Source: Sinomicrobium oceani (lineage in GTDB: Bacteria; Bacteroidota; Bacteroidia; Flavobacteriales; Flavobacteriaceae). From it: a stretch of DNA of 49,196 bases. Positions 1 to 49,196 of the stretch are shown one piece after another. Position 1 is the first letter of the stretch. Each line of letters opens with the position of its first letter. The stretch is taken from positions 1 to 49,196 of the forward strand of contig NZ_FPJE01000029.1 of the NCBI RefSeq assembly GCF_900119185.1. The letters run 5' to 3'. A program made the translations under genes and the position numbers. A model generated the notes under the pieces. The model was not told the origin of the DNA and searched no databases. It saw only the letters and a program-made list of their open reading frames with translations.

Positions 1-1
1 G

Positions 2-34
2 AGGAAGCGGGTGCTGTTTGCCAAAGCATATTAA
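2..34 (+). CDS. 3' end of an unidentified gene cut by the left edge
   Basis: One reading frame runs in from the left edge and stops at TAA 32-34, ending ...VLFAKAY. It lies just ahead of an intrinsic terminator at 39-75, as expected for the last codons of a plus-strand gene. Only about ten residues are visible, so no family can be assigned. The other two plus frames run through the terminator and look less gene-like. Confidence 0.4.
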   Translation, partial: RKRVLFAKAY

Positions 35-38
35 ACAA

Positions 39-76
39 AAAAACCGGCATGTCATTCTGGATCCGCCGGTTTTTTT
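39..76 (+). terminator. Intrinsic terminator at left edge
   Basis: AAAAACCGGC (39-48) pairs with GCCGGTTTTT (65-74) around a 16-base loop, and a T run follows. The flanking A and T runs make it usable in both directions, so it can serve the truncated plus-strand gene and the minus-strand bTHX gene ending at 102. Confidence 0.75.
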
Positions 77-101
77 ATGTGTTGTTCTCTCTTTAAGGTA
101 T

Positions 102-239
102 TTACTGATCTGCCGTATTTACTGTTTCCGCTTTAATGTGTTTGGAACGAACCTTGAATTTCCGGCGATGGGGGCGTAATTTTCCGTAAGACCCCATGAT
201 TATTTTACCTCTTTTCGTTTTTTTGTCTCCTTTTCCCAT
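102..239 (-). CDS. Small-subunit ribosomal protein bTHX (45 aa)
   Basis: This 45-codon ATG-to-TAA frame encodes a very basic peptide beginning MGKGDKKTKRGKI, then MGSYGKLRPHRRKFKV. The GKGDKKT-RGKI...GSYG pattern is the signature of bTHX, a short basic peptide that in Thermus sits in the head of the 30S subunit among 16S rRNA helices; Bacteroidota encode a homologue. About 40% of the first 38 residues are Lys or Arg, with an acidic/neutral tail. It lies 78 bases after trpA on the same strand, separated from it by a terminator-like hairpin, so it probably has its own promoter rather than belonging to the trp operon. A weak -7-like TAAGTTTA sits 15-25 bases upstream. It is easily missed because of its length. 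Confidence 0.9.
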   Translation of the reverse strand: MGKGDKKTKRGKIIMGSYGKLRPHRRKFKVRSKHIKAETVNTADQ

Positions 240-293
240 TTTTTAATCATTTGGTTAAACTTAGCCACAAGTTACTAAATTCTATAGAAAGAC

Positions 294-327
294 AAAAACG
301 GATTCGGGTGTGAGACGCTAACGAATC
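294..327 (-). terminator. Terminator-like hairpin at the end of the trp operon
   Basis: On the minus strand GATTCG (rc of 322-327) pairs with CGAATC (rc of 301-306), followed by a T5 run (294-298). The 5' arm overlaps the region around the trpA stop codon. The stem is only six base pairs with a 15-base loop, so termination may be incomplete. Confidence 0.5.
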
Positions 328-1085
328 GTACGGATAAAATCCGGGATGCCGTCTTTTCCCTTGTCATTCAGAGATTTGATGAAAGCAGAGCCTATAATGG
401 CGCCTTTAGCCAGATGGGTGGCGGCGCGGAATGTTTCTTCATTGCTGATCCCGAAGCCTACAATTTGAGGGTTTTTCAGCCGGAGGTTATGAATGCGCTC
501 AAAATACTGTTGCTGTTCTTCTCCGAAAGTACTTTTTGCTCCGGTAACACTGGCAGAGCTTACCATATAGATAAAACCGTCCGAGACCGAATCGATAAAG
601 CGTATTCTTTCGTCCGGGGTTTGCGGTGTAATGAGAAATATGTTGGCCAGGCCGTATTTTTCGAACATATCTTTGTACTCTTCTTCGTAAACATCCACCG
701 GAAGGTCCGGAATGATGAGTCCGTCTATCCCCGTGTCCGCACATTTTTTGCAGAAATCTTCCACGCCGTATTGCATAATGGGATTGAAATAGCCCATGAT
801 AATAAGGGGAATGTCTACAGTTTTACGGATATCCCGGAGCTGCTCGAATACCCTGGCTGTAGTCATGCCGTTTTTCAGGGCTTTCGTAGAGCTTTCCTGA
901 ATGGTGGGGCCATCGGCCAGCGGATCGCTGAAGGGGAGGCCTATCTCTATCATATCCACCCCGCTGTCCTGAAGGCTTTGGATGATGGAGACCGTGTCTT
1001 CCGGCCCCGGATAGCCTGCTGTGAAATATATGGACAGGATTTTTTTATCTTCCTGTAACTTTTTGTGTATCCTGTTGGTCGTCAT
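318..1085 (-). CDS. trpA: Tryptophan synthase alpha subunit
   Basis: TrpA cleaves indole-3-glycerol phosphate to indole and glyceraldehyde 3-phosphate and passes indole through a tunnel to TrpB. The 255-residue protein has the normal length of this TIM-barrel family. The segment MIEIGLPFSDPLADGPTIQ carries the catalytic Glu47 and Asp58, equivalent to Glu49 and Asp60 of the E. coli enzyme. FGI at about residue 215 and GSAF near 235 correspond to the phosphate-binding loops. It is the last gene of the minus-strand trp operon, 103 bases after trpB; that gap holds no other gene. The complementary-strand frames through this region are shadows. No key residue is missing, so a functional enzyme is expected. 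Confidence 0.97.
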   Translation of the reverse strand: MTTNRIHKKLQEDKKILSIYFTAGYPGPEDTVSIIQSLQDSGVDMIEIGLPFSDPLADGPTIQESSTKALKNGMTTARVFEQLRDIRKTVDIPLIIMGYFNPIMQYGVEDFCKKCADTGIDGLIIPDLPVDVYEEEYKDMFEKYGLANIFLITPQTPDERIRFIDSVSDGFIYMVSSASVTGAKSTFGEEQQQYFERIHNLRLKNPQIVGFGISNEETFRAATHLAKGAIIGSAFIKSLNDKGKDGIPDFIRTIR

Positions 1086-1188
1086 TCTTTATATTTTTTT
1101 TCGGTGCCTTTCAGTACCGTTGAGATTCGAAATATGATGTGCCCGGTTCCCGGAGGAAAGGTGTGTTCCCAAGCGGGTTTATCACGAT

Positions 1189-2421
1189 TTAAAGTCCGAA
1201 GTGATCGATATATGTGCTGAGGTCTTTGTCTCCCCTTCCGGAAAGGGCAACCACAACCACATCATCACTTTTAAATGAGGTATTTCCGAAAATGGCCAGG
1301 GCGTGGCTCGATTCTATAGCGGGAATAATACCTTCTGTTTTACACAGCTCGAGTCCGGCTTTCATGGCTTCGTCATCCGTGATCGATTTGAAAGTAGCAC
1401 GGCCCGAGGTACAAAGGTGGGCGTGCATAGGTCCTACTCCCGGATAGTCAAGCCCGGCTGAAATGGAATAAGGTTCGGTAATCTGTCCGTCAGGAGTTTG
1501 CATGAGCAGGGTCTTGCATCCGTGAATGATACCCTGATGTCCGAGGACGGAAGTTGCGGCGCTTTCCCCGGAATCAATTCCTTTTCCGGCAGCTTCCACG
1601 GCGATAATCTTCACTTGTTCTTCATCCAGAAAGTGATAAAAAGTTCCGGCAGCATTACTTCCTCCTCCGATGCAGGCTACCACATAATCGGGATTTTCGC
1701 GTCCTTCTTTTTCCTGGAGCTGAGCCTTGATCTCTTCGGATATTACGCTCTGGAATCTCGTCACCATATCCGGGTAGGGATGCGGGCCAATAGCCGACCC
1801 GATAATGTAGTGCGTATCTACCGGATTGTTGATCCAGTCGCGGATAGCCTCATTAGTGGCGTCTTTCAGGGTTTTACTCCCGGAGCGTGCGGGGCGGACT
1901 TCAGCGCCGAGCATTTTCATACGGGCTACATTCGGTGCCTGTCGTGCAATATCGATCTCTCCCATGTAAACAACACAATCCATTCCCATGAGTGCACAAA
2001 CCGTAGCGGTAGCCACGCCGTGCTGCCCGGCACCTGTTTCGGCGATGATCCTCGTTTTTCCAAGCCGTCTGGCCATGAGGATCTGGCCTATGGTGTTATT
2101 GATCTTATGGGCGCCGGTATGGTTGAGGTCTTCCCGTTTGAGATAGATTTTTGTGCCGTATTTTTCGGACATCCGTTTTGCAAAATAGAGCGGGGAAGGA
2201 CGACCTACATAATCTTTAAGGAGCTGATCGAATTCTTGCTTAAACGAAGGTTCGCTCATGACTTCGAGATATTTCCGTCGGAGTTCTTCGACATTCGGGT
2301 ATAACATCTCGGGGATAAACGCACCTCCGAATTCACCGTAGTAACCGCGTTCGCTGACATGATAAGCCCCTTTACCCGCATTTCCTCCGATCGGGGAGGC
2401 AATTTTTACTGGTGCTGACAT
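1189..2421 (-). CDS. trpB: Tryptophan synthase beta subunit
   Basis: TrpB is the PLP enzyme that condenses indole with serine to give tryptophan in the alpha2beta2 complex. The 410-residue sequence has the PLP-lysine motif [13 protein letters not shown] (Lys106) and the phosphate-binding GGGSNA loop near residue 250. A roughly 25-residue N-terminal tail precedes the conserved [10 protein letters not shown] start of the family. This is the standard TrpB1 type that pairs with a TrpA. Its ATG lies inside the 3' end of trpF (16-base overlap), so the two are probably translationally coupled. It shares the trp leader attenuator with the rest of the operon. Confidence 0.97.
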
Positions 2422-3083
2422 AATATTTTTGATTTAAATTCTTGTAATTGTTTTGTGTTCTTCCTGCCAGGCTCCGTTTCGAACCTGCTGTTTACATCGA
2501 TAGCGTGGCATAGCGCGGCCACTTTGTTATACCCCGGACTGTTCAGGAATCCGGTGATCAGTCCGGTTTCTTCCGGTCCGATTCCTCCGCTCAGGAAAAA
2601 GGGTTTCTCCGAAGGGTAATTCCGGAAGACACCCCAGTCGAACGTGTAACCGTTTCCTCCGGGTTGCTCGCCTTTGGTGTCGAAGAGAAAATAATCCACA
2701 TCATCTTCGAAAGGGTGCAACCGACTAAAATCGAATTGGTCTTTTACCGAAAATACTTTGATGATTTCCACTGCTGGTAAAACCTGCCGGAGTTCCCGGC
2801 AGAATACCGCATGTTCCCCGCCGTGAAGCTGCACGGCCTGTAATTGATATTGCGTGGCTTTTCGGGTTATCTCATGTATGGTCGCATTGACGAATACCCC
2901 GGTTTTTTTTATTTTCCCGGGAATCTCCGGAATAATTCCGTCGAAATATCGCGGAGATTTGTCATAAAAAATAAAGCCGAGGTAGTCGGGCCCAAGCGCA
3001 GCGACCTCCAGGATGTTTTCCGGGTATTTCATGCCGCACACTTTGAGTAGTGGTTGATGGTGATATGCTGAATGTTCGGCCAT
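2406..3083 (-). CDS. trpF: Phosphoribosylanthranilate isomerase
   Basis: TrpF performs the Amadori rearrangement of phosphoribosylanthranilate to CdRP, the third step after anthranilate. The 225-residue TIM barrel has the N-terminal [11 protein letters not shown] motif with the catalytic Cys16. The segment [19 protein letters not shown] contains the family's catalytic aspartate, and FLSGGIGPE is a phosphate loop. It is a free-standing protein, not fused to TrpC as in enterobacteria. The start codon directly follows the trpC stop codon and the end overlaps trpB by 16 bases, showing tight packing in the middle of the operon. Confidence 0.95.
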
Positions 3084-3872
3084 TTAACGGAGGATGTCTG
3101 TAATAAATGCACCGGCGCTCCGGCCGGGATCTTCTGTTTTCATAAAGTTTTCTCCTACCAGAAAGCCCTCGTAGCCATATTGTTGCAGGTCTTTTATAGT
3201 AGCCGGATCACTGATGCCGCTTTCGGATACTTTGACGAACTCATCGGGGATGATGCCGGAGAGTTGTTTACTGGTATTGATACTGACCTCGAAAGTTTTC
3301 AGATTACGGTTGTTTACCCCGAGCATATCGATACCGGGCATAATGGATTTGCGGAGTTCTTCTTCGTTATGAACTTCGAGCAGTACATCGAGCCCGAGCG
3401 ATTTGGCAAATCCGGAAAGGAATTTAATCTCTTCTTTGGTCAGGACCGCGGCAATAAGAAGTATGACATCTGCTCCATATGCCCTGGCTTCGAGGAGCTG
3501 ATACTCGTCCATGATGAACTCTTTTCGGAGCAGGGGAAGGGTAGTGGCTGCCCTGGCCTGTAACAGGTCGTCGAGCGATCCGCCGAAATATTTGCCATCG
3601 GTAAGTACCGACATACCACATACTCCTGCGTTTTCATATCCTGCGGCTACATCAGCAACACTCAAGGCCTGGTTTATTACGGCCCTTGACGGCGAACGCC
3701 TTTTGTGTTCGGCAATAATACCGGATTTGCTGGCTTTCAGTTTGCCCGCAAGCGATGTTGTTGTACGGCTAAAAAGGACAGCGTTTTCCAGTTGAGAGAC
3801 CGGGACTATACTTTTTTTGAGTTCGACCTCTCTGCGTTTATCAGCTATGATCTTGTCTAAGATGTTAGACAT
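3084..3872 (-). CDS. trpC: Indole-3-glycerol phosphate synthase
   Basis: TrpC closes the indole ring, converting CdRP to indole-3-glycerol phosphate with loss of CO2 and water. The 262-residue protein has the normal single-domain length. Diagnostic segments include AEHKRRSPSRAVI near residues 55-65 (catalytic lysine and substrate loop), LLRKEFIMDEYQ near 114-125, DVLLEVHNEEEL near 160, and GVNNRNLKTF and SESGIS further on. It lies 46 bases after trpD and abuts trpF without a gap. No fusion, truncation or lost motif was seen. Confidence 0.96.
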   Translation of the reverse strand: MSNILDKIIADKRREVELKKSIVPVSQLENAVLFSRTTTSLAGKLKASKSGIIAEHKRRSPSRAVINQALSVADVAAGYENAGVCGMSVLTDGKYFGGSLDDLLQARAATTLPLLRKEFIMDEYQLLEARAYGADVILLIAAVLTKEEIKFLSGFAKSLGLDVLLEVHNEEELRKSIMPGIDMLGVNNRNLKTFEVSINTSKQLSGIIPDEFVKVSESGISDPATIKDLQQYGYEGFLVGENFMKTEDPGRSAGAFITDILR

Positions 3873-3918
3873 AAGGTTCTGTTTTTAAGGTTCCTGATAA
3901 TTAATATTTGTTTGTCGT

Positions 3919-4911
3919 TTACCTGCTGATTTCCTGTAGTTTGCGGAGGGATTGCAGAGCCTTTCCGGAGAACAGGCTTTCCTTTGCCATATCGTACCCC
4001 TCCTTTGGAGTGAGGTCTTTTGCGGTGGCAATGGCCATTCCTGCATTGGCGCAGACTACATTGTTCTGGGCTTCTGTTCCTTTTCCGCTGATAACGTCCA
4101 TAAAAATGGCAGCCGATGCTTCTATGGTTTCACCTCCTTTAATAGCCGCACTGTCCAGGCTGTTCACCCCGAAGTCTTCCGGGGTAAGCATTTGTTCGGA
4201 GTTGTTGCGGATTGCTTTGGCCGGACCGGTGAGTGAAAGTTCGTCATACCCGTCGAGCGCGTGCAATATGGTATAGTTTTTATCGGTATTCTGATAGAGA
4301 TATCCGTACATTCTTGCAAGTTCGAGGTTGAATACCCCGACCATCTGGTTTTTGGGAAACGCTGGATTCACCATAGGGCCGAGCATATTGAAAAATGTTT
4401 TTACGGCAAGCTCTTTACGGATCGGACCGACGTTTTTCATGGCCGGGTGGAAGAGCGGTGCGTGAAGGACACAGATATTGGTTTTGTCAATAGAACGTTT
4501 CAGGAAATCGGGATCGTTTGAGAATTTGATACCCAGGAATTCCATAACATTGCTGGAGCCGCATTTAGAGGAAACACCGTAATTACCGTGTTTGGTAACC
4601 GGAATTCCGGCCCCTGCCGTGATGAACGATGCCAGTGTGGAAATATTGAATGTGTCTTTTCCGTCTCCACCGGTTCCGCACAGGTCAATAGCTTCATAGC
4701 CGTCCAGTTCTACGGCGATGCAGAGTTCCAGAAGCGCATCGCGAAAACCTTCCAGTTCTTCTACGGTTATACTCCGCATCATATAGACCGTTAAAAATGC
4801 TGCGATCTGGCTGGTGTTGTATGACCCTTGTGAAATATTAACCAATACGTTCCTGGCCTCTTCCTTGGAGATGGTTTCGTGGTTGATCAGTCTGTTTAGT
4901 ATGGCTTTCAT
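3919..4911 (-). CDS. trpD: Anthranilate phosphoribosyltransferase
   Basis: TrpD transfers phosphoribose from PRPP to anthranilate. The 330-residue protein has the family length. The glycine-rich PRPP loop LCGTGGDGKDTFNIST lies near residues 78-93, KHGNYGVSSKCGSSNVMEFLG near 108-128, and the RKELAVKTFFNMLGPMVNP segment near 165-183. The four-helix N-terminal domain is complete. It follows trpG after a 123-base gap that contains short heptamer repeats able to fold (4925-4960). It is a separate gene, not the TrpGD fusion found in enterobacteria. Confidence 0.96.
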   Translation of the reverse strand: MKAILNRLINHETISKEEARNVLVNISQGSYNTSQIAAFLTVYMMRSITVEELEGFRDALLELCIAVELDGYEAIDLCGTGGDGKDTFNISTLASFITAGAGIPVTKHGNYGVSSKCGSSNVMEFLGIKFSNDPDFLKRSIDKTNICVLHAPLFHPAMKNVGPIRKELAVKTFFNMLGPMVNPAFPKNQMVGVFNLELARMYGYLYQNTDKNYTILHALDGYDELSLTGPAKAIRNNSEQMLTPEDFGVNSLDSAAIKGGETIEASAAIFMDVISGKGTEAQNNVVCANAGMAIATAKDLTPKEGYDMAKESLFSGKALQSLRKLQEISR

Positions 4912-4924
4912 TATTGTTTTTTTA

Positions 4925-4960
4925 TCCGAAGTCCGAAGTATAAAGCCGGAGTTCGGAGTT
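4925..4960. repeat. Paired heptamer repeats in the trpG-trpD gap
   Basis: TCCGAAG occurs twice in tandem (4925-4931, 4932-4938) and CGGAGTT twice in tandem (4947-4953, 4954-4960), with eight bases between. The two arrays are imperfectly complementary, so the mRNA can form a short mismatched hairpin between trpG and trpD. Function unknown. Confidence 0.6.
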
Positions 4961-5034
4961 ATTTGATGTTTTTCTTCAGTACCATCATCATATCGGATGA
5001 TTTATTTTCGCTCCGGACTTGTGACTTCCTGCTA

Positions 5035-5616
5035 TTAGCTGTTACCGCTTTTAAGCCAGTTTTTCAATATTTTTTTGCCATCCGGTGTGAGGACGGATTC
5101 GGGGTGATACTGTACTCCTTTTACATCGTATTCGCGGTGACGAAGCGACATCACCTGTCCGTTCTCGTCGAAAGAAGTGGCTTCGAGCGTATCGGGAAGT
5201 TCCGGGGCTACTACCCACGAATGGTAGCGGCCGACTTCAATGTCTTTATCGAGGCCTTCGAAAAGAGGTTCGTCTTTTACGATAATCTTTACGGTAGTAG
5301 CTACACCGTGATACACCTTGTTCAGGTTAATGATCTTTCCGCCGAAGACTTCGCCTATGGCCTGCTGGCCGAGACAAACCCCGAGAATGCTCTTTGTCGG
5401 AGCGTATTTCCGGATGATGTCTTTGAGAAGGCCGGCTTCGTCGGGGATTCCGGGCCCCGGAGACAGTAATATTTTGTCAAAATCTTCGGCTTCTTCCAGC
5501 AGGAGCTGGTCATTACGCTTTACGGTAACTTCTCCTCCGAGGTCTTCGAGATAATGTACGAGGTTGTATGTGAAACTGTCGTAATTATCGATAACCAGTA
5601 TTTTCTGTGTTTTCAT
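5035..5616 (-). CDS. trpG: Anthranilate synthase glutaminase subunit
   Basis: TrpG hydrolyses glutamine and supplies ammonia to TrpE for anthranilate synthesis. The class I glutamine amidotransferase fold is clear: VIDNYDSFTYNLVHYLE at the N terminus, the LLSPGPGIP oxyanion strand near residue 55, nucleophile Cys81 in GVCLGQQAIGE, and the His-Glu pair in VQYHPESVLT near the C terminus. At 193 residues it is a stand-alone subunit. A GTG lies one codon before the chosen ATG (5616) and would add one residue. It follows trpE by 32 bases. It could in principle also serve folate synthesis (PabA role), but position argues for Trp. Confidence 0.95.
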   Translation of the reverse strand: MKTQKILVIDNYDSFTYNLVHYLEDLGGEVTVKRNDQLLLEEAEDFDKILLSPGPGIPDEAGLLKDIIRKYAPTKSILGVCLGQQAIGEVFGGKIINLNKVYHGVATTVKIIVKDEPLFEGLDKDIEVGRYHSWVVAPELPDTLEATSFDENGQVMSLRHREYDVKGVQYHPESVLTPDGKKILKNWLKSGNS

Positions 5617-5648
5617 CACTTTGCTGTTCTTGTATTGATAGGACGTGA

Positions 5649-7043
5649 TTAAATGCTTTCGGCCAAGTCCATGGCTTTGTTAAGTGCCCCGAGTTTATTA
5701 AAGACCTCCTGTAATTCGCTTTCGGGACTCGATTCGGAGACGATCCCTGCCCCCGCCTGATAATGAAGCCTGTGATTTTTGCTGAGAAAGGTCCGGATCA
5801 TGATGGCATGATTAAAGTTGCCTTCAAAATCCATAAACCCAATGGCTCCGCCATAAAAGTCCCGGTTACAGTTTTCGTACTTGTCGATGAGCTGCATGGC
5901 CATATGTTTGGGAGCCCCGCTGAGTGTACCCGCAGGAAACGTATCGGCGACAACCTGCATGGTAGAGGCCTTTTCATGAAGTTTACCGGTTACCTTAGAG
6001 ACAAGGTGGATGACATGCGAGAAGAATTGTACTTCCCGGTAGGTCTCTACTTTGACATGATGTCCGTGCCGGCTCAGATCGTTACGCGCAAGGTCTACAA
6101 GCATTACATGCTCGGCATTTTCCTTGGCATCTTCGGCCAGTTGCCTGGCCAGAACCGTATCCTGTTCGTCATTTCCGGTACGGCGGAAGGTTCCGGCTAT
6201 GGGGTGTATCTCTGCTTTTCTGTCTTTGACAACGAGCTGTGCTTCCGGTGAAGAACCAAAGATCTTAAAGTTACCATAGTCGAAAAAGAAGAGGTAAGGA
6301 GAGGGGTTTATACTTCTCAGGGCACGGTACACATTAAATTCGTCTCCTTTGAATTCCTGGGAGAATCTTCTGGATAATACAAGTTGGAAGACATCGCCGC
6401 GATAACAGTGTTTTTTGGCGTATTCCACACTTTTTTTGTATTCCTCATCGGTGAGATTGGATACGGGAGCCCCGGTTTTGAAAAAATTGTACGTGGCGAA
6501 ATTTTTGGACTGGAGCAATTGCTCGATCTCCGGGATATTATTGGTGCCGTCCGTACTGTGACAGAAAATATAAGCCTCGTTTTTAAAATGATTGATGGCT
6601 ATGATGTTCTGATATACGGCATAATAAATGTCAGGGATGTCCAGTGTGTCTTCCTTGCGGGAGATCTCAATATCCTCGAAATGTCGGACACCGTCATAGG
6701 CAATGTAACCGAAAAGCCCTTTGTTGATAAACTTAAACCCGTTGTCTTCGGTCTGGAAAGCACGGGCAAAATCATGTATGGCCTGGGGAACGTCGGTGTT
6801 TTTTTCTATGTCGGTCTGTGCGCTCTTACCGTCCGGATAGGAGGTGGTGATGATCCCTTTTTTCACCTCTATACTGGCTATGGGATTGCAGCATATATAA
6901 GAGAAGCTGTTGTTGTTGGCGTGATAATCGCTGCTTTCCAGCAGGAGGCTGCCGGGATACCTGTCTCTTATCTTAAGGTAAACGCTGACCGGCGTTATCG
7001 TATCTGCGAGTATTTGTTTGTAATGTGTGGTTAAATGTATCAT
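5649..7043 (-). CDS. trpE: Anthranilate synthase component I
   Basis: TrpE makes anthranilate from chorismate, using ammonia from TrpG. The 464-residue protein has the N-terminal feedback domain with LLESS near residue 35, the tryptophan-binding element whose mutation relieves feedback inhibition in other bacteria. The C-terminal chorismate-binding domain has FQLVLSRRFSQ, FGSSPEAQLVV, HPIAGTFRR, DLARNDLSRHG, ATFPAGTLSGAPK-type and GAGIVSESSPESEL motifs. As the first structural gene of the operon it is directly controlled by the leader attenuator ending about 33 bases upstream. Both known layers of control, feedback and attenuation, are therefore present. Confidence 0.97.
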   Translation of the reverse strand: MIHLTTHYKQILADTITPVSVYLKIRDRYPGSLLLESSDYHANNNSFSYICCNPIASIEVKKGIITTSYPDGKSAQTDIEKNTDVPQAIHDFARAFQTEDNGFKFINKGLFGYIAYDGVRHFEDIEISRKEDTLDIPDIYYAVYQNIIAINHFKNEAYIFCHSTDGTNNIPEIEQLLQSKNFATYNFFKTGAPVSNLTDEEYKKSVEYAKKHCYRGDVFQLVLSRRFSQEFKGDEFNVYRALRSINPSPYLFFFDYGNFKIFGSSPEAQLVVKDRKAEIHPIAGTFRRTGNDEQDTVLARQLAEDAKENAEHVMLVDLARNDLSRHGHHVKVETYREVQFFSHVIHLVSKVTGKLHEKASTMQVVADTFPAGTLSGAPKHMAMQLIDKYENCNRDFYGGAIGFMDFEGNFNHAIMIRTFLSKNHRLHYQAGAGIVSESSPESELQEVFNKLGALNKAMDLAESI

Positions 7044-7075
7044 TGTTCTTTCAAAGTTATATAGCGTACGGAAAA

Positions 7076-7108
7076 CAAAAAAGGCTTGTCGTGATTGACA
7101 AGCCTTTT
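7076..7108 (-). terminator. trp attenuator terminator
   Basis: On the minus strand GGCTTGTC (rc 7097-7104) and GACAAGCC (rc 7083-7090) form a perfect 8-bp stem, extended by A/T pairs, with a six-base loop and a following T6 run. It lies between the Trp-rich leader peptide gene and trpE. A leader segment GUCGUGA, next to the leader stop codon, is complementary to UCACGAC in the loop and 3' arm, giving a candidate antiterminator pairing (inference). Confidence 0.88.
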
Positions 7109-7140
7109 GTATTTTGGTTTTAAAAATACTTAACAGGGTC

Positions 7141-7203
7141 TTAGCTCACGACGTTCTGACGTAAGTTGCTCCACCACCAAGTATTGTTTAAAATGTTGTG
7201 CAT
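7141..7203 (-). CDS. trpL: Trp operon leader peptide with three consecutive Trp codons
   Basis: This ATG-to-TAA frame encodes 20 residues, with TGG TGG TGG at residues 9-11 inside NNTWWWSNL. Such runs of the regulated amino acid are the hallmark of ribosome-mediated attenuation. It lies 12 bases or so after a good promoter and about 30 bases before the terminator in front of trpE. CUUACG (codons 14-15) can pair with CGUGAG near the stop codon as a pause hairpin, and GUCGUGA can instead pair with the terminator loop. When charged tRNA-Trp is scarce, a ribosome stalled on the Trp codons would free GUCGUGA and disfavour the terminator. The peptide itself probably has no function beyond this. Confidence 0.92.
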   Translation of the reverse strand: MHNILNNTWWWSNLRQNVVS

Positions 7204-7219
7204 TTGATTTTGTTTGCTA

Positions 7220-7249
7220 CAAATATAGAAAGGAAAACGATAATTACAA
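7220..7249 (-). promoter_or_regulatory. trp operon promoter
   Basis: On the minus strand a -33 TTG (rc 7247-7249) is 19 bases from a perfect -7 box TATATTTG (rc 7220-7227), matching the Bacteroidota housekeeping sigma consensus TTG-N17-23-TAnnTTTG. The inferred transcript would begin only about 10 bases before the leader peptide ATG. Confidence 0.8.
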
Positions 7250-7289
7250 GCTGCAAAATGCTTTTATAACAATTTTTTAGCTGAGATTT

Positions 7290-7328
7290 AAAAAAAAGGT
7301 CCTTTTTGAGAGCAAAAGGACCCTTTTT
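7290..7328. terminator. Terminator after yceI, bidirectional
   Basis: GGTCCTTTT (7298-7306) pairs with AAAAGGACC (7314-7322), flanked by A7 on the left and T6 on the right. It ends the minus-strand marR-nitroreductase-yceI transcript and separates it from the trp promoter. Confidence 0.85.
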
Positions 7329-7353
7329 TGTCATAGGTATTTTTCTGCTTTAC

Positions 7354-7932
7354 TTAGAAATTCAGATCGACAACCAGGTCGAATTCATCGTAAATGGTTT
7401 TGTCTCCAAGATTTTTGAAAAAGCTACCGGAATTGTACTTAACGTCATACTTACTTCGGTCAATTTTTATCGCTCCCGTTGCTTTATTTCCGTAAACAGA
7501 AAGTTCGAAACTTACCGGATGGGTTTTTTCTTTAATAGTAAGGTCTCCTGTTACTTTATAAGCATTTTTTCCGGTAGATTTTACTTTGGTGATCACCATT
7601 TTGGCTGTAGGATACTTTTGTACATCGAAAAAGTCTTCGGACTTCAGGTGGCCGTCAAGTTTATCTTTGTATTCACCTTCAAGGTCGGTAGCACTGATCG
7701 TGGTAAGATCTACTACGAATTCTCCTCCTGTAAGCTTATCACCTTCAAAAACAAGATGTCCTTCTTTGATGTCTACTACACCTTCGTGAGAACCGGTTAC
7801 TTTATATCCTTTCCAGGTAACTTTACTGGTAGAGGTGTCAACGGTTTTCTTCTCTTTTTCGATAGTTGAAAAAGCTACGGCACTAAAAGCCACTGTGAGC
7901 GTTAAAGCTACTTTTGCAAATTTGTTTTTCAT
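7354..7932 (-). CDS. YceI family secreted protein
   Basis: The 192-residue protein begins with a signal peptide (Lys-rich start, then a hydrophobic stretch ending near residue 22 at AFS). The rest matches the YceI lipocalin-like beta-barrel family: STSKVTWKGYKVTGSHEG near the start, a GEFVVDLTTIS strand, HLKSEDFFDVQKYPTAKMVITKV in the middle and LTIKEKTHPVSFELSV. YceI proteins bind long isoprenoid lipids in the periplasm; the physiological role is often unclear. It lies 43 bases after the nitroreductase gene and is probably in its operon under the MarR regulator. No strong promoter was seen in front of it. Confidence 0.92.
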   Translation of the reverse strand: MKNKFAKVALTLTVAFSAVAFSTIEKEKKTVDTSTSKVTWKGYKVTGSHEGVVDIKEGHLVFEGDKLTGGEFVVDLTTISATDLEGEYKDKLDGHLKSEDFFDVQKYPTAKMVITKVKSTGKNAYKVTGDLTIKEKTHPVSFELSVYGNKATGAIKIDRSKYDVKYNSGSFFKNLGDKTIYDEFDLVVDLNF

Positions 7933-7975
7933 GTTTCAGATAATTGTGTATTGATGTTAAATGTTAAGATGTTAC

Positions 7976-8608
7976 TTATATAGTGTGAAATAATTCTTCT
8001 GCAGTTTTCCTTACTTTCGGCAGGTGTTGCATATCATCTTCCGGGGCACGGTAACCTACCGCGGCAATAACGGCAGTATGTAGCCCTTGGGCTTTGAGCC
8101 CGAGTATACGGTCATAACCATCGGCATCAAAACCTTCCATAGGGCACGCATCGATACGGAGTTGGGCGGCTGTAGCCAGTAAATTTCCCAGTGCTATATA
8201 GGCTTGTTTAGCGGTCCAGTTACCTTTAATGTCTGTAGGTAACTGTACTACGGCATTGTTTATCATATTTGCGTATCCGGAAAGGTTTTCGACGGGAATA
8301 TTCCGGGTTTTACTGATATTTTTCATGTAAGCTTCGGTATCGGAAGCCGTTACATCGGTTTTGGATGCGAAAACGATAAGACATGAAGCATCTGTAATCT
8401 GTGACTGTCCCCAGGATACTTCTCTGAGTTGTTTACGAATTTCCGGGTCTTGTATGATAAATACCTCATAAGGCTGCATACCGTAAGAAGAAGCGGATAA
8501 ACGAATGGCTTCTTTCAGAGTATCCAGATGCTCATCGGATAATTTGGCCGCAGAGTTAAACTTTTTAGTCGCATACCTCCATTGTAGCGATTCTATAACA
8601 TGATTCAT
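7976..8608 (-). CDS. NAD(P)H-dependent nitroreductase family oxidoreductase
   Basis: A flavin-dependent NfsB-type reductase of 210 residues. The chosen start gives MNHVIESLQWRYATKKFN, where the family's conserved N-terminal FMN-binding R-T-KF pattern is visible; a frame extending 11 codons upstream has no conserved residues. LSASSYGMQPYEVFII near residue 40-55 and the C-terminal IGVGYRAPEDD-like segment (AAVGYRAPEDDM) fit FMN/NADH-binding nitroreductases. These enzymes reduce quinones, nitro compounds or flavins. It is 51 bases after marR on the same strand and so probably MarR-controlled. The natural substrate cannot be told from sequence. Confidence 0.92.
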   Translation of the reverse strand: MNHVIESLQWRYATKKFNSAAKLSDEHLDTLKEAIRLSASSYGMQPYEVFIIQDPEIRKQLREVSWGQSQITDASCLIVFASKTDVTASDTEAYMKNISKTRNIPVENLSGYANMINNAVVQLPTDIKGNWTAKQAYIALGNLLATAAQLRIDACPMEGFDADGYDRILGLKAQGLHTAVIAAVGYRAPEDDMQHLPKVRKTAEELFHTI

Positions 8609-8659
8609 TTTAATTCGGATTTTGTCGGATTGTATATTCATATTATGTTTAAATTCGGG

Positions 8660-9109
8660 TCAGCTCCTTAGGGTGTCCAGCACCTGATTGAGCATCTCCA
8701 GTTGATCTTCGCTCAGCCGGCTTACGATTTCTTTTTCCGTATCGGCTACTGCAATATTTACTTTTTCGAGAAGTGTGAGCCCTTCTTTAGTAATAAAGAT
8801 CTCTACTTTTCTACGGTTTTTAGGGCATTGGATACGCTTTACCAGTCCTTTGTCTATCAGTTTGTCTACAATACGGGTGGTATTACTCATCTTGGCAATC
8901 ATGCGGTCCTGTATGGTAGACAGGTTTGCAGGTTGCCCTTTTTGCCCTTTCAGAATACGCAAGACGTTGAATTGCGGTATTGAAATTTCAAAAGGTTTTA
9001 TCGCATCGGATATACTGTTGTTTATTTCATTGGCCGTGTACACCAGGTTGATGATAGTCCGGGTGTGCATTTGCATATTCTGTGTTTTTATAACATCTTC
9101 AATTTTCAT
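8660..9109 (-). CDS. MarR family transcriptional regulator
   Basis: The 149-residue protein has a winged-helix MarR domain: ISIPQFNVLRILKGQKG (recognition region entry), LSTIQDRMIAKMSNTTRIVDKLIDKGLVKR (helix-turn-helix) and RRKVEIFITKEGLTLLEKV (wing). The ATG at 9109 is preferred to an upstream in-frame start at 9196, because the longer form would place a perfect palindromic operator (9122-9137) inside the coding region and adds a segment unlike the family. It heads an operon with a nitroreductase and yceI, a common arrangement in which MarR represses detoxification genes until a phenolic or oxidising ligand binds. Confidence 0.9.
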   Translation of the reverse strand: MKIEDVIKTQNMQMHTRTIINLVYTANEINNSISDAIKPFEISIPQFNVLRILKGQKGQPANLSTIQDRMIAKMSNTTRIVDKLIDKGLVKRIQCPKNRRKVEIFITKEGLTLLEKVNIAVADTEKEIVSRLSEDQLEMLNQVLDTLRS

Positions 9110-9121
9110 TGTCCATACAAC

Positions 9122-9137
9122 ATTTGTATGTACAAAT
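9122..9137. promoter_or_regulatory. Palindromic operator upstream of marR
   Basis: ATTTGTA-TG-TACAAAT is a perfect 7-bp inverted repeat with a two-base centre, 13 bases before the chosen marR start. Its size and symmetry fit a MarR dimer site. On the minus strand it overlaps a near -7 box CATATTTG (rc 9133-9140), so binding would block initiation; autoregulation is inferred. Confidence 0.65.
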
Positions 9138-9369
9138 ATGTAATTGTTTTTAAGATTGTCCTTGCTAACATTTGCTAAATTTTTGTTAAATCGCAAACGA
9201 AGGAAGTCCTTATTTTTATCTTTATAAAGATGTGGTGTTGTTTAAATGATTAAAAATTAGCATATAACTTGCGGAAGATGCCGGTATGGAATGTGCTATG
9301 GGAATGTTAAAAAAAATGAGCTTCGGGAAGTATGGTGATAAGGATTTACGGAGCACCGAATAAAAAAAT

Positions 9370-9933
9370 ATGGAAATGAAACTGTGTGTAACCTGCTTGT
9401 TTTTTGTAATTTTGATTTCCTGTAACCGGGCTGGCAAAAAAGGAGTCCGGAAAGTTGACGAAGGGCTTAAAATGGGCCTTCCCAAAAATGTTGTGACTGA
9501 CGGAGCTATTCAGATCGGTGTTTATGATTTTGAAGGGCTAGAGCCTTTACTGAACAGGAAGAACGGGAAGACCTATGTCGTTAATTTCTGGGCGACATGG
9601 TGTAAGCCCTGTGTGACAGAACTGCCGTATTTTGAACGTCTTGGGGAAAAGTATAAGGATAGCGGAGTGGAAGTGGTACTGGTGAGTCTTGATATGCCTG
9701 GCACATTGGATAAAAAACTCCTCCCTTTCGTGAAGCGTGAAGCGTTGACATCGAGAGTGGTTGTTCTCGACGATCCCCGGCAGAACGACTGGATACCCAA
9801 GGTAGCCGAGGAATGGTCCGGAGCCATACCTGCAACATTGATATATAACAAGGATCGACGCGCATTTTATGAGTCGTCCCTGACCTACACAGAACTCGAA
9901 GAAAACCTGAATGCTTTAACAGATACAAAATGA
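9370..9933 (+). CDS. TlpA-like thioredoxin-fold lipoprotein
   Basis: The 187-residue protein starts with a lipoprotein signal peptide whose lipobox is LISC (Cys18), so it is predicted to be membrane-anchored outside the cytoplasm. NFWATWCKPCVTELPYFERL carries the redox-active Cys-Lys-Pro-Cys pair at about residues 77-80. SLDMPGTLDKKL and the cis-Pro segment SGAIPATLIY complete the TlpA/ResA fold. Such proteins reduce disulfides in periplasmic partners. Its stop codon overlaps the start of the next thioredoxin-fold gene (ATGA), so the two are co-translated and probably share a pathway. The second Met (residue 3) is an alternative start. Confidence 0.92.
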   Translation: MEMKLCVTCLFFVILISCNRAGKKGVRKVDEGLKMGLPKNVVTDGAIQIGVYDFEGLEPLLNRKNGKTYVVNFWATWCKPCVTELPYFERLGEKYKDSGVEVVLVSLDMPGTLDKKLLPFVKREALTSRVVVLDDPRQNDWIPKVAEEWSGAIPATLIYNKDRRAFYESSLTYTELEENLNALTDTK

Positions 9934-10547
9934 AACCACTACTACGAATCTCATTGTTACTCACCGTCGTATTGACCATGGGGTCTTTCAGCGGGCCTTC
10001 GCATCCTGTGGATGAAGGATACCGTATAGGAGATATTGCCGAAGATTTCAGTCTTATTAATATCGATGGGAAAATGGTATCCCTGTCCGATTATGAAAAT
10101 GCCAAAGGATACCTTCTTATTTTTACCTGTAACACCTGTCCTTATGCACAGGCTTATGAAGACCGGATTATTGCCCTGGACAGAAAATACAGCAAGATGG
10201 GGGTTCCGGTTATTGCCATTAATCCCAATAATCCGGAAAAGTCTCCACGAGACAGTTTTGAGGAGATGAAGGTTAGAGCGCATCAGAAGAAATTTGCTTT
10301 TCCGTATTTGCTCGACAAGGAGCAAAAGATCTATCCCCTTTACGGGGCAACCCGTACTCCTCACGTGTTTTTGCTGGAACGTAAAACTCATGGAAATGAG
10401 GTTAAGTATATAGGTGCTATAGACGATAATTACCAGGATGCTGCTTCGGTAGAAAACCGTTATGCAGAAGATGCAGTCAATGCTATGCTTGAGGGGAAGG
10501 AAATACGGATTACAACAACCAAGGCTATAGGATGTGGAATAAAATAA
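9930..10547 (+). CDS. Secreted peroxiredoxin/thioredoxin-like protein
   Basis: A 205-residue protein with an N-terminal signal peptide (KPLLRISLLLTVVLTMGSFS). The AhpC/TSA-like fold is seen in DIAEDFSLINIDGKMVSLSDYENAKGYLLIFTCNTCPYAQAYEDRI, where Cys-Asn-Thr-Cys is the likely redox pair. YPLYGATRTPHVFLLE supplies the cis-proline loop. A longer insert after the active site (DRKYSKMGVPVIAINPNN...) is typical of this Bacteroidota group. It overlaps the upstream TlpA-like gene by four bases. A role in extracytoplasmic thiol chemistry is inferred; the exact partner is unknown. Confidence 0.88.
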   Translation: MKPLLRISLLLTVVLTMGSFSGPSHPVDEGYRIGDIAEDFSLINIDGKMVSLSDYENAKGYLLIFTCNTCPYAQAYEDRIIALDRKYSKMGVPVIAINPNNPEKSPRDSFEEMKVRAHQKKFAFPYLLDKEQKIYPLYGATRTPHVFLLERKTHGNEVKYIGAIDDNYQDAASVENRYAEDAVNAMLEGKEIRITTTKAIGCGIK

Positions 10548-10635
10548 ATCCCTGGCCTTTGAAGAAGATAAATAATCCGTGTACATATAGTCGCGGGTTT
10601 TTTTGTTTTGCTTAATTTTGAAAAAAAGAAAAATT

Positions 10636-10947
10636 ATGGCAGATTTAACTCAAGAAGAATGGGCGGAGCAGGTGGCTCAGCATAAAGAGGCTGTTGTTCT
10701 GGATGTTCGAACCGAAGAAGAATTTGAAGACGGTTATATTCCCGATGCGATCAATATAGATATCCGTCAGGGACAAGGGTTTATAGACGAACTCGAAAAG
10801 CTGGATAAGTCCAAGACTTATTATGTGTATTGTCGTTCGGGAGCCAGAAGTGCTCAGGCTTGTGCATTGATGGAACAGTTGGGCTTTGATGAAGCTTATA
10901 ATCTCCTCGGTGGTATCCTGGAGTGGGAGGGAGACATCGTAGCATAA
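10636..10947 (+). CDS. Rhodanese-like domain protein
   Basis: A single rhodanese domain of 103 residues, with the start chosen at ATG 10636 (MADLTQEEWAEQV) rather than an upstream in-frame codon without conserved residues. VVLDVRTEEEFEDGYIPDAINI is the N-terminal rhodanese signature and YVYCRSGARSAQAC holds the active-site loop with the persulfide-forming Cys. Small single-domain rhodaneses carry sulfane sulfur in the cytoplasm. A perfect -7 box TAATTTTG lies at 10613-10620, but no clear -33 element was found. It is followed by a strong terminator. Confidence 0.92.
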   Translation: MADLTQEEWAEQVAQHKEAVVLDVRTEEEFEDGYIPDAINIDIRQGQGFIDELEKLDKSKTYYVYCRSGARSAQACALMEQLGFDEAYNLLGGILEWEGDIVA

Positions 10948-10960
10948 AATATAAAGAGTA

Positions 10961-11007
10961 AAAAAAGCGCCCTTTCTCCGTTTTTGTGAGAAAGGGCGCT
11001 TTTTTTT
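10961..11007. terminator. Bidirectional terminator between rhodanese and creD
   Basis: AGCGCCCTTTCTC (10966-10978) and GAGAAAGGGCGCT (10988-11000) form a perfect 13-bp stem with A and T runs on either side. It ends the plus-strand rhodanese transcript and the minus-strand creD operon. The T run reaches the creD stop codon. Confidence 0.93.
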
Positions 11008-12385
11008 ACTGGTTCTCGCTTCCCCAGTCTATTTTTCGGGAAATAAACATCACGATGGCCAGTATAACAAAAAGACCTGTACTTCCTGTGATGAGCGCAT
11101 AGTTTTCGAGCTGTATGATGATATATATAAAGGTGTAAATTGCAACCAGCGACAACATAATAAACAGGGAGAACATCCGTGATTTCAGTATGGATAACGA
11201 ATATGTGCTGATGAGCACAATCACGGAGGTGCCTGCTATGAGATAAGCCTTAAAAAAATTACTGTGCTCCGATATGGAAATCAGTAAAGTGTAGAACATA
11301 ACCAGGGCGAGCCCTATCATCAGGTATTGAAAAGGGTGGATATGGATCTTGCTGAGGGTCTGGATCAGGAAAAAAACGAGGAAGGTCAGGCTTATCACCA
11401 TAAAACCGTATTTGGAAGTTCGCTCGCTTTTCTGGTAATCGTCGACAGGGATCATGAAATTAACACCGAAGGCGTATGTTTCCAGATCGGGAAGCTGATT
11501 GATAAACTGTTGGGAGAAGGGGCGGTTGATCTCCAGTATTTTCCATTGTGCATCAAAACCGTTTTCGTGTATCTTACCGTCGTTATGTGGCAGAAATTTT
11601 CCGAAAAAGTTAGCGGTTTGCCATGGGGAAGTCATGGCTACTGTTGTTTGTTTTCCGACAGGGATAAAGCTCATTTGCCGGCTTCCGCGTATATCCAGCG
11701 TCATGGAAAAACCGGTATTTGCCGTGTGTGGCACATCTTTTTCTTTTAATACAGGACTTTCCAGGGTTTGCAGTGCCGGCCTGTTCCCGTAGTTTTCCTC
11801 CGCCACGTAGCGGGATTTCAAATCGTATGTATGCGATCCCATGGTAATTTTGGCCTGGTTGCTAACCCCTTTCTGATTGGACATCTTCATGACGATCCTG
11901 ACCCTCTCCCACAGTATGTTGCTTTCTTTTATTTCCTGTTCTGTAAAGTCGGGTATAGAAAATGATCCGGACAAGGATGTCGAACTCTGGTACACACTGG
12001 TCTTGTAGATGCCGTAATATTTCTCTTCCGGATTCACCCGGGAATTGATGTCGAGAGCATCGGGGAAAACATAAAGATACGAAACTTCTTCAATGGTCTC
12101 CGTAAACATTTTTTTGGTGCTTTCTTCTACAACAGTCTTTTGGCGGAATGTTTTGTATGGAATCTCAAGAACAGGTCCGAATAAGATCACTTCGTCTCCC
12201 CATTTTTCGCTGATTTCATTCATTACCCCCTGTTTTCGTGACGATCTTTCCCGAATAAGATCTTTGACAAAGGATAATGGTATCAATAATATAAGGATGA
12301 GAAATCCTACCATAAGCATTCTGGCTGTTACGGATGTTCTGATCCAGGCGCCGAATTTTCCCCTGTCTTTTTGATGTTGTTCCAT
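11006..12385 (-). CDS. creD: CreD family inner-membrane protein
   Basis: The 459-residue protein has one N-terminal membrane helix (about residues 22-40), a large extracytoplasmic part (about 45-320) with GYFNPI-like beta structure, and a C-terminal cluster of about five helices ending near residue 452. SPWQTANFFGKFLPH and FGVNFMIPVDDYQKSERTSKYGFMVISLTFLVFFL are typical CreD segments. CreD is a two-component-controlled envelope protein of poorly known function in enterobacteria. In Bacteroidota it is commonly found, as here, next to a small winged-helix regulator. It lies 50 bases after that gene; the gap carries an operator-like motif identical in layout to the one in front of the operon. 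Confidence 0.9.
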   Translation of the reverse strand: MEQHQKDRGKFGAWIRTSVTARMLMVGFLILILLIPLSFVKDLIRERSSRKQGVMNEISEKWGDEVILFGPVLEIPYKTFRQKTVVEESTKKMFTETIEEVSYLYVFPDALDINSRVNPEEKYYGIYKTSVYQSSTSLSGSFSIPDFTEQEIKESNILWERVRIVMKMSNQKGVSNQAKITMGSHTYDLKSRYVAEENYGNRPALQTLESPVLKEKDVPHTANTGFSMTLDIRGSRQMSFIPVGKQTTVAMTSPWQTANFFGKFLPHNDGKIHENGFDAQWKILEINRPFSQQFINQLPDLETYAFGVNFMIPVDDYQKSERTSKYGFMVISLTFLVFFLIQTLSKIHIHPFQYLMIGLALVMFYTLLISISEHSNFFKAYLIAGTSVIVLISTYSLSILKSRMFSLFIMLSLVAIYTFIYIIIQLENYALITGSTGLFVILAIVMFISRKIDWGSENQ

Positions 12386-12398
12386 ATTTTTATTTTTT

Positions 12399-12421
12399 AA
12401 AGTACTTTGTATTTCAAAGTT
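12399..12421. promoter_or_regulatory. Operator-like motif in front of creD (copy 2)
   Basis: AAAGTACTTTG-N5-CAAAGTT, the same 23-base layout as at 13348-13370. AAAGTACTTT is itself a palindrome. On the minus strand it overlaps CAACTTTG, a one-mismatch -7 box, but no -33 TTG is at the right distance. Likely a site for the neighbouring winged-helix protein. Confidence 0.65.
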
Positions 12422-12435
12422 GTTAGTTAAAAAAA

Positions 12436-12732
12436 TTATTGATTTCTGTTAATGAGTTTTTCGAGTGCGTCCAGGTGTTTTTTAAAAGCGGTTTTCCCGG
12501 TAGTCGTCACAACATATTTGGTATTTGGTTTTTTTCCTATAAATTGTTTTTGTACTGATATGTATCCGGCTTGTTCGAGTGCTTTGGCATGGCTGGCCAG
12601 GTTGCCGTCGGTTACATCGAGGAGCTCTTTCAGCGCCCTGAAATCGGCATGTTCATTTACCATAAGGACAGACATAATCCCCAGGCGTACGCGATGGTCG
12701 AAAGCTTTGTTTATATTGTTGATGATACCCAA
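12436..12732 (-). CDS. Winged-helix transcriptional regulator (HTH_34 type)
   Basis: A 98-residue single-domain DNA-binding protein: INKAFDHRVRLGIMSVLMVNEHADFRALKELLDVTDGNLASHAKALEQAGYISVQKQFIGKK (given in shorter parts: HRVRLGIMSVL, helix; DVTDGNLASHAKALE, recognition helix; YISVQKQFIGKKP, wing). The only start consistent with the family is a TTG at 12732, three bases after the stop codon of the upstream membrane gene; the next ATG would remove the first helix. The tight spacing indicates translational coupling. It probably controls its own operon and creD through the repeated motifs at 12399 and 13348 (inference). Confidence 0.88.
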   Translation of the reverse strand: MGIINNINKAFDHRVRLGIMSVLMVNEHADFRALKELLDVTDGNLASHAKALEQAGYISVQKQFIGKKPNTKYVVTTTGKTAFKKHLDALEKLINRNQ

Positions 12733-12735
12733 AAC

Positions 12736-13344
12736 CTACGCTTTGTCGTATTTGTAATACATAATAAGACCATAGATGATGTGCATGACGCCGAAGCCGA
12801 TACACCAGAACCAGAATCCGTAACCTGGAAGCATGGCACAGATAAGCCCCAGGGCTATTTCCGTATAGCCGAGATAACGTATATCACCCAGGCTGTATTT
12901 GGAGGCATTGACAAGGGCCAGTCCGTAAAATATCAGCATCAAAGCCCCGGTTTGCCCGTATTTCTGCTGATTCAGTACGATTAGTATATATAGGCCTCCT
13001 GTAACCATGGGGATCAGGAAATTGATGATGAGTCTTCGTGAAGCACTGTCCCATATTTTTTCCCCGTTTTTTTTGGCTTTACGCGTGGTGAGGAATATAG
13101 CCGTAGCAGCACTCAGGAAAGCTACGAGAAAAAGGTCGAGGAGTACCAGCCGGAATATATAGCCATCCAGGATCAGATACGACCTTGGAGAGTTGGTTAC
13201 GAGCAGGTAAGCGATCGCCGCACCGGTAAGGGCATAGATGCCCGCCAGTATTCCCGAAAGTCCGCTCAATGAAATAAAACGGGTGGACTTTTGCATCATA
13301 GTTCTGATGTCACAGAGGTCCTGAAGGTATTTGTTCGATTCCAA
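12736..13344 (-). CDS. Multi-pass membrane protein of unknown function, creD operon
   Basis: The 202-residue protein has about six predicted hydrophobic segments, after a short soluble N terminus (ESNKYLQDLCDIRTMM). FISLSGLSGILAGIYALTGA is a well-conserved segment in homologues linked to CreD and small winged-helix regulators. The start is a TTG at 13344; an ATG 15 codons later would cut the conserved N terminus. It is the first gene of the operon with the regulator and creD. A good promoter and an overlapping operator-like motif precede it by only 4-50 bases. Function unknown; a ligand or envelope-stress sensing role is possible. Confidence 0.8.
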   Translation of the reverse strand: MESNKYLQDLCDIRTMMQKSTRFISLSGLSGILAGIYALTGAAIAYLLVTNSPRSYLILDGYIFRLVLLDLFLVAFLSAATAIFLTTRKAKKNGEKIWDSASRRLIINFLIPMVTGGLYILIVLNQQKYGQTGALMLIFYGLALVNASKYSLGDIRYLGYTEIALGLICAMLPGYGFWFWCIGFGVMHIIYGLIMYYKYDKA

Positions 13345-13347
13345 AAT

Positions 13348-13370
13348 AAAGTACTTTGAAATGCAAAGTT
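13348..13370. promoter_or_regulatory. Operator-like motif in front of the creD operon (copy 1)
   Basis: AAAGTACTTTG-N5-CAAAGTT, matching copy 2 at 12399 in 18 fixed positions with a different 5-base centre. It covers the -7 box and the short 5' leader of the minus-strand operon, so bound protein would block initiation. Confidence 0.7.
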
Positions 13371-13393
13371 AATTTTAAAACGGACATATACAA
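13364..13393 (-). promoter_or_regulatory. Promoter of the membrane protein-regulator-creD operon
   Basis: On the minus strand TTG (rc 13391-13393), 19 bases, then TAACTTTG (rc 13364-13371), a full match to the TAnnTTTG -7 consensus. The predicted start of transcription leaves a leader of only about 13 bases before the TTG start codon. Confidence 0.75.
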
Positions 13394-13535
13394 GATGGAT
13401 TGTAAAAAATATGTCTATTTTATGATAGGGCTTGTTGTAATGGACTCAATTTTATATATTTATGTCTTGAAGTTTTTTCGAGCACTGTGTAAACTGTATT
13501 TTATCAACGTATAATCATTGTTTTTTAAGCGTGAT

Positions 13536-14810
13536 ATGAAAGAAGACTTTTTACATTATTTGTGGAAATTTCAAAAGTTTCAGGTCCGGGAGTTGCATAC
13601 CGTTGCAAGAGAAAAGATAGAGATCATTACCCCGGGACAGCACAATCATTTATCGGGTCCGGATTTTTTTGATGCCAGGTTGCGTATAGGCGGACAATTA
13701 TGGGCGGGCAATGTGGAAATACACATCAGGTCTTCGCACTGGTATGCGCATGGGCATGAGAAAGACAGGGCTTACGACAATGTGGTTCTTCATGTGGTAT
13801 GGGAAGATGATGCGCCCGTTTTTCGGGGAGATAATACGCGTATCCCTGCTTTGGAACTTAAAACTGTAACCCCGGATAATTTGCAGCAGAATTACCGTAA
13901 GCTGTTGAAGAACAGTTGTAGTTTTATTAATTGCGAAAAAAGTATGGCTCGTGTAGATCCTTTTTTGCGCGATGCTTATCTCGAACGCCTGTTTTTTGAA
14001 AGGATGGAACGGAAGTCGGTAACGGTGCTGCAGGATCTCAAAAGATCCGGTAATGACTGGGAGGCCGTTTTTTTCAGGCAGCTCATGCGCAATTTCGGAT
14101 TGAAGATCAACGGAGAATCTTTTCGAAGTGTCGCGGATTCAATAGATTTTAAGGTCGTACGTAAGGTACAACACGAAGTGCTTCTTATGGAAGCGTTGTT
14201 GTTTGGCCAGGCAGGATTGCTCGGAGAAGACGAAACACCCGATACCTATATGAAGGTGTTGAGGAAGGAGTATCTGTATTTGCAAAGAAAGTTCGGATTA
14301 TCGTCCGCCGGGGTAGTACCTCCTTATTTTCACCGGCTGAGACCGGCCAATTTTCCCACGGTACGCTTGTCGCAGCTGGCTAATCTTTATTGCCAAAGAA
14401 AGACCCTTTTTACACTGGTTATGGAAACGGACCGGGTGGCCGATTTTTATTCCGTACTGGAGAGTAGTGCATCGCCCTACTGGGACGACCACTATACGTT
14501 CGGCAAAATATCCGGAAAGCATCGAAAAGTAGTTTCGCGTAATTTTATGGATCTGCTAATCGTCAATACGGTACTTCCCGTTAAGTTCTGTTACATGCGT
14601 TATCTGGGGAGGGAAGCGGATGAGCGCCTACTGGAACTGGCCCGTAGCCTGAATCCTGAAAAAAACAGTATTACTGCCGGTTATACAGGAATAGGGATCA
14701 AGCCCGGGGATGTGGCCGACAGTCAGGCATTATTACAGCTTTATCATGCATACTGTTCTGAAAATCGTTGTGTGGAATGTACTATAGGGCACCAATTGCT
14801 CAAGACCTGA
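13536..14810 (+). CDS. DUF2851 family protein
   Basis: A 424-residue cytoplasmic protein. ATG 13536 gives MKEDFLHYLWKFQKF, the conserved start of the DUF2851 family; a TTG six codons earlier is less likely. Typical segments are TPGQHNHLSGPDFFDARL, WAGNVEIHIRSSHWYAHGHEKDRAYDNVVLHVVWEDD, and the C-terminal SENRCVECTIGHQLL with a Cys-x-x-Cys. The N-terminal GPDFFDA/VEIH/H pattern recalls a nuclease-like fold, but I know of no demonstrated activity. It stands alone with the small PspC gene just downstream. It is nearly universal in Flavobacteriaceae. Confidence 0.87.
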   Translation: MKEDFLHYLWKFQKFQVRELHTVAREKIEIITPGQHNHLSGPDFFDARLRIGGQLWAGNVEIHIRSSHWYAHGHEKDRAYDNVVLHVVWEDDAPVFRGDNTRIPALELKTVTPDNLQQNYRKLLKNSCSFINCEKSMARVDPFLRDAYLERLFFERMERKSVTVLQDLKRSGNDWEAVFFRQLMRNFGLKINGESFRSVADSIDFKVVRKVQHEVLLMEALLFGQAGLLGEDETPDTYMKVLRKEYLYLQRKFGLSSAGVVPPYFHRLRPANFPTVRLSQLANLYCQRKTLFTLVMETDRVADFYSVLESSASPYWDDHYTFGKISGKHRKVVSRNFMDLLIVNTVLPVKFCYMRYLGREADERLLELARSLNPEKNSITAGYTGIGIKPGDVADSQALLQLYHAYCSENRCVECTIGHQLLKT

Positions 14811-14864
14811 TAGAACGTGGTGTTTTGTTGTTGCAATGTGCAATTATTACGTATCTTAGCATCC

Positions 14865-15092
14865 GTGAAAACGCTGACCAACATCCGGTATTTTTTCGAA
14901 AAACACGGTTTTGCCGTTTCTTCCCGTCTGGCAGACAGACTGGGGATGAAAGCCAAAAATGTCCGGTTATTCTTTATTTATGTTTCTTTTGCAACCTTGG
15001 GAGTATGGTTTGCCGTGTATCTTACCCTGGCTTTCGTATTAAAACTCAAAGATATGGTCTATACCAAAAGAACATCGGTATTTGACCTTTAG
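14865..15092 (+). CDS. PspC-like small membrane protein
   Basis: The 75-residue product reads as a PspC-domain protein: NIRYFFEKHGFAVSSRLADRLGMKAKNVRLFFIY, one or two adjoining hydrophobic stretches (about residues 35-60), and the conserved end VYTKRTSVFDL. No ATG is available before the conserved region; a GTG at 14865 (V-K-T-L-T-N) is the best start. A near -7 box TATCTTAG (14852-14859) would put the transcript start within a few bases of the GTG, so translation may be almost leaderless. PspC proteins elsewhere sense membrane stress; here no other psp gene is nearby. Confidence 0.8.
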   Translation: MKTLTNIRYFFEKHGFAVSSRLADRLGMKAKNVRLFFIYVSFATLGVWFAVYLTLAFVLKLKDMVYTKRTSVFDL

Positions 15093-15218
15093 CCAAAAAA
15101 CAGCTTGTTTTAATTTTATGCTTTCCCGGTACTTTTTTTAAATTTTTTTTAGCTTTCAGGATGTGAAAACAGATTCAAAACTTGATTTAGACTCTTTTTT
15201 TTTGGATATTGCTCCCTT

Positions 15219-15245
15219 TTAACGAATTACCCTTTTATTCGTTAA
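15219..15245. promoter_or_regulatory. Inverted repeat next to the transporter promoter
   Basis: TTAACGAAT (15219-15227) and ATTCGTTAA (15237-15245) form a perfect 9-bp inverted repeat with a nine-base spacer, ending two bases before the -33 TTG. Its place suits an activator or repressor site for the amino acid transporter operon. It has no T run and is not a terminator. Confidence 0.6.
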
Positions 15246-15247
15246 TT

Positions 15248-15276
15248 TTGAAATATTTTGTTGTAGTATATTTTTG
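15248..15276 (+). promoter_or_regulatory. Promoter of the AGCS-NSS transporter operon
   Basis: TTG (15248-15250), 18 bases, TATTTTTG (15269-15276): full match to the Bacteroidota consensus, about 45 bases before the first start codon. Confidence 0.75.
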
Positions 15277-15320
15277 AAAGATAAACACTAACACTAATCT
15301 AAAAATTTAATATGCATTTT

Positions 15321-17144
15321 ATGAGAAATAAATTTCTCTCTCTTCTCTTAACACTAACTTCTTTTACAGTATTTTCACAAGAATTAACCCTGAAAGAAAC
15401 CCTTGAAAATCCTTCTAACGTCATCAATGACGGTAGAATAGAGGTCCGGGTGGAAGGAGGTCAGGAGCCTTATACTTATAAATGGAGTAATCAGTCGACC
15501 CCCCTCAAGTCCAACACGGCATCCGGGCTTACAGAAGGGATACCCTACACCTTAACCGTCACCGATGCCAACGGGATGTCAGTCACCGAAAAGTACGAAG
15601 TCCCTGCCAAGTCGATTACAGAAATATTCAACGGAACCACGCAGCCTATAGTAGATGCAATTGGTTCCGTTTTGTTTTGGGACCCTTTTGCGGCAATGGG
15701 ATTATACGATCCTGTGATGTATGACGACAATGGTAGTCCTCTTTTACATCCCAACGGAGATCCCAGAACAATAGCCGTACCTTTTATTGTAATATGGCTT
15801 ATTATCGGGGGCCTCTTCTTTACCCTTCGGATGAAATTTATCAACATTCGTGGTTTTAAGCATGCCATTCAACTGGCCCGCGGACATTATGACGAGTCCG
15901 AGGCTCCGGGGCAGGTGACCCATTTTCAGGCTCTGGCCACTGCGGTTTCCGGTACGGTCGGATTGGGTAATATTGCCGGTGTGGCCATTGCTATTGCCGT
16001 AGGAGGTCCCGGCGCTACTTTCTGGATGATCCTGGCCGGGTTTTTCGGAATGTCATCCAAGTTCGTCGAGTGTTCCCTCGGGGTAAAATACAGAGAAATC
16101 CATGCCGATGGCCGGGTATTCGGAGGCCCGATGAGTTACCTGGTAAAGGGACTCAAAGCCCGTGGAAAAGAAAGGTTCGGTAAGGTACTTGCCGTGGTTT
16201 TTGCCATATTGTGTATCGGAGCATCTTTCGGCTCCGGTAATATGTTCCAGTCCAACCAGGCCTTCGATCAGTTACAGGGGCAGTTTCCGGTGCTGGAAGG
16301 AAATGGTTTCTGGTTTGGCGTGCTTATGGCGTTACTGGTAGGTGCTGTGATTCTCGGAGGGATAAAAAGTATAGCCAAAGTAACGGAAAAGATCGTGCCT
16401 TTTATGGCGTCGCTATATGTGTTTTTTGCCCTGGTGGTGATTTTTATGCATATCAATCATATCGGCAGTGCGTTTATGGAGATATTTGACGGGGCTTTTG
16501 ACCCCGGAGCACTTAAAGGTGGAATTATAGGGGTGCTGATACAAGGTTTCCGTCGTGGTACCTTCTCTAACGAAGCCGGTGTGGGATCTGCTGCTATAGC
16601 ACACTCCGCAGCCAAAACAAAGCATCCGGTCTCCGAAGGTTTTGTAGCTTTGCTCGAACCTTTTATCGATACGATTGTAGTGTGTACCCTGACGGCTCTG
16701 GTGTTGATCTTTACCGGAGTTCATGAAGGAGCAGAAGGACTTGGAGGAGCTCAGCTGACCTCTGCAGCTTTCGGAAGCGTAATCAGCTGGTTCCCTTATG
16801 TACTCGCCGTTGCGGTATTCCTGTTTGCCTTTTCAACGGCAATCTCCTGGTCGTATTACGGTATGCGTGCGGCTACGTTTCTTTTCGGGAAAAGCAAAAG
16901 AGTGGAGTTTATATACAAGATATTATTCTTAATGTTCGTAGTTTTGGGCGCTTCTATCAGCCTGGGGGCTGTTCTGGACTTTTCGGATATGATGCTGCTG
17001 GCCATGGCACTGCCAAATATTATCGGTTTGTATATCATGTCAGGTGAAGTTCGCTCAGATCTTAGGGAATATGTTCGTAAGCTGAATGCCAACGAACTCT
17101 TTAAGAAACCCCAACCAGTAAAACCGGCTAAGAGAGAGCACTAA
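15321..17144 (+). CDS. Sodium:alanine/glycine symporter (AGCS) with N-terminal SprB-like domain
   Basis: This 607-residue protein (start at 15321; 15312 is an alternative) is over 100 residues longer than typical AGCS carriers. It begins with a cleavable signal peptide ending near FTVFSQ. An extracytoplasmic SprB-type repeat follows (about residues 25-100): GRIEVRVEGGQEPYTYKWS, then GIPYTLTVTDANGMS. The carrier proper starts near residue 155 and has the AGCS signature ATAVSGTVGLGNIAGVAIAIAVGGPGATFWM and RRGTFSNEAGVGSAAIAHSAA. It imports small neutral amino acids with Na+. It heads an operon with an NSS transporter 16 bases downstream. The SprB-like part may modulate substrate access (inference). 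Confidence 0.92.
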   Translation: MRNKFLSLLLTLTSFTVFSQELTLKETLENPSNVINDGRIEVRVEGGQEPYTYKWSNQSTPLKSNTASGLTEGIPYTLTVTDANGMSVTEKYEVPAKSITEIFNGTTQPIVDAIGSVLFWDPFAAMGLYDPVMYDDNGSPLLHPNGDPRTIAVPFIVIWLIIGGLFFTLRMKFINIRGFKHAIQLARGHYDESEAPGQVTHFQALATAVSGTVGLGNIAGVAIAIAVGGPGATFWMILAGFFGMSSKFVECSLGVKYREIHADGRVFGGPMSYLVKGLKARGKERFGKVLAVVFAILCIGASFGSGNMFQSNQAFDQLQGQFPVLEGNGFWFGVLMALLVGAVILGGIKSIAKVTEKIVPFMASLYVFFALVVIFMHINHIGSAFMEIFDGAFDPGALKGGIIGVLIQGFRRGTFSNEAGVGSAAIAHSAAKTKHPVSEGFVALLEPFIDTIVVCTLTALVLIFTGVHEGAEGLGGAQLTSAAFGSVISWFPYVLAVAVFLFAFSTAISWSYYGMRAATFLFGKSKRVEFIYKILFLMFVVLGASISLGAVLDFSDMMLLAMALPNIIGLYIMSGEVRSDLREYVRKLNANELFKKPQPVKPAKREH

Positions 17145-17160
17145 CTATTATTGTTGAAAT

Positions 17161-18834
17161 ATGACAAAGACTAAAGAATCCTGGGGCTCCAGGATCGGAC
17201 TTATTCTTGCCATGGCAGGAAATGCCGTAGGGTTAGGGAATTTCCTGCGTTTCCCCGTGCAGGCCGTGCAGAACGGAGGCGGAGCATTTATCATTCCTTA
17301 CCTGGTGTGTTTTCTCCTCATGGGAATTCCTCTGTTATTTATAGAATGGTCTTCCGGACGTTACGGAGGAAGGTTCGGAAATCACAGTACTCCTTATATA
17401 CTGGATACGATGACCAAGGGAAGGGTGTTGAAGTATATTGGAGTATTCGGAATTTTCACCAACATTGCGGTAGCAGCCTACTATGCGTATATAGAATCCT
17501 GGACGATGTCTTATGTGGTTCATTCCCTGAAAGGTACTTTTTCCGGTATGGACCAGTCGCAGGTCGCTGATTTTTTCCTTTCGTATACGGACGTGCTGCA
17601 CAGTACAACAGGAATACCCTTTGAGGCTGTGATCTTCTATATATTGTGCCTTGCTATTAATGTATATGTACTTTCCAAAGGATTGGGCGGGGTAGAAAAA
17701 GTGGCCAAGATCGGAATGCCGTTATTGATCATCTTCGGTGTGATACTGGCGGTGCGGGGACTAACGCTTGGAACCAGCGGGGCTTCGGAGATATTTCCGG
17801 ATGCCAATGCATGGGACGGGTTGAATTTCCTGTGGACACCCCAATACGAGTCTATTCTGGACCTGAAAGTCTGGATGGCCGCAGCCGGACAGATTTTCTT
17901 TACGCTTTCCGTGGGTATGGGTACGGTACACTGTTACGCAGCCTATGTGAAAAGTAAGGATGATATTGCGTTGAACGCTGTTTCTGCCGGGTTTATGAAC
18001 GAGTTTATCGAAGTGGTAATAGGGAGCTCTATCGTTATTCCTATCGCTGCAGGTTACCTGGGAATGGACTGGGTCATGGAAAATGCAGGCTTCGGAATGG
18101 CGTTCCAGACCATGCCTTATCTTTTTCAGCAATGGGGCCCTGTTTTTGCAGCGATAGCCGGGGTCATGTGGTTTGGTCTGCTGTTCTTTTCAGGGATCAC
18201 CAGCTCTCTGGCCATGGGGACGCCCTGTGTGAGTTTTATGCAGGACGAATTCGGATGGAATCGTAAAAAGGGAGCCTGGGCCTTTGGCCTGGTAACACTT
18301 ATTATGGGGCTGCCTACCGTTTTCTTTTTCGGAGAGGGAGTTTTTGACGAATATGATTATTGGGCGGGTACCGTGAGTCTTGTGGTATTTGCCATGATGG
18401 AAACGATACTCTTCTCATGGGTGTTCGGTTTAAATAAGGGCTGGCGCGAGATTACTATGGGGGCAGACATCAAAGTTCCCGGTATCTACAGGTATATTAT
18501 CAAGTACATAACTCCGGTTATTCTTATAGTTGTTTTTCTCGGAACCGTATTTGCGCCTAAAGCCAATGACTGGTCGGGAAATATCCGGAGCCTGTTTTCC
18601 GGAAACGGATGGCCGCTGGATAATATGTCTATCATTAATAAAATTACCAATGTGGGGCTGAGGCAGCAATTGGCCGACGCAACGGATCCGGAACAGATCC
18701 GGGTTTTACAGGATAACCTGTTTGCTGTGAATATGGCCAGAGGATTCCTGTCTGCCCTGTTGCTGTTTATTTTGATATTAATTTATGTATCTTACAAAAA
18801 ACGAGTCAGAGAAGGGAGGGTAACATCAGTATGA
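17161..18834 (+). CDS. Neurotransmitter:sodium symporter (NSS/SNF family)
   Basis: The 557-residue protein has the LeuT fold with about 12 helices. SWGSRIGLILAMAGNAVGLGNFLRFP in helix 1 is the Na+/substrate site signature. FFTLSVGMGTVHCYAAYVK (helix 6 region) and GITSSLAMGTPCVSFMQDEF follow. NSS members import amino acids with Na+. It lies 16 bases after the AGCS carrier and its stop codon overlaps the start of a 50-residue membrane peptide gene, an arrangement known for the MetP-MetS transporter of Corynebacterium, where the small subunit is needed for uptake. Substrate unknown; an amino acid is likely. Confidence 0.94.
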   Translation: MTKTKESWGSRIGLILAMAGNAVGLGNFLRFPVQAVQNGGGAFIIPYLVCFLLMGIPLLFIEWSSGRYGGRFGNHSTPYILDTMTKGRVLKYIGVFGIFTNIAVAAYYAYIESWTMSYVVHSLKGTFSGMDQSQVADFFLSYTDVLHSTTGIPFEAVIFYILCLAINVYVLSKGLGGVEKVAKIGMPLLIIFGVILAVRGLTLGTSGASEIFPDANAWDGLNFLWTPQYESILDLKVWMAAAGQIFFTLSVGMGTVHCYAAYVKSKDDIALNAVSAGFMNEFIEVVIGSSIVIPIAAGYLGMDWVMENAGFGMAFQTMPYLFQQWGPVFAAIAGVMWFGLLFFSGITSSLAMGTPCVSFMQDEFGWNRKKGAWAFGLVTLIMGLPTVFFFGEGVFDEYDYWAGTVSLVVFAMMETILFSWVFGLNKGWREITMGADIKVPGIYRYIIKYITPVILIVVFLGTVFAPKANDWSGNIRSLFSGNGWPLDNMSIINKITNVGLRQQLADATDPEQIRVLQDNLFAVNMARGFLSALLLFILILIYVSYKKRVREGRVTSV

Positions 18835-18983
18835 ATACAACAGCACTAATAACGATGCTTCTTGCGCAAGGTATTGTAACCGCTATAGCAGGATACTTTT
18901 TTTACAAGGTGATGGTAACTCCTCCGAAACAGGAGCCCGATTCCTATGCGGAAAATGACGACGAAATTATCCGGCAGGAATAG
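18831..18983 (+). CDS. Small membrane subunit of the NSS transporter (50 aa)
   Basis: An ATG overlaps the stop codon of the NSS gene (GTATGA), opening a 50-codon frame: MNTTALITMLLAQGIVTAIA then GYFFYKVMV and an acidic soluble tail ending DDEIIRQE. One transmembrane helix spans about residues 5-28, with the tail probably cytoplasmic. The N terminus resembles MetS-type small subunits of methionine/alanine importers (short hydrophobic peptide starting M-S/N-T-x-A-I-x-M). The four-base overlap implies co-translation with the carrier. I infer a subunit role; no homology search was run. Confidence 0.78.
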   Translation: MNTTALITMLLAQGIVTAIAGYFFYKVMVTPPKQEPDSYAENDDEIIRQE

Positions 18984-19009
18984 TACGATCATCATTAAAA
19001 TATTAGCTT

Positions 19010-19867
19010 ATGAAAAAGTCCCGTTTCCGTTTTGACAAGAAAGAGAGAAGCGGGATTTTCTTTTTGCTGGCCATTATTTTTTTTACCCAAATCAGCTATC
19101 TGTGGTATAAAGCCCTGATGCCTGCAGTGAGGGAAGTAGAAGATGACCAGGTATTACTGGCGCTCAGGGAGCAGTTAGATTCGCTGGCAAATATTCAGGA
19201 GAGAGATACGGTATATCCGTTTAATCCTAATTACCTTTCGGATTATAAAGGCTATATATGGGGTATGAGCGTAACCGAAATCGATAGGTTACACGCCTAT
19301 AGGAGCGCGGGGAATTTTGTGAATTCAGCAGAAGATTTTGCACGGGTTACCGGCGTGTGCGATACGGTTTTACATCGGATGGCGCCCTATTTCCGGTTTC
19401 CTAATTTTCCGGAGAAGGTTGCTTCTTCCAAAAAGATAAGCCGGAAAGTAATTTCTGATACCGGTAAAAAGTATGACCTGAACCGTGTCGGAGAGCATGA
19501 ACTTAAAAAAGTATCCGGTGTAGGTGAAAAGCTTTCTGCGCGTATCGTGAAATACAGAAATTTGCTTGGCGGTTTTTCTGTTCCCGAACAACTTTATGAG
19601 GTTTACGGCCTGGACTCCGTAGTGGTGGAAAGACTTTTGAAATATTTTGAGATCGTAGATCCGCCGGAAATACGACAGGTCAATATCAATACGGCCTCTC
19701 TGAACCAGCTGGCCTCTGTAGTCTATATCAGTAAAGAAGATGCACGGGCTATTATAACCTATCGTACCCGGGTAGATACGATTTATTCGGTCGGTGAACT
19801 CCGTAAAATAGAAGGTTTCTCCAAAGAGAAAATTGCGAGAATTGAACTATATTTGACCGCACGATAA
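19010..19867 (+). CDS. Helix-hairpin-helix (ComEA-like) DNA-binding protein, membrane-anchored
   Basis: The 285-residue protein has a basic N terminus (KKSRFRFDKKERS) and one membrane helix at about 16-36. The rest has a series of helix-hairpin-helix elements: residues 83-125 (GMSVTEIDRLHAYRSAGNFVNSAEDFARVTGV), 150-205 (YDLNRVGEHELKKVSGVGEK, then LSARIVKYRNLLGGF) and 218-285 (NINTASLNQLASVVYISKEDA, RAIITYRTRV). ComEA proteins bind incoming DNA at the membrane during natural transformation, but many Bacteroidota HhH proteins of this layout are uncharacterised. No other competence gene is nearby. Confidence 0.86.
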   Translation: MKKSRFRFDKKERSGIFFLLAIIFFTQISYLWYKALMPAVREVEDDQVLLALREQLDSLANIQERDTVYPFNPNYLSDYKGYIWGMSVTEIDRLHAYRSAGNFVNSAEDFARVTGVCDTVLHRMAPYFRFPNFPEKVASSKKISRKVISDTGKKYDLNRVGEHELKKVSGVGEKLSARIVKYRNLLGGFSVPEQLYEVYGLDSVVVERLLKYFEIVDPPEIRQVNINTASLNQLASVVYISKEDARAIITYRTRVDTIYSVGELRKIEGFSKEKIARIELYLTAR

Positions 19868-20017
19868 AAAACGGTGTGATTTTGGGAATATTTGTCACGG
19901 TAAAGGAGCGTTTTTTCTGTTTCTTTTAAATAAAGATACTTTTATCGGTTTATCCCCTTATGAGATCCCGAAAATCAAGGGGGGGCGGTGTTTTGGCTTT
20001 ATTTTAAGATGAATTGC

Positions 20018-20048
20018 TTGTTTCGTGTTTTTGAACATCGTATTTTTG
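20018..20048 (+). promoter_or_regulatory. Promoter of the acyl-CoA dehydrogenase gene
   Basis: TTG (20018-20020), 20 bases, TATTTTTG (20041-20048), a full -7 match. It lies in the 230-base gap after the helix-hairpin-helix gene and 74 bases before the chosen start. Confidence 0.7.
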
Positions 20049-20121
20049 TTTCGTTTTGTTGTTTGATTATCATGTATTTAAAAAAATAATACGCTGAATG
20101 AATATCGATATAAATACCGCT

Positions 20122-21261
20122 ATGAACTTCGAGTACTCGGAGACGCAGCAAATGGTTAAGTCTTCCGCCAAGGAGTTTGCAGAGCAATTTATCAGACCTC
20201 ACGTAATGGAGTGGGATGAAACGCAGGAATTTCCTGTGCAATTGTTTAAAAAGGCCGGAGCGTATGGTTTTATGGGGGTTTTGGTGCCCGAGCAATACGG
20301 AGGAGCTGGTTTTGGGTATCATGAGTATATAGCAGTGATAGAGGAAATATCGAAGGTAGATCCTTCCATAGGGCTGTCAGTTGCAGCGCATAATTCTCTG
20401 TGTACAAATCATATCCTTGAGTTTGGTAATGAGGAGCAAAAGCAGAAATGGCTGCCTAAACTGGCCACGGGCGAATGGATAGGTGCCTGGGGGCTTACGG
20501 AGCACAATACCGGGTCCGATGCGGGAGGAATGAATACTACGGCTGTCCGGGAAGGCGACGAATGGGTGCTGAACGGGGCTAAAAATTTTATTACGCACGG
20601 AAAAAGCGGAGATGTTGCCGTAGTGATCGTGAGAACAGGAGAGAAAGGAGATTCCAGAGGGATGTCCGCCTTTGTGGTAGAGAAGGGAACTCCGGGATTC
20701 GGAAGTGGTAAAAAAGAAAATAAGCTGGGGATGCGAGCCAGTGAAACAGCAGAACTTGTATTTAACGACTGTCGTATACCTGATGCCAACCGGTTAGGGG
20801 AAGTAGGTGAAGGTTTTATACAGTCTATGAAAGTGCTCGACGGTGGGCGTATTTCTATTGGGGCATTGTCCCTGGGGATTGCCAGGGGGGCTTACGGGGC
20901 TGCTTTAAAATACTCGAAAGAACGTATGCAGTTCGGAAAAGCGATTTGTGAATTTCAGGGTATTTCGTTCAAACTTGTAGATATGGCAACGGAAATAGAG
21001 GCTTCTGAGTTGTTGTTGCATAAAGCGGCTTCAGGTAAGAATGCCGGAAAGGATATTACCAGGATTAGTGCTATGGCAAAAATGTATGCTTCCGAAGCTT
21101 GTGTGAAGATAGCTAATGAAGCGGTACAGATCCATGGTGGGTATGGGTATACCAAGGATTTTCCGGTAGAAAAATTCTACAGGGATTCTAAGCTGTGTAC
21201 GATCGGTGAAGGGACTACGGAAATACAGAAGGTAGTGATTTCCCGTCATATCCTGAAGTAA
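20122..21261 (+). CDS. Acyl-CoA dehydrogenase
   Basis: The 379-residue flavoprotein oxidises acyl-CoA to trans-2-enoyl-CoA, passing electrons to ETF. The start at 20122 gives [12 protein letters not shown], the usual beginning of this group; an ATG eight codons upstream is possible. Family signatures seen are [21 protein letters not shown] (FAD/substrate region), [37 protein letters not shown] and the C-terminal [43 protein letters not shown]. The catalytic glutamate of short-chain enzymes lies in the IGEGTTEIQ loop region. No other beta-oxidation gene is beside it. Chain-length preference cannot be read from sequence. Confidence 0.93.
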
Positions 21262-21269
21262 AATGGGTG

Positions 21270-21307
21270 TCGGGGAGCGCTGATTGGTCCGTCTGGCTCC
21301 GTTTTTG
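21270..21307 (+). terminator. Weak terminator after the acyl-CoA dehydrogenase gene
   Basis: GGAGC (21274-21278) pairs with GCTCC (21296-21300), followed by GTTTTTG. The short stem and interrupted T run make it a weak call. Confidence 0.4.
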
Positions 21308-21337
21308 TAGTATAGCGAAAAGAAAAAGCAGATTTGT

Positions 21338-21369
21338 TTGGATATGTAAGATGTATTATAGTATCTTTG
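21338..21369 (+). promoter_or_regulatory. rpsU promoter
   Basis: TTG (21338-21340), 21 bases, TATCTTTG (21362-21369), a full -7 match. The transcript would start about 25 bases before the rpsU ATG, so the leader contains little more than the Shine-Dalgarno region. Confidence 0.78.
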
Positions 21370-21382
21370 CAATCCTAAATGA

Positions 21383-21391
21383 AAGGGGGTG
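21383..21391 (+). promoter_or_regulatory. Extended Shine-Dalgarno of rpsU
   Basis: AAGGGGGTG, eight bases before the ATG at 21400, can pair over nine positions with the 16S rRNA 3' end (3' UUCCUCCAC 5'), with one G-U. Almost no other gene here has such a site. It decides the rpsU start and suggests bS21-linked translational control. Confidence 0.85.
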
Positions 21392-21399
21392 GTAAAGAT

Positions 21400-21594
21400 A
21401 TGTTAATAATTCCAATTAAAGAAGGCGAAAATATAGACAGAGCGCTGAAGCGTTTTAAGCGAAAGTTTGATCGTACGGGGACAATGCGTCAGCTGCGTTC
21501 AAGACAGCAGTTCACGAAACCGTCTGTGAAAAAAAGAACTCAGATTCAGAAAGCACAGTACATTCAGCATTTGAGAGATCAGGAGGATATTTAA
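21400..21594 (+). CDS. rpsU: 30S ribosomal protein bS21
   Basis: The 64-residue basic protein MLIIPIKEGENIDRALKRFK... ends with QKAQYIQHLRDQEDI, typical of Bacteroidota bS21. It lies at the 30S platform next to the 16S 3' end. In Flavobacterium, structural work showed that bS21 with bS18 and bS6 hides the anti-Shine-Dalgarno, explaining why most mRNAs there lack Shine-Dalgarno sequences. The start at ATG 21400 is fixed by the strong Shine-Dalgarno at 21383; an in-frame ATG 7 codons upstream would place that site inside the coding region. Ribosomes lacking bS21 could therefore translate rpsU preferentially, giving feedback control (established for relatives; inferred here). Confidence 0.97.
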   Translation: MLIIPIKEGENIDRALKRFKRKFDRTGTMRQLRSRQQFTKPSVKKRTQIQKAQYIQHLRDQEDI

Positions 21595-21622
21595 TTTTCC
21601 GGATTATAAAAGTTAATAAAGG

Positions 21623-21658
21623 AGTCACCTGTACATTGTGTATAGGTGACTTTTTTTT
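21623..21658 (+). terminator. rpsU terminator
   Basis: AGTCACCT (21623-21630) pairs with AGGTGACT (21644-21651), followed by T8. An inner TACA/TGTA pairing can extend the stem. It makes rpsU a monocistronic transcript. Confidence 0.88.
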
Positions 21659-21722
21659 ATGCTTCTTTCTGAATGTTTAAAAAGGTGTATCTTTAGGTTT
21701 GATAATTTCTTGAGTGAATGTT

Positions 21723-22613
21723 ATGGCTGTTACGTCATTTTTGGGATACCTGCGTTACGAAAAGAAGTATGCTGTGCATACGGTAAATGCTTATGAAAGA
21801 GATCTTCGTTTCTTTTTGGATTTTATCGGGAAGGAATATGATGTTTCCGAAGCTGCAGAAGTCTCTTACGGAATGATTCGTAGTTGGATAGTGAAGATGG
21901 TGGACGAGGGTATTTCCAACCGTTCTGTAAACCGTAAGGTCGCTGCTTTGAATGCGTATTATAAATTCCTGGTGAAGTCGGGAGGACTGGTCGTGAATCC
22001 GCTTGCTGGTCATAAGGCGCTAAAAACCCCGAAGAAAATTGAAATTCCGTTTTCGGAGGAAGAGATGCGGGCGGTTCTGAATGAGATCGTGTATCCCGAA
22101 AATTTCGAGGGCATCCGGGACAGGTGTATTATCGAATTGTTTTACGCTACGGGGATGCGGAGAAGTGAGCTGGTGAATCTGAAGATTTCCGATATCGATT
22201 TTTCGTTGCGTACCGTAAGGATTTTTGGAAAGCGAAATAAAGAGCGGCTGGTGCCTCTTATGGAGCATATGGAGGGATTGTTGAGGGTGTATATCAGGGA
22301 GCGTGAAGCAGTAGTGACAGAAGCCTCGGGGGATATCTTAATTTTAGTTAAAAATGGTAATAAAGTCTATGAAGCTCTTGTTTATCGGGTGATAAATCGC
22401 TACCTTAGTAAGGTATCTTTAAAGGTAAAAAAGAGTCCGCATATTTTAAGGCATACTTTTGCGACTCATATACTGAATAAAGGTGCGGATTTAAATTCGG
22501 TAAAGGAGTTATTGGGGCATTCCAGTCTGGCTTCGACTCAGGTGTACACGCACAATAGTATTGCGCAGCTGAAAAAAGTGTACGGGGAAGCTCATCCGAG
22601 GAATAAAAAATAA
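21723..22613 (+). CDS. xerC: Tyrosine recombinase XerC-like
   Basis: The 296-residue protein has the full two-domain Xer layout: an N-terminal SAM-like core-binding domain (FLGYLRYEKKYAVHTVNAYERDL) and a catalytic domain. The catalytic Arg lies in FYATGMRRSELVNL, the His-x-x-Arg in SPHILRHTFATHIL, the His in LGHSSLASTQVYTHN and the nucleophilic Tyr in VYTHN. Xer recombinases resolve chromosome dimers at dif. No dif-like site was recognised nearby. The start is ATG 21723; a GTG three codons upstream is in frame. Its fixed position between rpsU and hpf in this lineage indicates a housekeeping rather than mobile recombinase. Confidence 0.92.
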   Translation: MAVTSFLGYLRYEKKYAVHTVNAYERDLRFFLDFIGKEYDVSEAAEVSYGMIRSWIVKMVDEGISNRSVNRKVAALNAYYKFLVKSGGLVVNPLAGHKALKTPKKIEIPFSEEEMRAVLNEIVYPENFEGIRDRCIIELFYATGMRRSELVNLKISDIDFSLRTVRIFGKRNKERLVPLMEHMEGLLRVYIREREAVVTEASGDILILVKNGNKVYEALVYRVINRYLSKVSLKVKKSPHILRHTFATHILNKGADLNSVKELLGHSSLASTQVYTHNSIAQLKKVYGEAHPRNKK

Positions 22614-22789
22614 ATCCTTTCCGGAATCAATTAATGTTTAACCCAGAAAGCGCTTGTGTTTTATCCGGTACGACAAATCAGAATCTCAGACCTTTGTTTT
22701 TTTAGTCCTGTGTTGTCTCGGTGAGCAGTTGCCGGACAGGGGATGGGGTCTAACCGCAAAGTACAGGTGGTTTCGTAATACCCAATGCA

Positions 22790-23092
22790 ATGAGAGTAAA
22801 CATGCAATCAGTGAATTTTACCGCTGACGGAAAGCTGGTAGATTTTATCCAGAAACGTATGGATAAGCTTGATAATTTTTATGACCGTGTCGTTTCTTCG
22901 GATGTTTATCTGAAAGTGGAAAACACCAGTGTCAAAGAGAATAAGGTTGTCGAGGTGAAAGTTCATGTTCCGGGGGATGAGTTTATGGTCAAAAAACAAT
23001 GTAAAACATTTGAGGAAGGCATAGATAGTGCTGCCGGTTCGCTGGAGCGCGTGTTGCTGAAACGCAAAGAGAAGCTGAGGGCACATATATAA
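22790..23092 (+). CDS. hpf: Ribosome hibernation promoting factor, short form
   Basis: The 100-residue protein matches the HPF/RaiA N-terminal domain: MQSVNFTADGKLVDFIQKRMDKLDNFYDRVVSSDVYLKVEN, then VHVPGDEFMVKKQCKTFEEGIDSAAGSLERVLLKRKEK. It binds between the 30S head and body and inactivates ribosomes in stationary phase. It lacks the C-terminal dimerisation domain of long HPF, so 100S formation would need another factor. A 176-base gap with no obvious gene or strong promoter separates it from xerC. It is followed by a hairpin-T run. Confidence 0.92.
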   Translation: MRVNMQSVNFTADGKLVDFIQKRMDKLDNFYDRVVSSDVYLKVENTSVKENKVVEVKVHVPGDEFMVKKQCKTFEEGIDSAAGSLERVLLKRKEKLRAHI

Positions 23093-23115
23093 GTAAAAAA
23101 TTCAGTAAAAATGTT

Positions 23116-23144
23116 TTGAATAAAAAAATAAATATATACATTTG
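23116..23144 (+). promoter_or_regulatory. Promoter ahead of the tRNA-tuf operon
   Basis: TTG (23116-23118), 18 bases, TACATTTG (23137-23144), both elements perfect. It is the best promoter before the tRNA-Tyr/Gly/Thr-tuf cluster, but a terminator-like hairpin starts two bases after it. Confidence 0.75.
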
Positions 23145-23145
23145 C

Positions 23146-23173
23146 AGTCCGTTAGAAATAGCGGACTTTTTTT
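23146..23173 (+). terminator. Hairpin with T run just downstream of the tRNA-tuf promoter
   Basis: AGTCCGTT (23146-23153) pairs with AGCGGACT (23160-23167) with one G-T pair, followed by T7. It can terminate hpf. Since it starts within the transcription start zone of the promoter at 23116-23144, it might also affect the tRNA-tuf transcript. Confidence 0.8.
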
Positions 23174-23270
23174 ATGGTTTCAATCCGGTGGGAAGCAGTG
23201 TTGGAAAAGCCGGAAATACAAGGCTTTATTTCTTGTGGATGAAGCTGATGAGATCGGAAAAGTAGGTGTC

Positions 23271-23353
23271 GGGGAGATACTCAAGCGGCCAACGAGGACA
23301 GACTGTAAATCTGTTGGTTTTTACCTTCGCAGGTTCGAATCCTGCTCTCCCCA
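23271..23353 (+). tRNA. tRNA-Tyr (GTA)
   Basis: Acceptor arms GGGGAGA/TCTCCCC with discriminator A. The anticodon arm ACAGA-CTGTAAA-TCTGT gives anticodon GTA. A long variable arm and T arm GCAGG-TTCGAAT-CCTGC fit a class II tRNA of 83 bases. CCA is not encoded. Confidence 0.96.
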
Positions 23354-23401
23354 CGAAAACTCGGTTTTTGGCCGGGAAAATGAAATACTGTTTTAAGATT
23401 T

Positions 23402-23474
23402 GCGGGAGTAGCTCAGTTGGTAGAGCGTCAGCCTTCCAAGCTGAATGTCGCGAGTTCGAACCTCGTCTCCCGCT
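23402..23474 (+). tRNA. tRNA-Gly (TCC)
   Basis: Acceptor arms GCGGGAG/CTCCCGC, discriminator T, D arm GCTC...GAGC, anticodon loop CTTCCAA giving TCC, and T arm with TTCGAAC. Length 73 bases. CCA is not encoded. Confidence 0.96.
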
Positions 23475-23536
23475 CTGAAAAGGAATAGATCATTTGTTTT
23501 TAAATGCTCTGTTCGGTTTTGCGAAACCAATTTAAT

Positions 23537-23608
23537 GCCGACGTAGCTCAGGGGTAGAGCGTTTCCTTGGTAAGGAAGAGGTCACGGGTTCAAATCCCGT
23601 CGTTGGCT
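23537..23608 (+). tRNA. tRNA-Thr (GGT)
   Basis: Acceptor arms GCCGACG/CGTTGGC (one G-T), discriminator T, anticodon loop CTTGGTA giving GGT, and T arm CGGG-TTCAAAT-CCCG. Length 72 bases. It ends 55 bases before tuf. Confidence 0.96.
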
Positions 23609-23663
23609 CACGGAGAACTTGAATTTGAACACTAATATATAACTAAGATTAAATTATTAAATC

Positions 23664-24851
23664 ATGGCAAAGGAAACATTTGATCGTTCCAAACCGCACT
23701 TGAATATTGGTACTATTGGACACGTGGATCATGGTAAGACAACTTTAACCGCGGCTATTACTAAGGTTTTGGCTGATGCTGGTTTTTCAGAAGCAAGAAG
23801 CTTTGATCAGATTGATAACGCTCCGGAAGAAAAAGAAAGAGGTATTACAATTAATACATCACACGTAGAATATCAGACTGCTAACCGTCACTACGCTCAC
23901 GTTGACTGTCCTGGTCACGCTGACTACGTTAAGAACATGGTTACCGGTGCTGCTCAGATGGACGGTGCTATTCTGGTGGTTGCTGCTACCGATGGTCCTA
24001 TGCCGCAAACTCGTGAGCACATCCTTCTTGGACGTCAGGTAGGTGTTCCGCGTATCGTAGTTTTCCTTAATAAAGTTGACCTTGTTGATGATGCCGAGCT
24101 TTTGGAGCTGGTTGATATGGAAGTAAGAGACCTTTTGAGTTTCTATGAGTATGATGGGGATAACGGTCCTGTAATTCAGGGTTCTGCTCTTGGTGCTCTT
24201 AACGGAGAGAAAGAGTGGGTTGATACCGTATTGGAATTGATGGAAGCTGTCGATAACTGGATCGAATTGCCTCAGAGAGATGTTGATAAGGATTTCTTAA
24301 TGCCGGTTGAAGACGTGTTTACTATTACAGGTCGTGGTACTGTGGCTACCGGTCGTATCGAAACTGGTGTTGCTAAAACTGGTGATCCTGTAGAGATCAT
24401 TGGTATGGGAGCTGAGAAATTGACTTCTACTATTACCGGGGTTGAGATGTTCCGTAAGATATTGGATAGAGGTGAAGCCGGAGATAACGTAGGTCTGCTT
24501 TTGAGAGGTATTGAGAAAACTCAGATCAAAAGAGGTATGGTTATTTGTAAGCCTGGATCTGTGAAGCCTCACGCTAAGTTTAAAGCAGAGGTTTATATCC
24601 TTAAGAAAGAAGAAGGTGGTCGTCACACTCCTTTCCATAACAACTACCGTCCTCAGTTCTATGTACGTACTACTGACGTAACAGGTACTATTTCTCTTCC
24701 TGACGGAGTAGAGATGGTTATGCCTGGAGATAACCTTACTATCACTGTTGAGCTTATTCAGCCTATCGCTCTTAACGTAGGTCTCCGATTTGCAATCCGT
24801 GAAGGAGGTAGAACAGTAGGTGCTGGTCAGGTAACTGAAATCTTAGACTAA
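23664..24851 (+). CDS. tuf: Elongation factor Tu
   Basis: EF-Tu delivers aminoacyl-tRNA to the ribosome as a GTP complex. The 395-residue protein has P-loop GHVDHGKTT, the DCPGHADY G3 motif, NKVDLVD (G4) and SAL (G5), followed by the two beta-barrel domains, ending [10 protein letters not shown]. Codon use is strongly biased (GGT, GCT, CGT, AAC), unlike its lower-expressed neighbours, as expected for a very highly expressed gene. It lies between tRNA-Thr and tRNA-Trp in the lineage-typical order and follows the tRNAs on one transcript. The GxxRQVGVP segment has no unusual residue that I can see. Confidence 0.99.
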
Positions 24852-24874
24852 TTACGGTCTTTAAATTATAAGTA

Positions 24875-24915
24875 AAAGCCGGAAGACGCCTTTTATAACA
24901 GGATCTTCCGGCTTT
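24875..24915 (+). repeat. Hairpin between tuf and tRNA-Trp
   Basis: AAAGCCGGAAGA (24875-24886) and TCTTCCGGCTTT (24904-24915) form a perfect 12-bp stem. No T run follows, because tRNA-Trp starts five bases later. It may be an RNA processing or mRNA-end protecting element rather than a terminator. Confidence 0.75.
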
Positions 24916-24919
24916 ACCA

Positions 24920-24990
24920 ACGGGTGTAGTTCAAGGGTAGAATAGCGGTCTCCAAAACCGTTGATGGGAGTTCGAATCTCTCCACCCGTG
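24920..24990 (+). tRNA. tRNA-Trp (CCA)
   Basis: Acceptor arms ACGGGTG/CACCCGT with discriminator G. The anticodon arm CGGT-CTCCAAA-ACCG gives CCA. The T arm is GGGAG-TTCGAAT-CTCTC. Length 71 bases. It is the tRNA that the trp attenuator at 7076-7249 would monitor. Confidence 0.96.
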
Positions 24991-25005
24991 CAAAGAAAAT
25001 AGAAG

Positions 25006-25197
25006 ATGACAATAGTAGGTTATATAAAAGAATCCTTCGTAGAGTTGAAAAATAACGTGACCTGGCCGACATGGGCTGAAGGACAAAAGCTTATGGTTGT
25101 GGTAGCGGTTTTTTCCATATTGTTTTCTTTGGCTGTTTGGGGAATTGATGTAGCTTTTGGTGAGCTTATCAGTTTGTACTACAGTAAATTAAGTTAA
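25006..25197 (+). CDS. secE: Preprotein translocase subunit SecE
   Basis: A 63-residue single-helix SecE: short amphipathic helix IKESFVELKNNVTWPTW with the conserved V-W-P motif, then a membrane helix (LMVVVAVFSILFSLAVWGIDVAF). It clamps SecY in the SecYEG channel. It lies between tRNA-Trp and nusG, the near-universal bacterial order, 15 bases after the tRNA. Confidence 0.96.
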   Translation: MTIVGYIKESFVELKNNVTWPTWAEGQKLMVVVAVFSILFSLAVWGIDVAFGELISLYYSKLS

Positions 25198-25214
25198 CAT
25201 ACGAATAGATTGCT

Positions 25215-25766
25215 ATGGCAGAAGCATTAGTGAAACGGTGGTATGTGGTAAGGGCAGTCAGCGGTCAGGAAAACAAGGTGAAGTCTTACATCGAAAACGA
25301 GGTGGCTCGTCTTGGTTATTCCGATTATGTTGATGAAGTACTGGTTCCGACCGAAAAAGTTGTTCAAATACGAAATGGTAAAAAGGTCAATAAGGAAAGG
25401 GTTTATTTTCCTGGCTACGTAATGGTTAAGGCGAACCTCGGAGGTGAGGTTACGCACATTATCAAGTCTATTACCGGTGTTATCGGCTTTCTCGGAGAGG
25501 TTAAAGGCGGAGATCCTGTTCCGTTACGAAAATCCGAAGTAAACAGAATGCTTGGTAAGGTTGATGAGTTGTCTGTGAAAACAGATAATGTGGTGATACC
25601 TTATGCTGTAGGAGAGACTGTAAAGGTTATAGATGGACCTTTTAACGGTTTTAACGGTACTGTGGAGAAAGTTAACGAAGAAAAACGAAAGCTTGAGGTG
25701 ATGGTGAAGATTTTCGGTAGAAAGACCCCACTGGAGCTTAGTTACATGCAAGTAGAGAAAATTTAA
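25215..25766 (+). CDS. nusG: Transcription termination/antitermination factor NusG
   Basis: The 183-residue protein has the N-terminal NGN domain (KRWYVVRAVSGQENKVKSYIE ... VYFPGYVMVKANL) that binds RNA polymerase, and a C-terminal KOW domain (GETVKVIDGPFNGFNGTVEKVNEEKRKLEVMV) that contacts S10 or Rho. Length matches the family. It follows secE by 17 bases and precedes rplK by 65 bases in the same transcript. Confidence 0.97.
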   Translation: MAEALVKRWYVVRAVSGQENKVKSYIENEVARLGYSDYVDEVLVPTEKVVQIRNGKKVNKERVYFPGYVMVKANLGGEVTHIIKSITGVIGFLGEVKGGDPVPLRKSEVNRMLGKVDELSVKTDNVVIPYAVGETVKVIDGPFNGFNGTVEKVNEEKRKLEVMVKIFGRKTPLELSYMQVEKI

Positions 25767-25831
25767 ATGTTACATATAGAAGTGTCTTTGCTTCCTTGAT
25801 AAAGATGCTTCCTTGTATTAAATTCTGAACA

Positions 25832-26269
25832 ATGGCAAAAGAAGTTAGTAAAGTAGTTAAACTACAAGTTAGGGGAGGTGCTGCGAATCCGTCGCCACCG
25901 GTTGGACCCGCTTTAGGTGCTGCCGGCGTTAACATCATGGAGTTCTGTAAGCAGTTCAATGCGCGTACACAGGACAAACAGGGTAAGGTTTTACCTGTTG
26001 TTATCACGGTTTATAAAGATAAATCATTTGAATTTATCGTAAAGACACCGCCGGCGGCAGTTCAATTGAAGGAAGCGGCTAAGATTAAAAGTGGTTCCGG
26101 GGAACCTAACCGTAAGAAAGTGGCCAGCATTACCTGGGATCAGGTAAGAGCTATAGCCGAAGATAAAATGCAGGATCTTAATGCGTTTACCGTGGAGTCT
26201 GCCATGAGTATGGTTGCAGGTACCGCAAGATCTATGGGATTAACGGTTACTGGTGACAAGCCTTTTTAA
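25832..26269 (+). CDS. rplK: 50S ribosomal protein uL11
   Basis: A 145-residue uL11 with [38 protein letters not shown] (N-terminal domain, proline-rich hinge) and the C-terminal rRNA-binding end [16 protein letters not shown]. It forms the L11 stalk base near the GTPase centre. It is the first ribosomal gene of the rplKAJL-rpoBC cluster. Confidence 0.98.
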
Positions 26270-26288
26270 ATCTTAAAAGACAAGGAAA

Positions 26289-26978
26289 ATGGCAAAATTG
26301 ACGAAAAAGCAAAAAGAAGCTTTAGCTAAAATAGACAGAAATAAGCTGTATTCGGTAAACGAGGCTTCCGCACTGGTAAAAGAAATTACCAATGTGAAGT
26401 TTGATGCTTCTGTAGACATTGCTGTAAGGCTTGGTGTAGATCCGCGTAAAGCAAACCAGATGGTTCGTGGCGTGGTGACTTTACCTCACGGTACCGGTAA
26501 GGATGTTAAAGTTCTTGCGCTGGTAACCCCGGATAAAGAAGCTGAAGCAAAAGAAGCAGGTGCGGATTACGTAGGTCTTGATGAGTATCTGCAAAAGATC
26601 AAAGACGGCTGGACAGATGTTGATGTGATTATTACCATGCCAAGTGTTATGGGTAAATTAGGGCCTCTGGGACGTATTCTCGGACCAAGAGGGTTGATGC
26701 CTAACCCTAAGACCGGAACGGTAACTATGGATGTCGCTAAAGCTGTTAGTGAAGTAAAGGCAGGTAAGATCGATTTTAAGGTTGATAAAACCGGTATCGT
26801 TCATGCTGCTATAGGAAAAGCCTCATTTACTCCCGAGAAACTTTCCGGGAATGCGAATGAATTGATTCAAACATTAATTAAACTAAAACCAACTGCAGCT
26901 AAAGGTACTTACATTAAGAGTATTCACTTGTCCAGTACAATGAGTCCTAGTGTACCTGTAGACCCTAAAGCAGTTTAA
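26289..26978 (+). CDS. rplA: 50S ribosomal protein uL1
   Basis: The 229-residue uL1 forms the mobile stalk at the E site. Signatures include [44 protein letters not shown] and [15 protein letters not shown]. In many bacteria uL1 represses its own operon by binding the leader mRNA; no clear mimic of the 23S site was identified here. It lies 19 bases after rplK. Confidence 0.98.
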
Positions 26979-27003
26979 TTGGTAGTTAATAATTCTTTAA
27001 ATC

Positions 27004-27522
27004 ATGACGAGAGAAGACAAAGCAACGGTAATCAGTGATTTAACTGCACAGTTGGCGGATAATACAAATATCTATCTCGCAGATATATCCGGCTTGGATG
27101 CGACAGCTACCTCTAACTTGCGTAGGGCGTGTTTCAAAGCAAATGTGAAACTGGCAGTTGTGAAAAATACATTGCTTTCCAAAGCAATGGAAGCGTCTGA
27201 TAAAGATTTTGGAGAGTTGCCTTCTGTATTGAAGGGTAATACCTCTCTTATGTTTTCCGAAACAGGTAATGTTCCTGCGAAACTTATCAAAGATTTCCGA
27301 AAGAAGTCTGATAAGCCCCTTCTTAAAGGTGCTTTTATCGCAGAAGCAATCTATATCGGAGATGAGCAGCTGGATGCTCTGGTTAGCCTCAAATCCAAAG
27401 AGGAAGTTATCGGAGATATCATCGGATTGCTGCAATCGCCTGCTAAGAACGTTATTTCCGGTCTTAAGTCCGGAGGTGGTAAACTTGCAGGTATCCTGAA
27501 GACTTTATCAGAGAAGGAATAA
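27004..27522 (+). CDS. rplJ: 50S ribosomal protein uL10
   Basis: The 172-residue uL10 anchors bL12 dimers on the ribosome. It has the N-terminal rRNA-binding domain (LADISGLDATATSNLRRACFKANVKLAVVKNTLLSKAM) and a C-terminal helical spine (KSKEEVIGDIIGLLQSPAKNVISGL ... ILKTLSEKE). It lies 25 bases after rplA and 48 before rplL. Confidence 0.97.
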   Translation: MTREDKATVISDLTAQLADNTNIYLADISGLDATATSNLRRACFKANVKLAVVKNTLLSKAMEASDKDFGELPSVLKGNTSLMFSETGNVPAKLIKDFRKKSDKPLLKGAFIAEAIYIGDEQLDALVSLKSKEEVIGDIIGLLQSPAKNVISGLKSGGGKLAGILKTLSEKE

Positions 27523-27570
27523 GTACGCACTTAATAACAATTTATATTTAAAATTCTAAAAACGATAGAA

Positions 27571-27951
27571 ATGGCAGATTTGAAAGACTTTGCAGAACAA
27601 TTAGTTAACTTAACAGTTAAAGAAGTAAACGAGTTAGCTGACATATTAAAAGAAGAATACGGTATCGAGCCTGCTGCTGCTGCAGTTGCTGTTGCCGGAG
27701 GTGGAGCTGCTGCCGGAGGTGGAGAAGCTGCTGAAGAAAAAACTGAGTTTGATGTAATCCTGAAAGCTGCCGGTGGATCTAAATTGGCAGTTGTTAAATT
27801 GGTAAAAGAACTTACCGGTCTTGGATTGAAAGAAGCTAAGGAGATCGTAGATAGCGCTCCTAAAGCGATCAAAGAAGGAATTTCCAAAGACGAAGCAGAA
27901 GGAATCAAATCTTCTTTAGAAGAAGCTGGAGCAGAGGTTGAGCTTAAATAA
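27571..27951 (+). CDS. rplL: 50S ribosomal protein bL12
   Basis: The 126-residue protein has the N-terminal dimerisation helices ([25 protein letters not shown]), an Ala/Gly-rich hinge (about residues 32-52) and the globular C-terminal domain with [38 protein letters not shown]. It recruits translational GTPases. Codon use is strongly biased, as in tuf. Confidence 0.98.
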
Positions 27952-27973
27952 GTTCCCTGAGCTTTAAAGCCTT

Positions 27974-28018
27974 GGTTTAGGTCTTTTCGCTATGTGCGAA
28001 CTAGGCCTAAACCCTTTT
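27974..28018 (+). terminator. Partial terminator between rplL and rpoB
   Basis: GGTTTAGGTC (27974-27983) pairs with GGCCTAAACC (28004-28013) over 10 bp with one G-T, followed by a short CTTTTG run. It fits a partial terminator that lets only part of ribosomal transcription continue into rpoBC, as known at this junction in E. coli. Confidence 0.6.
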
Positions 28019-28075
28019 GCATATATAATTATATGCGTTATATTACTTATATTTTAATCAAAATTTTGTCCATTG

Positions 28076-31000
28076 ATGTTCACAAATCAGACTGAAAGAA
28101 TAAGTTTCGCCTCGGCCAAGAACACACCGGATTATCCCGATTTCTTGGATATTCAGATCCAGTCATTCCAGGACTTCTTCCAACTGGAAACAAAATCTGA
28201 AGAAAGGGGACGTGAAGGTTTATACAATACCTTCATGGAGAACTTCCCGATTACTGATACACGCAATCAGTTTGTATTAGAGTTTTTAGATTATTTTGTG
28301 GACCCTCCCAGGTATACCATTCAGGAATGTATTGAAAGAGGGTTAACCTATAGTGTGCCTTTGAAGGCAAGGTTGAAACTGTATTGTACCGACCCGGAAC
28401 ATGAGGACTTCGAAACCATAGTACAGGACGTTTACCTGGGAACCATCCCTTACATGACGCCCAGTGGTACTTTTGTTATCAATGGAGCCGAAAGAGTAGT
28501 AGTTTCTCAGTTACACCGTTCACCGGGAGTATTCTTTGGGCAATCTTTCCATGCGAACGGAACCAAATTGTATTCTGCAAGGGTAATCCCTTTTAAAGGG
28601 TCCTGGATAGAATTTGCTACGGACATCAACAGTGTGATGTATGCATACATCGACAGAAAGAAAAAATTACCGGTAACCACGCTGTTCAGAGCTATAGGTT
28701 TTGAAAGAGATAAAGATATCCTGGAGATCTTCGACCTTGCGGAAGAAGTTAAAGTTTCTAAAACGGGACTTAAAAAAGTTCTCGGAAGGAAGCTTGCTGC
28801 AAGGGTATTGAATACGTGGCATGAGGATTTTGTAGATGAAGATACCGGAGAAGTGGTTTCTATCGAGCGTAACGAGATCGTGCTCGACCGGGATACCATT
28901 CTTGAAAAAGAACACATTGACGAAATTATCGATGCGGACGTAAAAACGATACTGCTTCACAAAGAAGACAGTCAGACGGCCGATTACGCGATAATCCACA
29001 ATACCTTACAGAAGGACCCTACCAATTCCGAAAAAGAAGCGGTAGAACATATATATCGTCAGTTGCGTAATGCAGAACCGCCAGATGAGGAAACTGCGCG
29101 CGGAATTATCGATAAGCTTTTCTTCTCCGATCAGCGTTATAACCTCGGAGATGTAGGGCGTTACAGAATGAATAAGAAGTTGGGACTGAATATCGATATG
29201 GATAAGCAGGTCCTGACCAAAGAAGATATCATTACCATTATCAAGTATCTGATAGAACTTATCAGTGCCAAAGCAGAGGTGGATGATATCGACCACCTTT
29301 CCAACAGGAGGGTGCGAACCGTAGGAGAGCAGTTGTCTGCACAGTTCGGCGTAGGATTGGCCCGTATGGCCCGTACGATCCGCGAGCGGATGAACGTAAG
29401 GGATAACGAGGTGTTTACCCCGATAGACCTTATCAATGCCAAGACGCTTTCATCGGTTATAAATTCTTTCTTCGGTACCAACCAGTTGTCCCAGTTTATG
29501 GATCAGACCAACCCGTTGGCCGAGATTACACACAAAAGACGTCTTTCTGCCCTGGGGCCGGGAGGTCTTTCGAGAGAGCGTGCCGGTTTTGAGGTACGTG
29601 ACGTTCACTATACGCACTACGGGCGTCTGTGTCCTATCGAAACACCTGAAGGACCGAATATCGGTCTGATCTCTTCCCTGAGTGTATTTGCCAAAGTAAA
29701 TACCATGGGATTCATCGAAACACCGTATCGTAAGGTTGATAACGGGAAAGTCGATGTTTCGGAATTCGTTTATCTCAGTGCCGAAGAAGAAGAAGAAAAA
29801 CTCATTGCTCAGGCGAATATTCCGCTCGATGAAGACGGAACGATCCTGAAAGATAAGGTTATTGCCCGCGAGGAAGGTGACTTCCCGGTGGTAGACCCCG
29901 GACAGGTACACTATACCGATGTGGCACCGAACCAGATCGCTTCCATATCGGCATCGCTTATTCCGTTCCTCGAACACGATGATGCGAACCGTGCACTGAT
30001 GGGATCAAACATGATGCGGCAGGCCGTTCCGATCCTGAAACCCGATTCGCCAATCGTAGGTACCGGACTGGAAAGACGTGTAGCTTCTGATTCCAGGGTA
30101 CTTATCAACGCCGAAGGTAATGGTGAGGTAGAGTATGTGGATGCACAGAAAATAACGATTAAATACGACAGGACAGAAGAAGAGCGAATGGTAAGTTTTG
30201 ACGATGATTCCAAAACTTATGAGCTCATCAAATTCCGTAAAACCAATCAGGGGACTTCGATCAACCTGAAGCCTATTGTTAAAAAAGGTGACCGGGTAGA
30301 AAAAGGACAGGTCCTTTGTGAAGGATATGCTACGCAACAGGGAGAACTTGCTCTCGGAAGAAATATGCAGGTAGCCTTCATGCCCTGGAAAGGTTATAAC
30401 TTTGAAGATGCGATCGTAATCTCGGAAAAAGTGGTACGTGAAGATATCTTTACGTCCATCCATATCGATGAGTACTCGCTGGAGGTCCGGGACACCAAGC
30501 TCGGTGCGGAAGAGCTGACCAACGATATCCCGAACGTATCGGAAGAAGCCACCAAAGATCTCGACGAACAAGGGATGATAAGGATCGGAGCCGAGGTTAA
30601 ACCCGGTGATATCCTGATCGGTAAGATTACACCGAAAGGAGAATCCGACCCGACGCCGGAAGAAAAACTGCTCCGGGCGATCTTCGGAGACAAGGCCGGA
30701 GACGTAAAAGACGCGTCGCTGAAAGCTTCTCCTTCGTTAAGCGGGGTGGTTATCGACAAGAAATTGTTCTCACGGGCTATCAAAGACAAGCGCAAGAGAG
30801 CAAAAGACAAGGAAGATATCGCCAAACTCGACCTGGAATATAACACCAAGTTCGAGAACCTGAAAAGTGTACTGATCGAAAAACTGTTTACCCTGGTAAA
30901 CGGAAAAACATCACAGGGAGTCCTCAATGACCTCGGAGAGGAAGTATTGCCTAAAGGTAAGAAGTACACCCTGAAAATGCTTAACGGTGTTGATGACTTC

Positions 31001-31885
31001 GCACACCTGGTGGGTGGTACCTGGACAACAGACGACCATACGAATGTGATGATTGCCGATTTGCTTCACAATTATAAAATTAAACTTAACGACCTTCAGG
31101 GAGCGTTGCGAAGAGACAAGTTTACGATCTCGGTAGGAGATGAACTTCCTGCCGGAATCATGAAACTGGCCAAGATCTACATCGCTAAGAAACGTAAACT
31201 GAAAGTAGGAGATAAGATGGCCGGACGTCACGGTAACAAAGGTATTGTGGCACGTATCGTTCGTCAGGAAGACATGCCTTTCCTGGAAGACGGAACACCG
31301 GTTGATATTGTGCTCAACCCGCTTGGGGTACCTTCCCGTATGAACATCGGGCAGATATATGAAACCGTACTCGGATGGGCTGGTAAGAAACTGGGAAGAA
31401 AATTTGCCACACCTATCTTTGACGGTGCTTCACTCGATGAGATCAATAAGTACACCGATCAGGCAGGTGTTCCGAGATTCGGACACACTTACCTTTATGA
31501 CGGAGGTACGGGTGAGCGTTTTGACCAGCGTGCCACCGTCGGGGTAATCTATATGATTAAACTCGGCCACATGATCGATGACAAGATGCACGCCCGTTCT
31601 ATCGGACCATACTCCCTTATTACCCAACAGCCGCTCGGTGGTAAGGCACAGTTCGGAGGGCAGCGTTTCGGAGAGATGGAGGTATGGGCACTGGAAGCCT
31701 ACGGAGCATCCAGCACGCTTAGGGAAATCCTTACCGTCAAGTCTGATGACGTGATCGGTAGGGCAAAAACCTATGAGGCGATTGTGAAAGGAGAAGCCAT
31801 GCCGGAACCCGGCCTGCCGGAATCCTTCAACGTGTTGATGCACGAACTCAAAGGTCTGGGACTCGACATCAGACTGGAGGAATAA
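28076..31885 (+). CDS. rpoB: DNA-directed RNA polymerase subunit beta
   Basis: The 1269-residue beta subunit starts at ATG 28076 ([12 protein letters not shown]). The rifampicin region [45 protein letters not shown] is wild type at the usual resistance positions I can compare (Gln, Asp, His, Arg, Ser). GNMGRNKQ-like [13 protein letters not shown], KxxGRHGNKG ([12 protein letters not shown]) and the C-terminal [23 protein letters not shown] contacts to beta-prime are present. It forms the catalytic core with RpoC 86 bases downstream; that gap contains a six-base stem (31902-31929) without a T run. Confidence 0.99.
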
Positions 31886-31971
31886 TTGATATAACGAGGT
31901 TACGGCAGCCGGTTTGTACAGGTTGCCGTTGCCCGTACCAAATTACACTTAATTCATTATCACCATACATC

Positions 31972-34900
31972 ATGGCAAGAGGAAAAGATAAGAATACAGT
32001 AACGAGATTTAATAAAATCTCTATAGGCTTGGCGTCACCGGAGTCTATCCTCGCGGAATCCCGCGGTGAGGTTTTGAAGCCGGAAACCATAAATTACCGT
32101 ACGCACAAACCGGAACGTGATGGTTTGTTCTGCGAACGTATTTTTGGTCCGGTAAAGGATTATGAATGTGCTTGTGGGAAATACAAGAGGATCAGATATA
32201 AAGGTATTGTATGCGACCGGTGTGGTGTAGAAGTTACAGAGAAAAAAGTACGAAGAGACCGCGTAGGACATATCAATCTGGTAGTTCCTATTGCACATAT
32301 ATGGTATTTCAGATCACTGCCCAATAAAATAGGATATCTGCTGGGACTTCCTTCCAAGAAGCTGGATATGATCATCTATTACGAGCGTTATGTGGTAATC
32401 CAGCCCGGAAATGCCAAAAATGCCGAAGGGGAGCAACTGAAGCAGATGGACTTCCTTACGGAAGAAGAATACCTGAACATTCTGGATAGTCTTCCGCAGG
32501 AAAACCAATACCTCGAAGATACCGATCCCAATAAGTTTATCGCTAAGATGGGAGCGGAGTGTATCATCGAACTGTTAAACAGGATCGATCTGGATGCATT
32601 GTCTTATGATCTTCGTCATAAAGCCAATAACGAAACATCAAAACAACGTAAAACAGAGGCCCTCAAGAGACTTCAGGTGGTAGAGGCTTTCCGTGAAGCA
32701 CAGCAGAACAGGGAAAATAAACCGGAATGGATGATCCTTAAGGTAATCCCCGTTATTCCGCCCGAACTGCGTCCGTTAGTGCCGTTGGACGGTGGACGTT
32801 TTGCTACATCGGATCTCAATGACCTGTACCGAAGAGTTATTATAAGAAACAACCGTCTGAAAAGACTGATGGAGATCAAAGCTCCGGAAGTAATCCTCCG
32901 AAACGAGAAGAGGATGCTTCAGGAGTCCGTAGATTCCCTGTTTGATAATACCCGAAAATCTTCGGCAGTGAAGACAGAGTCCAACAGACCGCTGAAATCA
33001 CTATCCGATTCCCTGAAAGGTAAGCAGGGACGTTTCCGTCAGAACCTCCTCGGTAAAAGGGTGGATTATTCGGCACGTTCCGTTATTGTCGTAGGACCGG
33101 AACTGAAAATGTACGAATGTGGTCTGCCGAAAGATATGGCAGCCGAAATATATAAACCTTTCGTGATCCGTAAGCTGATCGAACGCGGTATTGTAAAAAC
33201 CGTAAAATCTGCGAAAAAGATCATCGACAGAAAAGAGCCTGTAGTATGGGATATCCTGGACAACGTGATCAAAGGACACCCCGTACTGCTCAACCGTGCC
33301 CCCACACTGCACAGGTTGGGGATCCAGGCTTTCCAGCCGAAACTGATAGAAGGAAAGGCCATTCAGCTTCACCCGTTGGCATGTACGGCATTTAACGCCG
33401 ACTTCGATGGTGACCAGATGGCAGTACACCTTCCGCTCGGGCCGGAGGCTATCCTGGAAGCACAGTTGCTGATGCTTGCTTCGCATAATATCCTGAACCC
33501 TGCAAACGGTTCGCCGATAACCGTACCTTCTCAGGATATGGTACTCGGATTGTATTACATGACCAAGGAGCGAAGAAGCACCCCTGAAGAACCCGTAAAA
33601 GGAGAAGGGCTGACATTCTATTCTCCGGAAGAGGTGATTATAGCTTACAACGAAAAAAGAGTAGATCTCAATGCTATAATTAAAGTCAGAACCAAAGATT
33701 TTAATGAAGAAGGTAAGCTTGCGATACAGATCATCGAAACCTCGGTAGGTCGGGTACTCTTTAATGAAGTGGTACCGGAACAGGCCGGATTTATCAATGC
33801 CGTACTGACCAAAAAATCATTGCGGGATATCATCGGTTATGTGTTGAAAGTAACAGATGTACCTACTACGGCTGACTTCCTGGACAAAATCAAAAGTACA
33901 GGATATGGTATGGCATTCAAAGGAGGACTTTCTTTCAGTCTCGGGGATATTATTATCCCGGCTGAAAAACACCAGATGATTGCCGAAGCCAATGAGCAGG
34001 TAGATGGTATTATGATGAACTATAACATGGGTCTTATTACCAATAACGAACGTTATAATCAGGTCATTGACGTATGGACATCGACTAACGCTATGCTTAC
34101 CGAGCTGGCGATGAAGCGTATCCGTGAGGATAAGCAAGGGTTTAACTCGGTGTATATGATGCTCGACTCCGGAGCGAGGGGATCTAAAGAACAGATCCGT
34201 CAGCTTACCGGTATGAGGGGATTGATGGCGAAACCTAAAAAGTCTACTGCCGGCGGTGGAGAGATTATCGAAAACCCGATCCTCTCTAACTTTAAGGAAG
34301 GACTTTCTATCCTGGAATACTTTATCTCTACCCACGGTGCACGTAAAGGTCTTGCGGATACCGCTCTTAAAACGGCGGATGCAGGATACCTTACCCGTCG
34401 TCTCGTAGATGTTTCCCAGGATGTTATTATCAATACGGAAGATTGTGGCACGCTCAGAGGAGTGGAAGTAGAAGCGCTTAAGAAAAATGAAGAGATCGTT
34501 GAATCTCTCGGTGAGCGTATCCTCGGACGTGTATCGCTACACGATGTATATGATCCGTTAACCGAAGAACTGCTCGTAGAGTCCGGTGAAGAGATCAGTG
34601 AAGAAATCGTTAAAAAGATCGATGCATCTCCGCTGGAGCGTATCGAAGTACGATCTGCACTGACCTGTGAGGCTAAGCAGGGAATTTGTGCCAAGTGCTA
34701 CGGAAGAAACCTCGCTACCGGTAAAATGGTACAAAAGGGTGAGGCCGTCGGTGTTATCGCGGCACAATCTATCGGTGAGCCCGGTACACAGCTTACACTG
34801 CGAACCTTCCACGTAGGAGGGATTGCGGGTAACATCTCTGAAGAGAGTAAGCTGCATTCCAAATTTAATGGTCTTGTGACTATAGAAGACCTTAAAACGG

Positions 34901-36273
34901 TACGTAGTGAAAATGCCGAAGGAAAAGAAGTAGATGTGGTAATATCGCGTACTTCCGAAGTGAAGATCACTGACGAGAAAACCGGGATAGTACTCAGCAC
35001 CAACAACGTTCCTTACGGTTCCCAGATATTTGTAAAAGACGGTCAGAAAATCACCAAAGGTGATGTTATCTGCCAGTGGGACCCTTACAACGGTGTGATT
35101 ATTTCCGAATTCTCGGGAAGCATCGTCTACGAAAACGTAGAGCAGGGAGTTACCTACCAGGTAGAAATAGACGAACAGACAGGATTCCAGGAGAAAGTGA
35201 TTTCTGAATCCAGAAACAAGAAACTTATTCCTACCCTGCTGATCAAGAGCAGTAAAGGAGAGACCTTGCGTTCGTACAACCTACCTGTCGGGGCACACAT
35301 TATGGTTGATAACGGCGAAAAGATCAAAGAAGGTAAAGTATTGGTTAAGATCCCGCGTAAATCGGCCAAAGCCGGTGATATTACCGGGGGTCTTCCAAGG
35401 GTTACCGAACTTTTCGAGGCGAGAAATCCTTCCAATCCAGCTGTAGTTTCGGAAATAGACGGTGTCGTTTCTTTCGGAAAAATCAAGCGCGGAAACAGGG
35501 AGATCATCGTTGAATCCAAGATCGGTGAAATAAAGAAATACCTGGTAAAACTTTCGAACCAGATCCTTGTTCAGGAAAATGACTTCGTAAGAGCAGGAAT
35601 GCCACTTTCTGACGGATCTGTAACTCCGGAAGATATCCTTAATATCAAAGGACCTTCTGCAGTACAGCAGTATCTGGTGAATGAAGTACAGGAAGTTTAC
35701 CGTTTACAGGGGGTTAAGATCAACGACAAACACTTTGAAGTTGTAGTGCGTCAAATGATGCGTAAAGTACAGATCAATGACCCGGGAGATACGATCTTCC
35801 TCGAAGGACAATTGGTACACAAAGATGACTTTATCGAAGAGAACGACGGACTGTTCGGTAAGAAAGTGGTAGAAGATGCCGGAGAATCAACTTCATTGAA
35901 AGCCGGTCAGATTGTAACCTTACGTCAGCTGAGAGATGAAAACTCGCTCCTTAAGCGAGCAGATAAAAATCTGGTTGTGGCCAGAGATGTAGTGCCTGCT
36001 ACCGCTTCGCCGGTACTTCAGGGTATTACCAGAGCGTCACTGCAGACCAAATCGTTTATCTCCGCTGCGTCGTTCCAGGAAACTACGAAAGTGCTCAATG
36101 AAGCAGCCGTTAGCGGAAAAGTAGACTCTCTGGAAGGATTGAAAGAGAACGTTATAGTAGGACACAAAATTCCTGCCGGTACCGGTATGCGCGATTACGA
36201 TAATATCATTGTAGGATCGAAAGAAGAATACGATGAGATTATGAGCAGCAAACAGGAGGCAAGTCTTTACTAA
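31972..36273 (+). CDS. rpoC: DNA-directed RNA polymerase subunit beta-prime
   Basis: The 1433-residue beta-prime subunit contains the zinc ribbon [24 protein letters not shown] near residues 65-90, the catalytic NADFDGDQM loop near 475, the bridge helix/trigger loop region ([13 protein letters not shown]), the second zinc site CxxCY ([14 protein letters not shown]), and [24 protein letters not shown]. Length and domain order match Bacteroidota RpoC. It is the last core gene before a strong terminator at 36295. Confidence 0.99.
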
Positions 36274-36294
36274 AAAATAACAGTAAATAAAGAC

Positions 36295-36324
36295 AGGGCC
36301 GGAATGTACATTCCGGCCCTTTTA
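36295..36324 (+). terminator. Terminator after rpoC
   Basis: AGGGCCGGAATG (36295-36306) pairs with CATTCCGGCCCT (36309-36320) around a two-base centre, a perfect palindrome, followed by T4. It ends the rplKAJL-rpoBC transcript, though some readthrough into the DUF3467 gene is likely. Confidence 0.85.
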
Positions 36325-36348
36325 ATTCCGACACTTAAACCGTACGAA

Positions 36349-36663
36349 ATGAGTGACCAGAATACGCCGAAAAAAGCTAAAATAGATATAGAGCTCGACG
36401 AGAGTATCGCAGAAGGGACCTATTCCAACCTTGCCATTATCAATCATTCCATCTCGGAATTTGTAGTGGACTTTATCAATGTAATGCCGGGAACCCCGAA
36501 AGCGAAAGTGAAGAGCCGTGTTATCCTCACACCACAACATGCCAAAAGGTTTATGAAGGTGCTGGCCGATAATATAAATCGTTTTGAAGCTGCACACGGA
36601 GAGATTAAAGATTATGATCAACCTCCAATTCCGCTGAATTTCGGACCTACGGGAGAAGCTTGA
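36349..36663 (+). CDS. DUF3467 family protein
   Basis: The 104-residue protein begins MSDQNTPKKAKIDIELDES, with the start at ATG 36349 because the upstream in-frame extension translates the rpoC terminator. The core GTYSNLAIINHSISEFVVDFINVMPGTPKAKVKSRVILTPQHAKRFMKVLADNINRFE is characteristic of DUF3467. Function is unknown. The gene directly downstream of rpoC is common in Bacteroidota, suggesting a housekeeping or RNA polymerase-linked role (inference). It is followed by its own terminator. Confidence 0.93.
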   Translation: MSDQNTPKKAKIDIELDESIAEGTYSNLAIINHSISEFVVDFINVMPGTPKAKVKSRVILTPQHAKRFMKVLADNINRFEAAHGEIKDYDQPPIPLNFGPTGEA

Positions 36664-36671
36664 ATATAAAG

Positions 36672-36707
36672 ACCCGGACTATCTATACTGATATTCCGGG
36701 TTTTTTA
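36672..36707 (+). terminator. Terminator after the DUF3467 gene
   Basis: ACCCGGA (36672-36678) pairs with TCCGGGT (36695-36701), followed by T6, eight bases after the stop codon. Confidence 0.8.
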
Positions 36708-36825
36708 TTCGGACGTTGTGACAGGGAAGTATGGGGAATACTAAGGAAGCCCGTGTGCGAGTCCGGATAAACGGTATTGCTGCATTTCCCGGGAAGCGCT
36801 AAAATTTTGCCTGGATAGTGGATAT

Positions 36826-36968
36826 ATGAAGAGAATTTCAGAACTTAGCAAAATACAATATTTTGTAAATGAGGCTGCACCTTCGGTGATACATAGCCCG
36901 CTACGCAGGAAAAGCATCGGGTCGGATTTGTTTGCTAACAGTAAAATACAATATACGATGAAGAGAAT
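36826..36968. repeat. Short duplicated words in the leader of the 36958 gene
   Basis: ATGAAGAGAAT occurs at 36826-36836 and again at the gene start 36958-36968. AAAATACAATAT occurs at 36850-36861 and 36943-36954. CAAAATA-CAA-TATTTTG (36849-36865) is an inverted repeat. The stretch 36664-36957 otherwise holds only a terminator and no recognisable gene; an open frame continuous with the downstream gene is explained under that gene. Confidence 0.5.
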
Positions 36969-37761
36969 ATTAGTTTTGATGATTGCCGTATTTGCGATGT
37001 TTTCGGGATTGGCCCAGAACAGCGTCAACGGATATAAATACGTGATCATTCCCAAGAAATTTGATTTTCTGAAGAAAGAAAACCAATATCAGGTGAATGC
37101 TCTGACCAAGTTTTTGTTTGAGAAATACAACTTTTCGCCCGTTTATGCCAATAGTCTGCCGGCAGAAATAGAGCAGAGCAGCTGTCTTGCACTTCATGCA
37201 GATGTTAAGGACGATTCGAATATGTTTACGACAAAGCTGAAGGTAGAACTGACCAACTGTCGTGGAGAAGTTGTTTTTGTCTCGGAAGAGGGTACGAGTA
37301 AAGAAAAGGATTACAAGGCTGCTTATCACGATGCTTTGCGAAAGGCTTTTGCTTCGATAGCAGAGTTGAATTATAAATACGATCCTTCGTTGTCTATTGT
37401 TTCGCAACGTCAGAACGTATCCGTTCCTGCGGTATCAGCTGCTTCACATGCGGCTACAGAGACCAGAACCCGGACCGCTGAGACCAAAGAGGCTGCTCAG
37501 GCTACGGCGAGAAAGGTAGAGAGTAGAGTAAGTGAAGCTAAAAGCAGTGCCGATGTTTTGTATGCACAACCGGTTGAAAACGGCTATCAATTGGTAGACC
37601 GTACGCCGAAAGTTGTTTTTGTATTACAGAGTACCAGCGCGGATAATGTTTTTATTATAAAAGACAAAAACGGAATGCTGATTGAAAAAGACGGAAAGTG
37701 GATTGCAGAATATTACGAAGGAGGAGAACGCATTACACGTGAACTCGACATCAAGTTTTAG
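36958..37761 (+). CDS. Secreted protein of unknown function
   Basis: The 267-residue protein has a clear signal peptide from ATG 36958 (MKRILVLMIAVFAMFSGLAQ), so the 44-codon in-frame extension upstream is rejected as start. The mature N-terminal part (SVNGYKYVIIPKKFDFLKKENQYQVNAL ... ALRKAFASI) is an alpha/beta region with a DUF4410-like feel but no motif I can name. Residues about 145-195 are rich in Ala, Thr, Glu and Lys and low in complexity. The end PKVVFVLQSTSADNVFIIKDKNGMLIEKDGKWIAEYY looks like a small beta domain. Two Cys (SSCLALHAD, TNCRGE) might pair outside the cytoplasm. Function not assigned. Confidence 0.8.
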   Translation: MKRILVLMIAVFAMFSGLAQNSVNGYKYVIIPKKFDFLKKENQYQVNALTKFLFEKYNFSPVYANSLPAEIEQSSCLALHADVKDDSNMFTTKLKVELTNCRGEVVFVSEEGTSKEKDYKAAYHDALRKAFASIAELNYKYDPSLSIVSQRQNVSVPAVSAASHAATETRTRTAETKEAAQATARKVESRVSEAKSSADVLYAQPVENGYQLVDRTPKVVFVLQSTSADNVFIIKDKNGMLIEKDGKWIAEYYEGGERITRELDIKF

Positions 37762-37788
37762 TTATACCTTATAACACGGAAATAGATA

Positions 37789-37827
37789 AAAAATAGATAC
37801 CGTACTTCGTGTACAGTATCTATTTTT
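37789..37827. terminator. Bidirectional terminator between the secreted protein and rhomboid genes
   Basis: AAAAATAGATAC (37789-37800) and GTATCTATTTTT (37816-37827) form a perfect 12-bp stem. The rhomboid stop codon (37820-37822) lies within the right arm. Confidence 0.85.
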
Positions 37828-38521
37828 CTTTCTCCGGATCCCGGGGTTCTTCTTCCGGGAACTCTATAAAATTGCCGTTCTGGTCGAAATGTTTAAGAAA
37901 AGGATCGGCATTCTCATCGTAATCTTCTTTCTCCCACGAATATCTTACAGGTTTGGGCAAATTATCGCGGATGAGCACGGCGAGTATAAACCCACTGATA
38001 AAGCCTGACAGGTGTCCTTCCCAGGAAATTTCGTTATCAATGGGAAAAAGATACCATAACAGGCCGCCATACAGAAAAACGACCAGAAGCGAAAGTGCTA
38101 TCAGCCGATAGTAACGGGTAAATATCCCTTTAAAAAAGATAAAACTGGTCAGCATGTATATAATTCCGCTGGCCCCTATATGATAAGCTTCCCTTCCGGT
38201 TAACCAGGTGAGAAAACCGGTGAGCAGCGTACCGTAGATAATAACCTTTGTACTTTGCTTTTCATAGAAATAGAGCAAGATACACCCCAAAATGAGTAAA
38301 GGGAAAGAATTGTTGTAAAGGTGTTTCACGGAGCCATGTAAAAACGGACTGCAAAGAATACCCCGGAGTCCCGAAATTTTTCTGGGAAGTATCCCGTAGT
38401 TGGTAAGATCGTAGCCAAACCGTACCTGTGCCCAATAAACAAACCATAAACTTAATACAAAGAAAAAGGGGTAGAGTATCGTAGTCGGAGCGAAGCGAAA
38501 ATTTTGCTGGTCTTTTATCAT
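37820..38521 (-). CDS. Rhomboid family intramembrane serine protease
   Basis: The 233-residue protein has about six membrane helices and the rhomboid hallmarks: the HGSVKHLYNN motif in helix 2 (His and Asn of the oxyanion hole), catalytic Ser in YHIGASGIIYM (GASG) and catalytic His in WEGHLSGFISG. It cleaves membrane protein substrates within the bilayer. The C-terminal tail (after residue about 190) is charged and cytoplasmic. It is transcribed divergently from rarA, with 86 bases between the starts. Natural substrates cannot be inferred. Confidence 0.93.
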   Translation of the reverse strand: MIKDQQNFRFAPTTILYPFFFVLSLWFVYWAQVRFGYDLTNYGILPRKISGLRGILCSPFLHGSVKHLYNNSFPLLILGCILLYFYEKQSTKVIIYGTLLTGFLTWLTGREAYHIGASGIIYMLTSFIFFKGIFTRYYRLIALSLLVVFLYGGLLWYLFPIDNEISWEGHLSGFISGFILAVLIRDNLPKPVRYSWEKEDYDENADPFLKHFDQNGNFIEFPEEEPRDPEKEK

Positions 38522-38607
38522 GGAGGTGTGTTAACAATATCAAAAATGACTGCCAAAACGGATTGTCCGGTAAATGTTCATCAAAATAAATATAGTAATT
38601 TTATAGC

Positions 38608-39888
38608 ATGAATGAACCACTTGCAGAACGAATACGTCCCCGAACCCTGGAAGATTATATCAGCCAGTCGCATTTGGTTGGTGAAACCGGGTCTTTAACC
38701 AGGCAGATCAAGAGAGGAATGATCCCATCGTTGATCCTTTGGGGACCTCCGGGGACAGGTAAGACCACACTTGCCAATATCATAGCGAATGAGAGCGACA
38801 GGCCCTTTTATACGCTTAGCGCGATAAGCAGTGGGGTTAAGGATGTCCGTGAGGTTATAGATAAAGCTAAGAAAAGTGGTGGCCTTTTTACGACAAAGAA
38901 TCCTATTCTTTTTATCGATGAAATCCATCGTTTCAGCAAGTCTCAACAGGATTCCTTACTCGGTGCGGTAGAAAAAGGCTGGGTGACGTTGATTGGAGCT
39001 ACCACAGAAAACCCGAGTTTTGAGGTAATCCCCGCGCTCTTGTCGAGATGTCAGGTGTATATACTGAATGCTTTTGACAAGGCCGATATGGAAGCCTTGT
39101 TACACCGGGCCATGGAGAAGGATACCGTATTGTCGGAGCTGAACATCGATCTCAGGGAAACGGAAGCATTATTGCGATTATCCGGAGGAGACGGCCGGAA
39201 ACTACTTAATATCTTTGAGCTGGTCATTAATTCGGAAGCCAAGGACGAAGTGGTTATTACCAATGATCTGGTCCTTCAAAAAGTACAGAACAACATCGTT
39301 CGTTACGATAAGACGGGAGAGCAGCATTATGACATTGTTTCCGCTTTTATCAAATCTATTCGTGGTAGTGACCCCAATGGAGCAGTGTACTGGCTGGCAC
39401 GTATGATAGAAGGCGGGGAAGATGTGAAATTCATCGCAAGACGCATGCTTATCCTGGCTTCCGAAGATATAGGTGTGGCAAACCCGACGGCTTTGGTTAT
39501 TGCCAATAATACGTTCCAGGCTGTAACAACGATCGGCTATCCCGAATCCCGGATCATACTCAGTCAATGTGCAATATACCTGGCAACCTCACCCAAAAGC
39601 AACACGGCCTATATGGCTATAAACAGGGCGCAGGCCATGGTAAAACAAACAGGGGACCTGTCCGTTCCCTTACATTTGCGTAATGCACCGACCAAGTTAA
39701 TGAAAGAACTGGGATATGGAGAGGATTATAAATATGCGCACGACTATAATCAGAATTTCGTAAACCAGGAGTTTCTCCCGGGGGAGATTAAAGGGACTTC
39801 CTTTTATGAACCCGGTAATAATAGCAGGGAGCAGGGAATGGACGAATTTATTCGCAAACGCTGGGGCGATAAATACAAAAGGAAATAA
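38608..39888 (+). CDS. rarA: Replication-associated recombination protein A (AAA+ ATPase)
   Basis: The 426-residue protein matches RarA/MgsA/WRNIP1: [21 protein letters not shown] at the N terminus, Walker [18 protein letters not shown] near residues 44-58, Walker [20 protein letters not shown], sensor 1 [14 protein letters not shown] and arginine finger LLSRCQVY. The C-terminal tetramerisation part has [21 protein letters not shown]. It acts at stalled replication forks with SSB. It is monocistronic. Confidence 0.96.
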
Positions 39889-39904
39889 TCATCGGTTATA
39901 AAAC

Positions 39905-39995
39905 AAAACCCATCCTTAATCGGGGTCAAGGATGGGAAAAAATTGCTATGAAAAAGAAAAAAATTAACACTAAGATTTCTTAGTGGGTTTTCAAA
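39905..39995 (+). ncRNA. Structured intergenic RNA candidate (Flavo-1-like)
   Basis: In the 313-base gap between rarA and dnaJ, CCCATCCTT (39909-39917) pairs with AAGGATGGG (39928-39936). The linker AAAAAATTGCTATG follows, then a second hairpin CACTAAG-ATTT-CTTAGTG (39968-39985). The order hairpin, A-rich linker with TTGCTATG, hairpin resembles my recollection of the Flavo-1 RNA motif of Flavobacteria, but I could not align it to the model. The first hairpin also has a T run on the minus strand. No open frame of note is in the gap; the rest to 40140 is AT-rich with nothing recognised. Confidence 0.45.
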
Positions 39996-40140
39996 TATAC
40001 ATTTTTTTTATGATATTTTTATGAAATGAATAAAAATTGAAGTAAAAAATTCACATAGAAGTATTGTTTTCATCTGGAGTCAGAAAACAAGCTGACCCGC
40101 ACCCGAGTTTCCTGTTTTGTAATCTCCGGAGCACTGCATA

Positions 40141-40174
40141 AAAAAAGACAGCTTTCGAAAGAAAGCCGCCTTTT
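40141..40174 (-). terminator. Terminator of the grpE-dnaJ operon
   Basis: On the minus strand GGCGGCTTTC and GAAAGCTGTC (rc 40161-40170 and 40147-40156) form a 10-bp stem with two G-T pairs and a TTTC loop, followed by a T6-7 run (rc of 40141-40146). It lies 28 bases after the dnaJ stop codon. Confidence 0.85.
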
Positions 40175-40201
40175 AATCTTATCGTATATGGTGTCTCCCA
40201 C

Positions 40202-41320
40202 TTAGGAGAACATGTCTTTTACTTTTTCAAAAAACGATTTGTCGCTTTTTTCCGGTTTGGGTGCAAAGTGTTCATCCTCGAGCATTTGCTCGAAAAACTC
40301 TTTTTGATCTTTATTAAGAGTTTTTGGGGTCCAAACGTTGACATGAACGAGCAGGTCCCCGCTTCCGTAGCCATTGATACTAGGGATGCCTTTGCTTCGG
40401 AGCCTTAGTATTTTTCCGGACTGAATACCGGGTTCCAGCTTAATTCTGACTTTTCCGGTTACGGCATCGATCTCTTTGGATGTTCCCAGTACGGCTTCGG
40501 GGATACTGACATATAAGTCGTAATGAAGATTGTCTCCTTCCCGTTTCAGGGTCTCGTGTTCTACCTCTCCGATCACAACAAGTAGGTCACCAGGTATTCC
40601 GTTTCCGGGAGCTTCATTCCCTTTTCCGGTAACTTTAAGTTGCATACCGTCTGCAACCCCTGCAGGTATTTTTATAGAAACCGTTTCTTCTGTTACTTTA
40701 AGTCCCTGGGCATCGGCATCAGCCGGTTTTTTATCGATGATCTGGCCGGCGCCCCCGCAAGCGTTACATGGAGCGGATGTTTGCATCCTTCCCAGAATGG
40801 TATTGGTAACCCGGGTTACTTGTCCTGAACCGTGGCAGGTAGGGCAGGTTTTATAAGAGACTCCCGGAGCCTGTATTTTTCTGCGGACTTTTACTTTCTT
40901 TTCTACGCCTTTGGCTATTTCTTCCAGTGTGAGCTTTACATGAATTCTGAGGTTGCTTCCCTTTACACGGCGCTGCCCTCCGAATCCGCCACCGCTAAAT
41001 CCTCCGAATCCGCCACCGAAAGCACTCCCGAAAATATCTCCGAACTGGCTGAATATGTCGTCCATGTTCATGCCGCCGCCGCCGAATCCGCCATTGCCGT
41101 CAAAAGCAGCATGGCCGTACTGATCGTATTTGGCACGTTTATCCGGATCGCTCAGCACTTCATAAGCCTCCGCAGATTTTTTGAACAGTTCCTCTGCTTT
41201 GGTATCTCCCGGATTTTTATCGGGATGATATTGTATGGCTTTTTTTCGGTAAGCTTTTTTAATTTCCGAAGCCGAAGCACTTTTGTGAACTTCCAGTATT
41301 TCGTAATAATCTTCTTTCAT
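40202..41320 (-). CDS. dnaJ: Chaperone DnaJ with a single zinc site
   Basis: The 372-residue type A J-protein has a J domain (residues 1-70) with YHPDKNPGD, a Gly/Phe-rich linker (about 75-118), then the cysteine-rich part and two beta-barrel substrate domains, ending [10 protein letters not shown]. It stimulates DnaK ATP hydrolysis. The cysteine-rich part has only two Cys-x-x-Cys-x-Gly-x-Gly repeats (CPTCHGSG and CNACGGAG), where E. coli DnaJ has four. The two kept fit repeats 1 and 4, so only one zinc ion would be bound. The same reduction occurs in related flavobacteria as far as I recall. It follows grpE by 59 bases. Confidence 0.96.
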
Positions 41321-41379
41321 CTGTTCCGTTTTTTACCCGGATTTCATTTACTGAAAAACGGGAAATTCCATCATTTATC

Positions 41380-41964
41380 TTACTTTCCTACGACCACTTT
41401 AGGATATCGTATGATCTTGTCTCCGAGCTGATATCCCTTTTCTATGACATCGATGATCCTGCCTTTCAGATCATCCGAAGGTGCCGGGATCTGGGTGATG
41501 GCTTCATGCAGTTCGGCATCGAAAGCATCGCCCTGGGAAGTTTCTATTTCTGTAAGTCCTTTACCTTTCAGGGCTTCTCTGAACTTATTATTGATGAGTT
41601 CGACACCGACGAGTAGTTCGTTGACCACTTCATTTTTCGAAGTCTCGTTGTCATGTTTTGCCTGTTTCTGGATTTCGTTTAACGCTCTATCGAAATCATC
41701 CAGTACGGGCAACATGGCAGATACGACATCTTGTCCTGCTGTCTTAAACAGTTCTATGCGTTCTTTTGCAGTTCTCTTTTTGTAGTTCTCAAATTCGGCA
41801 AAGAGACGGAGGAACTTGTCTTTTTCCTTTCCGAGTTCTTCGCTGAGCTTTTCTTCGGCAGAAACTTCCTGATTTTCTGCATTTTCTTCGGTTACCGGAG
41901 TATTTTGTTCCTCGGTATTAATATCTTTATTGATAGTCTCTTCGTTTTGATCCTTTTTTGCCAT
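41380..41964 (-). CDS. grpE: Nucleotide exchange factor GrpE
   Basis: The 194-residue protein has a highly acidic N-terminal tail (about residues 1-45, Glu/Asn-rich), a long coiled-coil (LSEELGKEKDKFLRLFAEFENYKKRTAKERIELFKTAGQDVV, split by the conserved FENYKKR) and a C-terminal beta domain ending LGDKIIRYPKVVVG. It releases ADP from DnaK. It is the first gene of grpE-dnaJ. A sigma-54-type promoter motif lies 32 bases upstream. dnaK is not in the window. Confidence 0.96.
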   Translation of the reverse strand: MAKKDQNEETINKDINTEEQNTPVTEENAENQEVSAEEKLSEELGKEKDKFLRLFAEFENYKKRTAKERIELFKTAGQDVVSAMLPVLDDFDRALNEIQKQAKHDNETSKNEVVNELLVGVELINNKFREALKGKGLTEIETSQGDAFDAELHEAITQIPAPSDDLKGRIIDVIEKGYQLGDKIIRYPKVVVGK

Positions 41965-41995
41965 ATCTCGTAACTATTTATATCGGCTTGCGTAC

Positions 41996-42012
41996 TGCAA
42001 AAGTGCTGCCAA
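41996..42012 (-). promoter_or_regulatory. Sigma-54-like promoter of grpE-dnaJ
   Basis: On the minus strand TTGGCA-N6-TTGCA, with GG (rc 42009-42010) and GC (rc 41997-41998) exactly 10 bases apart, as in -24/-12 promoters. The predicted start (about 41985) leaves a leader of about 20 bases. No good TTG/TAnnTTTG pair is present in the 141-base gap. Confidence 0.6.
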
Positions 42013-42105
42013 ACCTGTTTATATGCTTTTCCGTCTCTTTTCAACAGCCTATTTGTTCCTGAAATGCCATAATGTCATTTTGGTCCGCAGGAAATTCCGG
42101 GCGGT

Positions 42106-43326
42106 TCAGCCTTGCTGCTCTTTGCTTAGCATATAGCGCAGCAAAAGTGCAAAAATTATACCGGTAATACCAAGCCCGCCCATAAAGAGCCAGTTGGCAT
42201 TATACCCCCAGCGGTCTATGATTTCCATACCTGTCTTAGCGCTCCATATATGAGCGAGAGAAAAACTCATCGTGTACAGTGCCATATACCTGCCTTCTCT
42301 TCCTTTACTGGCCCTGCTCATGGCGAAGGCATTGGTGTACGGAAAACCGATCATTTCTCCTATGGTTATAATGATCATACTTATAATGAGGATAGCGGTC
42401 TGGCCCGGGTAGAGCAGTACAAGAAAGCTCAGTGTAAAAAGGAGGGTACTTGTAAAAATAAGTTTTGCCTTGGTGACGCCAGCTTTTTCGATGGCACTTA
42501 CCAGAGGCATTTCAAACAGAAATATGAGAAGTCCGTTTAAAGACATGAGGAGTCCGGTCTGAAATTCTGAAAGTCCGTATACTTCTTTGTGATAAACAGG
42601 TAAGGTGGTGAATAATTGGAAGAACAACATACCGATAACGAAGGTGATGAACAGGAATACCCAATAGGGTTTATCCCGGAATACGGGAATACCGGTTTTG
42701 CTTAACGTATTGTCGGTATCGTCTTCCGGAGTTTTTTTCTTTTCCCTGACCAGGATACGGAAGAGCGTAATGGCTATAACACAGGAAGCTCCGTCTATCC
42801 AGAAGAGTGAGGAATATCCCATATGTATAATAACAAGCCCTCCCATGGCGGGACCTGCGGCAAAACCGAGGTTAATAGCGAGCCTGACAAGAGTGAGAGC
42901 CCTCGTCCTGTTTTCGGGTTTGCTGTAAGCACTGAGCGACACAAACATAGCCGGCCGGAACATGTCGGCGATGGTCATGATAACAAACATGGCAATACAG
43001 AGCCCGTAAAAACCGGTAATAAACTGCAAGGTGAAAAACGCGATGCCGCTGGTAAAAAGACTGAATACCATGACTTTGTAAAACCCGATCTTGTCAGATA
43101 ACTTTCCTCCGAGCCAGGAACCTGCCATGGAACCAAGGCCAAAGCATACCATGATCCACCCGATCTGACCGTACGTAAAAAGCAGATCCTCTTTGAGATA
43201 TCTGGATAAAAAAGGAAGTACCATTGTCCCGGCTCTGTTGATAAAGGTGATGAGAGTGAGAAACCATATCTCTCTTGAAAAACCTCCAAAGGAAGCCATG
43301 TATTTTTTGAAGAAGTGATGCAGCAT
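42106..43326 (-). CDS. MFS transporter
   Basis: The 406-residue protein has 12 predicted helices of the major facilitator superfamily. GSMAGSWLGGKLSDKIGFYKVM is the loop 2-3 motif (G-x-x-x-D-K/R-x-G). The closest group looks like drug/multidrug efflux MFS, but the substrate is unknown. The start at 43326 (MLHHFFKKYMASF) is preferred to one 28 codons upstream: a -7 box TAAGTTTG (rc 43347-43354) would lie within the longer coding region, and the extra residues look unlike a membrane leader. It is convergent with no neighbour: the gap to grpE holds that gene's promoter. Confidence 0.88.
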   Translation of the reverse strand: MLHHFFKKYMASFGGFSREIWFLTLITFINRAGTMVLPFLSRYLKEDLLFTYGQIGWIMVCFGLGSMAGSWLGGKLSDKIGFYKVMVFSLFTSGIAFFTLQFITGFYGLCIAMFVIMTIADMFRPAMFVSLSAYSKPENRTRALTLVRLAINLGFAAGPAMGGLVIIHMGYSSLFWIDGASCVIAITLFRILVREKKKTPEDDTDNTLSKTGIPVFRDKPYWVFLFITFVIGMLFFQLFTTLPVYHKEVYGLSEFQTGLLMSLNGLLIFLFEMPLVSAIEKAGVTKAKLIFTSTLLFTLSFLVLLYPGQTAILIISMIIITIGEMIGFPYTNAFAMSRASKGREGRYMALYTMSFSLAHIWSAKTGMEIIDRWGYNANWLFMGGLGITGIIFALLLRYMLSKEQQG

Positions 43327-43419
43327 ATAACGGGAAAATGAAATGTCAAACTTAGCTATATTCTCGTTAATCGCAGCCGGATAAGTTGTTATTTTAACAG
43401 ATATCTTCACAGAAAATTA

Positions 43420-43427
43420 TAGCTTTG
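43420..43427 (+). promoter_or_regulatory. Possible -7 box of the DUF1684 gene
   Basis: TAGCTTTG is a full -7 match 43 bases before the ATG, but no -33 TTG is at the usual distance. Weak call. Confidence 0.4.
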
Positions 43428-43469
43428 TAAAAGAAGTTTTTAGCTATACACACAAAACAGACGGAACGT

Positions 43470-44117
43470 ATGAGAACGATATGGGTTACATTGGTATTTC
43501 TTACCGTTTTTAGTAGTTGCAAAGGAGATAAAAGGTATCATCAGCCAAAGGATTCCGCCATTGCGGATACTACGAACGCGATTTGGGATATAGAGCAGTT
43601 TCAGCGGGAGCTCAATGAGGAATTCCGGAATCCTGAAGTATCTCCTTTAAGGGCCAGAGACCGAAAGAATTTTAAAGGGCTCGATTTTTTTTCTATAGAT
43701 ACGACCTGGAGGGTCAAAGCGAAATTGAAAAGGACGCCGGGAGAGTCTTCTTTTTTTATGCCTACGACGACAGATCGTGTAACGGAAGAAATCCGTTATG
43801 GGATTCTTTATTTTGAGATAGCGGGAAAGGAATATCAGCTTAATGTTTACCAGAATCAGGAACTGATTACCCGTGAGGGATATGAAGATTATCTCTTTCT
43901 GCCGTTTTCGGATGAAACCAACGGAGAGGAAACTTACGGAGGGGGACGGTACATAGATCTGCGTATTCCGAAGGGAGAGGAGCTCATTCTGGATTTTAAC
44001 AAGGCTTACAACCCGTATTGTGCGTACAACAAAAAATACTCATGCCCTATAGTACCCCCGGAAAATATGCTTCCCGTGGCAGTAAAGGCCGGAGTAAAAT
44101 CTTTTGAGACCAGGTAA
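43470..44117 (+). CDS. DUF1684 family lipoprotein
   Basis: The 215-residue protein has a lipoprotein signal peptide with lipobox VFSSC (Cys17). The DUF1684 core is plain: DRKNFKGLDFFSIDTTWRVKAKL, then GILYFEIAGKEYQLNVYQNQE, and the conserved end GGGRYIDLRIPKGEELILDFNKAYNPYCAYNKKYSCPIVPPENMLPVAVKAGVK. The Cys-Ala-Tyr-Asn and Ser-Cys-Pro motifs are highly conserved in the family. Function is unknown; a periplasmic enzyme or ligand-binding role is possible. It is monocistronic, divergent from the MFS gene. Confidence 0.92.
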   Translation: MRTIWVTLVFLTVFSSCKGDKRYHQPKDSAIADTTNAIWDIEQFQRELNEEFRNPEVSPLRARDRKNFKGLDFFSIDTTWRVKAKLKRTPGESSFFMPTTTDRVTEEIRYGILYFEIAGKEYQLNVYQNQELITREGYEDYLFLPFSDETNGEETYGGGRYIDLRIPKGEELILDFNKAYNPYCAYNKKYSCPIVPPENMLPVAVKAGVKSFETR

Positions 44118-44133
44118 ATATTATCAGCTGACA

Positions 44134-44178
44134 GAAAAACGGACCAGGGCCGGAACTATCAGAATTCCGGCCCTGGTC
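44134..44178 (-). terminator. Terminator of the amt operon
   Basis: GACCAGGGCCGGAA (44142-44155) pairs with TTCCGGCCCTGGTC (44165-44178), a perfect 14-bp stem. On the minus strand it is followed by a T5 run (rc 44135-44139). It lies between the convergent DUF1684 and porin genes and may also end the former. Confidence 0.85.
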
Positions 44179-44211
44179 TGGTATAAGAAGATACCTAAAA
44201 CTTTCGGTATA

Positions 44212-45279
44212 TTAAAATTTATAGATAGCGGCAAGGACAAAAGATCCGAGGCTTCCTTCACTCGGGATATTTGCTCTGAAGCTCTCTTTGTCGAAGAAGA
44301 CGTCTTCAGAAACCGTATCAAGACGTAATTCAGGCTTAATGGTGAGGTCTCCGACGGTGTAGCTTCCGGTAAGTGTAAAATCCCAGGTGCTGATATCCGG
44401 GCCGTAAACGGGGCCTCCGTCTTCGAGTTCCTTAAAGTACTCCGCACGAAGCCCAAGGGCAAAACTTTCGGAAGTCTTTACCTGCGGATAGAGGGCAACA
44501 CCATAAAAACCTCCTGCATCTTTGGTTTCGTTATAGGTGGCATTCAGCCCGAGGTAAAACATATCGGTAAGATCATATCCTGTAGTCAGATCTATCTGGA
44601 AGGTCGGTTCTTCACTTATGGCTGTTCCGTCATACTGTTTTCCGTAAATCGCATTCAGCCAGGTACCTCCGTTTTCAGTTTCATATCCCAGTTGTGCTCC
44701 GAAGGTGTAGACTCCGGAGGGGTTATACTCCGTATAATCCGTAGGGTTCATTACGGCGAGCATTGCAGACCAGTTCTCGGACAGGCTAAAATCGGCTTTT
44801 AGACCTGTGTGGGAGAACGGACCGTAGGAAAACATATAAGATGTGGAGTAGTTGAAGTTCCCGGTAGGCGATATTACTTCATATCCCAGGAAGGTATTGA
44901 AGTTACCAAAGGTAAGTGTTACTGCATCGCTCACGGTCCAGTATACATACAACTGGTTGACGATATTGGAGGATCCTGTGGACAGAAAGACAGCATCTTC
45001 TCCCCTTGGGCCAAAGACGAGGTCGGCTACAAAGCCTACTTTTTCGCCTTCATAAGAAGCAATTACATTGGCCATTCCGAGTGCGAATCCCGGGTTGTTC
45101 GCAAACGAGGAGAGAGGAGCCTGTCTTTGTTCGTCCGAAAAATTATACCTATAGTAACCATCTACACTACCACTGATTTGAAATTTGGGTGTTTCTTGTG
45201 CAAAAACGATGAAATTTGCAAGTGCTGCAATGGTGAAAAGCACTTTTTTTACGAACTTTGTCATAGTAATCGATTTCAT
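44212..45279 (-). CDS. Outer-membrane beta-barrel porin of the ammonium operon
   Basis: The 355-residue protein has a signal peptide (MTKFVKKVLFTIAALANFIVFAQ, with a start 5 codons further upstream at 45279 also possible). The mature part is built of alternating amphipathic strands: FQISGSVDGYYRYNF, NVIASYEGEKVGFVADLVFGPRGEDA, VTLTFGNFNTFLGYEV, and it ends with the aromatic SFVLAAIYKF typical of barrel C-termini. It fits the bbp2/OmpL-like porin group. It is the last gene of a P-II-Amt-porin operon, 153 bases after amt. A role in letting ammonium or another small solute across the outer membrane is inferred from context only. Confidence 0.88.
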   Translation of the reverse strand: MKSITMTKFVKKVLFTIAALANFIVFAQETPKFQISGSVDGYYRYNFSDEQRQAPLSSFANNPGFALGMANVIASYEGEKVGFVADLVFGPRGEDAVFLSTGSSNIVNQLYVYWTVSDAVTLTFGNFNTFLGYEVISPTGNFNYSTSYMFSYGPFSHTGLKADFSLSENWSAMLAVMNPTDYTEYNPSGVYTFGAQLGYETENGGTWLNAIYGKQYDGTAISEEPTFQIDLTTGYDLTDMFYLGLNATYNETKDAGGFYGVALYPQVKTSESFALGLRAEYFKELEDGGPVYGPDISTWDFTLTGSYTVGDLTIKPELRLDTVSEDVFFDKESFRANIPSEGSLGSFVLAAIYKF

Positions 45280-45361
45280 AATAAAAAGATTAATTGTTTT
45301 GATTTTACTGGATTTGTGTGTCGAAACGCCTCAGGGTCTTTTTAGAAATGAAGGTTACTTT

Positions 45362-45387
45362 GCGGAGCGTTCTGCCAAACGCTCCGC
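45362..45387. repeat. Strong hairpin between amt and porin genes
   Basis: GCGGAGCGTT (45362-45371) and AACGCTCCGC (45378-45387) form a perfect 10-bp stem with a six-base loop. No T run follows on the minus strand, so it more likely stabilises or processes the amt mRNA 3' end than terminates transcription. Confidence 0.75.
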
Positions 45388-45431
45388 TTCCCTTTTCTTA
45401 AAAAAATCCCAGGACTTTTTATGATGTAGTT

Positions 45432-46676
45432 TTAGTGTTGGTTCATTCGGAAGTCGGGATAAGCTTCCATTCCTCCGTGTTCGTGAAGGTCAAGCCCTTC
45501 GAGCTCTTCTTCTTTGGAGACACGTAATCCCATGGTTTTTTTGATGGTAAACAATATAATAAATGCGCATACGATGCAGAATACACCTACAATGGCGACA
45601 CCTGCAAGTTGCACCAGGAACTGGTCCATCCCTGCCATAGAGCCAAAGAGACCTACCGCAAGCGTTCCCCATATTCCGCATATCAGGTGAACAGCGATAG
45701 CACCCACGGGGTCATCGAGTTTCAGTTTGTCTACGAGGGCCACACCCAATACGATAATAACACCGGCGATCAGGCCAATAATAATAGCATCGGTAGGTGT
45801 CATGAGGTCTGCACCTGCGGTAATCCCTACCAGGCCTCCCAGTATACCGTTGAGGAACATGGTGAGGTCATAGTTTTTATACATAATGGTGGAGAATATG
45901 AAACACGATACCCCTCCGGCTGCTGCTGCAAGACAAGTAGTTACCAGGGTCAGAGAGGTGGTTCCCGGGTCGGCCGAAAGCACGGACCCGCCATTAAAAC
46001 CGAACCATCCAAGCCACAGAATCAGTACCCCGGCCGTAGCCATCGGGATATTGTGTCCTGGTATGGCATTAACTTTTCCGTCTTTCCCGAATTTTCCTAT
46101 CCTTGCTCCCAGGAGATAAACAGCTACCAATGCAGCCCATCCGCCTACGGAATGTACTATGGTTGATCCTGCAAAATCATAGAAACCCCACTCATCAAGG
46201 AATCCGCCTCCCCATTTCCAGGAACCTGCAATAGGATAGACAACCCCTACATATATAATAGAGAATACCATGAAGCTCGTCAGTTTTACACGCTCTGCGA
46301 CTGCACCCGAAACTATGGTAGCTGCAGTAGCGGCAAACATACCCTGAAAGAGGAAATCTGTCCAGTACGTATATCCTCCGTCGGCATAGGCAGCAGTAAG
46401 CCCGTCTTCCGGAAGAGAAAGTCCGAAAAGATCAATAAAATAATCGGGTAGTATACCTCCTATAAAGCTTCCGGGATACATCAGATTAAATCCTACGAAA
46501 CAGTAGAGCAGTAGACCTATACATATGATAAATACGTTTTTGAAGAGAATGTTTATAGTATTCTTTTGTCTCGTCAGCCCTATTTCCAAAAAGGAAAAAC
46601 CCAGATGCATAAAGAATACCAGTCCGGTACATACCATCATCCATATATTATTGGCTGTCAATAAAGTTTCTTCCAT
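45432..46676 (-). CDS. amt: Ammonium transporter
   Basis: The 414-residue Amt/Mep/Rh protein has about 11 membrane helices. The twin-His pore is present: His in FYDFAGSTIVHSVGGWAAL and His in GAIAVHLICGIWGTLAVGLF, with the conserved Asp before the first. The signature DFAGSTIVHSVGG and LGWFGFNGGSVL are clear. The C-terminal tail (GLRVSKEEELEGLDLHEHGG) matches the regulatory tail that contacts P-II. It lacks the long signal peptide of E. coli AmtB. It lies 51 bases after the P-II gene, which would block the channel when nitrogen is plentiful. Confidence 0.96.
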   Translation of the reverse strand: MEETLLTANNIWMMVCTGLVFFMHLGFSFLEIGLTRQKNTINILFKNVFIICIGLLLYCFVGFNLMYPGSFIGGILPDYFIDLFGLSLPEDGLTAAYADGGYTYWTDFLFQGMFAATAATIVSGAVAERVKLTSFMVFSIIYVGVVYPIAGSWKWGGGFLDEWGFYDFAGSTIVHSVGGWAALVAVYLLGARIGKFGKDGKVNAIPGHNIPMATAGVLILWLGWFGFNGGSVLSADPGTTSLTLVTTCLAAAAGGVSCFIFSTIMYKNYDLTMFLNGILGGLVGITAGADLMTPTDAIIIGLIAGVIIVLGVALVDKLKLDDPVGAIAVHLICGIWGTLAVGLFGSMAGMDQFLVQLAGVAIVGVFCIVCAFIILFTIKKTMGLRVSKEEELEGLDLHEHGGMEAYPDFRMNQH

Positions 46677-46727
46677 AACTTTTCTTTTTTAATTGTTTAC
46701 TTTGTCGGTTAGTTTGTTATCCGTTTG

Positions 46728-47066
46728 TTAGTTGAGTGATGTCGATCCTTTTTCGCGAGTACGTATTCTATAGGTCTCCTCCACGTGAGAGACGAATATC
46801 TTTCCGTCACCCACGCTTCCGGTTCCGGCTGAATCGAGAATGGCATTAATAGCCGTGTCAGCAAATTCATCGGATACTACAATAGAGAGGTATCGTCGCT
46901 GGATGTCTGCCGTACTATAGGTTACACCTCTGTACACATGTCCTTGTTGCTCGTTACCGAGCCCGGTTACATCCCAATAGCTGAAAAAGTTTACACCAAC
47001 CTGATGAAGAGCTTCTTTCACATCATCAAATTTTGACTTTCGGATAATTGCTTCTATTTTTTTCAT
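46728..47066 (-). CDS. P-II nitrogen regulatory protein
   Basis: The 112-residue GlnB/GlnK-type P-II begins MKKIEAIIRKSKFDDVKEAL and has the C-terminal signature TGSVGDGKIFV (Lys89) and RIRTREKG (Arg100, Arg102), which bind ATP/2-oxoglutarate. The T loop is divergent: GLGNEQQGH-VYRGVTYSTADIQRRY has one extra residue before and two fewer after the conserved Gly-His than E. coli GlnB. Tyr50 matches the uridylylation Tyr51; whether it is modified is unknown. As first gene of the operon with amt it is probably GlnK-like, blocking Amt when ammonium is abundant. Confidence 0.94.
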   Translation of the reverse strand: MKKIEAIIRKSKFDDVKEALHQVGVNFFSYWDVTGLGNEQQGHVYRGVTYSTADIQRRYLSIVVSDEFADTAINAILDSAGTGSVGDGKIFVSHVEETYRIRTREKGSTSLN

Positions 47067-47226
47067 TAGAGAATAAATTTTATGAATGTTAAATTTATAT
47101 TAAATGGAATACACCCCTTACTAAAACATACTAAACATCGATATTTTTATTAAATATTCATAAATACCCCTATTTTTATTGGGGTGTTTGTTTGAAAAAT
47201 ATGATTAAAATGATGTGTTGCTATTT

Positions 47227-47259
47227 TTGGAAGAAAAAAAATCGAAGTTTTTAGCTTTG
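47227..47259 (+). promoter_or_regulatory. Orphan promoter on the plus strand
   Basis: TTG (47227-47229), 22 bases, TAGCTTTG (47252-47259), a full -7 match, although no plus-strand gene follows. It points away from the P-II gene and toward the end of the SRPBCC gene. Confidence 0.5.
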
Positions 47260-47270
47260 TGTTTGAAAAA

Positions 47271-47284
47271 CGAAAACGTTTTCG
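47271..47284. promoter_or_regulatory. LacI-type palindrome
   Basis: CGAAAACGTTTTCG is a perfect 14-base palindrome with the central CG typical of LacI/CcpA-family sites. It lies 12 bases after the orphan -7 box, at the expected transcript start. No LacI-family gene is in the window. Confidence 0.55.
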
Positions 47285-47541
47285 AAAGCTTTTGAGCGTA
47301 CTATCATGCGAGTTTTTAATCCGACTTGGTAAAAAAGAGTCGTTAATGTGTTGAAATGTGCTTTTCGTAGAAAGAAAAAGGTTATTTATAGAATGTTATA
47401 TTATTCCTGTTTCTTGTGTTTTACTGTTCTTTTATAACAGCATACCGGAGAGCTAAAGGATGTTATGATAGAAGAAAGCAACGGACAGGTGAAATGAATT
47501 TTGCCTTTGGGATACATCAGTTTTATACGGGAGCAGGAAAT

Positions 47542-47576
47542 TAAAAACCCCGACGTAGCGTTGGTGCCGGCGGGGT
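47542..47576 (-). terminator. Terminator of the SRPBCC/GyrI-like gene
   Basis: On the minus strand CCCCG (rc 47571-47575) and CGGGG (rc 47548-47552) close a GC-rich hairpin, followed by T5. It lies 34 bases after the gene's stop codon. Confidence 0.7.
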
Positions 47577-47609
47577 AGATAGTCGTTATGTCTTTGAGCT
47601 CCGGGGAGA

Positions 47610-48653
47610 CTATTCGGCTATAGGAGGGATATTGAGTTCGGATACCGGAACGTATATTTCCGTTATCCATTTGGCAGGATTGCGGGTGTCGTTGGCATTT
47701 ACAGGATAAAACTCCATGTACGGACCTGTAGAGTCCTGGGCAATCTGACGCTCTGACAAATAAGCATAAGCACTTTGCCATGCTTCTTCCAGATTTTTGG
47801 TGTCGCCCTTCAGCGTTACTTTGAGGGCACGAAAAGGAGGCATTTCTCCGGTTAATATATCGCTCTCCGGATCAGTTATGATTTTTGCGGATGTAAAGAC
47901 CCCATTCGAAAAAATTGTAGCATTATTTTCTTCATCCCTGGAATAATACAGCGTAAAGGGAATACTGACGTTAGATATCCTGTTCTTTTTGATATAGTCC
48001 TCTATAACCTGTATCCGGGAAGCTATTTTTTTCCGGCTGTCCGATATTTTGCTTGAAGTAGTAGTGTAAAGGTAGAAACCACCACCTTGTTCAGCGATAC
48101 CATCTACGGATATGCTGTACTTTTTCATATCGGTTATGACGAGGCTATCCAGTTTTTCCAGGCTTCTTTCCAGTTGTGGGCCCACTCGTCCGGAAAGACT
48201 TCCTTTCCATAATATATAAGCTTTAGATATAAAGTTGAGTGGTCCTTCCGTTTTCCAGGTTACTTTGGTGTTGTTGTCTTCCGGTTCGAATATCCAGGAA
48301 ATATGTGCCGGCTCATGCTCCCCGTAGAGCAGTTCCTGGTCGATATGTGTATGTGGAGTGAGAGCAGTGGTCTCGAGTTTTCCTTTTATTTTGTCATTGT
48401 TCCATCTGAAATTGGCCCCGATCCCTTTGGTAGTCTCTCCGAAGGTGATTTTTGTACCTGTATTTCCTGCTGTCCAGTAGATCCAATCCTGCCAGTTTTT
48501 GAGATCTTCCACATAGTTGAATACCACAGGAGGATTGGCATGTATGGTACGGGTCCTGGTTATACTGTAAGACGAGGGTTGAATAGCTACATATATAGAT
48601 AAGCCTATCACCAATATCAGGAGAAGGAAAAAAAGATATTTGAGGATTTTCAT
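47610..48653 (-). CDS. SRPBCC / GyrI-like effector-binding protein, membrane-anchored
   Basis: The 347-residue protein starts at ATG 48653 (MKILKYLFFLLLILVIGLSIYVAI), giving one N-terminal membrane helix; an in-frame start 23 codons earlier would duplicate hydrophobic segments. Residues about 28-165 are an SRPBCC (polyketide cyclase-like) domain: ITRTRTIHANPPVVFNYVEDLKNWQDWIYW and HISWIFEPEDNNTKVTWKTEGPLNF. Residues about 190-347 resemble the GyrI/AraC effector-binding fold. Both parts bind hydrophobic ligands elsewhere; no ligand is known here. A possible promoter is TTG-N22-TAAATTAG just upstream. Confidence 0.82.
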   Translation of the reverse strand: MKILKYLFFLLLILVIGLSIYVAIQPSSYSITRTRTIHANPPVVFNYVEDLKNWQDWIYWTAGNTGTKITFGETTKGIGANFRWNNDKIKGKLETTALTPHTHIDQELLYGEHEPAHISWIFEPEDNNTKVTWKTEGPLNFISKAYILWKGSLSGRVGPQLERSLEKLDSLVITDMKKYSISVDGIAEQGGGFYLYTTTSSKISDSRKKIASRIQVIEDYIKKNRISNVSIPFTLYYSRDEENNATIFSNGVFTSAKIITDPESDILTGEMPPFRALKVTLKGDTKNLEEAWQSAYAYLSERQIAQDSTGPYMEFYPVNANDTRNPAKWITEIYVPVSELNIPPIAE

Positions 48654-48787
48654 ACTTTTCTGAATTTGTATCGATGCTAATTTAAGCAATAACACAAAAA
48701 TTAACGCAAAAGAAATCCACAATCATTCTTGCCGTAGCAAAAAAGACCTGTTTTGAAAAGGTTTACACAGAAAAACCGGTAAAATAA

Positions 48788-48964
48788 TTATACGGCTTCC
48801 CTGTAATTTTTGATGTCGAACTGAGGGGAAAAATTTTTTCCTGCCTTTTCCGGATAGAACCTAAAAGGCTTCTTTGTCTTCTTCTCCGTCTTATTAATGC
48901 TGAATGTTAATAGAAGCACATTAATAATAAGAAGCGAAAACAATACACTTAGAAATGTAATCAT
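48788..48964 (-). CDS. 58-residue membrane peptide of unknown function
   Basis: A complete ATG-to-TAA frame: a hydrophobic N-terminal helix (MITFLSVLFSLLIINVLLLT, residues 1-20), a basic stretch NKTEKKTKKP (24-33), then a soluble tail ending FDIKNYREAV. This single-pass, positively charged layout predicts an N-out/C-in or N-in helix with a cytoplasmic tail by the positive-inside rule. A near -7 box TAAATTAG lies about 40 bases upstream on the minus strand. Codon use looks like that of its neighbours. I do not recognise a family. Confidence 0.65.
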   Translation of the reverse strand: MITFLSVLFSLLIINVLLLTFSINKTEKKTKKPFRFYPEKAGKNFSPQFDIKNYREAV

Positions 48965-49120
48965 TGCTTTTACTTTTTTAAACCACGGTGCTAATTTATG
49001 ATTTTTTTTAGAATAAAAGCTGCATTAAAAAGTAAAAAACGCCTTATAATATTAAGGTTTTCCTGTTCGATAGATGGTTTTTTTGGAGATAAATTAATAT
49101 TGAAGTGATCTAAACTTTTT

Positions 49121-49150
49121 TTGAAAGAAAAAATAGGCTGTGGATATTTG
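49121..49150 (+). promoter_or_regulatory. Promoter near the right edge
   Basis: TTG (49121-49123), 19 bases, GATATTTG (49143-49150), one mismatch to the -7 consensus. It would drive the truncated gene at 49180. The stretch 48965-49120 holds nothing else that I recognise. Confidence 0.5.
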
Positions 49151-49179
49151 TGTTGCCAAACAAAAAACATCACACAGCC

Positions 49180-49196
49180 ATGTACATCGTACTGTG
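49180..49196 (+). CDS. 5' end of a gene cut by the right edge
   Basis: An ATG 30 bases after a likely promoter opens a frame MYIVL that is still open at the window edge. Five codons are too few to assign a family or to be sure it is coding. Confidence 0.3.

What the first reader, a model, noticed from the sequence alone, without database searches (positions are those of the whole stretch)
7076..7249. Classical trp attenuator with a WWW leader peptide in a Bacteroidota trp operon
Seen directly: promoter, a 20-codon leader with three consecutive TGG codons, a perfect 8-bp terminator with T run, then trpE. Leader segment GUCGUGA is complementary to UCACGAC in the terminator loop/3' arm, and CUUACG to CGUGAG, giving mutually exclusive folds. 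The candidate antiterminator overlaps the leader stop codon and only breaks the top of the terminator stem, so the mechanism differs in detail from the enteric 2:3 structure. Ribosome-mediated attenuation is established for enterobacteria; here it must work with ribosomes that hide their anti-Shine-Dalgarno.
Basis: partly seen in the sequence, partly recalled or inferred. Interest (0 to 1): 0.75.

Follow-up and report, generated by a model that had tools for sequence, protein, structure and literature searches.

The report
Trp attenuator with loop-capturing antiterminator
The stretch in front of this bacterium's tryptophan genes belongs to a known family of RNA switches; comparison with relatives suggests that, when tryptophan is short, the RNA disarms its stop hairpin by pairing with the hairpin's loop, whereas the textbook gut-bacterium switch pairs with the hairpin's front arm.

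Summary
In detail: promoter, 20-codon leader MHNILNNTWWWSNLRQNVVS*, terminator (12 bp, not 8), trpEGDCFBA. It is a member of Rfam RF01692, Bacteroid-trp (71.4 bits, cut-off 49), already likened in print to the E. coli attenuator (PMC6414381, passages). "Classical" needs one correction. E starts where a ribosome at the stop codon covers it in 147 of 150; predicted mean E:E' probability as E' emerges is 0.89 with a ribosome stalled at the first Trp codon, 0.02 at the stop. Likely mechanism: ribosome-mediated attenuation with a loop-capturing antiterminator. Not shown: the sense of E:E' and any Trp response. The completed terminator wins in every state, so the effect must be kinetic; without a ribosome the window's own E:E' is still predicted at 0.91, so default termination is not explained.

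The parts
7247..7249 (-). -33 TTG of a Bacteroidota-type promoter, 19 nt from the -7 box
   Evidence: sequence; consensus TTTG/TAnnTTTG from PMC7366714 and PMC9723704 passages
7220..7227 (-). -7 box TATATTTG; predicted transcription start near 7215, so a 5' UTR of about 12 nt before the leader ATG
   Evidence: box position -12 to -5 from PMC9723704 passage; start inferred, not measured
7141..7203 (-). leader ORF MHNILNNTWWWSNLRQNVVS*
   Evidence: sequence
7171..7179 (-). three consecutive Trp codons TGG TGG TGG (sensor)
   Evidence: WWW in 142 of 154 leaders
7174..7185 (-). 5' side of the Rfam outer stem P1 (AAUACUUGGUGG), overlaps the Trp codons
   Evidence: RF01692 alignment; duplex test over 150 leaders mean z -1.24, 41 in the best 5%
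7160..7165 (-). 5' side of the protector hairpin (CUUACG), pairs with 7150-7145
   Evidence: duplex test over 150 leaders mean z -1.10, 24 in the best 5%
7146..7152 (-). E: antiterminator 5' half GUCGUGA, ends two bases before the stop codon
7125..7138 (-). 3' side of outer stem P1 (CCCUGUUAAGUAUU)
7079..7108 (-). terminator hairpin AAAAGGCUUGUC(AAUCAC)GACAAGCCUUUU, followed by a U-rich tail to about 7072
   Evidence: over 150 leaders 97.8% of cells paired, 10 of 12 pairs with double changes
7088..7094 (-). E': UCACGAC, terminator loop plus first three bases of the 3' arm, complement of E
5649..7043 (-). trpE, first gene of trpEGDCFBA
318..5619 (-). trpG, trpD, trpC, trpF, trpB, trpA

Best explanation
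A ribosome-mediated transcription attenuator of the trp operon (Rfam RF01692) whose antiterminator captures the terminator's loop and the tip of its 3' arm. Shown by sequence and comparison: leader ORF with Trp codons, terminator, E:E' pairing conserved in place and independent of the reading frame. Inferred: (1) enough charged tRNA-Trp: the ribosome runs on to the stop codon, covers E, the terminator forms, transcription stops before trpE. (2) Trp starvation: the ribosome stalls on WWW, whose end is 18 nt upstream of E in the window, and opens outer stem P1; free E pairs with E' as soon as it leaves the polymerase, before the rest of the 3' arm is made, so the terminator forms too late or only as a strained pseudoknot and transcription reads through. 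(3) Weakest step: without translation, P1 and the protector, made earlier, may hold E and favour termination; equilibrium folding does not support this for the window itself. The leader starts without a Shine-Dalgarno motif.
For: RF01692 match. E:E' helix in the best 5% of 100 shuffles in 137 of 150 leaders, best 1% in 116; terminator 5' arm 3 of 150. On alignment A1, 85.3% of cells paired (slid versions 20-52%), 34 cells with double changes against 9.8 +/- 3.9 shuffled, 0 of 500 shuffles reach any of the five measures. Variant pairs such as GUCGCAA:UUGCGAC (L082), GUCGUAAG:CUUGCGGC (L094), ACCGUGAG:CUUACGGU (L135), UUUGUGAG:CUCACAAC (L133, 7 of 8 paired). Position: last Trp codon to E 17-18 nt in 126 of 150; E starts within the footprint of a ribosome at the stop codon in 147 of 150, although E lies in different frames or, in one group, behind the stop codon. 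Mean P(E:E') as E' emerges 0.89 stalled at W1 (over 0.5 in 137 of 150), 0.91 at W3 (138), 0.02 at the stop (3), 0.48 without ribosome (74). The E..E' pattern hits 102 of 149 family genomes, its reversed control 6 of 149.
Against: With the full terminator transcribed its mean predicted probability is 0.97-1.00 in every ribosome state, so E:E' must work kinetically; nine base pairs of the terminator could still form beside E:E' as a pseudoknot. In the window without any ribosome P(E:E') is 0.91 as E' emerges (MFE -18.0 is the E:E' fold), against step 3. E' core is CACGAC in 123 of 150, so covariation rests on few changes: of 34 double-change cells 19 are in pair 49:151 and 6 in pair 42:158, whose 3' base also belongs to the terminator stem; among 27 variant leaders 18 pair better with their own loop than with consensus loops, 9 do not. 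13 of 150 do not form the in-register E:E' when stalled; L064, L079, L136 and L150 have another helix in the best 5%, L149 ranks 6, the other eight have none in the best 5%. RNAalifold on A1 predicts only the terminator. No expression data.
Confidence: 0.72

Rival explanations
1. Ordinary enteric-type attenuator: a segment freed by the stalled ribosome (the 3' side of P1, CCUGUUAAGUAUUUU) pairs with the terminator's 5' flank and arm (AAAAUACAAAAGG), and E:E' is secondary.
For: The window fold at E' emergence includes a GUAUUUU:AAAAUAC hairpin and pairs the GG of the 5' arm upstream; GG paired 0.89 when stalled at W1, 0.64 without ribosome, 0.42 with the ribosome at the stop, means over 150. 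hisG leaders of the family more often favour the 5' arm, and the pheA leader of this genome can by eye.
Against: That hairpin is no more stable than shuffles (mean z -0.12, 1 of 150 in the best 5%); helix with the 5' arm in the best 5% in 3 of 150.
Confidence: 0.1
2. E:E' has the opposite sense: as a pseudoknot it helps the terminator or slows polymerase, and the switch is made by P1 and the protector.
For: E:E' leaves nine terminator pairs intact, so coexistence is possible; without ribosome mean P(E:E') is still 0.48, and 0.91 in the window.
Against: E would then be covered just when Trp is plentiful and the ribosome has reached the stop codon, giving the wrong response for a biosynthetic operon (inference).
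Confidence: 0.1
3. A different Trp sensor (T-box, TRAP sites, riboswitch) or a plain constitutive terminator behind a leader peptide.
For: None beyond the lack of expression data.
Against: In the window only RF01692 and tRNAs reach an Rfam cut-off; the transcribed leader shows only two GAG/UAG triplets by eye, where B. subtilis TRAP binds 11 (PMC4027176, start of abstract in a listing); WWW or WW in 151 of 154 leaders.
Confidence: 0.04

Closest known systems
Rfam RF01692 Bacteroid-trp (Weinberg et al. 2010)
   Same: The window is a member: 71.4 bits over the full model, in front of trpE.
   Different: The Rfam model ends inside the terminator's 5' arm (last 14 positions AAAAAAGGCUUGUC) and so contains neither E' nor E:E'; it places the E region partly in an inner stem. 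The supplement of the 2010 paper was not read.
E. coli trp attenuator
   Same: Trp-codon leader, protector, terminator, ribosome position decides; ribosome at the stop masks the antiterminator half (recalled).
   Different: Here the supported helix is with the loop and 3' tip of the terminator, not the 5' arm; Bacteroidota promoter, few Shine-Dalgarno motifs, short distance from promoter to leader ATG.
his leader of the same bacterial family (hisG 5' element mentioned in PMC9723704, section 19)
   Same: Leader with a run of His codons and a terminator; in the window's genome too.
   Different: Of 29 scored, 15 have a 5'-arm helix in the best 5%, 6 a loop helix. In the window's own genome the best helix takes the last four bases of the 5' arm and the loop (rank 1), the pure 5'-arm helix ranks 15.
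LEU element of Actinobacteria (PMC1262725, passages)
   Same: Leader-peptide region that can form a pseudoknot or an alternative structure.
   Different: In front of leuA; its base stem pairs the Leu codons with the leuA Shine-Dalgarno box.

Membership tests
RF01692 Bacteroid-trp | covariance-model score above the gathering cut-off | tested here: met
   71.4 against 49 bits, model 1-131
RF01692 Bacteroid-trp | lies in front of trp genes | tested here: met
   trpEGDCFBA follows; in relatives TrpE downstream in 145 of 154, TrpB in 3, TrpD-like read by eye in 5, contig end in 1
ribosome-mediated attenuator | short ORF with regulatory codons | tested here: met
   WWW
ribosome-mediated attenuator | intrinsic terminator before the first gene | tested here: met
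ribosome-mediated attenuator | conserved alternative pairing that overlaps the terminator and is masked by a ribosome at the stop codon | tested here: met
   E:E'; predicted, not measured
ribosome-mediated attenuator | alternative pairing excludes the terminator | tested here: inconclusive
   E:E' takes three of twelve terminator pairs in the window; the completed terminator wins in every state by equilibrium folding
ribosome-mediated attenuator | amino-acid-dependent readthrough | not testable with these tools
   needs RNA measurement
enteric trp leader (2:3 type) | antiterminator pairs with the terminator's 5' arm | tested here: not met
   3 of 150 leaders in the best 5%
enteric trp leader (Rfam) | match to an Rfam trp leader other than RF01692 | tested here: not met
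   none among the 14 matches at E up to 1 for 7040-7360
T-box or riboswitch | Rfam family at cut-off | tested here: not met
   only RF01692 and tRNAs in the window

The most novel reading that the evidence does not exclude
Bacteroidota trp attenuators use a distinct switching logic: the nascent transcript captures the terminator's loop and 3' tip through a pseudoknot-like E:E' helix, timed to the few bases between emergence of E' and completion of the 3' arm. This would be an antiterminator that wins only by timing, found in several families of the class and set apart from the 5'-arm design that his leaders of the same bacterial family more often show.
Probability: 0.6. Interest if true: 0.6.

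Novelty: new variant of a known kind. Interest (0 to 1): 0.45.

Why it matters
It proposes the missing half of a listed RNA family (the antiterminator of RF01692) and suggests that two attenuators in one bacterial family disarm their terminators in different ways. It also makes a question testable: whether ribosomes that make little use of Shine-Dalgarno pairing keep close enough to RNA polymerase in Bacteroidota to decide termination within a few nucleotides.

Tried and rejected
My first own candidate, a hairpin of the P1 3' side with AAAAUACAAAAGG (enteric 2:3), was tested on 150 leaders and is no better than shuffles. A test of P1 covariation at one position (letter before AUAC/AUAU against letter after GUAU) was mixed: among 85 scored A-A 31, A-U 28, C-A 12, C-G 7, A-G 2, five others; 20 more had no GUAU and the remaining 45 lacked the 5' motif. 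RNAalifold on A1 found only the terminator. In one search loci delivered by the genome search were read in the wrong orientation for minus-strand matches; corrected, and only the corrected set was used afterwards. ilvD upstream region: a terminator but no evident leader peptide. The UGGUAUGC:GUGUAUCA pairing that I noted for hisG was not the best helix and is dropped. Searches for a printed antiterminator of this family: (the last found nothing); no title or abstract start listed and no passage seen describes it, but the library is partial and supplements could not be read.

Full report
What is there. On the minus strand a Bacteroidota-type promoter (-33 TTG, -7 TATATTTG) is followed by a 20-codon leader with WWW, a 12-bp intrinsic terminator with a U-rich tail, and trpE at 7043, the first gene of trpEGDCFBA. 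The upstream YceI-domain gene (7354-7932) is separated from it by a terminator-like hairpin at 7298-7322 (reported on the plus strand; on the minus strand it also reads as a hairpin followed by T). Rfam finds RF01692, Bacteroid-trp, at 71.4 bits over its whole length. The stretch 7076-7223 folds better than all 200 shuffles, z -4.07. RF01692 matches at E up to 0.001 in 109 of 149 sampled genomes of the same family, 42 of 395 of the phylum, 17 of 198 of the order of G489 and 5 of 61 of the family of G505.

Prior print. RF01692 is a table entry in Weinberg et al. 2010 (PMC2864571, passages; its supplement was not read). PMC6414381 (passages) notes it in front of the trp operon of F. psychrophilum and compares it with E. 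coli. PMC9723704 (section 19 and passages) reports strong clues for leader-peptide attenuation of amino-acid operons. In the main text of Naville and Gautheret 2010 (PMC2965389) the strings bacteroid and flavobact at the start of a word do not occur. No passage seen describes an antiterminator for RF01692.

The pairing. 154 leaders from relatives were extracted and oriented. WWW is kept in 142, WW in 9, 3 did not parse. TrpE follows on the same strand in 145 of 154; of the other nine, three have TrpB, five a TrpD-like protein read by eye, one ends with its contig. For 150 of them the best ungapped helix between the stretch after the Trp codons and the terminator loop with its flanks was compared with 100 mononucleotide shuffles: 116 are in the best 1%, 137 in the best 5%. 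The same test against the terminator's 5' arm gives 3 of 150, median rank 62. On MAFFT alignment A1 E:E' has 85.3% of cells paired; slid by 1-3 columns 20-52%; 34 cells with changes on both sides against 9.8 +/- 3.9; no shuffle of 500 reaches any measure. The tool warns that related sequences can exceed such shuffles without structure. The terminator itself has 97.8% of cells paired and 62 double-change cells. Caveats: 123 of 150 share E' core CACGAC; of the 34 double changes 19 are in the last pair (49:151) and 6 in 42:158, whose 3' base is also in the terminator stem; 18 of 27 variants prefer their own loop to consensus loops and 9 do not.

Not a coding signal. In 84 of 150 leaders E starts 4 nt before the stop codon (UCG UGA, so the stop lies inside E), in 25 it starts 9 nt before, as in the window, in 15 it begins 5 nt after the first base of the stop (for example peptides ending CFRN). 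The same RNA motif in different frames and outside the ORF argues for RNA function. The gap from the last Trp codon to E is 17 or 18 nt in 126 of 150, range 11-21.

Switching. ViennaRNA folding with ribosome footprints masked, of transcripts ending where E' has just been made, gives mean P(E:E') 0.89 for a ribosome with W1 in the A site (over 0.5 in 137 of 150), 0.91 for W3 (138), 0.48 without ribosome (74), 0.02 with the ribosome at the stop codon (3). The contrast between stall and stop follows from the position of E; what is informative is that this position is kept. In the window the values are 0.99 (W1), 1.00 (W3), 0.00 (stop) and 0.91 without ribosome; the last speaks against a default off state by equilibrium, unless P1 and the protector, which are made earlier, hold E kinetically. 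In the window stalled at W1 the E:E' fold has -15.8 kcal/mol when E' has emerged; three nucleotides later it is still best (-17.0), five nucleotides later the terminator fold leads (-22.1 against -17.0). With the full transcript the terminator has mean probability 0.97-1.00 in all states. The switch must therefore be kinetic, as is generally held for attenuators (recalled). The protector (mean z -1.10, 24 of 150 in the best 5%) and P1 (mean z -1.24, 41 of 150) are mildly supported; a further hairpin next to the terminator is not (mean z -0.12, 1 of 150).

Genome-wide specificity. The pattern TGGTGG, gap, TCGTGA, gap, TCACGA occurs in 102 of 149 family genomes, its reversed control in 6; in the window's genome it occurs once. 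92 genomes have both the pattern and an RF01692 match at E up to 0.001, 10 only the pattern, 17 only RF01692. In G082 the two lie on different contigs; G118 has a further pattern match that looks unrelated.

Contrast. In the window's genome hisG has leader MNTIVLHHHHFYTCTQAR* and pheA has MTQTAYNWNFYFFFFYFFRGRSGRL*, each with a terminator. Of 49 family genomes with HisG among 60 searched, 30 loci were taken and 29 scored: the 5'-arm helix is in the best 5% in 15, the loop helix in 6. For the window's own hisG the best helix uses the last four bases of the 5' arm and the loop (rank 1), the pure 5'-arm helix ranks 15. So the trp design (loop and 3' tip, 5' arm 3 of 150) is not simply the general habit, but the his contrast is a tendency, not a rule.

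Translation start. 142 of 151 leaders have TAnnTTTG within 60 nt of the ATG (control pieces 125 of 3,778). The distance clusters at 5 nt (19 leaders, 22 at 5 or less) and about 17 nt; 16 in the window. With the box at -12 to -5, as found in F. psychrophilum (PMC9723704), this means 5' UTRs of about 0-1 and 12-13 nt; 4 of 151 have an SD-like motif. Start sites are inferred.

Verdict. A member of a known family with a covariation-backed antiterminator that is not described in the passages seen and that differs from the enteric one in its target. The direction of its effect and the Trp response remain to be measured.

Noticed in passing
L161 (G000:C33) and L164-L192: hisG leader peptides with runs of His codons and a terminator in 29 of 30 loci; the frequent UCAAGCG/UCAGGCG pairs with the terminator's 5' arm, an enteric-like design.
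   Followed up: partly
L162 (G000:C15): pheA leader MTQTAYNWNFYFFFFYFFRGRSGRL* with terminator; UCGGGAC near its stop codon can pair with the 5' arm GUCCCGG (pairing by eye).
   Followed up: no
promoter to leader ATG, window 7227-7201 and relatives: Bimodal spacing of the -7 box to the leader ATG (5 and about 17 nt): part of the family would have nearly leaderless leader peptides.
   Followed up: partly
L137, L138, L139, L140, L144: Leaders in front of trpD-like genes in another family show no loop helix in the best 5%; in L140 and L144 GGCAGCC could pair with the 5' arm GGUUGCC (by eye), which would be a change of antiterminator target within the phylum.
   Followed up: no
G020, G050, G054, G055, G086, G099, G105, G137, G138, G139: Genomes with the E..E' pattern but no RF01692 match at E up to 0.001 under the stricter filters: the Rfam search probably misses some members.
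   Followed up: no
window 7298-7322: Hairpin GGTCC...GGACC followed by T on both strands, between the YceI-domain gene and the trp promoter; perhaps a bidirectional terminator.
   Followed up: no
window 23271-24991: tRNA-Tyr, Gly, Thr and, further on, tRNA-Trp genes on the plus strand.
   Followed up: no
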